Positions 1 to 38,734 of a stretch of 38,734 bases of DNA are shown here, piece after piece. The notes beneath the pieces were generated by a model that was not told where the DNA came from, made no database searches, and saw only the letters and a list, made by a program, of their open reading frames with translations. Source of the stretch: Ignavibacteria bacterium (lineage in GTDB: Bacteria; Bacteroidota; Ignavibacteria; UBA10030); assembly GCA_016873805.1 (NCBI GenBank), contig VGVZ01000027.1:1-38734 (forward strand), read 5' to 3'. How positions within the stretch are numbered: the stretch's first letter is position 1; each line of letters starts with the position of its first letter. The translations under genes were made by a program, and so were the position numbers.

Positions 1-150
1 GACATTTTCGTCAACGAAATGCAGAAAATTCAGGAGGGACAGATTATCGCGCGCAGCGGCGAATCGATCTCCGGCTCTCTGCTCCATTTTGAAATCTGGA
101 AAGACCGCGAAAAGCACAATCCGGAGACGTGGTTAATCAGGCAACGATAG
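1..150 (+). CDS. M23/LytM-type peptidase domain protein, C-terminal end (partial)
   Basis: The first 49 codons are open in frame 1 and stop at TAG; the protein begins left of the window. The visible peptide has an ARSGES turn, then GSLLHFEIWKD, and ends in NPETWLIRQR. The arrangement G-S-x-L-H-F-E-I-W followed by a short NPxxWL tail is how LytM/M23 domains of murein hydrolase activators (EnvC/NlpD-like) and periplasmic M23 peptidases end, with the His of HFE belonging to the metal-site region in active members. The upstream zinc ligands are not in view, so catalytic competence cannot be judged. The likely role is cell-wall remodelling in the periplasm. The downstream DUF3800 gene follows closely on the same strand, but no functional link is evident. 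Confidence 0.75.
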   Translation, partial: DIFVNEMQKIQEGQIIARSGESISGSLLHFEIWKDREKHNPETWLIRQR

Positions 151-174
151 AAGGAAAACTGACTCGGGGGGCCC

Positions 175-849
175 ATCCAGTCGGACCACAACATCCTCTA
201 TCTCTTCCTCGATGAAGCCGGCAACTTCGATTTTTCGCGAACGGGGACGAAATACTTCGTGATGTCGGCGTTGTCACAAACTCGGCCATTTGCCACCTTG
301 CCCGAATTAGTCGAACTTAAATACGATCTCTGGGAACGAGGTTTGGAGTTCGAATACTTCCACGCGGCCGAGGATACCCAACGAACCCGAGATCAGGTCT
401 TTGAAATTCTCGGTCACCACATCGGTGCATTCACAGTCGACTCAATCGTGGTTGAGAAGCGGAAAACAAATCCAGTGCTTCAGCAAAACCTCGGACGATT
501 CTACAAGAAAGTTCTTGATATCTTAATAAGATTTTTGATCCAGCGATGTCATGCCAACTGCGAACAAATTTTTGTCATTACTGATCTGCTTCCGATTGAA
601 AAGAAACGAAAGGAATTGGAAAAAGGAATAAAGACCACGCTGGCGCAATGGACAAGTGATCACCAACGCACGTATCACGTCTTTCACTATGCGTCAAAAT
701 CCGATCTAAACCTCCAGATCATCGACTACTTGAACTGGGCGATCTATCGAAAGTGGGAACGTGGCGACAGCCGAAGCTACGATCTCGTGAGGTCCTGCGT
801 GAGGAGTGAGTTTGAGGTCTTCAAGAGCGGAACCAACATCTACTACTGA
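175..849 (+). CDS. DUF3800 domain protein; start codon anomalous
   Basis: The reading frame encodes LYLFLDEAGNF close to its N-terminus, then GTKYFVMSAL, and near the end DYLNWAIYRKWERGD. These are hallmarks of DUF3800, a family of uncharacterised proteins with an acidic DE(S/A)G motif suggestive of an RNase H-like fold; many members lie in accessory or defence-rich DNA, but the biochemical role is unknown. The first ATG/GTG/TTG in frame is GTG at 259, which would cut off the DEAG motif. Between the in-frame TGA at 160 and position 259 the only start-like codon that keeps the motif is ATC at 175, preceded by a run of six G at 166-171. The coordinates use that ATC. A one-base indel in the G run would instead join this frame to a GTG at 129, overlapping the preceding gene. 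The family call is firm; the start is not. Confidence 0.75.
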   Translation: MQSDHNILYLFLDEAGNFDFSRTGTKYFVMSALSQTRPFATLPELVELKYDLWERGLEFEYFHAAEDTQRTRDQVFEILGHHIGAFTVDSIVVEKRKTNPVLQQNLGRFYKKVLDILIRFLIQRCHANCEQIFVITDLLPIEKKRKELEKGIKTTLAQWTSDHQRTYHVFHYASKSDLNLQIIDYLNWAIYRKWERGDSRSYDLVRSCVRSEFEVFKSGTNIYY

Positions 850-878
850 GGCGAATCGTGGTGCCTCAAAAAAAGCGA

Positions 879-932
879 CCGCCCTGACTATCCACGAGGG
901 AAGTCGCCCCTGGCGACTTGTTATCAGGGCGG
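879..932. other. nested stem-loop downstream of the DUF3800 gene
   Basis: Two perfect arm pairs are nested: CCGCCCTGA (879-887) with TCAGGGCGG (924-932), and inside them AAGTCGCC (901-908) with GGCGACTT (912-919) around a 3-nt loop. On the minus strand the outer stem is followed after three bases by a T-rich run (complement of the A run at 868-874), so it could terminate minus-strand transcription, although no minus gene is seen here. On the plus strand it follows the DUF3800 stop by about 30 bases and may protect or end that transcript. Confidence 0.5.
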
Positions 933-1038
933 AACCTTTAAAACTGCAATAGCAATGTAGTCAAGAAGTGAATGCGTGTCAAGGGAAAAACAAGTTCCGC
1001 GACTTCAGGAGAGTCCTGCCAGTTCCATCGGCATTGAA

Positions 1039-1067
1039 TTGACTGCCAGAGCAATTTTCAATATTTT
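1039..1067 (+). promoter_or_regulatory. sigma70-type promoter upstream of the tRNA-Pro region
   Basis: TTGACT (1039-1044), a 17-bp spacer, then TATTTT (1062-1067). It lies about 65 bp before the truncated tRNA-Pro 5' fragment at 1134 and about 210 bp before the intact gene. This spacing would be more natural if the gene originally began at 1134. Assigned by inspection only. Confidence 0.5.
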
Positions 1068-1096
1068 GAATCGTCAATGCCGCAGAGCACGCAGTG

Positions 1097-1143
1097 CGAA
1101 GCGGGACTCAGCATTATCGAATCTGGATTTCATCGGGGTGTAG
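1097..1143 (+). repeat. direct repeat copy A: tRNA-Pro flank plus first 10 nt of tRNA-Pro
   Basis: These 47 bases recur at 1242-1288 with 45 of 47 identical (differences at the fifth base and in ATCTGG/ATCTAG). The last 10 bases, CGGGGTGTAG, are the 5' acceptor strand and start of the D-arm of tRNA-Pro. After this point the copy departs from the tRNA into a hairpin-rich segment, so it is a 5' tRNA remnant or duplication, not a gene. Confidence 0.85.
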
Positions 1144-1147
1144 TCCC

Positions 1148-1251
1148 AATTCGACTGAACTTAGCAAGCGAAGCGCAGCTAAGTTTAATGTCGAATTGTC
1201 CGAAGGACCCCTTTGGGGAGGATCCCGTTGAGAACGGAGTTCGAAACGGGA
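1148..1251. repeat. string of palindromes between the two tRNA-Pro 5' copies
   Basis: Four consecutive stem-loops fill the segment: AATTCGAC (1148-1155) with GTCGAATT (1190-1197), containing AACTTAGC (1158-1165) with GCTAAGTT (1178-1185); GTCC/GGAC (1198-1208); CCCC/GGGG around TTT (1208-1218); and TCCCGTT (1223-1229) with AACGGGA (1245-1251), containing GAAC/GTTC. No coding potential is apparent. The AATTCGAC/GTCGAATT arms recur beside tRNA-Glu at 32924-32967. Confidence 0.75.
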
Positions 1252-1288
1252 CTCAGCATTATCGAATCTAGATTTCATCGGGGTGTAG
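1242..1288 (+). repeat. direct repeat copy B: 5' flank and start of the intact tRNA-Pro
   Basis: Second copy of the 47-bp repeat, offset 145 bp from copy A. This copy runs on into the complete tRNA-Pro, so a functional gene is regenerated on the right of the inserted or duplicated segment. Confidence 0.85.
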
Positions 1289-1353
1289 CTCAGCCCGGCT
1301 AGAGCACCTGCCTTGGGCGCAGGGGGCCGGAGGTTCAAATCCTCTCACCCCGA
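1279..1353 (+). tRNA. tRNA-Pro (anticodon UGG)
   Basis: Acceptor arms CGGGGTG (1279-1285) and CACCCCG (1346-1352) pair over 7 bp, with discriminator A at 1353. The anticodon stem CCTGC/GCAGG encloses a 7-nt loop with TGG at positions 34-36. The T-arm is GGAGG, TTCAAAT, CCTCT. The C1-G72 pair is typical of bacterial tRNA-Pro. CCA is not encoded. A 5' fragment of the same tRNA lies at 1134-1143. Confidence 0.93.
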
Positions 1354-1363
1354 CGATGAAACG

Positions 1364-1421
1364 AAACCTTCCAATACGGTTGGAGATTCTCTTCTTCAAT
1401 ATTGGAGGGTTTCTTGTTTTT
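1364..1421 (+). terminator. Rho-independent terminator after tRNA-Pro
   Basis: AAACCTTCCAATA (1364-1376) pairs with TATTGGAGGGTTT (1400-1412) over 13 bp with one G-T wobble; the 3' side continues into a T-rich tail ending in five T (1417-1421). It begins 11 bases after the tRNA. Confidence 0.8.
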
Positions 1422-1504
1422 GCAGAAGGATTCACGTATCGAACCTTTTCTGTTCTCCACACGTAAGCGTCAGGGAGATCTCCCAAGACCGCTTCCTCTC
1501 CAAC

Positions 1505-2629
1505 ATGACCAACCACCACTCAGATCCCGACCAAGAACCTCTCCTGAGACACCAGCTGCGTGATGATTTGCGCCGCAAGGATATCTGGCAGTCGATCGAA
1601 CGTGACTTCGATGACTTGAAGGAATTCTACCTCACGCCGGACCGCAAGACCCGACTCGCCGCGATGGGGTGGCTGAAGCGCTGGTTCTACATGACCGGCT
1701 GGCTGCTCAAGAGCATGCTTCTGAAACTCACTCCCGTCCGGCGGCTGCTCCTCTTTCTCGCCTTCTTTCTCCTGTTGTTCTCCGGGAGCGTTGTGACCGA
1801 CGGAGATACTTCCTATCGATTCAACTTCCAGCTTGTCAGCGGTCTGCTCATCCTTCTTATCTTGATGCTCGAACTGAAGGACAAGCTGATTGCCCGAAGC
1901 GAGCTTGAAGCGGGCAGGAAAGTCCAGTACTCCCTTATGCCGGAGAAAACTCCCGAAGTTCCGGGATGGTCGCTCTGGCTTTTCTCACGTCCTGCGAATG
2001 AAGTCGGCGGAGACCTCGTCGATTTTCTGAGGATCTCCGAACACCGATATGGTGTCTCTCTGGCCGATGTGGCGGGAAAAGGATTGAGCGCCGCGCTCCT
2101 GATGGCAAAGCTCCAGGCCACGATACGTGCGCTCGCGTCGGAACACCGCTCACTCGCCTCATTTGGGGAAACTCTCAACAGAATTTTCTACCGCGACCGC
2201 ATACCGCAGATGTTTGCCTCGCTCGTGTATGCGGAGCTTGACCCCGACTCTTCCTCGGTACGCATTCTCAATGCAGGTCACCTCCCTCCCCTCGTGAAGC
2301 GTGGTTCGAATGTCGAAGAGATGTCAAAAGGGGGACCGGCGCTCGGCATTTTGCCGGATGCGACGTTTGAGGAATATGGCTGCGAGATGGGTATCGGCGA
2401 TTTCTGCGTGATCTATTCTGACGGTCTCACCGAAGCTCAAAACAGTTCCGGCGAGTTCTTCGGCGTTCAACGATTTCTTGATTTGCTCAACACTGTCGTC
2501 GGAGTTGATGCACGAATGGTCGGTGAGAAAATCGTTGAGTCCATTGAGCGATTTGTCGGGGGCGCGCGGGCGAGTGATGATCTTTCACTCGTCGTTGTGA
2601 AGCGGACGGGACCAGCGGACAAGCGATGA
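1505..2629 (+). CDS. membrane-anchored SpoIIE/RsbU-type PP2C serine phosphatase
   Basis: The protein is 374 residues from the ATG at 1505; the frame is open further left, but that would run through tRNA-Pro and its terminator. Residues 1-80 are charged, two hydrophobic segments lie near 80-95 and 110-122, and the rest is a SpoIIE/PP2C-like catalytic domain. Metal-binding motifs are visible: EVGGDLVDF (about 166-174), LADVAGKG (186-193), YSDGLTEA (304-311) and SDDLS (357-361). The segment ELEAGRKVQYSLMPE just before the domain is the usual entry to RsbU-like phosphatases. Such enzymes dephosphorylate anti-sigma-factor antagonists and similar partner-switching proteins. No sensor domain, STAS antagonist or HPK kinase is nearby, so the target is unknown. 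It appears monocistronic. Confidence 0.9.
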   Translation: MTNHHSDPDQEPLLRHQLRDDLRRKDIWQSIERDFDDLKEFYLTPDRKTRLAAMGWLKRWFYMTGWLLKSMLLKLTPVRRLLLFLAFFLLLFSGSVVTDGDTSYRFNFQLVSGLLILLILMLELKDKLIARSELEAGRKVQYSLMPEKTPEVPGWSLWLFSRPANEVGGDLVDFLRISEHRYGVSLADVAGKGLSAALLMAKLQATIRALASEHRSLASFGETLNRIFYRDRIPQMFASLVYAELDPDSSSVRILNAGHLPPLVKRGSNVEEMSKGGPALGILPDATFEEYGCEMGIGDFCVIYSDGLTEAQNSSGEFFGVQRFLDLLNTVVGVDARMVGEKIVESIERFVGGARASDDLSLVVVKRTGPADKR

Positions 2630-2671
2630 TCTCTCGCTGGCAATCATAATGCGAAAGAGCTAAGCGCTTCG

Positions 2672-2708
2672 CAAAAGAGAATCCCGAAGCATTTCGTCAC
2701 TTCGGGAT
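2672..2708 (-). terminator. terminator of the T9SS-cargo operon
   Basis: A perfect 9-bp stem, ATCCCGAAG (2681-2689) with CTTCGGGAT (2700-2708). On the minus strand the hairpin is followed by TTCTCTTTTG. It lies 27 bp beyond the stop of the cytochrome gene ending at 2735; the plus-strand side lacks a T tract. Confidence 0.7.
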
Positions 2709-2734
2709 ATCGGCCACATCCAATCCCCTTCCCC

Positions 2735-4489
2735 CTACTTCACATGCACTACCCGCCGCATCTGCACAGCGCTTCCGTACTTCATCATCACATAGTACGT
2801 TCCCGATGTCACCCCTCGCGGTTCCCACGTGAACTTCGAAATCCCCAGGTTCTCCGTCGGCCCATCGTAGAGCGCTGCAACCTGTTGTCCCGTGATCGAG
2901 TAGATGGCCAGCGAGACATGTGGCCCTGTTTCGAAAATGTTGAAGCTCAACTTCAGCGAGCTGTTAAATGGATTCGGATACGGCTCGTGAAGATTGAATC
3001 CGCGGCTGATCGCCTCGTAGTCTTCTAGCACGCTCTGATCCAAAACAGAGGTCGGTTCAAAAGATTCGTAGTACGGATTCCCGAGCTGTGTCCATGTCCA
3101 GCGGGAGAAATCGGGAGCGTGGATCACATTGACGTCACAGGTCATGTGAAGTTTGGAATCCGCCCCGTTCGGCAATCTGTTTGGTGTGCCGTTCTCTGTT
3201 GTGTAAGTGAAGCCTTGTCTCCCCGACGAATGCGCAACGCCAATTCCGGGAAATCCCATTTCAACCACGTAGTAGCTATCGATGTACTTCCCTCCAAAAT
3301 GGGAATAGAACGCTCCCGTCACGACATTGAGATGTCCCTGATCCTTGAGGGAGAGAAGAATATCGATCGAGGTGATCACCCCCGGCCGGAACGGTTTGGA
3401 GTAGGGAGTGGCATATCCGGTTCCCCGCATGTTGTGCGCCGTCACGGGAATGTCGGTGAAAGTGCGACTTACGGTCACGCGGCCTGATCCTGGCGGATTG
3501 CCTAAATAGTTGGAAGGATTGAGCTGAATCGAGACGGTCGGAATGATGTTGCCGCGTGTCCGTTCCCGAAAGATCTCCTCGATGTACTGAATACGAATCG
3601 AATCGATCTGCTCGATATCGGTTTGCGTTGTTCCGCTTCTCACCTGAACCCACACACCCGGACGCCAGAGCGCTTCGTCCCATCGGTTGGCCCGCTTGAA
3701 TTTCATTTCATTCGAGTTCCCCGAGCCGGCATCATACGAAAATCCGTACCAGTACTTCGCACTCACACCGTTGACTTTCGTGATCCAGTGTGTCTTACAG
3801 GAATCGTCATAGTTATACTCGATCGCGATCCCATTCTTGTTCGCCACGGCCAGGATTGCATCAAACATCGAGAAGAAACCAGGCGCAAAAATATCTGGCC
3901 GAGTTGTCGTGATCTGATATTGTGAGGGGTCGAAATCATAGAACTGGTTTTGGAAATAGACTCGTGAGCCCGGCTGGACGGGAGGCTTCGATTGCGCATT
4001 CAGCACGCCCCCCGTTGCGAGCTGTGCATATGACATGCTTGCAGGAAAATGATGACAATGTTTGCAGTCGTTGTCGGGGGGAATGCGTGTGTGATAGATG
4101 TTGAATTTCTTCGTTCCGCCCGATCCGGTGTTTCCTCCCTTCACGTGACACGTATTGCAGCTCCCCTGCTCGGGAATCCGGTGCCATGTCCGGCTTGTTG
4201 CATCACCGACCGTGATTAAATAATTGCCGCTTGTGACGAGTGTCGCGACGATGTTGCCGTTGACGTTCGTGTTGTCAAGTATCGTCTGCACACCATTCTC
4301 GGCAGTGAGCTTCACACCGACTCCTGATCGAATCGTGGTTGCCAGCGTGTCGGCATAGACGGTTCCGCCCATCTTGAATGCCGGATGACACGAAAGACAA
4401 TTCGTTCCCGGCTGATGTTGGGCATTGGTGAGACTCGCGGTGAACGTGAGAATCACGAACCACAGGCCGGCGGTGCGGAGGGAGATCAT
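2735..4489 (-). CDS. secreted triheme c-type cytochrome with T9SS sorting domain
   Basis: 584 residues from the ATG at 4489, which directly precedes a signal peptide (ISLRTAGLWFVILTFTASL, cleaved near TNAQ). A TTG at 4558 would put 23 polar residues ahead of the signal and is rejected. Three CxxCH heme motifs are visible: CLSCH (31-35), CNTCH (111-115) and CKHCH (142-146). The centre is a long beta-rich region without a motif I recognise. The C-terminal ~81 residues begin YPNPFNSS and end GTYYVMMKYGS...VVHVK, the T9SS type A sorting domain. The protein is therefore probably exported and surface-attached or secreted, with a role in extracellular or outer-surface electron transfer or redox sensing. 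It is the last gene of a minus-strand run, 65 bp after a propeller protein with the same sorting tail. Confidence 0.85.
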   Translation of the reverse strand: MISLRTAGLWFVILTFTASLTNAQHQPGTNCLSCHPAFKMGGTVYADTLATTIRSGVGVKLTAENGVQTILDNTNVNGNIVATLVTSGNYLITVGDATSRTWHRIPEQGSCNTCHVKGGNTGSGGTKKFNIYHTRIPPDNDCKHCHHFPASMSYAQLATGGVLNAQSKPPVQPGSRVYFQNQFYDFDPSQYQITTTRPDIFAPGFFSMFDAILAVANKNGIAIEYNYDDSCKTHWITKVNGVSAKYWYGFSYDAGSGNSNEMKFKRANRWDEALWRPGVWVQVRSGTTQTDIEQIDSIRIQYIEEIFRERTRGNIIPTVSIQLNPSNYLGNPPGSGRVTVSRTFTDIPVTAHNMRGTGYATPYSKPFRPGVITSIDILLSLKDQGHLNVVTGAFYSHFGGKYIDSYYVVEMGFPGIGVAHSSGRQGFTYTTENGTPNRLPNGADSKLHMTCDVNVIHAPDFSRWTWTQLGNPYYESFEPTSVLDQSVLEDYEAISRGFNLHEPYPNPFNSSLKLSFNIFETGPHVSLAIYSITGQQVAALYDGPTENLGISKFTWEPRGVTSGTYYVMMKYGSAVQMRRVVHVK

Positions 4490-4554
4490 GCGTTCGCGCT
4501 CAAGTCGGATAGGAATATGACATGTGATGAAGATATTGGACGGAGAGTTTAATA

Positions 4555-6831
4555 TCAACGAATGAGGATCATCGGTTTCGCAAATACACGAGACGATGTG
4601 ACGAGGCGTACAAAATATACGCCACTCGGAAGAGCGGAGGCATTGAACAACCGCGTGTGCATTCCGGCATCAAATGCTCCCTCGGAGAGAACCGCCGTGT
4701 GTACTCCAAGTGCATCGACGACCTCGAGGCGAATCTCCTCGATTCGCGGCACAGAGAAGCGAATCATCGTCGATGAGTTGAACGGATTGGCGTAATTCTG
4801 ATACAGCTCGATCTGTGAGGGAAGAGATACTTCCCGCGCAACGGAGGTGGGTGGTGTGGGGGAATATCGGACGACACGATTAGAAAACTTGAACTCTCCA
4901 ACCCACAGATGCGAACCGTCGAAACAGCTTGCCCCCGGCCAGAAGAGACCGTTCTTTCCGATCGCGGGTCGGGTGTCGGACCGGCTCGACTTACCGAGGA
5001 GTATGTCGGCCTCTTTTCCCTCGATTGCATCCTGTATTCTGGTCCAGACGTGCACTCGATTGAATCCGGTGTCGTCGACAATCAATCGTCCGTGAGACAA
5101 CGATCCCTTCATCGGCAGGTTGAATCGGCCCGGTCCGCTGACAGTGACGAAGGAACCCGAAGAAAGCGACCCAAGCGGGTAAAGTCTGATCGCGTGATTG
5201 TGCATCGCCGTCACGGCAAGATATGTTCCGTTGCTGGACAAACGCTGGGGCCGATCGACACGAAGTATGAATTTCGGTGGAGTGCTCTGACCGGGAATTC
5301 CCTCCCAGATATACACTTTGTTTGCACTTTCATCAGCCAGATAGAAATACGTGTGATCGATTGCGACGCCGCGAATTTCCTGGAGCTGGATTCCACCTAT
5401 CGTGTTCGAGTAGGTATGATCGGGCAATTCGCCGTTGGTTGGAATCTTCTTCCAAAGACTGACCGTTCGTCTCCCTGCGAGAACGAGGGTATCTCCCCTG
5501 ATTGCGTTGTCCCAAGGGGGAAACGGGAGGAAAAACTCGAGGTCGGGAATTGCCCCGCTCTCATCCGGAATCTTGCGCCACAAGAGCATCTTCCTGTCAA
5601 AGTCTGAAGAGATGATCAAACTTGTCCCGTTCGAGGCAGGGACTCTATTTGTGATGAAGTATCGTGTATCGAGAGTGTTTGTGCAGATATCGAGACTTCC
5701 GATCGAAAAATCAGGAGGTTGAGCGGCGCTCGTTGGGATGGAATTGTAGACGACGATCTTGTTCCCGTTGTAGAGCGAGACGAACACTTTTCCGCCGGCG
5801 ATCACAAGATCGGATCCATCCCTCCCATCGAATGTGTATGAGGTGATCGAAAACGTCGGTTTCTGATCGCTCGTCGCTGGCGGGAGATTCCAGACATGGA
5901 GAGCGCGCCCCAGCATGAGGAGCTTGCCGTCGGTTGTGAAATCGCCCTGAAGCCAAGCCGCCATCTTGTCGAGCGGATCATTCATGAAGTAATCGAACGG
6001 CTGGGTGCTTGAGAGGGGAAACGACCTCCAGACAAAATTACCCTGTGGTCCGTTGGAGGCATTTGAGTTGTGATCGCCGACGATGAAGTACGTTCCGTTG
6101 CTCGTGATCGTTCTGGGAGTTCCCATTAACCCGTTTGCCGACAGCTCATAGTCAGGGGGTTGATTGTCGATTGAGGGGAACGTTCTCCACATCAGCACCC
6201 TCGATCTTCCTGTGCTCGAAACGGCAAACCGCACTCCATCTGTCCACATTCCCCACGGCCATATGAGATTCTGATGTCGAAGCTCAAGATCGGCGGGCTG
6301 ACCGTTCGACGTCGGAAATGAATTCCAGATCAGCACACGATCGTTATAGCCATCGACGATGATCAACTTTCCGGTTGGAGAGATCCTCACACTGGCAGGC
6401 CAGTTGAGTTTGTCACGTGTTGAACCCGGATTGTTCTGAGAGAAGTCGATTTGTCCAATCACCAGATCTGGCGGCGTGTTGGCTGTCGGGAGTTGATTCC
6501 AGATCAACACACGGTTGTTGAAACGATCGCAAACGGCGAGGCGTGTTCCATCACTCGCGATCCCTCCCAAATGGTTGAACTGAAGCGGTCCGCCGGTATG
6601 GTTGAAATCGATTCCTGAGAGTAGCAGGCTCGCATTTTGACCCGTCGAGAAAATTCCGCCTGAGCTGGGGGTGGCAATTCTGTAGCTCGAGTTGGTTGAT
6701 CGCACCTCAATCGTCGTGCTTCCGGGTCGAGTAGGGCAGACCGTTGTCTGTGCGGATCCGAGGTGAATTCCTATACACATGATGATGCCCAATATGGTGG
6801 ACCGCAGGATTCCCAAAGAGCCGTTCTTCAT
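4555..6831 (-). CDS. T9SS-sorted NHL-like beta-propeller protein
   Basis: 758 residues. The N-terminus is a signal peptide (hydrophobic ILGIIMCIGIHLGSAQ). The body contains repeated units of about 50-60 residues with the pattern VCDRFNNRVLIWNQLP / VDGYNDRVLIWNSFPTS...QPADLE and similar, an NHL/six-bladed-propeller style repeat common in secreted FCB-group proteins. Residues ~677-758 form a T9SS sorting domain starting YQNYANPFNSS and ending ILIR. No catalytic residues are recognised; the likely role is surface binding or adhesion. Its start overlaps the stop of the preceding Asp-box gene by 4 bp (ATGA), so the two are translationally coupled, and the cytochrome gene follows closely. The propeller assignment is firm at the fold level; ligand and function are unknown. 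Confidence 0.82.
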   Translation of the reverse strand: MKNGSLGILRSTILGIIMCIGIHLGSAQTTVCPTRPGSTTIEVRSTNSSYRIATPSSGGIFSTGQNASLLLSGIDFNHTGGPLQFNHLGGIASDGTRLAVCDRFNNRVLIWNQLPTANTPPDLVIGQIDFSQNNPGSTRDKLNWPASVRISPTGKLIIVDGYNDRVLIWNSFPTSNGQPADLELRHQNLIWPWGMWTDGVRFAVSSTGRSRVLMWRTFPSIDNQPPDYELSANGLMGTPRTITSNGTYFIVGDHNSNASNGPQGNFVWRSFPLSSTQPFDYFMNDPLDKMAAWLQGDFTTDGKLLMLGRALHVWNLPPATSDQKPTFSITSYTFDGRDGSDLVIAGGKVFVSLYNGNKIVVYNSIPTSAAQPPDFSIGSLDICTNTLDTRYFITNRVPASNGTSLIISSDFDRKMLLWRKIPDESGAIPDLEFFLPFPPWDNAIRGDTLVLAGRRTVSLWKKIPTNGELPDHTYSNTIGGIQLQEIRGVAIDHTYFYLADESANKVYIWEGIPGQSTPPKFILRVDRPQRLSSNGTYLAVTAMHNHAIRLYPLGSLSSGSFVTVSGPGRFNLPMKGSLSHGRLIVDDTGFNRVHVWTRIQDAIEGKEADILLGKSSRSDTRPAIGKNGLFWPGASCFDGSHLWVGEFKFSNRVVRYSPTPPTSVAREVSLPSQIELYQNYANPFNSSTMIRFSVPRIEEIRLEVVDALGVHTAVLSEGAFDAGMHTRLFNASALPSGVYFVRLVTSSRVFAKPMILIR

Positions 6832-8063
6832 TGGACAAGCACCATTGTTCTGGTTTGGGCGAACGAGCCCGCGCGAAGTTGGAAAAAGTAGATGCCGCTT
6901 GCAAGGGCTGAAGCGTCGAATGTTACCGCGTGCGCTCCTGCCGCCTCTTCATTCCGCAGTAGTGAAGCCACTTCACGCCCGTACAGATCGAAGACCGACA
7001 ATACAACGAACTGATTGACCGTAAGAACAAAGCGAATCGTTGTTTGTGCGTTGAAGGGATTTGGATAATTTTGGAAGAGCACATACTCTCCCGGATGGTT
7101 CGGATTCCGGCTCTCGTCCCGGACCGGTACCGGCTGAGTTCCCCAGGCGACAATCAAAGCGGGACTCCCCTGCGGAGGACTACCCGGCGCCGGAGATGCG
7201 CCGATGTAGCATGCTACAGAACCATTGGGAAATCGGATGACAGCGGGATCGAGCTTCAGAAGCCCGGGTGCAGACGTATCCGGGATGACTAGCCGTGTTT
7301 GAAGCGTGTCGAACCGAAGGCCGTCGTCGCTGTCGCAGTATCCGATGCCGCTCCTGGATTGACCGGGAGAGTGGAATCCCGTTCTGAAATAGAGACGAAT
7401 CCTCCCATTCGTGAGGTAGACAGGATGAGGATCGACGTCGCCTCGTTTCAGAATGTTGTGGATCGATTCCTTCTGCCACGTCAATCCCCAGTCGTGCGAG
7501 ATCGCAGTCCGTGTGCCGTTGGTGCGATAGAAATCTCCGACGAAATACATCCGCCACGTTGCATTGCTGACCTGAATGGTCGAAACAACACTGGAGATTG
7601 AATCGTCCTCGATCCCCGGCTGGTACCGGATCCCGGCTTCTTTTGTCCACGAAATACCGTCACTGGAAATCCAACTGACGACCCGGCTCTTGTGGCGCTG
7701 GGGAGTTCGGTCGGGTGCAAACTCTTCGGTCACAAATCGTACCCGGCCGTCCGGGAGATAGATGAATCCCCCATCCGGGCCTCGTGGAATCGGCCCGGCC
7801 AGAGGTTGGTACGACTGCCCGTTGCTGAGTACGCGGAAGAAATTGAGCTGGGGTCCGCCGGCGGAGGAGAGAAGAATATCCCCGGCGTTGGTGATGTTGA
7901 GAACCGGAACACCTCCGCCGGGGACAACAGGAATTGTGTCGATGACAAATCTCGTTCCCTCATCGGGAGCGAGTGTGAAGAACGGCTTCCAGACGACCGG
8001 CTGAGCAAACAGCGGCCATGAACAGAACAAGAGCAGGATGCCATATGGGCCGGTTCGTGTCAC
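6828..8063 (-). CDS. T9SS-sorted protein with Asp-box (sialidase/BNR-like) propeller
   Basis: 411 residues from a GTG start at 8063, followed at once by a signal peptide (YGILLLFCSWPLFAQ). Two Asp-box motifs are seen: SSDGISWTK (about 133-141) and SHDWGLTWQKE (189-199); regular beta-strand spacing around them suggests a sialidase-like or five-bladed glycosidase-like propeller. I do not see the full catalytic Arg triad of sialidases, so enzymatic function should not be assumed. From about residue 325 the sequence becomes a T9SS sorting domain (YPNPFNAQTTIRF ... GIYFFQLRAGS). It shares a 4-bp overlap with the next propeller gene and sits 31 bp after the LTxxQ gene, consistent with one operon of cell-surface proteins. 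Confidence 0.8.
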   Translation of the reverse strand: MTRTGPYGILLLFCSWPLFAQPVVWKPFFTLAPDEGTRFVIDTIPVVPGGGVPVLNITNAGDILLSSAGGPQLNFFRVLSNGQSYQPLAGPIPRGPDGGFIYLPDGRVRFVTEEFAPDRTPQRHKSRVVSWISSDGISWTKEAGIRYQPGIEDDSISSVVSTIQVSNATWRMYFVGDFYRTNGTRTAISHDWGLTWQKESIHNILKRGDVDPHPVYLTNGRIRLYFRTGFHSPGQSRSGIGYCDSDDGLRFDTLQTRLVIPDTSAPGLLKLDPAVIRFPNGSVACYIGASPAPGSPPQGSPALIVAWGTQPVPVRDESRNPNHPGEYVLFQNYPNPFNAQTTIRFVLTVNQFVVLSVFDLYGREVASLLRNEEAAGAHAVTFDASALASGIYFFQLRAGSFAQTRTMVLVQ

Positions 8064-8094
8064 GCCGCATGACGCTGAATGGGAAGGAGCGAGA

Positions 8095-8487
8095 TTACTG
8101 CTGACGCTGTTGCTGACGCTCGCGCATCATCGCCTGCCGCTCTTTCTTGATTTCTTCGTACTTCTTCTTCTGTTTCGCGTCGAGAAGTTTTTCGATTTCT
8201 TTGTCGGTCTTTTCGGTGATTTCCGTGAAGACCTTGCGCATTGCTTCCCGATCTCCCTGGTTGACCATCATCTCTTCCATCATGACCTGCTGCGCGTGTT
8301 CAAAGATCTTCTTGACGCTGTCGGTCTGCGTCTTGGTGAGGGAAAGCTGCTCTTTCAGGCGATTGGCTCTTTCTTCCGGATTCATTCCCATCCGCTGCGC
8401 AAAGAGAGTGCTGGTGAGAAAACAGCTCAGAAGGACGATGGCAAGGAACATCGCCGTGCCTGTGGATCTGTTTCGGGCGAAACGCAT
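8095..8487 (-). CDS. periplasmic Spy/CpxP-like LTxxQ-motif protein
   Basis: 130 residues from the ATG at 8487, preceded by AAAGGG about 9 bases upstream. Residues 1-30 are a signal peptide ending LTSTLFAQ; the mature part is helical and highly charged, with LTKTQ at 50-54 matching the LTxxQ motif of the Spy/CpxP/CnrX family, and it ends in a Gln/Arg-rich tail. Family members act as periplasmic chaperones or metal/envelope-stress sensors. An upstream ATG at 8595, two bases past the stop of the lipoprotein gene, would add 36 residues without a signal, so the shorter form is preferred. It lies between a lipoprotein gene and the T9SS cargo genes, fitting an envelope-biogenesis setting. The precise partner is unknown. 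Confidence 0.75.
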   Translation of the reverse strand: MRFARNRSTGTAMFLAIVLLSCFLTSTLFAQRMGMNPEERANRLKEQLSLTKTQTDSVKKIFEHAQQVMMEEMMVNQGDREAMRKVFTEITEKTDKEIEKLLDAKQKKKYEEIKKERQAMMRERQQQRQQ

Positions 8488-8597
8488 TTGGAAAACCCTT
8501 TCGTTATTGGGAGATGATGGATGAACTAAATGAACAACACGATCGTCGCGTGAGGGCATCGGCTTCGGTCGTTTCGCCGTGCCGCCATTCTTCATCG

Positions 8598-9443
8598 TTA
8601 TTCAAACTTCTTTGCCAGCTCCACACGAGCCCAGAAATCGAGCGGCTCGAGGCGCTCTCCCTGCATGCCGGCCTCGGGACGCGCGCCCGCAGGTCGGTTC
8701 CCTCTGGCCGCTCCTCGAATTCCGGCCGCTCCGCCGCCGGTGGGAGTATTTGCGCGTGAGGCACCTTCGGGTGCGACGAGGGCTGTCTCAAAGCCGATCG
8801 CGACCGATGTGAATTCTCCCTGTCCAATGGCATAGGGGTAGCGCTCGCTCTGTTTCAGAGGCACTTTCAACTCGTACACGAGTGAACTGCCGCTGGTGTT
8901 CATCCGGAGTTCGATGCCCTTGAGTTCCGCGAACGAGAGCCGCAAACGGTTGTTCGGATCTGAATTGAGAATCTCCAATTCGGTGTGAAGCCGGTCGACG
9001 TTCGGTCGCTGGACACCGACTTCCGAGCCCTGGGCGCCCGGGCGGCGTGGATCGCGCAATACCCCGATGGGAAATTGAATTCCAAACGTCTTCTCGTTCT
9101 TTCCCGTGGGATCGAGCCATACGCTCAGGCCGCTCGCAATGATCTGACGCTGTGTCATCCGGTTTGATGTGATAAAGCAGATGTAGAGAAAGTCCGCGTC
9201 GTTGCGAGCGCCGATCGAAACATCCTGTGCTTTGTCGTACGTTGTTGCACCAATCCAATCCCCGCTTTTTCCGTCGATGGTAATTTCCGAATCCGGCCAT
9301 CCGCCTGCGAGCTCGAGTGCGCCGCTGCACCCGGAGAGAAGAGCTGCAGCGAGGAGAGCAAGGACGGTGACCAATAGACCTCTGTTCCCGAAGAACATGT
9401 TTGGACGTAACGGGGACATTATCGTGCCAATAATCGCTTTCAT
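8598..9443 (-). CDS. lipoprotein with CBM9/DOMON-like beta-sandwich domain
   Basis: 281 residues, start ATG 9443 with GAGG seven bases upstream. A hydrophobic segment ends in the lipobox LSGC (Cys39), so this is a lipoprotein. Residues ~50-120 (ITIDGKSGDWIGATTYD ... LYICFITSNR ... LSVWLDPTGKN) resemble the family 9 carbohydrate-binding / DOMON-like fold often written as a sugar-binding domain of unknown target. A Gly/Ala/Arg-rich low-complexity stretch lies near 240-265 before the end. It is the first gene of the minus run that continues through the LTxxQ protein and the three T9SS cargos. Function is not known; heme or carbohydrate binding are both seen in related folds. Confidence 0.75.
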   Translation of the reverse strand: MKAIIGTIMSPLRPNMFFGNRGLLVTVLALLAAALLSGCSGALELAGGWPDSEITIDGKSGDWIGATTYDKAQDVSIGARNDADFLYICFITSNRMTQRQIIASGLSVWLDPTGKNEKTFGIQFPIGVLRDPRRPGAQGSEVGVQRPNVDRLHTELEILNSDPNNRLRLSFAELKGIELRMNTSGSSLVYELKVPLKQSERYPYAIGQGEFTSVAIGFETALVAPEGASRANTPTGGGAAGIRGAARGNRPAGARPEAGMQGERLEPLDFWARVELAKKFE

Positions 9444-9719
9444 GGTGTGACCTCGTGTGAAAGATGAAATACCTCAAACCGGACCAAACATCACTCGCTC
9501 TATCGTCATCCCCCGGCTTCGTCCGTACAGGCAATAAACGAAAACGAGACGTTTTTGTCGCGCATCGACGACAATCCTGTCACCCATTGAGATCGGAGTC
9601 CTTTCGACTCTTGAAGCATGTTGATCTGGAACTGACACATCAGCCCTGTTCGGAGGGGTCCAATGAGAGACTACAGAAGCATACTTGAAAATACCCGCTT
9701 CTGCAATTCTCTTGAAGGA
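9444..9719. other. intergenic region upstream of the lipoprotein operon
   Basis: About 275 bp between the lipoprotein start and the efflux-operon terminator. I see no convincing promoter hexamers, RNA gene or repeat. A minus-strand open frame (9474-9845) crosses it but also crosses the terminator and the end of the RND gene; its short internal ATG version has no Shine-Dalgarno sequence, so it is not called. Confidence 0.4.
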
Positions 9720-9746
9720 CAAAAAAAGGGAGGCATATGCCTCCCT
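9720..9746 (-). terminator. terminator of the RND efflux operon
   Basis: A perfect 18-bp palindrome, GGGAGGCATATGCCTCCC (9728-9745), followed on the minus strand by seven T (complement of 9721-9727). It lies 20 bp after the RND stop. Confidence 0.88.
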
Positions 9747-9765
9747 CGGATGGAAGAGACCCGTA

Positions 9766-12700
9766 CTACCCTTCCTGCTCGGAAAGTTCGGGCTCAAGTC
9801 GAGAAGCACCGAACCACCCCTTGATTTTGATATGCCACGAATCAAGAAGCGAATAGAAGGTCGGGACGATCACGAGCGTCAGAAATGACGAGATCGAAAG
9901 TCCGAATATGATCGCGATGCCAAGCGGGCCCCAGAATCCGGCGCTTTCCGCACCGGTGACGAATCTGAGATCACGCCAATCGAAATCGAATCCTGTTGCG
10001 AGAGGAAGAATCCCAAGGACGGTGGTCGCGGCGGTCAGAACAACCGGTCGCAGACGAGTCCGCCCCGCTTCAACCAGCGCTTCATCCAGCGGCATTCCCT
10101 CTTCGAGCTTTCGTTTTGCGAAATCGAGGAGAACGATCGCGTTCTTCACGACGATGCCGGCGAGCGCGATCACTCCGACGCCGGTCATGATCACCACAAA
10201 GGGCGTTTGCGTGATCATGAGTCCCCAGAGCACACCGATGAGCGAGAGAATGACCGAGAGCATGATCACGAAAGGTACTTTGATCGAATTGAATTCGGAG
10301 ACGAGGATGAGGAAGACAAGCAGGAGCGTAATGATGAACGCATTGCCAAGGAACCGTTCCGCCTTCTTCTGCTCTTCATCCTTTCCGGTGAACCGGATGG
10401 TGTAGTCGGCCGGGAGTTCCATTGCCGCAAGTTTCTCTTTTACCTCGTCGAGAACCTCGGATGCCACGCGCCCTTCCACATTTCCCGTTACCGTGACCAC
10501 GCGTTTGAGATCCTTCCGCCGAATATCGGTGAGACCCGACGTTTCGCGGATTTCCGCCACCGACGAGATCGGAATGGAGAGCAGCGTTCCGCGTCGATTC
10601 ATGAATGTGACCTTGAGTTGTTCAAGATCTTCGATCGATGAACGCTGGGACTCTTTGAGGCGAACGCGGATTTTGTACTCATCTTCGCCGATTCGATATT
10701 TGGATGCCTCCGATCCGGAGATCGCCGCACGGATGGTTCCGGCAATCTGGCCGGTGCTCGTCCAGAGGAGTCCTGCCTTCTCCCGATCGATGACGATCTC
10801 GATTTCGGGTTTTCCCGTGTTGTAGTCGTCCTTGAGATCGAACAGGCCGGGAATATTTCGGATTCGCTCGATGACTCTGTCGCTGATTGCTGCAAGCTGG
10901 CTGTATTCTTCGCCGGATATCTCCACGCTCACCGCCGCGCCGACCGGAGGTCCCATTTGCTGTTTGCTGACGAGAATCTCACCTCCGGAGACGCTGGCCG
11001 TGGATGTCCTGATCTCTTCGAGCGAAAGGAACGTACTTTGTGACCGGAGTTTTTTCTGATAGAACGTAATTGCCACTCGCCCCTTGTTGGAGGTCCCCTT
11101 GCCTCCGAAATCGAAGATATCGTCGGATGTGCCCACGCTCGTGGCGACAAACTCCATATCCTTGCGACCGGGAGTTGATGCGATGCGGTCCTGGATGGCC
11201 TCTGCAATCCCGTTGGTGACATCCAGCGATGTTCCCGGTGGCGCTTCGATGCTGACGTTCAGCTGTGACGGCTCGGTGTCGGGAAAGAACTCAACCCCTC
11301 GATTGAATATCCCGAACAGCACGAATGTGACGATAAGAAATGCAAATGACGCGGCGATCGTCTTTCCCTTTCGTCCGAGTGTCCACTTCAGCGTGATCAG
11401 ATAGTAGTGTACCATCATCGGAAAGAGGACCTCGTCGACCTTGTGATACAGCCACGTAATGGGATTGTACTTCTTCCACCATCGCGGATGAGCAAGACTC
11501 TCACGCGCTTTCTTGATTTCACGCTGATAGTCAATCCACTGGGCTCCCTGAACAGGACTGATCACGAACGCGACAAAGAGGGATGCACCGAGCGTGGCGA
11601 TGAGAGTGATCGGCAGGAACGACATGAAGTCGCCCACTACCCCGGGCCAGAAGAGCAACGGAATGAAGGGCGCCACGGTCGTCACGGTCGACGCCATGAC
11701 CGGAACGGCAACCTCGCTCGTTGCCTCTTTTGCCGCGCGAGTCGGCGGCTTGCTGTACTCGTGCTGATGCCGATAGATGTTTTCAATGACCACGACCGCG
11801 TCGTCGACAAGAATTCCCAGCGCGAGCACCAGTGAGAATAGAACCACCATGTTCAGGGTGATATCAAAGGTGCCGAGCACCATAAAACCGATAAGCATCG
11901 AGAGCGGGATCGCCGTTGAAACCAGGAGAGCGTTCTTGAACCCGAAGAACATAAAGAGACTGAGGACGACGAGAAACATCCCTGTGAGAACACTGTTTTC
12001 CAGCTCATGAACAAACTGACTGATGATCACCGATTGATCGTTGGAGACCGTCAGCTTGACGCCGAGCGGCAGGTTCTTTTGCTCGTTGTTCACGATCTTT
12101 TTGACTTCTTCGGCAATCTGGACGAGGTTTTCGCCGGCACGCTTGCGGACCGCCAACGAAACAACTTCGGCGTCGTTCAGCCTGGCGTATGTTTCACGGT
12201 CCGCGAACGAATAATCGACCGAGGCAGCGTCGCGTACATAGATCGGCTTTCCGTTCTGGATCTTCACCACCACGTCTTCGATCGGACGCGGTACCTTGAA
12301 TTCCCCGGGAATCCGCACAGAGAAGGTCTGCGTTCCGTCATCAATCGTTCCCCCCGGAACTGAAAGATTCTCGCCCTTGATCGCGCTGACGATGTCGTCG
12401 ATGCTTATCTGGAATGCATTGAGTCGATGCACATCCACATTCACCTTTACTTCCGGCTGCAGCCCGCCGCTGAGATCTGCCCTCAGAACTCCGGGGATCG
12501 CTTCAATCTTGTCCTGGATATCTTCGGCGACCTTCTTGAGTCGGGCAAGTCCCATCGTTCCGCCGACATTGACGTACATGATGGGAAACTCGCTCAGGTT
12601 GATTTCGGATACGATCGGATCGAGCACGTCTGAGGGGAGATTGGGCTTCGTGGAATTTACCTTGTCCCGTACCCGCCGCAATGCCTCGTCCATATCGACG

Positions 12701-12993
12701 CCGGTATTAAACTCGATACGGATCGTGGAAAGCCCCTCTTTTGATACCGAGCTGATCTGCTTGACATCCTTGAGTCCTTTCAGCGCTCGTTCGAGGGGCT
12801 GGGTGACCAATCCTTCGATGTCAATCGGAGAAACGCCGACGTAAGGAGTCGAGACAATAACGAGAGGAATCGTGATATCGGGGGATGCCTCGCGGGGCAT
12901 GGAAGTGTATGCATTCCAGCCGATGACGACAATCAACATGATCAGAATATAGACGGCAACTCTATTCTGAACTGCCAGATTCGAAATTCGCAT
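9766..12993 (-). CDS. RND-family efflux permease (AcrB/MdtB-like inner-membrane pump)
   Basis: 1075 residues, full length for the family. The first membrane helix (VAVYILIMLIVVIGWNAY) and the MPREASPDI start of the porter domain are canonical. The TM4 signature LGILVDDAVVVIENIYRH carries the two proton-relay Asp residues (397-398); a symmetric second half repeats the layout, with a matching RLRPVVLTAATTVLGILPLA segment. It is a proton-driven exporter that works with the adaptor and TolC-like channel encoded just upstream. The substrate cannot be told; the DD pair and hydrophobic porter region fit hydrophobe/amphiphile efflux rather than heavy-metal export. It is the last gene of a four-gene operon, 34 bp after the adaptor, with a strong terminator behind. 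Confidence 0.93.
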   Translation of the reverse strand: MRISNLAVQNRVAVYILIMLIVVIGWNAYTSMPREASPDITIPLVIVSTPYVGVSPIDIEGLVTQPLERALKGLKDVKQISSVSKEGLSTIRIEFNTGVDMDEALRRVRDKVNSTKPNLPSDVLDPIVSEINLSEFPIMYVNVGGTMGLARLKKVAEDIQDKIEAIPGVLRADLSGGLQPEVKVNVDVHRLNAFQISIDDIVSAIKGENLSVPGGTIDDGTQTFSVRIPGEFKVPRPIEDVVVKIQNGKPIYVRDAASVDYSFADRETYARLNDAEVVSLAVRKRAGENLVQIAEEVKKIVNNEQKNLPLGVKLTVSNDQSVIISQFVHELENSVLTGMFLVVLSLFMFFGFKNALLVSTAIPLSMLIGFMVLGTFDITLNMVVLFSLVLALGILVDDAVVVIENIYRHQHEYSKPPTRAAKEATSEVAVPVMASTVTTVAPFIPLLFWPGVVGDFMSFLPITLIATLGASLFVAFVISPVQGAQWIDYQREIKKARESLAHPRWWKKYNPITWLYHKVDEVLFPMMVHYYLITLKWTLGRKGKTIAASFAFLIVTFVLFGIFNRGVEFFPDTEPSQLNVSIEAPPGTSLDVTNGIAEAIQDRIASTPGRKDMEFVATSVGTSDDIFDFGGKGTSNKGRVAITFYQKKLRSQSTFLSLEEIRTSTASVSGGEILVSKQQMGPPVGAAVSVEISGEEYSQLAAISDRVIERIRNIPGLFDLKDDYNTGKPEIEIVIDREKAGLLWTSTGQIAGTIRAAISGSEASKYRIGEDEYKIRVRLKESQRSSIEDLEQLKVTFMNRRGTLLSIPISSVAEIRETSGLTDIRRKDLKRVVTVTGNVEGRVASEVLDEVKEKLAAMELPADYTIRFTGKDEEQKKAERFLGNAFIITLLLVFLILVSEFNSIKVPFVIMLSVILSLIGVLWGLMITQTPFVVIMTGVGVIALAGIVVKNAIVLLDFAKRKLEEGMPLDEALVEAGRTRLRPVVLTAATTVLGILPLATGFDFDWRDLRFVTGAESAGFWGPLGIAIIFGLSISSFLTLVIVPTFYSLLDSWHIKIKGWFGASRLEPELSEQEG

Positions 12994-13027
12994 GTCGGAT
13001 CTTCTCTTTCTTCAACTATCGGAATGT

Positions 13028-14086
13028 CTATTGAACCACTTGAACCGGTTGTCCGTCGGTCAGCTTCTGAAATCCGGATGTGATGACGCGGTCGCCGGCT
13101 TTCAATCCCTCGACGATTTCCCGCAACGCTCCATCACGACCGCCGAGCTTCACCACTCGTTCTTCGGCCTTCCCGCCGTTTTCGACATAGACGATCGTTT
13201 TGTCTCGGTCGACTTCCTGCAGGACATTCTCTGCCACGAGCAATGCATTACGCCGGTTTGTGCTGATGACTGAAATGCGTACAATCATTTCCGGTTTCAA
13301 GCGGAGACTGGGATTTGGGATGATGACTTCGATCGGGAGCGTCCGGTTGATTGTGGAGACCGCAGCCCCGACGAATGTCACGCGCCCTTCAAGAGTATCA
13401 GAAGTAAAAACATCCGAGACGACGCGCGCGAAACTACCAAGCTTGATCAAACCAGCATGTTTTTCCGAAACCTCTCCCACGGCTCGGATCCTCTGGAGGT
13501 TGACGATATGCGCGATCGGCATCATCGGGGGAGCGAACTCACCGGCGTTTTTCATCCGGTCGTTCAGAATTCCGTCGATCGGGCTTTTCACGCGCGTACG
13601 CTCCAATCGCGCCAGCATCATGTCCGCCTGCGCCTTGGCTGCGTCCCGACCATAGAGGGCGTTCTTATACTGCAGTTCGCTGATGGCCTTCTCCCTGTAC
13701 ACTTTTTCCTGCGCTTCAAAGTTCACCTGGCTCATTTTGTACTGGGCCAGCGCGGCATCGTAGTTGGCCTGGACCAGATCATCATTCAACAGCGCGATGA
13801 TCTGTCCCTTTGCAACTCGTTCGCCGCGTTCGACGAGCCATTCCTTCACAATACCTCCTTCTTCGGGACTCAGCATCACATCTTCGTAGGTCTTGATGGT
13901 TCCCGTAACGACGATGGCATCGGCGAATGGCCGGGGCTTGAGAACCTCTACCTGAACGCTGATCGGCTGAAGTGCCTGGTTGCGCCCGTTTGCGTTGTTG
14001 CTGCCTGCGTCGGATTTGCCGCACCCGATGAGAAGGATCGCAGCCATCAAGATGACTGCACTCGGGATGATGATGCGATGTTTCAT
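13028..14086 (-). CDS. RND periplasmic adaptor (HlyD/MFP family lipoprotein)
   Basis: 352 residues from the ATG at 14086, which has GAGG six bases upstream. The N-terminus has a lipobox, LIGC (Cys22). The order is beta-barrel/lipoyl segment (VTGTIKTYEDVMLSPEEGG), alpha-hairpin (about 115-165), second lipoyl half (LERTRVKSPIDGILND), barrel, and membrane-proximal domain ending TSGFQKLTDGQPVQVVQ. This is the standard MFP architecture linking pump and outer-membrane channel. It lies between the TolC-like gene (43 bp) and the RND gene (34 bp). The frame extends left to 14209, but that version lacks a signal and overlaps the TolC gene. Confidence 0.92.
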   Translation of the reverse strand: MKHRIIIPSAVILMAAILLIGCGKSDAGSNNANGRNQALQPISVQVEVLKPRPFADAIVVTGTIKTYEDVMLSPEEGGIVKEWLVERGERVAKGQIIALLNDDLVQANYDAALAQYKMSQVNFEAQEKVYREKAISELQYKNALYGRDAAKAQADMMLARLERTRVKSPIDGILNDRMKNAGEFAPPMMPIAHIVNLQRIRAVGEVSEKHAGLIKLGSFARVVSDVFTSDTLEGRVTFVGAAVSTINRTLPIEVIIPNPSLRLKPEMIVRISVISTNRRNALLVAENVLQEVDRDKTIVYVENGGKAEERVVKLGGRDGALREIVEGLKAGDRVITSGFQKLTDGQPVQVVQ

Positions 14087-14129
14087 TTCAAACCTCGGTT
14101 GTTCAATAAGTGAGGGAAAGTCTCGTTCT

Positions 14130-15491
14130 TCAGTCTGTCGTGTTGACGATGTTGTCCGGGCTTCGACCCAGAAGCTGATCAAGCTCCGCGGAGGCAATGA
14201 GGTAGTCATAAATAGCCTGAATGCGGTTGAGCTGTGCCTGTGTCAGAGCGAGCTGGGCGTCATTGACTTCGAGCTGTGTGCCCGATCCGCTGGCGAAACG
14301 TGTGGACGCAATCCGGTATCCGCGTTGTGCCTGCTCGACAGTCTTTGCCTGAGCGTCGATGCGTTGTTGGGTCTGTTTGAGCTTCAAGATCGAGGAATGA
14401 ACTGCGGTGCGAAGGTTTGTTTCCAGTTTTTCGACCTGTTCTTCGGTTTTCAGCATGGTGACCCTCGCCTGCTCGACGCGGGCGTTTGTCTGGAGTCCCT
14501 GATAGAGATTCAGCGAAAAAGTAAGACCAACCTGCGAGCTGGAGACGAAATCGTTCGGTGAAATCCGAAGATCGTTCTTTGAAATCTGATATTGGTAGTT
14601 GCCAAACGCCGTGATCGTGGGAAGATAATTTGATCGCTCGGCATTCATGAAAGCCCGGCTGACATCGATCTGGAGACGCAATGCGCGTAGCGCCGGATTG
14701 CTCTCCGCCATGCGTGCCGGGGCAATCTCCATGAGATCATCCGGATATCGCGCATAGAGAAGTGATCCGTCGACCGTGAAGTCGGTTGTCGGACCCAGGC
14801 CGATTGCCATGCGGAGTCCATCCTTGGCGAGCTGCGCATTGTTCTCGGCTTCGAGGACCATCGGGCGAAGATTTTCATATCCGACGATTGCGCGGAGTTC
14901 ATCGTACTCGGAGAGAATTCCCTGTGCGGCGAGGATTTTGGCGTTGCGCAAATTCTCCTCGGCGTTACGGAGATTTGCCCGCATCATTTCACGCACTTCG
15001 GACGCCATCAAGTATCCGTAGAACGCCCGGCGAACGTTTGTGATCGTCTCAAGCTCTTTTGCGGCGTACATTTCGCGAGCAGCCTGCGAATAGATCTGTG
15101 CCGCCCCTACACCGACAAAGACGGTCGCGTTGAAGAGGATCTGGCGGGCGGTGAGGCCGACATCGATGGCATGGTTTGCCCCGATCTCAATCGGCCGGAT
15201 GACCCCGCTTCCGGGATTGGCGAAATCGGGGAGGAAGAAGACCGGCTTCTTCAGCGCGCGCGCATATCGCCCCTGAATATCAAAAACCGGAAGAGCATAT
15301 CCCCACGCTTCCTGGACACGAGCATCGGCGAACTTCACCTCGAGACGCGATGATTCAAGATCAGGATTCATCTCGAGGGCGAGTTTGATCGCGCTCTCGA
15401 GCGTGAGCGTCCGAGATGGCTGTTCCTGTGCGCGGAGAAAAGCGAAACAGAGGAGAACGGTTGCAGCAACAATGAGACGGCGTGAGTTCAT
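14130..15491 (-). CDS. TolC-like outer-membrane efflux protein
   Basis: 453 residues with a cleavable signal (LIVAATVLLCFAFLRAQ). Two OEP repeats follow, each opening with the typical pattern: LTLESAIKLALEMNPDLESS near residue 30 and a second long helical/coil half with RVEQARVTMLKTEEQVEKLE. The C-terminal helix contains LEVNDAQLALTQAQLN, another family signature. It forms the outer-membrane channel of the tripartite pump whose adaptor and permease follow. It comes 28 bp after the TetR gene, so regulator and pump appear to be one transcript. Confidence 0.92.
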   Translation of the reverse strand: MNSRRLIVAATVLLCFAFLRAQEQPSRTLTLESAIKLALEMNPDLESSRLEVKFADARVQEAWGYALPVFDIQGRYARALKKPVFFLPDFANPGSGVIRPIEIGANHAIDVGLTARQILFNATVFVGVGAAQIYSQAAREMYAAKELETITNVRRAFYGYLMASEVREMMRANLRNAEENLRNAKILAAQGILSEYDELRAIVGYENLRPMVLEAENNAQLAKDGLRMAIGLGPTTDFTVDGSLLYARYPDDLMEIAPARMAESNPALRALRLQIDVSRAFMNAERSNYLPTITAFGNYQYQISKNDLRISPNDFVSSSQVGLTFSLNLYQGLQTNARVEQARVTMLKTEEQVEKLETNLRTAVHSSILKLKQTQQRIDAQAKTVEQAQRGYRIASTRFASGSGTQLEVNDAQLALTQAQLNRIQAIYDYLIASAELDQLLGRSPDNIVNTTD

Positions 15492-15519
15492 GAGGTGCTG
15501 TTCCTCAAAAGAGATTGGA

Positions 15520-16197
15520 CTAAGAGATCGATGGCTGTTGACGGAGTTGCTCGCGGGCGTGCGGCGTCATGAGAGCATCGAGAAGAAACTCCAGAGACTG
15601 ACGGAGCACTGTGTCGAGATCAACGTTCATCGTCGATTTCCAGTACTCGGCTCCGTAGTCGATGCGCGACATGATAGACGTAGTTGCAGACCAGAGAAGG
15701 ACAGCCACGGCGATGGGATTCAAATCACGTCGGATATCTCCCTCTTCAATCCCCCGTGCAATTAACTCCTGCACAAAATTCCAAATCTTCATATTCTGAA
15801 TTGAACACGCGGTGCGCATTTCCTCGGAGACTTGCTTGTGGAGTTGCGGCGTTTGAGAGAAATGCAGCATCCGAAAGAGACTTCGATGTTCGTGAAAGAA
15901 CTGGGTGTAGACATCCGCGAGCGCGCGAAGTGCCTCAACAGCGCTTCGTTGTTTGCCCGTCGCCTGGGCAAACATTGTGTAGAGGAGCTCCATTCCTCTC
16001 ATCATGACTGCGAGGTACAAATCTTCCTTCGAACGATAGTAGAGGTAGATCGTTCCCTTGCTGAGCTCCGCCTTCTCGGCGATCTCGTCCATGGTTGCGT
16101 TCTGGAGCCCCTTTTCGAAGAAAACCTCTTGCGCGGCGTTCAGAATATCGTCGCGGCGCTGAGTTTTTTCACGTTCTTTTCGTTCCTGGATCCCCAT
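15520..16197 (-). CDS. TetR/AcrR-family repressor of the efflux operon
   Basis: 225 residues. The N-terminal helix-turn-helix is clear at about 18-65 (ILNAAQEVFFEKGLQNATMD, then EIAEKAELSKGTIYLYYRSK). The C-terminal ligand-binding domain is helical and ends in a Gln/Arg-rich tail. TetR proteins of this class repress RND pumps and release DNA on binding a substrate. It is first in the operon with the TolC, adaptor and RND genes, and a palindrome 23 bp upstream of its start is a good candidate operator, so autoregulation is likely. Inducing ligand unknown. Confidence 0.92.
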   Translation of the reverse strand: MGIQERKEREKTQRRDDILNAAQEVFFEKGLQNATMDEIAEKAELSKGTIYLYYRSKEDLYLAVMMRGMELLYTMFAQATGKQRSAVEALRALADVYTQFFHEHRSLFRMLHFSQTPQLHKQVSEEMRTACSIQNMKIWNFVQELIARGIEEGDIRRDLNPIAVAVLLWSATTSIMSRIDYGAEYWKSTMNVDLDTVLRQSLEFLLDALMTPHAREQLRQQPSIS

Positions 16198-16219
16198 CTA
16201 TCTACATACGTTCAATGAA

Positions 16220-16232
16220 TGACTGGCAGTCA
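16220..16232. promoter_or_regulatory. candidate TetR operator
   Basis: TGACTG (16220-16225), one central base, CAGTCA (16227-16232): perfect 6-bp arms in the 5' untranslated region of the tetR-led operon, 23 bp before the start codon. Size and symmetry suit an AcrR-like TetR dimer. Assignment is by position and symmetry. Confidence 0.6.
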
Positions 16233-16267
16233 GTTGTAACGAGAATATCTACCTATATGTTTCAAAA

Positions 16268-16297
16268 TTCATATTATTTCTTCTTAAACATTGTCAA
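16268..16297 (-). promoter_or_regulatory. probable promoter of the tetR-efflux operon
   Basis: On the minus strand TTGACA (16297-16292), an 18-bp spacer, then TATGAA (16273-16268). Transcription would start near 16261, placing the palindrome at 16220-16232 about 30 bp downstream, where a bound repressor could block elongation. Confidence 0.5.
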
Positions 16298-16407
16298 AAC
16301 AGCGGGGAGCACTCGGGGGGGAGGGGGAATGATAAGGCGCAGACAACCAAACATCGGTGCCTGCGCCGTGGAATTCGTGGGAGCCATACACTGACGGAAA
16401 GTGAACT

Positions 16408-16653
16408 CTAATGAGCGACTTCTTCTCCGTCGTCCCTGATGCAATTCATCGGGCAAAGCTCAATGGCCTTTCGTATGTCTGCCTCTTCGCTCGGATCGGA
16501 GGGTTGTTGGTACACAAAGTAATAGCTTGAATCGCTGCTATACATGAAGTTCTGGATGGCGTAGGAAAAACAGATGCCACATCCATCACACGCATCTGTC
16601 ACGTAGTACTTACCCGCTGCATTATCTTCAAGCCTCTTGCCGGTTGGCGACAT
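16408..16653 (-). CDS. small [4Fe-4S] ferredoxin
   Basis: 81 residues, ATG 16653 with AAGGAG nine bases upstream. Cysteines lie at 22, 25 and 28 (CDGCGIC) and at 67 and 71 (CPMNC). CxxCxxC plus a distant CP is the ligand set of a single-cluster [4Fe-4S] ferredoxin; Cys71 is an extra residue. The segment YYFVYQQPSDPSEEADIRKA between them matches the insert of monocluster ferredoxins of anaerobes and delta-proteobacteria. It is a cytosolic electron carrier. It stands alone, with the tetR operon downstream on the same strand and the pspC gene divergent, so the partner is not indicated. Confidence 0.85.
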   Translation of the reverse strand: MSPTGKRLEDNAAGKYYVTDACDGCGICFSYAIQNFMYSSDSSYYFVYQQPSDPSEEADIRKAIELCPMNCIRDDGEEVAH

Positions 16654-17000
16654 CGCAATAATCTCCTTGTTGGATGATTTGGGAAGGGTAGGGCAACGTT
16701 TGTGCCATCGCGACTGACTCAGAAGCTCTCAAATCACTCAAAAAGGGGGAAAGGATCTTCGATCTATTCCCAGCGGTGAGATTTGTTCTCAATTGTAGAA
16801 AAGATGCACCACCTCGCGCTTCGAATTGATTTTTCGAATTGGGGAGGGTATACTGCAGGCGAAGGCGATCCGACGGGGCAGACAACATGATTGGGTATCT
16901 GGTCTCCGAAATTGGGCTGGGGGACAACACAATCCACGGGACTTCCCCTCGCCTGCAACATTTTTCCTCACACGACGTAGGCGAGCACAGGAGGTGACAC
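16654..17000. other. divergent intergenic region between ferredoxin and pspC-like genes
   Basis: The region holds a plus-strand promoter (16826-16854) and a 9-bp inverted repeat, TGCAGGCGA (16854-16862) and TCGCCTGCA (16949-16957), enclosing about 86 bp immediately before the pspC ribosome-binding site. No RNA family or coding frame is recognised. No clear promoter for the ferredoxin gene was found. Confidence 0.45.
16826..16854 (+). promoter_or_regulatory. probable promoter of the pspC-liaF-like operon
   Basis: TTGATT (16826-16831), 17-bp spacer, TATACT (16849-16854), five of six matches in the -10. The start of transcription would be near 16861, leaving a leader of about 140 nt before the ATG at 17001. 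Confidence 0.55.
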
Positions 17001-17426
17001 ATGCAAAAGAGACTTTATCGCTCGAAAAGAGACAAGATCATCGGCGGTGTAGCCGGCGGTTTGGGCGAATACTTCGACATCGACCCGGTCATTATCCGGA
17101 TTATCTTTGTGGTGACGGGATTGATGGGGGGATCGGGGATCCTGGCCTACATCATCTGTTGGATCATCATTCCGCAGGAGACTTCCGCTGCCGCCACGAC
17201 TGCTGAAGCGCCGGTCCCGGCGGCTGAGTCGAGCGTTCCTCGGACGGAAGGTGAACCACAATATCCGCGGAGCCGCAATGTTCTTCCCGGCCTCATTCTG
17301 ATTGTGCTGGGAGGTCTGTTCCTCGCGAACAATCTGCTGCCGTATTTCCATTTCCGCGATTACTGGCCCATCATCCTGATTGCTATCGGCGTCGGGATTC
17401 TACTCAAATCCTCTTCACGAAAATAA
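17001..17426 (+). CDS. PspC-domain membrane protein with LiaF-type transmembrane tail
   Basis: 141 residues with an excellent Shine-Dalgarno (AGGAGGT, six bases before ATG). Residues 3-62 are a PspC domain: RLYRSKRDKIIGGVAGGLGE, then YFDIDPVIIRIIFV and a membrane helix ending CWIIIPQE. A Pro/Ala-rich linker follows, then a second membrane unit (NVLPGLILIVLGGLFLANNL and WPIILIAIGVGILLKSS) of the DUF5668/LiaF-TM type. PspC proteins sense or respond to envelope stress. The next gene, 19 bp downstream, carries the same membrane unit plus an extracytoplasmic domain, so the two probably act together. Confidence 0.88.
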   Translation: MQKRLYRSKRDKIIGGVAGGLGEYFDIDPVIIRIIFVVTGLMGGSGILAYIICWIIIPQETSAAATTAEAPVPAAESSVPRTEGEPQYPRSRNVLPGLILIVLGGLFLANNLLPYFHFRDYWPIILIAIGVGILLKSSSRK

Positions 17427-17445
17427 ATGAGGAAGTGACAAGGCG

Positions 17446-18348
17446 ATGAATACCGGTCGTGTGTTTTGGGGAGTCTTGCTTCTCGTCGTTGGGGGACTTT
17501 TCCTTCTGAGCAATCTTGGATGGTACTATCCAAATTGGTCTGGAATCTGGAGACTCTGGCCTGTGGTGCTTGTTCTTTGGGGTATTTCCGCGCTCGTCCC
17601 GAACCGAAATATCAAGTGGATCATCGCCGCGTGCATGGCGATCCTGCTCGGGATGATTCTCTTCTGGATATTTTCGTTTGGATGGATTGATTCGGAAAGA
17701 TCATTCGTGCGAGGAGAGACCAGTATCCAGCACTTGAACCAACCATACAGCTCCGATATCCAGAAAGCAGTTCTTCACGTCGAGGCGGGAGCAACGCGGA
17801 TTGAGCTGGATGGCACGACTTCCGATTTGGTTGAAATGGAAGCGAGATCCCAATTCGGGGAGTATGACCTCACAACCACCCGGGAAGGGGGGGCTACTCG
17901 AGTAGGCGTGTCATTTCATCCTGACCGTGTCCAGTGGGGATTTGGATCGATGCGGCGGAGCTATGCCCGCCTGAAGCTGCACCCCGAGGTGACATGGGAT
18001 CTCGGGATGAAGATCGGAGCGGCCAGGGCGGACCTTGATTTCTCGCCGTTCAAGACGGAGCGAATTCACATAGAAGCAGGTGCCACTTCGATTCGTCTTC
18101 GCCTGGGAGATCGCTCGCCCGAGACGTCTGTGGAGATCGATGCGGGTGTGACAGCCGTCGTGATCGAAATCCCGACCGGTGTCGGGTGTCGCGTGCACGC
18201 CCATGCGCCGCTCAGCAAGAAGTCTTTCCGGGGTTTGCAGAAACTAGGGGACGGCCGCTATGAATCCGGCAACTATGACGAAGCGGCGAAAAAAATCAAC
18301 ATCGAAATCGATGCAGGAGTGTCGAAACTCGTTGTGAAGCAATACTAG
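17446..18348 (+). CDS. LiaF-like membrane protein (DUF5668 plus LiaF/DUF2154-type C-terminal domain)
   Basis: 300 residues. The N-terminal ~85 residues form paired hydrophobic segments (VFWGVLLLVVGGLFLLSNLG; WPVVLVLWGISALVP; MAILLGMILFWIFSFGW). The remainder is a beta-helix-like region with repeating short motifs VEAGATRIELDG, IEAGATSIRLRLGD, IDAGVTAVVIEI and IDAGVSKLVVKQY, characteristic of LiaF/cell-wall-active-antibiotic response proteins. Homologues restrain or tune two-component responses to wall-active agents, but no sensor kinase is adjacent. It is 19 bp after the pspC-like gene and probably co-transcribed. Confidence 0.85.
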   Translation: MNTGRVFWGVLLLVVGGLFLLSNLGWYYPNWSGIWRLWPVVLVLWGISALVPNRNIKWIIAACMAILLGMILFWIFSFGWIDSERSFVRGETSIQHLNQPYSSDIQKAVLHVEAGATRIELDGTTSDLVEMEARSQFGEYDLTTTREGGATRVGVSFHPDRVQWGFGSMRRSYARLKLHPEVTWDLGMKIGAARADLDFSPFKTERIHIEAGATSIRLRLGDRSPETSVEIDAGVTAVVIEIPTGVGCRVHAHAPLSKKSFRGLQKLGDGRYESGNYDEAAKKINIEIDAGVSKLVVKQY

Positions 18349-18382
18349 CCCCTACCTTCGAGACCTGTCCTCCCTTCACATT

Positions 18383-18414
18383 CGCTGTTTTCAACGATTG
18401 TACAATCTACAGCG
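18383..18414. other. nested palindrome after the liaF-like gene
   Basis: CGCTG (18383-18387) and CAGCG (18410-18414) flank a perfect 12-bp palindrome, GATTGTACAATC (18396-18407). There is no T tract, so it is not a standard terminator; it could be a binding site or transcript-end hairpin. Confidence 0.4.
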
Positions 18415-18528
18415 CACGAACAGTGGAATTCCTTTGCTTTCGCTGAAAACGTGTGTGTTTGATGGAATGTGATTTGCATCAGGACAGGGAGTCAGCCCCG
18501 GGTCACCCTCCCAGACCCGCATGACAAC

Positions 18529-18559
18529 GGGGCGAGGACTCCCGATCTCTCCTCGCCCC
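18529..18559. terminator. GC-rich hairpin between convergent genes
   Basis: GGGGCGAGGA (18529-18538) and TCCTCGCCCC (18550-18559), a 10-bp perfect stem with an 11-nt loop, placed between the convergent liaF-like gene and the esterase gene. It lacks a T run on either side, so termination would be non-canonical. Confidence 0.4.
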
Positions 18560-18594
18560 ACCTCCCTAACAGAGATACCCCCTCCGATTTTTCC

Positions 18595-19677
18595 CTATTC
18601 ATACATCCAGGTCAGCGACAACGTCCTCAGCATCCGCAAATACCGATACGAGAGCTTGTCGACATGGTCACCGCGATAAATGTAGTAGGTTGGTCCGATC
18701 CCGTATCGGGCAAGCTCCCGAACAAAATCTTCTGTCCCAAGCGTTGTCTCGTCGTGGCCATGATCGATGTAGATTCGCTCGAGCGTCTTAAGCTGACGCT
18801 GGTAGCGGGCGACGAGTCCGAGCGGATCATCGTCATACCAAAGAGTCCAGATGGGATCGTCTTCATCCACTTCCGGTGCTTCGAACGGAAGATTCAAGTA
18901 GAGGGGTGGTTTGGAGAGATTTGGCGAGAAAGCCGCCGCCTTCGCGTATGCCGCCACAAGTGTCCAGTTCTTTTCATACGGATGCATCTCAATCAACTGC
19001 TCGATCGTCTTCGGCTTTCGATGATTGCGAAGCGCGTTCCGGTAGATAGACTTGCGGTAACGGATGGACATGGGACTGCCGCTCAGACTTCCCACTTGAC
19101 CAAATACGTCGGAGTACTTCATCGCGAGCTTGATCGCTCCATGGCCGCCCATTGAGAACCCGGCAACTGCAAGAAACTGTCTTGCACTCTTTGTTCGGTA
19201 CAGACTGTCCACGGTCGCAACGATTTCTTCTCCGATGTACTTCTCGAAATTCCCGATCGTGGGGGAATGTGCATAGTAGCTTCCGCCGAAGATTGTTGTC
19301 CCATCAACGGCTACGAGAATCATGTCATCGAGTTTTTTGTTCTTCATGTGGTTGAACAACTCGATGAATAGAGGCAGGAAATCGAGGTGACCGTCTCTCC
19401 GCTTGCCCACTCCGTGGAGAAGGTACACAGCAGGGAATCGCTTCGAGAGATTTCGATAATAGGAAGGGGGGAGGAGAACCATCAGCTCGCGGCGGCTCGG
19501 ATCGGCGATAAGGTTTCCCGCGAGAGTGTTGCTCTCAAATTTCGTGAACCGAAGATTCTGCCCGAGCGGATGATTCCTCGTTTGGCCCAATGCCCCAGAT
19601 GGAAGGATCAAACACCCGAGGAAAAGAACAAACAAGGTCTGACGAAACCACGTGAGACGGTACATATTCAACCTCAT
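18595..19677 (-). CDS. secreted alpha/beta-hydrolase esterase (esterase D / S-formylglutathione hydrolase-like)
   Basis: 360 residues from ATG 19677, preceded by GGGGAGG; an in-frame ATG at 19665 also has GAGG at good spacing. A signal peptide (TLFVLFLGCLILPSGALGQ) precedes the domain. The family landmarks are VYLLHGVG (oxyanion region, about 85-91), GFSMGGHGA with nucleophile Ser175, an acidic stretch WYDDDPLG, and a late His in GDHVDK. The Tyr/His-rich ending and the HG...GxSMGG spacing fit esterase family PF00756 (also mycolyltransferases and ferulic acid esterases). It is probably periplasmic or secreted. Substrate unknown; the neighbouring tricorn-like gene on the same strand has its own terminator, so co-transcription is uncertain. 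Confidence 0.85.
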   Translation of the reverse strand: MRLNMYRLTWFRQTLFVLFLGCLILPSGALGQTRNHPLGQNLRFTKFESNTLAGNLIADPSRRELMVLLPPSYYRNLSKRFPAVYLLHGVGKRRDGHLDFLPLFIELFNHMKNKKLDDMILVAVDGTTIFGGSYYAHSPTIGNFEKYIGEEIVATVDSLYRTKSARQFLAVAGFSMGGHGAIKLAMKYSDVFGQVGSLSGSPMSIRYRKSIYRNALRNHRKPKTIEQLIEMHPYEKNWTLVAAYAKAAAFSPNLSKPPLYLNLPFEAPEVDEDDPIWTLWYDDDPLGLVARYQRQLKTLERIYIDHGHDETTLGTEDFVRELARYGIGPTYYIYRGDHVDKLSYRYLRMLRTLSLTWMYE

Positions 19678-19729
19678 TCCCTACCCTCCCCTTCTCTCGA
19701 TCTGAAGAAGTCGCACGTTCCCTTCATAT

Positions 19730-19763
19730 GAAAACAACGTCGGGCAATGAACCGCCCGACGTT
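19730..19763 (-). terminator. terminator of the tricorn-like protease gene
   Basis: AACGTCGGGC (19736-19745) and GCCCGACGTT (19754-19763), a perfect 10-bp stem with an 8-nt loop, followed on the minus strand by GTTTTC. It begins 13 bp after the stop codon. Confidence 0.8.
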
Positions 19764-19776
19764 GCGAAACTCCCGA

Positions 19777-22700
19777 TCACTTCCGCTTGTCAGGATATGG
19801 AGGCGGCGGAGCAAGCTTTGTGGGGTTCTTCTTCAACGCATCGAGAATCTCCGTGACTGCCCGATCCAACTGCTGATCCATCCCCTCGTATTCCTTTGCC
19901 GGATCGTTCTCGACCACAATGTCGGGATCAACGCCATATCCCTCCATGATCCATTCCTTCCCTTCAATATCGTAGCGGGAGAACTCGGGTCGATTCAAAA
20001 ATCCGCCGTCGAGCAACGGGAGTGGTCCGCGGATACCGACAACGCCTCCCCACGATCGCTTTCCGATCACCGGTCCGAGCTTGTAGTGCTTGAACCGATA
20101 GGCGAAGATGTCGCCGTCGGACATGGAGAACTCGTCGATCAACGCCACCTTCGGACCCAAGACCATCCCCCCCGGATTGAGATTTGGTGCTCCGTTGCGG
20201 GCGATATCGATCATCGCTAACTCTCGGCGCAATCGCTCAATGATCATCGGTGAGACGTTTCCTCCGCCGTTCCCACGCACATCGATAATCAATCCCTCTT
20301 TTCGAAGCTGGGGATAGTAATACTTCGCAAATTCGTTCAGTCCTGAGACACCCATATCGGGGATGTGGACGTATCCAATTTTCCCGTCGGTTGCCTTGCT
20401 GACCTTCTCCAGGTTCTTTTCGACCCAGTGAAAATAGTAGAGCGATTGTTCGTTGCTGATCGGGACGACCACGACGTCCCGGCCTCCCGCCGTCTGCGGT
20501 TTGGCATTGACGGTGAGAGTGACCTGCTTGTCTGCCTTTCCGATTAGCGCCGCAAAGAGGTTGGTCATTTCATTGGCAGGCTTGCCATCGATGGCGATGA
20601 TATACTCACTGGCCTTCACGTCCACGCCGATTTCCGTCAACGGTGAGCGAAGGTTTCTGTCCCAGTTCTGTCCTCTCAAGATTTCGGCAATTTGGTAGTA
20701 GCGGCTTGCCGGGTCACGAACCACCTTTGCACCAAGCAGTCCAAGCTGGATACGCTCCGGCTTCGGATAGTCTCCGCCTCCGACGTACGCGTGACCGGCG
20801 TTGAGTTCTCCCACCAGTTCGCCCATCACGTAGGTCAGGTCGGCACGATGCTGCACATGCTCGAGCAACGGCTCATAGAGCGAACGCATCTTCGCCCAAT
20901 CGACCTTGTGCAAGTTCGGATCGTAGAAGAAGTCTCGCATCTGGCGCCAGACTTCATGATACATCTGTTTCCATTCTGCGCGACGATCGAGCGAAACCTT
21001 CAAATCGGAGAGGTTCAACTTCTCCTTGATGTCGAGTTTTGCAGATGGAAGATCGATGATGGCGTAGCTCCCATCCTGACCCACGAGCATCTTCTTTCCG
21101 TCAGTGGAGATTTCGTAGCCATTGATGTTCCCCAGCTCCGTTTCCTTCTGCTTGTCGAGCTCATAGAGCATCAGCTTCGATTTATCATCCTTGGAGCCGC
21201 GACGCATATAGTAGAGTTTGTCGCCGACCGATTGAATGTTCCAATAACCTGCTCCATCGATCGGGAGAACCGTGATGCGATCTTTCAGTCCATCGGCATC
21301 GACTTTGACGGTGACGGTCGATGGTGTTTCCTTTGCTGCCTTGGGATCAGGCTCCTTCTTCGGCGGTTCTTTCTTTTCCTCTTTTGCCTTCACCTCGTCA
21401 CTCTTCGGTGTGAAGGGAGATTTCGTCGACTTGTCCAACGTGACGAGATATATTTTCGACATGTCGGTGTACGCGTGATTCCACTCAATCTGGCTGTAGA
21501 CCGGATTCAAGGTTCGGCTCGATACGAAGAAGAGAAACTTGCCGTCAGCGCTGAAAGAGGGATTCGTGGAAGAAAACCAACCATCGGTCACCGGAATGGT
21601 CTGCTTCGACTCCAGCCCGTAGAGGTAAATCGTCGTCATCTGGAATTGCTCGGGTTTGGCGTACGTGATCCATTTGCTGTCGGGAGACCAGTCAAATGAA
21701 GAGATCTCCCACTGCACAGCCTCGACGACCATGGTGGTTTTCTTGGAATCGACGTCCACGTAGTTCAGTCGTTGCTTCTTGTCTGTCCAGGCAATCTTCC
21801 TGCTATCGGGGGACCAAAGGATCTGATACTTGTAGGTGTCGCCGCCGGTGGTCAGTTGGATCTGCTTGCCGCTTCCGTTCTGGGACACGAGAGAGATCTC
21901 GTCCTCGCCTGATGCGTCGGAAACATACGCGATCCATTTTCCGTCAGGTGACCACTTTGAATTGCGCTCATGGACCCCCGGTGTTCCGGTGATGTTGCGT
22001 GTTGCACCGTGCTTTGCCGGTACGGTGAAGACATCGCCTCGGGCGCCGAACAACGCGCGATTGCCATCCGGTGAGATTTCATAGTTTGTCACGCTCTTGC
22101 TGACATCAATGAGGCCGCCGCGACCGACGGCGAAGTCCTCATTGATCGAGACCGTAACTTTCTGAACGTTCTCGGTGGCAAGGTCAAGCGTGTACAGGTA
22201 CCCCCCGTTCTCTATGACGATCGATTTGTCGCCGACCGAGGGAAACTTGACATCAAATTCGGTGAACAATGTAACCTGCCTGGTCTGTTTTGTGTTGAAA
22301 TCGTAGGAAAAAATGTTCATGCGACGATTGTCATCTCGATCCGAAACAAAATAGATCTTCGATCCGGCCCACATCGGAATGATATCCTGGGCGACATTAT
22401 CGGTGATCTTGATTGTCTCTTTCGTGTCGAAATCGTAAACCGATATCTCGTCGGCCTGACCGCCGCGGTATCGTTTCCAGGTTCGGAACTCGCGGAAGAT
22501 TTGGTTGTAGGCAAGTTTCTTGCCGTCAGGAGAGAATGAGGCAAAGCCGCCTCGCGGAAGGGGGAGCTGCTGTGGCAGACCCCCGTCAAGAGAGACAAGG
22601 AACAGCTGTCCTTTCATGCTATTTGGTTCGTTGACGCGGGAGCGGTAGAGAACCGTCTTGTTGTCTTTCCAGCCCATCACGAGGTTGTTCGGACCCATAC

Positions 22701-23043
22701 GGTCTGATACATCATCGCGGTCGAGTGTTGCCGTGTAGGTAAGCCTCTTGGGGATTCCCCCCTCAGAGGGCATGACATAGACCTCGGTGTTGCCGTCGTA
22801 CTGACCGGTGAAGGCGATGTTCTTTCCATCCGGCGAGAATCGGGCGAACATCTCAAATCCATCGTGATTGGTCAGCTTGCGTGCAACGCCGCCATTCGTA
22901 CCGACAGTATACAGATCACCCGCGTACGTGAAGACGATTTGATTGCCGTGAATTGTGGGAAACCGCAGCAGACGAGTCTCGTTGTTGGCATAGACTGCGG
23001 CGGCTATCAGCAACGACAGAAGAAGAGAGAAGAGTGTTTTCAT
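19777..23043 (-). CDS. tricorn-like S41 protease with TolB-type propellers and PDZ domain
   Basis: 1088 residues. The start ATG has AGGAG eight bases upstream and a signal peptide follows (TLFSLLLSLLIAAAVYA). Residues ~25-550 contain WD40/TolB-like propeller repeats with the FSPDGKNIAF / WSPDGKWIAYVSD pattern. A Lys/Glu/Pro-rich linker follows near 560, then the tricorn C1 region (MYHEVWRQMRDFFYDPNLH), a PDZ-like part (LTEIGVDVKASEYIIAIDGK) and the S41 catalytic domain (IDVRGNGGGN, then DEFSMSDGD with the probable nucleophile Ser near 975). Full length for bacterial tricorn homologues. It probably degrades peptides in the periplasm. It appears monocistronic, bounded by its own terminator. Confidence 0.92.
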   Translation of the reverse strand: MKTLFSLLLSLLIAAAVYANNETRLLRFPTIHGNQIVFTYAGDLYTVGTNGGVARKLTNHDGFEMFARFSPDGKNIAFTGQYDGNTEVYVMPSEGGIPKRLTYTATLDRDDVSDRMGPNNLVMGWKDNKTVLYRSRVNEPNSMKGQLFLVSLDGGLPQQLPLPRGGFASFSPDGKKLAYNQIFREFRTWKRYRGGQADEISVYDFDTKETIKITDNVAQDIIPMWAGSKIYFVSDRDDNRRMNIFSYDFNTKQTRQVTLFTEFDVKFPSVGDKSIVIENGGYLYTLDLATENVQKVTVSINEDFAVGRGGLIDVSKSVTNYEISPDGNRALFGARGDVFTVPAKHGATRNITGTPGVHERNSKWSPDGKWIAYVSDASGEDEISLVSQNGSGKQIQLTTGGDTYKYQILWSPDSRKIAWTDKKQRLNYVDVDSKKTTMVVEAVQWEISSFDWSPDSKWITYAKPEQFQMTTIYLYGLESKQTIPVTDGWFSSTNPSFSADGKFLFFVSSRTLNPVYSQIEWNHAYTDMSKIYLVTLDKSTKSPFTPKSDEVKAKEEKKEPPKKEPDPKAAKETPSTVTVKVDADGLKDRITVLPIDGAGYWNIQSVGDKLYYMRRGSKDDKSKLMLYELDKQKETELGNINGYEISTDGKKMLVGQDGSYAIIDLPSAKLDIKEKLNLSDLKVSLDRRAEWKQMYHEVWRQMRDFFYDPNLHKVDWAKMRSLYEPLLEHVQHRADLTYVMGELVGELNAGHAYVGGGDYPKPERIQLGLLGAKVVRDPASRYYQIAEILRGQNWDRNLRSPLTEIGVDVKASEYIIAIDGKPANEMTNLFAALIGKADKQVTLTVNAKPQTAGGRDVVVVPISNEQSLYYFHWVEKNLEKVSKATDGKIGYVHIPDMGVSGLNEFAKYYYPQLRKEGLIIDVRGNGGGNVSPMIIERLRRELAMIDIARNGAPNLNPGGMVLGPKVALIDEFSMSDGDIFAYRFKHYKLGPVIGKRSWGGVVGIRGPLPLLDGGFLNRPEFSRYDIEGKEWIMEGYGVDPDIVVENDPAKEYEGMDQQLDRAVTEILDALKKNPTKLAPPPPYPDKRK

Positions 23044-23162
23044 GAGATCTGCTCCTGGATGAAGTGAGGTCGGTGATTTTCAGCGTACTCCCAAAACTAA
23101 CGAAACAAATGCAGAAATGTTGCGGACATTCGCGGGAACCCGATAGTCCAACGATCTGCGAC

Positions 23163-23193
23163 AAAAGAAAAATCCCGATCAGCGACCGGGATT
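23163..23193 (-). terminator. terminator of the pnt operon
   Basis: AATCCCG (23171-23177) and CGGGATT (23187-23193), 7-bp stem; on the minus strand it runs into TTTTTCTTTTG. It lies 26 bp after the pntB stop. Confidence 0.8.
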
Positions 23194-23218
23194 CTTCATG
23201 TGTATACACAGCCTGGAT

Positions 23219-24598
23219 CTACTTCTTCAACAGCTGCACAAGCTTCGTGATGGTTGCCTTGGCATCGCCGAAAACCATCATCGTCTTCTTGTCGTAGAAG
23301 AGTTCGTTGTCCTCGCCGGCGAATCCCGGATTCAGACTCCGCTTGCACACCATGACGGTGCGCGCATGATCGACATTGAGGATCGGCATGCCGTAGAGAG
23401 GGCTCTCTTTCTTATAACGTGCAGCCGGGTTCACGACGTCGTTTGCTCCGAGCACGAGCGCCACATCGGTGTTCTTGAAATCGTCGTTGATTTGATCCAT
23501 CTCGAGGAGAATATCGTACGGCGCGTTTGCCTCGGCGAGCAGCACATTCATGTGACCGGGCATACGGCCGGCAACGGGGTGAATGGCATAGCGTGCGTCA
23601 ATTCCCTTGGCGTGCAGAATGTTCACCATCTCCTGAAGCACGTGCTGTGCCTGTGCCACGGCGAGTCCGTAGCCGGGAACAATGATCACGGATTGGGCAT
23701 TTTCGAGGATGAAGGCCGCATCATCGGCCGTGTACCGAACCACCGTTCGCTGTTCGGACGTCGTTGCTCCCGCCTCATACTCCGCCCCGACTCCGGCAAA
23801 AAGGACATTTGCGAGTGATCGGTTCATCGCTTTGCACATGATATCGGTCAGGATGATTCCGGATGCCCCGACAAGGGTTCCGCTGACGATTAGCACATTG
23901 TTGCCGAGGACGAATCCTGTCGCAGCCGCTGCCATTCCGGAATACGAGTTTAACAATGAGATCACCACCGGCATGTCGGCACCGCCGATGGGGATAACGC
24001 TCGTCACGCCGAGAACCGCAGAGACGAACACAATGATAGGCAGGAGGTACCAGAGACTCGGATCCATGATGAAAAATGAACCCATCACGAGGACTGCGAC
24101 AAGCATCAGGGCGTTGATCTGCTTCTGGAATGGATAGAGAATCGGAGCGCTGGTCATCACGCCCTGGAGTTTTGCTGCGGCAATGACACTCCCCGTGAGC
24201 GTAACGGTGCCGATCAGAAGGGAGAGAATCAATGCGATCCAGGCGTGTATCGCCATATCGGGTCCCCCCGCGGCGAATCTCATGTATTCCGCGTACGCAA
24301 CCAAGGCCGAGGCCGCGCCGCCGAATCCATTGAGGAGTCCCACCATCTGAGGCATGGAGGTCATTTGAACCTTGCGGGCGAGGAACGCACCAATCGCGCC
24401 GCCGACCACAAGGCCGACCACAATATATGTGAAGTCAATGATTACCTGGTCGGTAAGGGTGACGACGACGGCGATGAGCATGCCGAGAGCACCCAACATA
24501 TTTCCGCGACGAGCCGTCTTGGGTGAGCTAAGGAGCTTCAAACCCATGATGAAGAGAACTGCCGCGACGAGATACGCTATAGCTGATAACACATTCAT
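23219..24598 (-). CDS. pntB: NAD(P) transhydrogenase subunit beta
   Basis: 459 residues. The N-terminal ~270 residues are hydrophobic with many membrane helices (domain II), for example GLVVGGAIGAFLARKVQMTS and GGAASALVAYAEYMRF. The C-terminal NADP-binding domain III begins near 300 with IIVPGYGLAVAQAQHVLQEM, followed by HPVAGRMPGHMNVLLAEA, LVLGANDVVNPAA and the KRSLNPGFAG loop, all hallmarks of PntB. The complex couples hydride transfer between NADH and NADP to proton translocation across the inner membrane. Gene order alpha-catalytic, alpha-membrane, beta on the minus strand matches the three-subunit form known from Rhodospirillum. Confidence 0.96.
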   Translation of the reverse strand: MNVLSAIAYLVAAVLFIMGLKLLSSPKTARRGNMLGALGMLIAVVVTLTDQVIIDFTYIVVGLVVGGAIGAFLARKVQMTSMPQMVGLLNGFGGAASALVAYAEYMRFAAGGPDMAIHAWIALILSLLIGTVTLTGSVIAAAKLQGVMTSAPILYPFQKQINALMLVAVLVMGSFFIMDPSLWYLLPIIVFVSAVLGVTSVIPIGGADMPVVISLLNSYSGMAAAATGFVLGNNVLIVSGTLVGASGIILTDIMCKAMNRSLANVLFAGVGAEYEAGATTSEQRTVVRYTADDAAFILENAQSVIIVPGYGLAVAQAQHVLQEMVNILHAKGIDARYAIHPVAGRMPGHMNVLLAEANAPYDILLEMDQINDDFKNTDVALVLGANDVVNPAARYKKESPLYGMPILNVDHARTVMVCKRSLNPGFAGEDNELFYDKKTMMVFGDAKATITKLVQLLKK

Positions 24599-24610
24599 AG
24601 TCTGAAGTCC

Positions 24611-24910
24611 CTATTTTGCTGGTTTCGTCGTGTCTTTCTTGAACATGCCAAGCATCCTGTCAGTCACCATGAATCCTCCGATCACGTTGATCGTGGCAAC
24701 GATCACAGCGATCATGCCGAGGATCACGCTGATCCCCCCATGTCCCTCGCCGGCGGCAATCAACGAACCGACAAGCGTAATGCCGGAAATGGCATTCGAT
24801 CCGGACATGAGAGGCGTGTGGAGGAGAGGTGGTACTTTGCTGATCACTTCGAACCCAACAAAGATGGCGAGCACGAAGACGTAGATCGACATCATCAACA
24901 TAACATCCAT
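24611..24910 (-). CDS. pntAB: NAD(P) transhydrogenase subunit alpha, membrane part
   Basis: 99 residues with AAGGAG six bases before ATG. Three or four membrane helices are visible: MMSIYVFVLAIFVGFEVISK, HTPLMSGSNAISGITLVGSL and VILGMIAVIVATINVIGGFM. The motif P-P-L-L-H-T-P-L-M-S-G-(S/T)-N-A-I-S-G is diagnostic of the domain II helices of PntA. In enterobacteria this is fused to the catalytic alpha domain; here it is a separate subunit between pntAA and pntB with gaps of about 10 bp. Confidence 0.95.
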   Translation of the reverse strand: MDVMLMMSIYVFVLAIFVGFEVISKVPPLLHTPLMSGSNAISGITLVGSLIAAGEGHGGISVILGMIAVIVATINVIGGFMVTDRMLGMFKKDTTKPAK

Positions 24911-24920
24911 GGTATTCTCC

Positions 24921-26048
24921 TTATTTCACTGCATTCTTGATCATTTCGTTCACGATCTCGCCGTTGCGAGTAATACACGCCCCCTTGTTCACCTCATCCT
25001 CAAAATCGATCGGCGAATCGGGTTTCGGATAGATATTCTTGAACAGGTTCTGGACGTTCCGTGCATACATGTTGCTGGCGTCGACGGGGATGGTTGCCGG
25101 CAGATTGACCGCACCGACGATGGTAACACCATGTTTCTCGACTGTCTTGTCCGCTTCCGTAAGCTCACAATTTCCGCCTTGCTCAGCCGCCAGGTCGACA
25201 ATCACGGAACCGGCCGGTAAGAGCTTCACCATGTCTGCCGTCATGAGAATCGGCGCGCGTTTTCCGAACACTTGCGCCGTGCTGATCACGACGTTCACTT
25301 TTGGAAGACGAGCACTGATTGCCTCCATCTCCTTCTTGATGAACTCGGGAGAAAGCTCCTTCGCATAGCCGCCGGCGGTCTCCGCATCCGCCGGCATTTC
25401 CATTTCGATAAATGCCGCGCCGAGACTCTTCACCTGCTCCTTGACCGCCGGGCGCGGATCAAAGGCCTCGACCTTTGCACCGAGTCGTTTGGCGGTCGCG
25501 ATCGCCTGTAATCCAGCCACCCCTGCTCCGAGAATCAATACTGTTGCCGGTGTGATCGTCCCGGCTGCCGTCATCAGCAGAGGAAACATTTTGCCGATGC
25601 GATCGGAGGCGATGAGCACCGCTTTGTAGCCGGCGATCGTTGCCATGGAGCTGAGCGCGTCCATGCTCTGTGCGCGCGTGATACGCGGAACAAACTCCAT
25701 CGAAAAGCCGGTGATCTTTCGCGCCGCAAATGTCTTGACGACATCCGGATTGGCCAGAGGAGCAAGATACCCGATGTACGCGCATCCTTCACGGAAGAGT
25801 CGTGCCTCTTCATTCTTCGGGGGCTGAACTTTCACGATCAGGTCCGCCATCTCGAACAGCTTCTTCGCGTCGCTGACGATCGTCGCACCTGCAGCTTCGT
25901 ATGCCTTGTCAGAGAACGTTGCCGCGACACCGGCCCCCTGTTCGACAAAGATCTCGTGATTATCCCTCTTGTATGCAGAGATAAGCGCCGGTATCATACC
26001 AACTCTGGTTTCACCGGGGACAATTTCTTTTGGGATTCCTATCTTCAA
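24921..26048 (-). CDS. pntAA: NAD(P) transhydrogenase subunit alpha, NAD-binding part (TTG start)
   Basis: 375 residues beginning MKIGIPKEIVPGETRVGMIP, the standard N-terminus of the alanine dehydrogenase/PntA family. The start codon is TTG at 26048, supported by GGAGG six bases upstream and by the alignment of MKIGIPKE; no ATG fits. The Rossmann motif ILGAGVAGLQAIATAKRLGA lies at about 172-191, with RAQSMDALSSMA (dinucleotide and dimer region) before it. It forms the soluble domain I that binds NAD(H). First gene of the pntAA-pntAB-pntB operon; the 278 bp upstream (26049-26326) shows no clear promoter by eye. Confidence 0.95.
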   Translation of the reverse strand: MKIGIPKEIVPGETRVGMIPALISAYKRDNHEIFVEQGAGVAATFSDKAYEAAGATIVSDAKKLFEMADLIVKVQPPKNEEARLFREGCAYIGYLAPLANPDVVKTFAARKITGFSMEFVPRITRAQSMDALSSMATIAGYKAVLIASDRIGKMFPLLMTAAGTITPATVLILGAGVAGLQAIATAKRLGAKVEAFDPRPAVKEQVKSLGAAFIEMEMPADAETAGGYAKELSPEFIKKEMEAISARLPKVNVVISTAQVFGKRAPILMTADMVKLLPAGSVIVDLAAEQGGNCELTEADKTVEKHGVTIVGAVNLPATIPVDASNMYARNVQNLFKNIYPKPDSPIDFEDEVNKGACITRNGEIVNEMIKNAVK

Positions 26049-26326
26049 TGCTATCCTCCTGCAAACGGAATAGTTTGGTAATGAGTTTGAATGGATGTGT
26101 AGAGAGAAAAACGGGTTGGGTTGCTCAACGAAAGGAAAACCGGGGAATCAAGGCAACCGAAAACGTGCAATCAATATCCACATAACTGTTCAGATTTTCA
26201 AACAAATCCATCGAACGAACTGATGGAGACCATCGATTCAGCCGGAACGTTGCGTACGATCAGCAGACAAACGCAATGCCCGCTTGACTCAGATTGATCT
26301 TCAAAAATGACAATCCTGCAAATCCG

Positions 26327-27661
26327 CTACTTCAAGGTTTTTGTGAATTCCGTCAGAATGCTCTTGAGACTCGGCTCGCCGATCTCTTCAAGTTCATAGT
26401 AGACGCGGTACGCGGGCTTCTTCATCTTCACAATCCGCGTGAGGTTGATGGGCGTTCCGATGATGACCGCGTCACACGGGGTCTTGTTGATTGTTGCCTC
26501 AAGATCCTTGATCTGTTGCTTCCCGTATCCCATTGCCGGAAGAAGGATGCCGATGTTGGGATAGGTCTCATAGGTCTTCTTGATTTCGCCGACGGCGTAG
26601 GGACGTGGATCAATAATTTCCGATGCGCCGAACTTCTGCGCGGCGACAGTACCTGCTCCGTATCTCATCTCTCCGTGCGTCAGTGTCGGTCCATCTTCGA
26701 TGACGAGCACCCGTTTTCCCGCGATCTTGTCGCTGTGCTCCGCGAAAATCGGAGATGCCGCTTCGATGATTCGCCCGAATGTGTTCACTCTGCGGATGTT
26801 TTCCCGCAGCGCAAATATCGCGCGCGGCTCCGCCGAATCGATTTTGTTGATAATGACAACATCGGCCATCCGGAGATTTGACTCCCCCGGATAGTAGGAA
26901 AGCTCATTGCCGACGCGGAGGGGATCGGTGACGACGATCTTGAGATCCGGCTCGAAAAAGGGGGAATCGTTGTTGCCTCCGTCCCAGATGATAATGTCCG
27001 CTTCCCGCTCTGCATCCTCCAGAATCGCCTGGTAGTCCACCCCTGCGTAGACAATACTGCCGCTCGTGATGTGCGGCTCGTATTCCTCCATCTCTTCGAT
27101 GGTGCAGTGATGGCGATGGAGATCCTGAACGGTCGCAAAGCGCTGAACCTTCTGCTTCTCCAGGTCCCCGTACGGCATCGGATGACGCACGACGGCGACT
27201 TTGTACCCAAGGTCTCGCAGAATGCGCGAAACCTTTCTGCACGTCTGGCTCTTTCCGCTTCCTGTCCGTACGGCGCAAACTGAAACGACGGGTTTCTTTG
27301 AAACAAGCATCGTGTCGGGGATGCTGAGGATCTTGAAGTGGGCACCCGCGGTCGTGACCCGCGAACCGATGCTCATCACATGGTTGTAGGAGATGTCGCT
27401 GTACGAGAAGACCGCTTCTTCGACGTCGTACTCGCGAATTGTTTTTTCAAGGTCCTGTTCCCTGAAAATGGGAATTCCCTTTGGGTACAGTGTTCCAGCC
27501 AATGAAGCAGGATATTTTCGCCCGGCGATGTTCGGAATCTGTGCGGCGGTGAATGCAACGACGTCGTATCGCTCGTTGTCACGATAGATCATGTTGAAGT
27601 TGTGGAAATCGCGTCCCGCGGCGCCGATGATGATCGTTCTCACGCGCTTCATTTCTGCCAT
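26327..27661 (-). CDS. cyclic 2,3-diphosphoglycerate synthetase-like SIMIBI GTPase
   Basis: 444 residues; start ATG overlaps the end of rocD by 13 bp and has AGAGGA eight bases upstream. Residues 1-120 form an N-terminal domain (TIIIGAAGRDFHNFNMIYRD). A P-loop VRTGSGKSQTC lies at 131-141, WDGGNND at 226-232 and a G4-type NKID at 272-275. The C-terminal part contains VLVIEDGPTLTHGEM and IGTPINLTRIV. This is the family annotated as cyclic 2,3-diphosphoglycerate synthetase after the archaeal enzyme, but most bacterial members have no demonstrated activity. Its place as the last gene of an argF-arcC-pyrB-rocD operon suggests a link to carbamoyl-phosphate or nucleotide metabolism instead, which is inference. 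Confidence 0.82.
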   Translation of the reverse strand: MAEMKRVRTIIIGAAGRDFHNFNMIYRDNERYDVVAFTAAQIPNIAGRKYPASLAGTLYPKGIPIFREQDLEKTIREYDVEEAVFSYSDISYNHVMSIGSRVTTAGAHFKILSIPDTMLVSKKPVVSVCAVRTGSGKSQTCRKVSRILRDLGYKVAVVRHPMPYGDLEKQKVQRFATVQDLHRHHCTIEEMEEYEPHITSGSIVYAGVDYQAILEDAEREADIIIWDGGNNDSPFFEPDLKIVVTDPLRVGNELSYYPGESNLRMADVVIINKIDSAEPRAIFALRENIRRVNTFGRIIEAASPIFAEHSDKIAGKRVLVIEDGPTLTHGEMRYGAGTVAAQKFGASEIIDPRPYAVGEIKKTYETYPNIGILLPAMGYGKQQIKDLEATINKTPCDAVIIGTPINLTRIVKMKKPAYRVYYELEEIGEPSLKSILTEFTKTLK

Positions 27662-28887
27662 ACAAGGTTCCTCTCTTCTGCTGTTCTGGTTGTGTCGAGA
27701 TTTTCAATCACACTCTTGAATCGTTCAAATGCCCAGTCAATTTCATCCTTTGTGATGATCAAGGGGGGCGCGATGCGTATCACGGTGTCGTGTGTTTCCT
27801 TGCAGAGGATCCCTTGCTCCATCAGAGCCTCGCAGTACGGACGGGCATTCGTATCGAGGACGATGCCGATCCACAATCCACGCCCTCGGATCTTCTTGAT
27901 GCGCGGACTCCGGATGGTCAGAAGTTTCTGGAGGAAGTACTCGCCCAATTCGTACGAGCGTTCCACAAGCTTCTCTTCTTCGATCACGCGGAGAGCGGCG
28001 ATCGCCGTGGCACAGGCGAGGGGGTTTCCGCCGAACGTCGACCCGTGGTCGCCGGGATTGAACACCCCGAGAACCTCCTCCCGGGAGAGAACGGCAGAGA
28101 CCGGATAGAATCCACCGGAGAGCGCTTTGCCGATGATGACCATGTCGGGCCGAATTCCTTCGTATTCGAACGCAAACATCTTTCCCGCCCGCCCCAATCC
28201 CGATTGAATCTCGTCGAGAATCAGGAGCATGTTGTTGGTTCTGCAGATTTCTGCCGCGCCCTTCAGGTAGCCGTCGGGGGGAATCACGACTCCGGATTCG
28301 CCCTGAATCGGCTCGACGAGGAATGCTGCGGTATTCGACGTGATCTTTGATTTGAGGTCCTCAAGATCACCGTAGCGAACGATCGGGAATCCCGGTGTGT
28401 AGGGGCCAAAGCCCTCGCGGTACTGCTTCTCGGATGAGAAGCTGATGATCGTCGTTGTGCGGCCGTGGAAATTCTCCGACGCGCAGATGATGTCGGCTTT
28501 GTTTTCCGGAATTCCCTTCTTCGTGTATCCCCACTTCCGTGCCGCCTTGACCGCCGTTTCCACTGCTTCCGCGCCCGAGTTCATCGGCAGGAACATCTCA
28601 TATCCGGTCAGCCGATGGAGTTCTCGGTAGAGAAGACCGAGCTTGTCATTTCGAAATGCCCGGCTCGTCAAGGTAAGTTCGCGGGCCTGCGCGGTGAATG
28701 CTTCGACGATGCGGGGATGACAGTGCCCCTGATTCAGCGCAGAGTACGCGGCAAGGCAATCCATGTACCTCTTGCCCTCAACGTCGGTGACCCAAACGCC
28801 TTCTCCATGTTGGATGACGATATCGAGAGGGGCGTAGTTGCGCGCACCGTACTGACGTTCGAGCTCTATGTAGTCTTTCGGTTTGAT
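27649..28887 (-). CDS. rocD: ornithine aminotransferase-like class III PLP enzyme; anomalous start
   Basis: Class III aminotransferase: GAEAVETAVKAARKWGY (cofactor phosphate region), ICASENFHGRTTT, ILDEIQSGLGRAGK (Asp of the PLP pyridine site), and IIGKALSGGFYPVSA with the Schiff-base Lys. The ornithine:2-oxoacid aminotransferase assignment rests on overall pattern and on argF in the same operon; it converts ornithine to glutamate semialdehyde. The first ATG, at 28764, is too late: the frame upstream encodes KPKDYIELERQYGARNYAP and VIQHGEGVWVTDVEGKRYMD, which matches the normal N-terminus. That upstream stretch has no ATG, GTG or TTG before the in-frame TAA of pyrB at 28918. ATC at 28885-28887, placed exactly before KPKDYIE and preceded by GGGAGTGGA, is used here. 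A missing A in the following AAA run could instead connect to an ATG at 28896-28898. Confidence 0.85.
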   Translation of the reverse strand: MKPKDYIELERQYGARNYAPLDIVIQHGEGVWVTDVEGKRYMDCLAAYSALNQGHCHPRIVEAFTAQARELTLTSRAFRNDKLGLLYRELHRLTGYEMFLPMNSGAEAVETAVKAARKWGYTKKGIPENKADIICASENFHGRTTTIISFSSEKQYREGFGPYTPGFPIVRYGDLEDLKSKITSNTAAFLVEPIQGESGVVIPPDGYLKGAAEICRTNNMLLILDEIQSGLGRAGKMFAFEYEGIRPDMVIIGKALSGGFYPVSAVLSREEVLGVFNPGDHGSTFGGNPLACATAIAALRVIEEEKLVERSYELGEYFLQKLLTIRSPRIKKIRGRGLWIGIVLDTNARPYCEALMEQGILCKETHDTVIRIAPPLIITKDEIDWAFERFKSVIENLDTTRTAEERNLVWQK

Positions 28888-28917
28888 TCCACTCCCATCT
28901 GTATTCTGTGTCTGCGG

Positions 28918-29835
28918 TTAAGGATAATCGAACAACAATGTCAGCAATGCCATGCGGACGAAGAGACCGTTTCGTGACTGGCGGAAATATGCCGAACGAG
29001 GATCCTGATCAACTGAAGCATCGATCTCCACCGAGCGGGGAAGGGGATGCATGATGATGGCATTCGGCTTCATGCGCGCCAGAATCTTTGTGTCGATGTT
29101 GTACTGCGAGAGATCGACATCGCGCTTCTGAAGTCTCTCCCGGTCGATTCTTGTCTGGTACACAACGTCGACGTGAGGCAGAACAACGGACGGATCAGAC
29201 GCGATTTCATAGGCAACGCCGTTCTCATCCAGGTGATTCAGGATATCGTGCTTCACTTGCATCTCGGGTGGGGCAAGGAAGTAGAGTTTGGTTCGTTCGA
29301 ATTTGCTGAGGAGGTATGCGAGGGAGCGAACGGTCCGGCCGGTATCCAGTGCCCCGATCATTGCCACGGACAATCCGTCGAGTGTCTTGCATTCGTGGTA
29401 GATCGTATAGAGATCGAGCAGGGCCTGTGTCGGATGCTGTCCTCCCTGGCCATCCCCCGCGTTGATCACCGGAACAGGAGAGACGGCGGCGGCCCGCGCA
29501 GCTCCTCCCTCCTCTGAATGTCGCAGGACGATGACATCGCAGTGGGTACCGATAATCCTGATCGTATCCTCGAGCTGCTCTCCTTTGATTTCTGAGGAGA
29601 ATTCGTTCGCGAACTCCGTTGAGAGAACCTGTCCGCCAAGACGATGCATCGCCGCCTCGAACGAGAAGCGCGTTCGAGTGGATGGCCTGTAGAAGAGGGT
29701 GGCCATGATCTTATCCTGATAATCCTTTGTGCCTCCCCGCTGAACGATGCGCTCCATCTGCCGCGTCCGGTGGAACAACTCCATAAGCATCGGAACGGAA
29801 AACTGCTGCGAGCTGATAATGTGATTGAGTTTCAT
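28918..29835 (-). CDS. pyrB: aspartate carbamoyltransferase catalytic chain
   Basis: 305 residues. The carbamoyl-phosphate site STRTR lies at 52-56 in FYRPSTRTRFSFEAAM; the mobile loop SSEIKGEQLEDT, HPTQALLDLYTI and MHPLPRSVEID complete the ATCase signature. The HPLPR form, rather than the HCLPAHRG of ornithine carbamoyltransferase, separates it from the argF product in the same operon. It makes carbamoyl-aspartate, the first committed step to pyrimidines. No pyrI regulatory gene is adjacent. It follows arcC closely and its TAA stop is in the same frame as the open frame of the next gene, rocD. Confidence 0.93.
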   Translation of the reverse strand: MKLNHIISSQQFSVPMLMELFHRTRQMERIVQRGGTKDYQDKIMATLFYRPSTRTRFSFEAAMHRLGGQVLSTEFANEFSSEIKGEQLEDTIRIIGTHCDVIVLRHSEEGGAARAAAVSPVPVINAGDGQGGQHPTQALLDLYTIYHECKTLDGLSVAMIGALDTGRTVRSLAYLLSKFERTKLYFLAPPEMQVKHDILNHLDENGVAYEIASDPSVVLPHVDVVYQTRIDRERLQKRDVDLSQYNIDTKILARMKPNAIIMHPLPRSVEIDASVDQDPRSAYFRQSRNGLFVRMALLTLLFDYP

Positions 29836-29853
29836 AGGATTCTCGCTCTTGTG

Positions 29854-30810
29854 TTACGGGACGATATGCGTTCCCATCTTGCCGTCGATTGCATCGAGGA
29901 GATGTTCAAACGATGTGATGACGACTTCCTTTCCCCCTTTTTGGAGGAATTGAATTGCCGATTCGACTTTCGGGCCCATGCTTCCGGGAGGAAACTGTCC
30001 CTCCTTCAAATAGGCGGCCATTTCGGAGACCGTCGCCTTGGGGATCCCGCGCTTGGTCGGCTTCGTAAAATCAAGATACACCTGATCGGCGTCGGTACTG
30101 ATGATGAAGCGATCGACGCCGAGTCCGGCGGCCAGGAGTGCCGAGGCCCGATCTTTATCGATGACTGCCTCCATTCCCTCGACTTTGTATCCGGGATGTT
30201 CAATGACCGGAATTCCACCCCCGCCCACCGCGATCACGATCATACCGAGTCCAAGAATCTTCCGGATGATATCTTCCTCGAAAACTTCCACTGGTTCGGG
30301 GGAAGGTACAACGCGCCGGTAGCCGCGTGACGGGTCTTCCACCATGTTCCAGCCGAACCGCCTCTGCTTTTCTTCAGCTTCGAGCTTCGAATAGAAAGGA
30401 CCGATCGGTTTGGTTGGATTCTGGAATGCAGGATCGTTCTCATGGACCCGCACCTGCGTGAGAACGGTCATGATGGGGGTGAAGAGCCCGATCTGTCGGA
30501 GCTCATACTCCATTGCGCGCTGCAGGAGATAACCGATTTCACATTGCGTGGTGGCGACGCACACATCGAGGGGATGCGTGTACACCTCTGCCGCGGCACG
30601 TTCCGAACGGAGGAGCGCTGCGCCGACCTGCGGCCCGTTTCCATGCGTGATGACGATCTTCCAGCCGCGTTCAACCAGCCGGACGATCGCGCGCGCCGTC
30701 GCGTGCGCGTTTCGGAGTTGTTCTTCAATCGTTCCGCGTTCACCCGCGCGGATCAATGAATTCCCGCCGATCGCAATCACTGCACTTTTTGGCGTGGTGG
30801 TCATAGTCAT
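29854..30810 (-). CDS. arcC: carbamate kinase
   Basis: 318 residues; the ATG overlaps the argF TGA (ATGA), and a second ATG two codons in is an alternative start. Landmarks of carbamate kinase: VIAIGGNSLIRAGE at the start, THGNGPQVGAALLRSE, the PIGPFYS region, VPSPEP, AVGGGGIPV and VIDKDRASALLAAGLG. It interconverts carbamoyl phosphate plus ADP with ATP, CO2 and ammonia. In fermentative arginine use it follows arginine deiminase and OTC; here there is OTC but no deiminase gene in the window, while pyrB lies immediately downstream, so it might also feed carbamoyl phosphate to pyrimidine synthesis. Confidence 0.95.
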   Translation of the reverse strand: MTMTTTPKSAVIAIGGNSLIRAGERGTIEEQLRNAHATARAIVRLVERGWKIVITHGNGPQVGAALLRSERAAAEVYTHPLDVCVATTQCEIGYLLQRAMEYELRQIGLFTPIMTVLTQVRVHENDPAFQNPTKPIGPFYSKLEAEEKQRRFGWNMVEDPSRGYRRVVPSPEPVEVFEEDIIRKILGLGMIVIAVGGGGIPVIEHPGYKVEGMEAVIDKDRASALLAAGLGVDRFIISTDADQVYLDFTKPTKRGIPKATVSEMAAYLKEGQFPPGSMGPKVESAIQFLQKGGKEVVITSFEHLLDAIDGKMGTHIVP

Positions 30811-31721
30811 TTCATGAGTTGGTACATGATCGCCTTCTGCACGTGGAGGCGGTTCTCGGCTTCCTGGAAGACGACCGAGTTGGGGGAATCGATTACCTCG
30901 TCAGTCACTTCTTCGCCCCTGTGTGCGGGGAGGCAGTGCATGAAGATCGCGTCGTTCTTGGCGTAAGACATGAGCGCTCCGTTGACCTGAAACGGAAGGA
31001 ATACCTTCTTTCGCGCCTCAGCTTCGGATTCCTGGCCCATGGATGCCCAGACATCGGTGTAGACGACATCAGCGCCGCTCACTCCAGCCACAGGATCATG
31101 GACGATCTCGATCGATCCGCCCGTCTGCTTCGCATCTTCACGCGCGTGCTCAATCGCGTGCGGCTTCGGCTTATGACCCTCAGGGCACGCAACGGTGACA
31201 TGGACGCCGAGCCGCGCGCCGGCGAACATCAATGAATGGGACACGTTATTCCCGTCTCCGACGTAGCAAAGCTTGAGTCCTTTGAGCCTCCCTTTCACCT
31301 CTCGCACCGTGAAGTAATCTGCCATTGCCTGACACGGATGTGAGTAATCCGTCAGCGCGTTGATCACCGGGATGGAGGCGAATTTGGCCATGTCGAGGAC
31401 AATCTGGTGCGCAAACGTCCGGATCATAATTCCCTGGACCATCCGTTCGAGGTTCTTTGCCACATCGTACACCGATTCGCGTTTTCCAAGATTGATTTCC
31501 GACGGAAGGAGAGTGATCGAAAAGCCGCCGAGTTGTTGAATGCCGACGTCGAACGTCACACGCGTGCGCAGCGAGGGCTTTTCAAAGATCAACGCAAGTG
31601 TTTTCCCCTTGAGAGCCTCGCCGTACTTCGCGCGGTCGGCTTTCATGGCTGCGGCAAGATCAAATGTGTTGACGATTTCTTCTGAAGTAAAATCTCGAAC
31701 GGAGAGAAAATCCTTTTTCAT
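30807..31721 (-). CDS. argF: ornithine carbamoyltransferase
   Basis: 304 residues. EKPSLRTRVTFDVG (carbamoyl-phosphate site SxRTR), SHPCQAMADYFTV, GDGNNVSHSLMFAGARLG, and FMHCLPAHRGEEVTDEV are the standard OTC motifs. The start ATG has AGGA ten bases upstream. It makes citrulline from ornithine and carbamoyl phosphate or runs in reverse. First gene of the operon, preceded by a promoter at 31997-32026 and a leader of about 270 nt. It could be named arcB if the operon is catabolic; sequence alone does not decide. Confidence 0.95.
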   Translation of the reverse strand: MKKDFLSVRDFTSEEIVNTFDLAAAMKADRAKYGEALKGKTLALIFEKPSLRTRVTFDVGIQQLGGFSITLLPSEINLGKRESVYDVAKNLERMVQGIMIRTFAHQIVLDMAKFASIPVINALTDYSHPCQAMADYFTVREVKGRLKGLKLCYVGDGNNVSHSLMFAGARLGVHVTVACPEGHKPKPHAIEHAREDAKQTGGSIEIVHDPVAGVSGADVVYTDVWASMGQESEAEARKKVFLPFQVNGALMSYAKNDAIFMHCLPAHRGEEVTDEVIDSPNSVVFQEAENRLHVQKAIMYQLMK

Positions 31722-31990
31722 CGGGAGATCATCCTTTGGTCTGTTGCGATAAGTTCAACGTCATGGTTTCAGCCGATCACGGTTCCCCCGGGAGCAGGGA
31801 TGACTGTTCACATCGAAGAAAACGAACGTACCGTACCAACCGGGGCAGTGCTGACGAAATGGGAGACTGCGGCGACTTCAGTTTGGGACGTCGCGTGCCA
31901 GGTGATGCAGAGAGTTGGCGAGAGTTGCCTTCGTATGCGGACGTCGAGATTGCATAAGAGAGTTAGAATTGCGTTTCGCACACTAACAGC
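31722..31990 (-). other. long 5' leader of the argF operon
   Basis: If transcription starts near 31990 from the promoter described here, the operon has a roughly 270-nt untranslated leader. I could not assign it to a known riboswitch or find a convincing leader peptide or terminator/antiterminator pair. Weak plus- and minus-strand open frames in this stretch have no ribosome-binding site or recognisable product. Confidence 0.35.
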
Positions 31991-31996
31991 GAAACA

Positions 31997-32026
31997 AAGA
32001 TAGGAAAAATTGCCTCGAAGTGCCAA
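31997..32026 (-). promoter_or_regulatory. probable promoter of the argF operon
   Basis: On the minus strand TTGGCA (32026-32021), an 18-bp spacer, TATCTT (32002-31997) continuing to TATCTTTG, which also fits the TAnnTTTG -7 element of Bacteroidota. It is the best match between the tRNA-His region and argF. Confidence 0.5.
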
Positions 32027-32035
32027 AGAATCCCC

Positions 32036-32066
32036 TTGCCTTTTGAACCAGCTTTTGTTACATTTG
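32036..32066 (+). promoter_or_regulatory. possible Bacteroidota-type promoter
   Basis: TTG (32036-32038), 20 bp, TACATTTG (32059-32066), agreeing with the TTG / TAnnTTTG arrangement. Transcription from here would run at once into the hairpin at 32075-32098. Confidence 0.3.
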
Positions 32067-32074
32067 TCTGGTCA

Positions 32075-32098
32075 AAAAGCCTGATAACTCAGGCTTTT
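32075..32098. terminator. bidirectional terminator-like hairpin
   Basis: AAAAGCCTG (32075-32083), 6-nt loop, CAGGCTTTT (32090-32098): A-rich on the left and T-rich on the right, so it can act on either strand. It separates the argF promoter region from tRNA-His, but no gene obviously ends here. Confidence 0.65.
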
Positions 32099-32219
32099 GC
32101 GTTCTTGGGAATGGGCGAAGCCTGCGAATTCTGGTGTTCTACAGACGGGACTCCCCAACCCAAGGTGCTCTTTGGAATCCTTCATTTTGAATTTTTCATT
32201 TTCAGTTTTTCATTGTTCC

Positions 32220-32249
32220 ATGGTGGCTCCCGATGCTTCCCAATCGGGA
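32220..32249. repeat. tRNA-His 5' fragment fused to a hairpin
   Basis: ATGGTGGC (32220-32227) repeats the sequence that begins the real tRNA-His (32281-32288), offset 61 bp, and is followed directly by TCCCGAT (32228-32234) and ATCGGGA (32243-32249), a 7-bp stem. The identity is only 8 bp, but the layout mirrors the larger duplication at tRNA-Pro. Confidence 0.4.
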
Positions 32250-32282
32250 TCAGAAACATATGGGACGATGCGCCGCGCAAAT

Positions 32283-32357
32283 GGTGGCCATAGTTCAGTT
32301 GGTTAGAACGCCAGGTTGTGGCCCTGGAGGTCGTGGGTTCAAATCCCACTGGTCACC
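32283..32357 (+). tRNA. tRNA-His (anticodon GUG)
   Basis: GTGGCCA (32284-32290) pairs with TGGTCAC (32350-32356) with one G-T. G at 32283 and C at 32357 form the extra G-1:C73 pair specific to tRNA-His. The anticodon stem CCAGG/CCTGG encloses a loop with GTG; the T-arm is GTGGG, TTCAAAT, CCCAC. CCA is not encoded. Confidence 0.95.
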
Positions 32358-32370
32358 CGAAGAGAGATGT

Positions 32371-32409
32371 AAATTGTAGATTGAAAATTGAAGATTGAGA
32401 ATTGGGGGG
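32371..32409. repeat. left AT-rich inverted repeat flanking the IVP/S23 gene
   Basis: Purine-rich, imperfectly repetitive ATTG/GATTGA units (for example ATTGAAGATTGAGAATTGGG) ending in a G run. The reverse complement of the segment at 32773-32817 contains near-identical units, so the two form imperfect inverted repeats around the small gene. Confidence 0.65.
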
Positions 32410-32412
32410 AGC

Positions 32413-32763
32413 GTGACGCCTGATGAATTGAAGCGCCGGACGAAGATGTTTGCGACGCGAATCGTGTGGTTTGCTGAAGAGTTGCCCGAAGGTCGATCGA
32501 TCAACGTAGTGACTCGCCAGCTTGTTCGTTCCGGGACTTCGGTCGCTGCAAACTACCGGGCGGCGTGCTTGGGGCGCTCGAAGGCGGAGTTCAACGCGAA
32601 GCTCCATATCGTGCTCGAAGAGGTCGACGAGACGGTTTACTGGTTGGAGGTTTTGGAGGAATCCGCTTTGACCAATAGTAAGGACCTCGACGAACTCAAA
32701 CGAGAAGGCAAAGAACTCACGGCGATCTTCATCTCGTCGTTGAAAACCTCGCGGTCAAAGTAG
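32413..32763 (+). CDS. four-helix-bundle protein (23S rRNA intervening-sequence protein, S23/IVP family)
   Basis: 116 residues from GTG at 32413, chosen because homologues begin MTPxELKxRTKxFA and this reads (V)TPDELKRRTKMFATRIV; the frame is open to a TTG at 32395. Core motifs: LPEGRSINVVTRQLVRSGTS, SVAANYRAACLGRSKAEFNA, KLHIVLEEVDETVYWLEVLE. The family (TIGR02436-like, related to the Avd accessory protein of diversity-generating retroelements) occurs inside 23S rRNA intervening sequences of Leptospira and Coxiella and free-standing in many FCB and candidate-phylum genomes; its biochemical role is unknown, nucleic-acid binding is suspected. It lies alone between tRNA-His and tRNA-Glu and is framed by inverted repeats, which looks like a discrete inserted unit. 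Confidence 0.88.
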   Translation: MTPDELKRRTKMFATRIVWFAEELPEGRSINVVTRQLVRSGTSVAANYRAACLGRSKAEFNAKLHIVLEEVDETVYWLEVLEESALTNSKDLDELKREGKELTAIFISSLKTSRSK

Positions 32764-32772
32764 CCCATCATC

Positions 32773-32817
32773 ATCAATCTTCAATCCTCAATCTCAAATC
32801 TTCAATTCTCAATCCCC
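32773..32817. repeat. right AT-rich inverted repeat flanking the IVP/S23 gene
   Basis: Pyrimidine-rich TCAATC/CTTCAAT units running up to the first base of tRNA-Glu; their complement matches the left repeat (ATTGAGAATTGAAGATT-type units). Confidence 0.65.
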
Positions 32818-32890
32818 GCCCCCATCGTCTAGAGGCCTAGGACACGAGCTTTTCAAGCTTGGAACACCGGTTCGAATCCGGTTGGGGGCA
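32818..32890 (+). tRNA. tRNA-Glu (anticodon UUC)
   Basis: Acceptor GCCCCCA (32818-32824) with TGGGGGC (32883-32889), discriminator A at 32890. The anticodon stem CGAGC/GCTTG encloses a loop with TTC at 34-36. The T-arm is ACCGG, TTCGAAT, CCGGT. CCA is not encoded. Its last 10 bases begin the 142-bp tandem repeat that follows. Confidence 0.95.
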
Positions 32891-33022
32891 CAATGGGGTC
32901 CCGACAGAAAACGTCGGGATCCTCAATTCGACAACGACTCACTGAGAAACGTTCGTCGGTCGAATTGGGACTTGGAACACGAGTTCGCCTGCCCGCCGGA
33001 GCGAAGCGTAGGCAGGAATCTC
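32881..33022 (+). repeat. 142-bp tRNA-Glu-associated repeat, unit 1
   Basis: The unit begins with the real tRNA-Glu 3' end (GTTGGGGGCA). It then contains a hairpin TCCCGAC/GTCGGGA (32899-32919), a second hairpin CAATTCGAC/GTCGAATTG (32924-32967), and from CTTGGAACAC (32971) a tRNA-Glu 3' half with T-stem ACGAG/CTCGT. The T-loop is split after TTCG by a 29-nt palindromic insert (32988-33016, arms CCTGCC/GGCAGG) before AAT. The acceptor end is completed by the first bases of the next unit. Confidence 0.9.
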
Positions 33023-33164
33023 GTTGGGGGCACAATGGGGTCCCGACAGAAAACGTCGGGATCCTCAATTCGACAACGACTCACTGAGAAACGTTCGTCG
33101 GTCGAATTGGGACTTGGAACACGAGTTCGCCTGCCCGCCGGAGCGAAGCGTAGGCAGGAATCTC
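33023..33164 (+). repeat. 142-bp tRNA-Glu-associated repeat, unit 2
   Basis: Identical to unit 1 base for base on reading both through, including the 29-nt T-loop insert (33130-33158). Complete identity of non-coding sequence indicates recent duplication or gene conversion. Confidence 0.9.
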
Positions 33165-33303
33165 GTTGGGGGCACAATGGGGTCCCGACAGAAAACGTCG
33201 GGATCCTCAATTCGACAACGACTCACTGAGAAACGTTCGTCGGTCGAATTGGGACTTGGAACACAAGTTCGCCTGCCCGCCGGAGCGAAGCGTAGGCGGG
33301 ATT
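33165..33303 (+). repeat. 142-bp tRNA-Glu-associated repeat, unit 3 (diverging end)
   Basis: Matches units 1 and 2 except ACACAAG for ACACGAG in the T-stem and GGCGGGATT for GGCAGGAAT at the end of the insert, after which it leaves the repeat. Confidence 0.88.
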
Positions 33304-33305
33304 CT

Positions 33306-33346
33306 GAATTCGGCGGTTCCGACACAAATCGTCGGAAGCCGAATTC
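33306..33346. repeat. additional perfect hairpin inside the decayed fourth tRNA-Glu 3' end
   Basis: GAATTCGGC (33306-33314) and TTCCGAC (33317-33323) pair with GTCGGAA (33331-33337) and GCCGAATTC (33338-33346). Four bases later comes GTTGGGGGCA (33350-33359), a fourth copy of the tRNA-Glu acceptor end. This looks like a second palindromic insertion into the same tRNA remnant. Confidence 0.8.
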
Positions 33347-33393
33347 GAAGTTGGGGGCACGACATAGTTGTGAATTGAGGATTGGGGAATTTG

Positions 33394-33425
33394 AAAAGCC
33401 GACTCAGGAATGAGTCGGCTTTTTT
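33394..33425. terminator. strong terminator after the tRNA-Glu repeat array
   Basis: AAAAGCCGACTC (33394-33405), loop AGGAAT, GAGTCGGCTTTT (33412-33423), then more T: a 12-bp perfect stem with A and T tracts on both sides. On the plus strand it would end a transcript from tRNA-Glu through the repeats; on the minus strand it can end ubiA transcription. Confidence 0.88.
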
Positions 33426-33537
33426 CCTTTCTTGGGGAGAACTCGTCTGCCTGATCGCGCGCCCATCTGCAAATAGCTCAACCCGACAAGCGTCCGCATC
33501 CGTGCCGACCAACAGTTTCCCCACTCAATCGAATTGA

Positions 33538-34404
33538 CTATGTTTCGAAGATTCTGAGCAGGAGAATTACCAGCATGGAGAAGGTGGCCCCGAGGTAAAT
33601 CGCCCTGATCAACTTCCTGCCTTCCTGCTCCTTCGATGCCCGCAACCTGATGACGGAGTACAGTATGATGGAGTCCATCAGAAGAATCGGATACAAATAG
33701 ACCCCAGGCAACCACTTCAGCGGGAAAGGAGCGATGCTCAGGACGAGAACTGCGGAAAAAATCGCCGTGCTGACGTCAAGTGCTCTTGCCCGCCCGAATT
33801 TCACTGCAATGGAGTTGAATTGTGCTTTGCTGTCCCCGACAACATCCATCGCGTCAGCAGCAATTTCTTCCCCGAGGTTGATCAACGCCGCAAGAATGGC
33901 GAAGTACCAAACGAGCTCGTGAGAATAAATCCCGACCGAAACGCCGCCAAAAACAAATGTCATTCCCACTGAAAAACTTACCATCAGATTCCCGAGTAGA
34001 CCGGTCCTCTTGAACCTCCAATTGTAGAGAAGAGCAACCGTCCAGAGCGTGAAAGAGAGAACTAGCGCCTCAACACCGAGCAACGCGCTGATGAAAAGTC
34101 CAACAATCGTGACGATGACAAAGAATGAGACGACTTCAACACCGGTGACTCGCTGAGAGGGAAGGGGCCTGTGAGGAGCATTCACCTTATCACTCTCCAC
34201 GTCGAACAAGTCGTTCAGGATCAATGCCGACGCAGATATCAGAAAAATCGCTGCAAACCCTCCCACAATTTCCAACATCGAGGGAGAACCACCCAGGGCC
34301 AGCAGCTGACCGAGCACGGTACACACTCCGGCCGCAAACGGGAGCTCGAATCGAACCAATTCTATAAGTGCCTTCAGTCTCTGCACAGCAGATAATTGAG
34401 ACAT
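33538..34404 (-). CDS. UbiA-family prenyltransferase (possibly DGGGP synthase-like)
   Basis: 288 residues with about eight or nine membrane helices. The two Mg-diphosphate motifs of the UbiA superfamily are present: NDLFDVESD (64-72, followed by KVNAPHRPLPS) and DAMDVVGD (184-191). The segment YNWRFKRTGLLGNLMVSFSVG also fits the family. Enzymes of this type transfer a prenyl group to an acceptor in ubiquinone, menaquinone, heme, chlorophyll or archaeal-type lipid synthesis. The short loop form and NDxxDxxxDxxNxPxRP motif resemble digeranylgeranylglyceryl-phosphate synthases, homologues of which are known in FCB bacteria. Acceptor not determinable here. GGAGGAGG lies nine bases before ATG; a promoter is at 34563-34591. 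Confidence 0.88.
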   Translation of the reverse strand: MSQLSAVQRLKALIELVRFELPFAAGVCTVLGQLLALGGSPSMLEIVGGFAAIFLISASALILNDLFDVESDKVNAPHRPLPSQRVTGVEVVSFFVIVTIVGLFISALLGVEALVLSFTLWTVALLYNWRFKRTGLLGNLMVSFSVGMTFVFGGVSVGIYSHELVWYFAILAALINLGEEIAADAMDVVGDSKAQFNSIAVKFGRARALDVSTAIFSAVLVLSIAPFPLKWLPGVYLYPILLMDSIILYSVIRLRASKEQEGRKLIRAIYLGATFSMLVILLLRIFET

Positions 34405-34484
34405 TCCGCTATTCTCCTCCTCCGTTCTTCCGAGTAGAGCAACCCGAATAGCGTCTCACGTTCCGCGGCCGGCTGTTCAGTCAT
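34374..34484 (-). CDS. possible 36-residue upstream ORF overlapping the ubiA start
   Basis: ATG at 34484 has AAGGA six bases upstream and opens a 36-codon frame (begins MTEQPAAERETLF, contains SEERRRRIAECLN) that ends at TGA 34374, overlapping the first 31 bases of the UbiA gene in another frame. It lies in the leader that the promoter at 34563-34591 would produce. It may be a leader peptide coupling translation to ubiA, or chance. No homologue recognised. Confidence 0.35.
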   Translation of the reverse strand: MTEQPAAERETLFGLLYSEERRRRIAECLNYLLCRD

Positions 34485-34562
34485 ATTGAATCCTTTCGAA
34501 TTTTCTCATAGATCAGCCTTGTTGAGGGCCGGCATTCTTGTCTGATATCGATGGAGAGCGCA

Positions 34563-34591
34563 AAGATACTGCCAATCCAAGCTCAGGTCAA
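34563..34591 (-). promoter_or_regulatory. probable promoter of the ubiA-like gene
   Basis: On the minus strand TTGACC (34591-34586), 17-bp spacer, TATCTT (34568-34563), extended to TATCTTTG. It is divergent from the promoter at 34612-34640, with 20 bp between the two -35 elements. Confidence 0.6.
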
Positions 34592-34611
34592 CAGGATAGT
34601 TATATTCGCCC

Positions 34612-34640
34612 TTGACTGTTATCACGCGCCGTGGTAACAT
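34612..34640 (+). promoter_or_regulatory. probable promoter of the Rho-N/SAP-like gene
   Basis: TTGACT (34612-34617), 17-bp spacer, TAACAT (34635-34640). Transcription would start near 34647, inside the palindrome at 34641-34654, giving a leader of about 115 nt. Confidence 0.6.
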
Positions 34641-34654
34641 ATGTCGGCCGACAT
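34641..34654. promoter_or_regulatory. 14-bp perfect palindrome at the predicted transcription start
   Basis: ATGTCGGCCGACAT is fully symmetric and starts at the base after the -10 of the plus-strand promoter, a typical place for a repressor operator. No cognate regulator is seen nearby. Confidence 0.5.
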
Positions 34655-34761
34655 TACGAGTAGGGGGAAGCAGACGGTGCGAGATGTCGGATCTGGACAG
34701 GGTGCGAACGTGCGAGTCCATCTCAGAGGAAAACGTTCACTTGCGAGGAGGATAACCTATT

Positions 34762-35082
34762 ATGGCGTACACGTATGAAGAGTTGAGCAAGATGACCGTG
34801 GCGCAACTTCGGGATGTTGCTCATGGCATCGAGCGCGAGGAGTTGAAGGGGATCGCGACAATGCACAAAGAGAAGCTCTTGCCCCTCTTGTGTAAAGTGA
34901 TGAACATAGAGGTCTTTCACCGTCATGTCGTCGGCATCAATAAGAGCGAAATCAAACAGAAGATCCGACAGCTGAAGGTGCAGCGGGAAGAGGCAATTCA
35001 GAAAAAAGACAAGAAAGAACTCCAGGTCGTGCGAAAGCAGATTCACGATTTGAAACGCGAGCTCCGGAAGCATATGATCTAG
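34762..35082 (+). CDS. small Rho-N/SAP-like domain protein with charged helical tail
   Basis: 106 residues; AGGAGG ten bases before ATG. Residues 2-50 (YTYEELSKMTVAQLRDVAHG, then HKEKLLPLLCKVMNI) fit the Rho termination factor N-terminal/SAP-like helix-extended-loop fold, with the MTVAQLRxxAxGIE signature I recall from small conserved proteins of Bacteroidota, Chlorobi and delta-proteobacteria. HRHVVGINKSEIKQKIRQLK then leads into a Lys/Glu-rich helix likely to form a coiled coil or bind nucleic acid. It is a candidate DNA- or RNA-binding protein; function not established. It has its own promoter and palindrome, and is followed 102 bp later by the M16 genes. Confidence 0.72.
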   Translation: MAYTYEELSKMTVAQLRDVAHGIEREELKGIATMHKEKLLPLLCKVMNIEVFHRHVVGINKSEIKQKIRQLKVQREEAIQKKDKKELQVVRKQIHDLKRELRKHMI

Positions 35083-35184
35083 GGCATTCAAGGTGGGAAA
35101 TTGAGTTCAGCCATGAAGTTGCTCTTCGGTTGTTGAGCATGAATGAATAGAGATTGACATCCAATCACCAATCCAGGGAGTTCT

Positions 35185-36555
35185 ATGAAAAAAGCATCGC
35201 TTGTTTTTCGATGCCTCCTTCTTCTCACCGTTGTTCTACTCTTATCTCTCTCTCCGGGTGTTGGATTGGCCAAAGACAAGCCAATCACCTTGAAGGAGTT
35301 CACGTTGAAGAACGGGCTCCGCGTGATTCTCTCAGAGGATCGAACAGCGCCCACCTATTCAATCTGCGTGACCTACAACGTTGGTTCCCGAGACGAGCGG
35401 CCCGGCCGGACCGGCTTCGCCCATCTCTTCGAACATATGATGTTCCAGGGATCGAAACGTGTCGGAAAGGGAGAGCATTTCATCCTGATTCAGAACAACG
35501 GCGGGAACATGAACGGCACAACCAATCAGGATCGCACGAACTACTTCGAGACCCTTCCCGCCAACCAGCTCGATCTCGGACTCTTTCTCGAATCCGATCG
35601 GATGCGATCGCTCAACATCAATCAGGCGAACTTCGAGAACCAGCGCCAGACCGTCAAGGAAGAACGGCGCCTCAGCGTAGACAACCAGCCGTACGGCAAA
35701 ACGTTCGAGGTTCTCCTCGAGACGGCATACGATAACTTTGCCTACAAGCATTCGGTGATCGGTTCGATGGACGATCTCGACGCCGCAACGGCTGAAGATG
35801 CGGCGGAGTTCTTCCGCGTCTACTACGCACCCAACAATGCCGTGCTGACCCTTGTCGGAGACTTCAAGACTGAAGAAGCTCTCGCGAAGGTGAAAAAGTA
35901 CTTTGAGGATATTCCCTCGCAGCCGCGGTCCGAGGCACCGGATATGACCGAGCCGCCGCAACAGGGTGAACGGCGTGTAGCGCTTGACGATGGCTTTGCG
36001 CAAACGCCGCGGCTAGACATCGTGTACAAAATCCCGCAATCAAACACGCATGATTGGTATGCACTCAGTCTCCTCGGAAATATTTTGACAAGCGGCCAAT
36101 CATCGCGCCTCTACCAGAAGCTTGTGAAGGAACACGAGGTCGCGGTGAATGTCTTTGGTGGTGCCCAGGAGCGTCGAGGACCGTCGCTCCATGGGGTGAT
36201 CGCGATGGTGCGACCGGGAAAGAAACCCGAAGAGGTCGAAAAGCTGATCTATGATGAGATCGAAAAGCTAAAGACCAATCCGGTGGAGGATTGGGAAATC
36301 CAGAAAGCGCTGGCTCAGATCAGACGCCAGCGGGCGCAGATGATGCAGGGGACCCTCTTTCGGTCGATCATGATCAGCCAGTACACGGTATACTACAACG
36401 ATCCGGATCTGGTCAATACCATCGAAGAGCGGTACGCAAAGGTTACGAAAGAAGATCTGCAGCGCGTTGCGTCAACGTACTTGAATTCATCCAACCGGAC
36501 CGTTGTTACCACGGTCCCGAAGCCAAAAGAAACTCCCGCACCTCTCAAAAAATGA
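35185..36555 (+). CDS. M16 zinc metallopeptidase, catalytic subunit
   Basis: 456 residues with a signal peptide (LLLLTVVLLLSLSPGVGLA). The inverted zinc motif HLFEH is at 80-84, with the third ligand Glu in TVKEERR near 159-160. Further family features: NGLRVILSEDRTAPTYSICV, NVGSRDERPGRTGFAH, VYYAPNNAVLTLVGDF. This is the active half of a periplasmic M16B pair, comparable to processing peptidase beta or PqqL-like subunits. GGAG lies four bases before the ATG. The next gene, 17 bp downstream, encodes the non-catalytic partner. Confidence 0.93.
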   Translation: MKKASLVFRCLLLLTVVLLLSLSPGVGLAKDKPITLKEFTLKNGLRVILSEDRTAPTYSICVTYNVGSRDERPGRTGFAHLFEHMMFQGSKRVGKGEHFILIQNNGGNMNGTTNQDRTNYFETLPANQLDLGLFLESDRMRSLNINQANFENQRQTVKEERRLSVDNQPYGKTFEVLLETAYDNFAYKHSVIGSMDDLDAATAEDAAEFFRVYYAPNNAVLTLVGDFKTEEALAKVKKYFEDIPSQPRSEAPDMTEPPQQGERRVALDDGFAQTPRLDIVYKIPQSNTHDWYALSLLGNILTSGQSSRLYQKLVKEHEVAVNVFGGAQERRGPSLHGVIAMVRPGKKPEEVEKLIYDEIEKLKTNPVEDWEIQKALAQIRRQRAQMMQGTLFRSIMISQYTVYYNDPDLVNTIEERYAKVTKEDLQRVASTYLNSSNRTVVTTVPKPKETPAPLKK

Positions 36556-36572
36556 ATTGAGGATGAAAGGAG

Positions 36573-38099
36573 ATGAAGACCATGTTTGGCAAAGACGATA
36601 TACGGAGGTTCTGCGTGCGGGCGATCTTCGGGATTCTGTGTGTGATGATCCTCCCCGTGCTCGGAATCGAATCAGACTCGCATCTTCTCGCCCAGGCGCC
36701 GGCTTCCGACAAAGGTGTCTCCGCGAGCAAAGTGGAGCGACTGAATCTTGCCCCAGTCTCAAAAGAGATCCTCCGCGTAAAACTTCCCAGTCCCGTGGAA
36801 GCAACGCTGGATAACGGAGTGACTGTGATGATCATGGAAGACCACCGGTTTCCGACTGTTTCCCTCCAATTACAGATCAACGGTGCCGGTGGGATCCACG
36901 AGCCGTCGAACCAGCGAGGCCTCGCAACCGCCACGGCGCAGATGATGCGCGAGGGAACAAAATCGCGATCAAGTAAGCAAATCGCGGAAGATGTGGACAA
37001 GCTTGGCGCGACGCTCGGGGTGTTTTCCGGATTCGGCTCTACGACGGCCGTGCTGAGCGCGTCGGGATTGAGCGACAACTTCGACGAGTGGTTCGGACTT
37101 TTCATGGACGTGCTGTTGAATCCTACCTTCCCCGCCGACGAGCTGGAAAAAATGAAAACGCGCCTGAGGGTTCAGCTCAGACAACAGAGATCACAGCCCG
37201 GTTTTCTTGCCAACGAGCGGTATGACCGCGTGGTGTATGGTGATCATCCGGCTGCCGTCTCCGGATTCACCGAAGAATCGATCGCTGCGTTGGCATCTGA
37301 AGCACTGGCAACATGGCATCGCGACCGCTATGTGCCTCAAGGCGCTCTCCTTGGCATTGCAGGAGATGTTACCGCCAAGGAACTGATACCCAAGCTTCGC
37401 AAATGGTTTGCGGCGTGGAAGAAAACCGATCTCCGTGTGTCTCCTCCAGCGGATCCGAAGCCGATTGCGGCCCAGAAAGTATCGATCGTCGATCGCCCGA
37501 ATTCCGTTCAGACAACACTGACGATGGGTAATATCGCAATCGACAGAGTCCATCCTGATTACATCGGACTTACGGTGATGAACAGAGTCCTCGGAGGAGG
37601 ACCGGCTGCGCGGCTCTTCATCAACCTGCGTGAAGAGAAGGGATACACGTACGGTGTCTACAGCTACTTTTCAGCCGGACGGTATGCCGGACCGTGGACC
37701 GCAGGCGGCGACGTGCGAACCGAGGTGACCGACGGCGCGATGACGGAATTCATGAAGGAGTTCAACCGGATGCGGGACGAAAAAGTGCCACCGGCGGAAC
37801 TCGACGAGTGCAAGCGCTCGCTCGTCGCCAACTTCGCTCTGTCGCTCGAGCAGCCGACACAGCTTCTGAGCTACGCACTGACCAGAAAATTCTACAATCT
37901 TCCTGTCGACTATTGGGACACCTATCCGGCCAAACTGATGGCGGTCTCCGCCGATGAGGTTCAACAGGTGGCTCGGAAGTACATCGATCCCGGTTCGATG
38001 CAGATCGTCGCCGTTGGTGACGCGGGGAAGATTGAGGAGATTCTCGGGAAGTATGGACCGATCGAGGTGTACGATATCGAGGGGAAAAAAATGAAGTGA
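36573..38099 (+). CDS. M16 family peptidase-like, non-catalytic partner
   Basis: 508 residues. The N-terminus has a hydrophobic export signal (AIFGILCVMILPVLG); ATG 36582 is an alternative start with AAGGAG at better spacing. The domain opens with DNGVTVMIMEDHRFPTVSLQ, but where the zinc motif should be it has GLATATAQMM (116-125), so HxxEH is lost. It keeps the C-terminal substrate-site segment LREEKGYTYGVYSYF. This active/inactive pairing is typical of heterodimeric M16B peptidases. It forms an operon with the preceding catalytic gene and is followed by a terminator at 38126. Confidence 0.92.
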   Translation: MKTMFGKDDIRRFCVRAIFGILCVMILPVLGIESDSHLLAQAPASDKGVSASKVERLNLAPVSKEILRVKLPSPVEATLDNGVTVMIMEDHRFPTVSLQLQINGAGGIHEPSNQRGLATATAQMMREGTKSRSSKQIAEDVDKLGATLGVFSGFGSTTAVLSASGLSDNFDEWFGLFMDVLLNPTFPADELEKMKTRLRVQLRQQRSQPGFLANERYDRVVYGDHPAAVSGFTEESIAALASEALATWHRDRYVPQGALLGIAGDVTAKELIPKLRKWFAAWKKTDLRVSPPADPKPIAAQKVSIVDRPNSVQTTLTMGNIAIDRVHPDYIGLTVMNRVLGGGPAARLFINLREEKGYTYGVYSYFSAGRYAGPWTAGGDVRTEVTDGAMTEFMKEFNRMRDEKVPPAELDECKRSLVANFALSLEQPTQLLSYALTRKFYNLPVDYWDTYPAKLMAVSADEVQQVARKYIDPGSMQIVAVGDAGKIEEILGKYGPIEVYDIEGKKMK

Positions 38100-38125
38100 T
38101 CGAACATCTTTGTTCGTTCGAATGC

Positions 38126-38159
38126 AGGCCCTGTCGCTGCATGACGGGGCCTTTCTGTT
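38126..38159 (+). terminator. terminator of the M16 gene pair
   Basis: AGGCCCTGTC (38126-38135), 7-nt loop, GACGGGGCCT (38143-38152) with one G-T pair, then TTCTGTTG. It starts 26 bp after the stop codon. Confidence 0.75.
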
Positions 38160-38422
38160 GTGATGGTGAAGGGAACAGGTACGACGAGGGGAAAATGGAT
38201 GACGAGATAATTGGACTTGGCGACCCCACACCAACTTGTCTTCGTGGGCAAGAAAAACAATCCACGATATAGAAGCTGAGCGCGCAGTTCAGCTGCGTTC
38301 TCGTGCTGTGGTATGTTCACGAAGAACCGTAGCGCTTCTGAGGATCGCATACGTTCAGGGGCCAGAGTGTTGGAGCGTGTCGAACAAAACGGAGAATCGA
38401 AGTCAAAGACCCGAAATCGTCG

Positions 38423-38596
38423 CTACTGAATTGGTGAAATATGTTCCGCATCGATTCTCCTGCCGATAACATCCTCGGAAACGAAGAATCGTCTGGCCAA
38501 TTTGGGCTTGACAAGCTCCTTGATCACCTGGATTTCCAGATCAGGGACGGCTTTTCGTGCTTTGTCGATCAAGGGCTTCAAAGTTCGAAGCTCCAC
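38423..38596 (-). CDS. hypothetical short ORF or gene remnant
   Basis: 57 codons from GTG at 38596; the frame is open up to a TAA at 38630. The translation (LRTLKPLIDKARKAVPDLEI, IKELVKPKLARRFFVSEDVI) has a protein-like, amphipathic composition but I do not recognise it, and no Shine-Dalgarno is evident. It may be the tail of a broken gene. Confidence 0.25.
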   Translation of the reverse strand: MELRTLKPLIDKARKAVPDLEIQVIKELVKPKLARRFFVSEDVIGRRIDAEHISPIQ

Positions 38597-38668
38597 TTTT
38601 AGCGACTCTAGCAGGATGCTGAAAAACGGTTATCACTGAAGTGTTTTGCAAGGAAATGATTTTGAAAC

Positions 38669-38734
38669 ATGGCTAAGAGACTTTCTGAACCTCAGAAGGT
38701 CCGATGGTCGAGGCCTCAGGGTGACTTCGTAACC
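38669..38734 (+). CDS. possible start of a gene cut by the window edge
   Basis: ATG at 38669 opens 22 codons (MAKRLSEPQKVRWSRPQGDF...) to the last base. An AAGGAA lies 14-19 bases upstream, too far for a good ribosome-binding site. Too short for any assignment. Confidence 0.3.
   Translation, partial: MAKRLSEPQKVRWSRPQGDFVT

Follow-up and report, generated by a model that had tools for sequence, protein, structure and literature searches.

A hairpin-split tRNA-Pro duplicate in an Ignavibacteria genome, a likely nuclease-less companion or relic of a gene-restoring GIY-YIG homing element

The tRNA-Pro locus

The window, that is, the whole stretch of 38,734 nucleotides analysed here, is one contig (C27) of a 3.2-Mb Ignavibacteria bacterium genome assembled in 60 contigs. 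Near its start, a broken duplicate of the 5' end of tRNA-Pro(TGG) precedes the intact gene, and a related arrangement is found at tRNA-Glu(TTC) towards the other end (Table 1).

Table 1. Features at the tRNA-Pro(TGG) and tRNA-Glu(TTC) loci of the window
Feature	Position	Strand	Basis
Sigma70-like promoter, presumed driver of the tRNA transcript	1039..1067	+	TTGACT-17-TATTTT, 9/12, consensus match only
Hairpin-end remnant of the preceding unit (ends GCGGGA)	1077..1106	+	Aligns with 1222-1251 in the 67-nt repeat
First copy of tRNA nt 11-16 (CTCAGC) and 21-nt linker	1107..1133	+	Sequence; 45/47 repeat
Broken tRNA-Pro nt 1-10 (CGGGGTGTAG)	1134..1143	+	Insert after nt 10; left match 10, right match 6
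108-bp palindromic double hairpin between tRNA nt 10 and 11	1144..1251	+	Model R1, 76 bits; covariation, 13 copies
Broken tRNA-Pro nt 11-16 (CTCAGC)	1252..1257	+	Insertion-point alignment; 45/47 repeat
21-nt linker, in frame into the tRNA as IIESRFHRGVAQPG*	1258..1278	+	Sequence; compare GIY-YIG C-termini
Intact tRNA-Pro(TGG)	1279..1354	+	ARAGORN; Rfam tRNA, 65 bits
Intact tRNA-Glu(TTC), 3'-side version of the same phenomenon downstream	32818..32891	+	
Three tandem 142-bp units: minus-orientation double hairpin and broken tRNA-Glu 3' piece (nt 41-74)	32874..33360	+	

A repeat search aligned two copies of 67 nt (1077-1143 and 1222-1288), which are identical at 59 of 67 positions (88%) and offset by 145 bp. 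An earlier note on this DNA had described a 47-bp repeat with the same offset, ending in the first 10 nt of tRNA-Pro; this repeat is real (1097-1143 and 1242-1288, 45/47 identical) and forms the core of the longer one. What the earlier reader missed is that the hairpin block sits precisely between nt 10 and nt 11 (10^11) of the broken tRNA copy, as an exact insertion, for the block ends at 1251 and the tRNA then resumes with nt 11-16, CTCAGC. The left repeat copy is a broken tRNA-Pro 5' piece made of nt 1-10, the double hairpin and nt 11-16, after which come the linker and the intact gene. Because the end of another hairpin block comes before the left copy, the 145 bp constitute a tandem unit.

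The two hairpins of this block are TCCCAATTCGAC..GTCGAATTG (A) and TCCCGTT..AACGGGA (B). The predicted fold of the region is more stable than that of shuffled sequences, at -82.2 kcal/mol against -64.9 kcal/mol (z -3.7; 1 of 200 shuffles as good); this fold draws three stem-loops between the repeat copies, and the four that had been proposed are an alternative drawing. It had also been claimed that the promoter stands at normal tRNA distance from the truncated copy and not from the intact gene. The promoter is indeed nearer to the broken copy, whose first tRNA nucleotide (1134) follows it by 67 nt, than to the intact gene, which starts at 1279, but 67 nt is not an especially normal distance for a tRNA.

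The frame of the linker is open and ends in RGVAQPG*, the same ending as that of the GIY-YIG proteins at tRNA-Pro in two relatives (G036 and G046). This resemblance hints that the linker could be a GIY-YIG C-terminus, and it stays a hint because the stretch is too short and GIY-YIG frames vary between tRNAs. A domain model built from 11 tRNA-linked GIY-YIG proteins, which also served for the phylum loci and the tree below, found no GIY-YIG domain in the 700 bp on each side of the window tRNA-Pro. NCBIfam gave no useful name, and a leader recognised by Rfam was rejected because tRNA alone reaches its cut-off in 900-1500. Among 60 relatives, none was found in which tRNA-Pro is syntenic with the SpoIIE-type phosphatase gene that follows it here; thus, this comparison gave no orthologous empty site for the window locus itself.

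At tRNA-Glu(TTC), each broken 3' piece is itself split by another hairpin. A fourth hairpin match, at 33275-33349, is weaker. Furthermore, a gene for a 23S-rRNA-intervening-sequence protein (PF05635, 32395-32760) sits between tRNA-His and tRNA-Glu and is enclosed by 37-nt inverted AT-rich repeats (78%; region 32362-32810), as if an rRNA-type intervening sequence sat between the tRNAs.

Broken tRNA pieces and GIY-YIG genes in the genome and its relatives

The genome contains 45 tRNA genes according to Rfam and 46 according to ARAGORN. When each was aligned to its own 400-bp flanks, a piece of the same tRNA was found in 15 of the 92 flanks (score of at least 26), whereas controls with other isotypes lead one to expect 0.45. 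About a third of the tRNA genes (16/46) have a broken own piece or an adjacent small GIY-YIG gene, namely Pro-TGG, Pro-GGG, Ile, Val, Asn, Asp, Glu-TTC, Glu-CTC, Gly-CCC, Met, Gln, Arg-ACG, Arg-TCG, Arg-CCT, Ser-GGA and Ser-TGA. Tandem units are present at Val (136 bp), Glu (142 bp, three times), Gly (139 bp), Pro-GGG (363 bp) and Ser-GGA (361 bp). The inserts in the broken pieces are palindromes that lie exactly between adjacent tRNA nucleotides; such exact-insert readings number 75 in 172 own-tRNA comparisons versus 16 in 1734 other-tRNA controls, where the 75 include several readings of single tandem arrays and the 86 loci are not a random sample, many having been fetched for their GIY-YIG or hairpin matches.

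The phenomenon extends beyond tRNA. Downstream of a 5S rRNA gene (L225, G000:C21 near 26382) there are repeated, hairpin-split 3' pieces of 5S, each followed by a terminator. Remnants of tRNA-Glu(CTC), each with a hairpin module, also lie 36 and 68 kb from the intact gene (G000:C1 129427-197866; L100, L221, L227), and these are possibly the ends of genomic islands.

At Pro-GGG, Ser-GGA and Arg-ACG, a GIY-YIG protein (Pfam PF01541) is encoded between the broken piece and the intact tRNA, in a frame that continues into the tRNA. PF01541 has 12 matches in this genome, one of which is UvrC-sized, and 8 of the 11 others are within 500 bp of a tRNA. Among relatives, the same holds for 9 of 25 fetched GIY-YIG loci (28 minus three UvrC-sized), and the broken tRNA piece, the GIY-YIG gene and the intact tRNA form one cassette. 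The broken piece is on the far side of the GIY-YIG gene at Val, Arg, Ser, Pro, Asp, Leu, Ala and Lys loci. Where the gene is upstream of the tRNA, the piece beyond it is a 5' piece (Val nt 1-32, twice; Arg 1-29; Ser 1-21), and where the gene is downstream, it is a 3' piece (Asp 31-78, Leu 44-87, Ala 44-74, Ser 36-90). At two Asn loci (L202, L206) a GIY-YIG gene is adjacent and a broken piece was not detected. A draw of 40 genomes from the phylum gave tRNA adjacency at 7 of 27 newly fetched GIY-YIG loci, five with a broken piece. In a tree of 58 GIY-YIG domains, which are not a random sample since many loci were chosen by GIY-YIG or hairpin matches, all 26 tRNA-adjacent domains lie on the strand of their tRNA and belong to a single 34-member clade (support 100/99) that is subdivided by isotype; none of the other 24 rows is tRNA-adjacent.

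Empty and occupied sites could be paired in two same-genus comparisons, from genera (g26 and g8) other than that of the window. In g26, tRNA-Pro(TGG) is empty in G041 and has 584 extra bp in G046, with flanks that can be aligned over 363 bp at 85% and 658 bp at 79%. The G046 array begins with broken nt 1-24, a double hairpin, broken nt 1-28 and a GIY-YIG ORF, which ends RGVAQPG* inside the next broken nt 1-24; a double hairpin and the intact tRNA follow. Its units of 137, 310 and 137 bp are two double-hairpin cassettes and one GIY-YIG cassette, so that one tRNA gene houses hairpin units like that of the window alongside a GIY-YIG unit. No integrase is present in the 584 bp, only the GIY-YIG ORF, and the linker of the hairpin units is unlike the end of the GIY-YIG unit.

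The second comparison concerns tRNA-Leu(CAA) in g8, where a terminator comes directly after the tRNA in G024 and G030 (empty); in G007, G028 and G026 the tRNA is followed by a GIY-YIG gene, a broken 3' piece with hairpins and a like terminator. The gene downstream is syntenic in G007, G024 and G030. Of the two, the tRNA-Pro(TGG) comparison speaks more decisively. In G028 and G026, lineage-specific substitutions are common to the intact and the broken tRNA-Leu (L169 and L170 versus L143, L173 and L174), a pattern in the sequences that suggests conversion (concerted evolution) between gene and fragment. Directly behind the tRNA-Leu cassette of G007 lies a repeat of ~190 bp (L143 1917-2112) that has many copies in that genome. 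Finally, a member of another family (G051) has a double hairpin exactly at 10^11 of tRNA-Pro(TGG), with a different linker.

The proposal of the earlier note, that a segment had inserted into the tRNA and restored the gene on its right-hand side, is largely right in the light of these alleles in g26 and g8 and of an architecture that recurs at many tRNAs. Empty sites, on whose existence in relatives that proposal was made to depend, are found at tRNA-Pro(TGG) in G041 and at tRNA-Leu(CAA) in G024 and G030. A different history would be tandem tRNA duplication and decay, in which REP-like palindromes land in the redundant copy and the GIY-YIG genes are unrelated passengers. This would fit the frequency of tandem arrays here and the position of the hairpins in broken copies, but I consider it unlikely: the far-side piece matches the side of the GIY-YIG gene, the tRNA-adjacent GIY-YIG genes all belong to one clade and all share the strand of the tRNA, and the native tRNA-Leu terminator comes after the broken piece in occupied sites and after the intact tRNA in empty ones.

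The double-hairpin family

Thirteen copies of the double hairpin were aligned, and 12 of 22 pairs show two-sided changes, with 97.8% of cells pairing and none of 500 shuffles matching this. The structure is thus kept while the sequence drifts. A covariance model trained on nine loci of the genome itself and four in relatives identified 26 double hairpins in the genome, of which 19 are within 450 bp of a tRNA (a hand count from listed positions). Four further hairpins are in remnants of tRNA-Glu, tRNA-Arg or 5S rRNA, as read by eye, and no RNA gene is visible at two adjacent matches on C1 (158894 and 159047) and a weak one on C15 (45788). Since the nine own loci had trained the model, the search was repeated in 40 relatives. 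There, a tRNA lies no more than 450 bp from 19 of the 27 hairpin loci fetched, and a tRNA remnant adjoins three others, one of the 27 being a training member and one of the remnants scoring 31 against a control maximum of 30. A 160-kb tRNA-free sample contained no match. The hairpins occur at many isotypes, upstream and downstream and in both orientations, and broken pieces of 5S rRNA contain them too. An exact 19-base hairpin pattern matches only two records among genome contigs (Ignavibacteria/Bacteroidota). A second type of double hairpin, GTCC..hairpin..GAGATCTC..hairpin..GGAC, is present in the broken copies at tRNA-Pro of G023 and G014 (L057/L064).

Short palindromes that keep their structure while their sequence drifts are known from the double-hairpin elements of Allomyces mtDNA and the REP/REPIN palindromes of bacteria, whereas those described here are mostly inside broken tRNA or 5S rRNA pieces. 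One might think of palindromes of the REP/REPIN type that Y1 (RAYT) transposases mobilise and that prefer tRNA genes; in favour of this, the genome has seven Y1_Tnp matches and the palindromes are inserted without target duplication. However, REPs have been characterised mainly as dispersed intergenic repeats, whereas nearly all hairpin copies are at RNA genes or RNA-gene remnants, and the hairpin model gave no match at any of the seven Y1_Tnp loci of the genome. I rejected a RAYT/REP origin on the latter ground and regard it as quite improbable.

Origin of the tRNA-Pro unit

I take 1097-1278 to be a nuclease-less, tandemly repeated cassette of a tRNA-invading, gene-restoring GIY-YIG homing family, and would put the probability of this at roughly 70%. 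The window unit is likely a companion or relic of such an element that has no nuclease, and not an integrase element. Of what characterises a gene-restoring homing element, the window has the partial duplicate, with the broken copy on the far side and the intact gene rebuilt. An endonuclease ORF is absent from the window unit and present at other tRNAs of the same genome and at tRNA-Pro(TGG) of G046, and empty and occupied alleles exist in relatives (g26 tRNA-Pro and g8 tRNA-Leu). Counting against this reading, the window unit is without a nuclease gene, its linker of 21 nt is too short to prove descent from one, the linker of the hairpin units in G046 does not match the end of the GIY-YIG unit, and there are the hairpin matches on C1 and C15 with no visible RNA gene and the two Asn loci with no detected broken piece.

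A cassette of this kind would lodge within a tRNA gene and supply a replacement for the part that it cuts off, so that it would end up between an intact tRNA and a broken 5' or 3' piece. Its autonomous form would carry one small GIY-YIG gene of ~300 bp, often with a frame running into the tRNA. The nuclease would presumably cut tRNA genes, and repair from a cassette-bearing copy would install the cassette and could amplify it in tandem, as reported for SegB in phage T6. Broken pieces would later gain palindromic hairpins as exact insertions with no target duplication. In the window, broken tRNA-Pro nt 1-16 would have taken the 108-bp double hairpin at 10^11, the nuclease gene would have been lost or would be supplied in trans, and duplication of one unit would give the 145-bp repeat. 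As for the palindromes, they may block excision between direct repeats, prevent base-pairing between broken pieces and the genuine tRNA, or label loops that the nuclease has cut.

A more elaborate and tentative proposal is a two-tier system, in which autonomous GIY-YIG cassettes of ~310-363 bp would mobilise hairpin cassettes of 137-145 bp in trans. Both would carry a replacement tRNA end and so be harmless in essential genes, and the hairpins would target broken tRNA or 5S loops. If this were true, few known gene-restoring mobile elements would be as small.

Integrase elements at tRNA att sites lie between a broken piece of the tRNA and a rebuilt copy of it, and the earlier note had drawn that parallel while finding the segment too short for an integrase. 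Insertion, rebuilding and the absence of an integrase are all supported, but the linked gene is a GIY-YIG nuclease instead. The scar of a conventional integrase-type genomic island at a tRNA-Pro att site, later deleted, would account for broken tRNA ends that look like classic att scars, and the distant tRNA-Glu(CTC) pieces do resemble island ends. Nevertheless, such a scar is very improbable here. Units of 137-145 bp and 310-363 bp stand in tandem at many tRNAs with a GIY-YIG gene only; the occupied tRNA-Pro site of G046 amounts to 584 bp and the window unit to 145 bp, neither with an integrase; and the junctions of these 137-363 bp units vary in their position within the tRNA and are often in its 5' half. 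A conserved structured leader, controlling for example tRNA-Pro processing or transcription, is scarcely credible despite the strong covariation (12/22 pairs) and the location between promoter and tRNA: the earlier note had asked whether the arrangement is a fixed leader in distant relatives, and the 5' piece is absent upstream of 22 of 26 tRNA-Pro(TGG) genes (with only 23 and 289 nt upstream covered at L040 and L138), no Rfam family beyond tRNA was found, and the hairpins are spread over many isotypes, both sides, both orientations and broken 5S rRNA pieces.

For a gene-restoring GIY-YIG cassette there are precedents in two other settings. Fungal mitochondrial mobile ORFs (mORFs), described for Allomyces macrogynus atp6 and for Glomus atp6, atp9, cox2 and nad3, comprise, in the available part of the account, a homing endonuclease gene within a host gene, along with a substitute for whatever part of that gene is displaced, and the native part persists beyond the ORF (PMC3630166). 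They resemble the tRNA cassettes in that an endonuclease gene brings the replacement for the part of the host gene that it displaces. According to the same part of that account, mORFs concern mitochondrial protein genes whose carboxy termini are replaced, and the described atp6 case is a LAGLIDADG ORF of ~1 kb (PMC3630166). Here, in contrast, the hosts are chromosomal tRNA genes of Bacteroidota, the GIY-YIG ORFs are tiny, the 5' or the 3' part is replaced, and there are tandem units and hairpin units without a nuclease.

SegB, a free-standing GIY-YIG nuclease of T-even phages, is likewise linked to tRNA genes, and in phage T6 tandem repeats of tRNA and truncated segB arose through a break and recombination of the tRNA 5' region with the segB 3' region, as far as the accessible text of that study relates (PMC13096335). 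The nuclease type, the link to tRNA genes and the tandem repeats are alike, but the setting is a phage tRNA cluster and phage recombination, and the accessible text describes no broken tRNA piece or hairpin insertions (PMC13096335). To the extent that these two sources were available, SegB is a precedent for tandem tRNA/GIY-YIG amplification and fungal mORFs are one for gene restoration. No description of such elements on bacterial chromosomes was found in open-licence PMC papers; the principles are known in kind, and the host, the target, the size and the hairpin units are new to the literature searched.

If the gene-restoring cassette reading is right, minimal selfish cassettes permanently occupy essential tRNA genes of a whole bacterial class and keep their host alive by returning the part that they break. 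One bacterial system would then link tRNA att sites, phage-tRNA homing nucleases and the gene-restoring ORFs of fungal mitochondria. It would offer natural empty and occupied sites for testing and would explain the small GIY-YIG genes beside Bacteroidota tRNAs. The ends of tRNA genes would be repeatedly overwritten, which bears on tRNA evolution as well as on false tRNA gene annotation. Such remnants can indeed mislead annotation: one broken tRNA-Leu piece (L169 1657-1746) was misread by ARAGORN as a tRNA-Gly.

Follow-up and report, generated by a model that had tools for sequence, protein, structure and literature searches.

Tandem units downstream of tRNA-Glu

The window, by which we mean the whole 38,734-nt stretch of Ignavibacteria DNA analysed here, carries an intact tRNA-Glu(TTC) gene followed by a tandem array and a candidate intrinsic terminator (Table 1). 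A four helix bundle protein gene (TIGR02436, E 3.5e-22) occupies 32395-32763, between tRNA-His and tRNA-Glu, and a similar gene is found at the same place in genome G023 (L012). The array is by far the strongest tandem repeat of the window (Tandem Repeats Finder: period 142, 3.0 copies, 98% matches, score 829), the unit number being that of a 60-contig assembly. An earlier, sequence-only reading of this DNA had described tandem 142-bp units after the intact tRNA-Glu, and both the sequence and the repeat search confirm them. Two units are identical; the third is longer and diverges near its end. What had been described as a fourth acceptor-end remnant turned out to be the end of unit 3, cut off by a 41-nt palindrome.

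Table 1. Features of the tRNA-Glu array and its flank (positions refer to the window)
Feature	Position	Strand	Basis
Intact tRNA-Glu(TTC), T-stem allele ACCGG/CCGGT	32818..32890 (end 32890/91)	+	ARAGORN and Rfam RF00005, 60.4 bits; allele comparison
Unit 1, 142 bp: spacer, two-hairpin element, displaced tRNA-Glu 3' half with T-loop palindrome	32892..33033	+	
Two-hairpin element, copy 1, 72 bp (TCCCG..CGGGATCCTCAATT..AATTGGGA)	32899..32970	+	Covariance model R1, E 4.8e-15; alignment A2
Displaced tRNA-Glu 3' half, first part, anticodon stem CTTG to TTCG, allele ACGAG	32971..32987	+	
29-nt palindrome in T-loop (equivalently TTC^GAAT)	32988..33016	+	
Displaced tRNA-Glu 3' end AATCTCGTTGGGGGCAC	33017..33033	+	
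Unit 2, identical to unit 1; element 33041-33112, palindrome 33130-33158	33034..33175	+	
Unit 3: element 33183-33254, T-arm variant ACAAG, palindrome 33272-33300, extra hairpin insert, last 3' end	33176..33360	+	
Additional 41-nt palindrome separating last 3' end from unit 3	33306..33346	+	Sequence
Outermost displaced tRNA 3' end GAAGTTGGGGGCAC, adjoining ancestral flank	33347..33360	+	Aligns to intact tRNA-Glu end and flank, G007 and G002
Intrinsic terminator candidate of tRNA-Glu transcription unit	33393..33424	+	Similar hairpin beside intact tRNA-Glu in G007, G002

Units 1 and 2 each end with CTTGGAACACGAGTTCG, 29 nt and AATCTCGTTGGGGGCAC. The 29-nt T-loop insert, which the sequence-only reading described for the first two units, is present in all three and is palindromic only in its 6-bp ends (CCTGCC...GGCAGG). 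With the insert shifted one base earlier, the break falls at TTC^GAAT, where 14 other T-loop inserts also lie. Genome-wide, the 29-mer (at most 3 mismatches) occurs only in the three array units, which rules it out as a mobile family. The part of the array that recurs across genomes is instead the 72-bp two-hairpin element, which the sequence-only reading had not singled out. The proposal of a palindromic element targeting tRNA genes thus holds for the two-hairpin element, which prefers tRNAs (see below), and fails for the 29-nt palindrome.

The whole region and a single unit fold much better than shuffled sequences (z = –9.8 and –3.5, respectively), as is expected of a region that consists of hairpins. 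No terminator candidate was found between tRNA-Glu and 33393, and hence co-transcription of the array with tRNA-Glu is plausible. To that extent the suggestion of a structured, co-transcribed RNA stands; no sign of RNA function was found in the array. The Rfam gathering search of the window returned tRNAs only and no RtT match, which rules out a known RNA family for the units. A phage origin of the array was rejected, since the matches were to ordinary tRNA-Glu only. The array has no endonuclease gene, and we saw no GIY-YIG gene near it.

Partial tRNA copies in the genome and its relatives

We searched around every tRNA gene of the same genome, and around 161 tRNAs from relatives, for same-strand partial copies that were 13 nt or longer and lay no more than 1.5 kb from the tRNA. 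Such self-copies flank 14 of the 46 tRNAs of the genome (versus 1 of 424 control pairs). In same-family relatives they flank 36 of 127 tRNAs (versus 35 of 1128 control pairs), for loci drawn from the best-scoring matches listed, in assemblies of which several are fragmented and which are not independent of each other. Only 1 of 34 tRNAs from other families of the order has such a copy. The design of the window array is repeated with a different element at tRNA-Glu(CTC) of the same genome, where two 358-bp units each end in a 3' half with a T-loop hairpin; the neighbouring tRNA-Gln has repeated 5' pieces upstream. A DNA pattern search of GTDB species genomes for one version of the element matched Ignavibacteria genomes only. 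In this genome and its relatives, small inserts, either hairpin DNA or a GIY-YIG endonuclease gene, appear from the sequences to have repeatedly broken tRNA genes apart and reassembled them, with the old half left beside an intact copy.

Split 3' halves lie downstream of tRNA-Thr(CGT) in seven genomes (L113, L117, L123, L127, L129, L154, L195), where in each case they match the genome's own tRNA-Thr. The match suggests either concerted change or repeated formation.

Copies upstream of a tRNA keep its 5' end (20:0 in informative cases) and downstream copies keep its 3' end (23:0). The same polarity is predicted by partial tandem duplication followed by decay, in which replication slippage, or unequal crossing-over, has one of its breakpoints inside the tRNA and thereby copies a half together with its flank, and hairpins land later in the useless copies. 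We therefore compared the flanks. Beyond the outermost remnant, the flank is unlike that of the intact tRNA in 34 of 41 cases, which duplication does not predict, and inner copies have the intact tRNA's flank in 10 of 12. Most copies are thus not plain tandem duplications of a tRNA with its flank. The outermost flank does match in 7 of 41 cases (tRNA-Asp and tRNA-Gly, for example), as duplication would have it, and the identical units of the window are evidence that plain tandem amplification occurs. As an account of the whole pattern, however, we consider duplication unlikely, in view of these flanks and of two further observations given below.

Allele swap and ancestral flank at tRNA-Glu

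The first of these concerns the T-stem, which is ACCGG/CCGGT in the intact gene and ACGAG/CTCGT in the displaced halves, both in the window and in G023. Most intact tRNA-Glu genes of the family have ACGAG/CTCGT, which bears out the claim that the fragments derive from another functional tRNA-Glu. Downstream remnants are present in all four family genomes with ACCGG versus 1 of the 14 that have another allele. One genus has both states: ACCGG with remnants in G005, ACGAG and no remnants in G019. In other families, genes with ACCGG lack remnants, and the association may include shared descent between some genomes.

In G007 (E 1.7e-7) and G002, the end of the intact tRNA-Glu and its flank, with the terminator hairpin, align to positions 33334-33430 of the window. 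The native flank thus lies beyond the last remnant: the old 3' end has stayed in place, and the new 3' half and the spacer entered between. By the allele comparison, the paired T-stem changes are explained by an allele swap, which duplication does not predict. At other tRNAs, most fragments do not differ from the intact gene and so are uninformative on allele displacement.

GIY-YIG genes lie between intact tRNAs and displaced halves

The genome has 12 GIY-YIG matches, one of which has the size of UvrC. Among the eight other loci listed, five are tRNA-linked and three are not near a tRNA. The tRNA-linked genes are free-standing short ORFs that match PF01541 over the cut-off. None of three GIY-YIG sequences compared with NCBIfam reaches a cut-off. 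We inspected 12 tRNA-near loci, and in all 11 that could be resolved (L057, L103, L082, L083, L085, L087, L088, L094, L098, L099, L106) the GIY-YIG gene lies between an intact tRNA and a displaced half, the order being either fragment-GIY-tRNA or tRNA-GIY-fragment. This placement exactly between the halves is the second observation that partial duplication leaves unpredicted.

The reading frame of the GIY-YIG gene ends inside the D-loop of the following tRNA in three loci, and whole cassettes are repeated in tandem at tRNA-Ser and tRNA-Pro. At L057:106-678, each of the three arms (D-, anticodon and T-) of a tRNA-Arg copy holds a hairpin; the copy is followed by a GIY-YIG gene and then by an intact tRNA-Arg, inside which the GIY-YIG stop codon lies. 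By comparison of these loci, the key event at the window array is the replacement and displacement of a tRNA 3' half, a pattern common to the GIY-YIG cassettes at other tRNA genes.

Hairpin elements and their insertion sites

A covariance model search found 25 copies of the two-hairpin element in the genome. Among the 22 copies listed, 15 lie less than 600 bp from a tRNA (9 of 15 independent loci; 1.4% expected), a placement far from random and in favour of a preference for tRNA genes. Precise palindrome insertions are also concentrated in tRNAs: we counted 46 distinct ones in 207 tRNAs versus 4 in 1895 controls. Fourteen distinct insertions are exactly at T-loop TTC^, and other insertion points are in the D-loop (AGCTCAG^) and the anticodon arm (CAAG^CTTG). 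More insertions fall in loops than expected (24 of 34, versus 14.5). The usual T-loop insert is a 30-bp double hairpin, whose pairing is kept through changes on both sides and which is also widely dispersed off tRNAs. At L267 and L269, the tips of non-tRNA inverted repeats carry such double hairpins, which gives the impression that insertion is directed at hairpin loops. Together, the dispersal and the non-tRNA hairpin tips suggest, at the sequence level, a separate insertion process for the double hairpin.

One could expect displaced halves with hairpin-extended loops to be kept as functional tRNA-like RNAs, serving pre-tRNA processing or acting as decoys of tRNA-cutting enzymes. The strong folding of the units and of the region, the absence of a terminator candidate before 33393, the compensatory changes in the hairpins and the tRNA-Thr(CGT) copies matching their own tRNA-Thr would all agree with such a role. 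However, relatives differ freely in the positions, number and hairpin sequence of the copies, many genomes have none and the same hairpins are found away from tRNAs; conserved hairpins would be expected just as much of mobile hairpin DNA. We therefore regard a functional RNA as improbable. We give as little credence to a Y1 (RAYT/IS200-like) transposase that moves the hairpin elements and targets hairpin tips, with tRNA arms as one target class and the GIY-YIG genes as bystanders: seven Y1_Tnp matches in the genome, the loop preference and the non-tRNA hairpin tips are in line with it, but none of the seven lies near a listed tRNA or adjoins the elements, as distinct from REP/RAYT or IS200-type systems, and the intact tRNA with its displaced half, the allele swap and the GIY-YIG position would be left unexplained.

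A proposed target-restoring insertion into tRNA genes

We lean towards reading the array as a target-restoring insertion into a tRNA gene, driven by tRNA-cutting GIY-YIG homing endonucleases, with the protein-less hairpin arrays as derivatives. This reading builds on the anatomy of the array and its recurrence, the polarity of the copies, the displaced allele, the ancestral flank and the position of the GIY-YIG genes, all observed at the level of DNA sequence. The incoming element would have brought its own tRNA-Glu 3' half (ACCGG/CCGGT), which joined the resident 5' half so that a working tRNA was kept, and the resident 3' half (ACGAG/CTCGT) would have been pushed downstream. The autonomous form would carry a small free-standing GIY-YIG gene, as seen between intact tRNA and displaced half at other tRNA genes; its nuclease would cut the tRNA gene and repair would copy the cassette in. 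The window units would then be protein-less derivatives in which the two-hairpin element fills the GIY-YIG slot and on which the GIY-YIG nuclease would act in trans. The window array has no endonuclease gene, and its link to GIY-YIG rests on the anatomy shared with other loci. T-loop hairpins in the displaced half break the motif GTTCGAAT, the putative cut site. We infer this role of the palindromes, and our guess is that hairpins protect displaced halves from cutting. The regenerated intact tRNA would be open to further hits, and short direct repeats could recombine to give tandem units.

More tentatively, endonuclease cassettes and protein-less hairpin units might form a distinct class of bacterial tRNA-gene parasites. 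These would come in from either side at the D-, anticodon or T-arm and restore the tRNA with a half of their own. As every insertion leaves a new target, they would accumulate, and hairpin DNA would be put into arm tips by an undescribed process.

Relation to known systems

tRNA genes are favoured landing sites of mobile DNA. Genomic islands that integrate into tRNA genes restore the target with an element-borne tRNA end and keep the displaced end at their far side. The units described here differ in size (0.1-0.7 kb), in having no integrase gene that we could see and in using D-, anticodon and T-arm sites instead of one att site. The 178-bp repeats of E. coli tyrT (rtT RNA) are tandem units after a tRNA gene, each with a tRNA 3' end, and Rfam has an RtT family. 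The window units likewise each have a tRNA 3' end, but the window has no Rfam match other than tRNA. We know of no T-loop hairpin and no endonuclease link in the tyrT repeats.

A likeness in anatomy is found in the mORFs of fungal mitochondrial DNA, which replace the end of a gene and leave the native end behind an endonuclease gene (PMC3630166). They are known in atp6, atp9, cox2 and nad3 (Allomyces, Glomus); the displaced native end matches close relatives, and the atp9 case is of the GIY-YIG type (PMC3630166). In the window, too, the gene end is duplicated and, by polarity and native flank, the native end is displaced to the far side of the insert. The displaced end again matches relatives while the intact end is a different allele (window and G023), and all the resolvable GIY-YIG tRNA loci elsewhere hold the endonuclease gene in the insert. 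The window array has no such gene in its insert, and so is not itself classed as an mORF. The present system further differs in affecting tRNA genes of a bacterial chromosome, in having 5' and 3' versions and many copies without an endonuclease gene, and in forming tandem arrays.

According to one report (PMC13096335), SegB of T4/T6 is a free-standing GIY-YIG homing endonuclease beside tRNA genes that cuts inside tRNA genes, prefers RAWTSGAAC and drives tandem amplification of a tRNA + segB unit, with microhomology between the tRNA 5' end and the segB 3' end. The complement of the motif as given there, GTTCSAWTY, fits the T-loop GTTCGAATC, the motif interrupted by hairpins. The cassettes described here are likewise free-standing GIY-YIG genes, tRNA-linked at most of the listed loci in the same genome, with cleavage only predicted. 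In contrast, SegB belongs to phages and amplifies complete tRNA genes (PMC13096335), and we know of no displaced halves with hairpins reported for it. Double-hairpin elements of mitochondrial DNA are dispersed short hairpin-forming elements described as mobile (for example PMC5910586, PMC2800124). Compared by description only, the elements studied here differ in that they are bacterial, are concentrated at tRNA genes and interrupt tRNA arms.

Literature searches for palindromes within the T-loops of tRNAs, for GIY-YIG in Ignavibacteria and for tRNA pseudogenes that contain palindromic repeats returned nothing relevant. To our knowledge, endonuclease elements that restore the invaded gene are known only from mitochondria and phages; such a parasite lifestyle has been found in fungal mitochondria and T-even phages, and we know of no description at bacterial tRNA genes. 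If our reading is true, the present system would be a chromosomal version, acting on up to one third of a genome's tRNA genes. It would also account for tRNA allele swaps with paired T-stem changes and for unexplained partial tRNA copies in genomes, and it offers direct testing of hairpin insertion at tRNA arms.

Elements away from tRNA genes

Seven of the 22 listed copies of the two-hairpin element lie elsewhere, some in partially duplicated kinase-like genes. At L243, L246, L258 and L009, the element adjoins partial copies of the starts of Ser/Thr kinase-like genes, in the order partial gene, element, gene. Hence, the process may extend past tRNAs. One element copy in the genome lies ~300 bp past 5S rRNA, and two are at distant tRNA-Glu(CTC) copies. 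The displaced tRNA-Glu(CTC) copies with elements, L242 and L245 (C1, ~166 and 198 kb), are 36 and 68 kb from the intact gene. Other RNA genes were considered as targets and rejected: of nine scanned stretches from relatives, first taken as tRNA-free, six in fact hold a tRNA. The 23S rRNA gene of the same genome (C21, L247:47-3862) is 3816 nt long versus 2925 positions of the model and contains a LAGLIDADG-like reading frame (2246-2791), probably reflecting an intron with its endonuclease.
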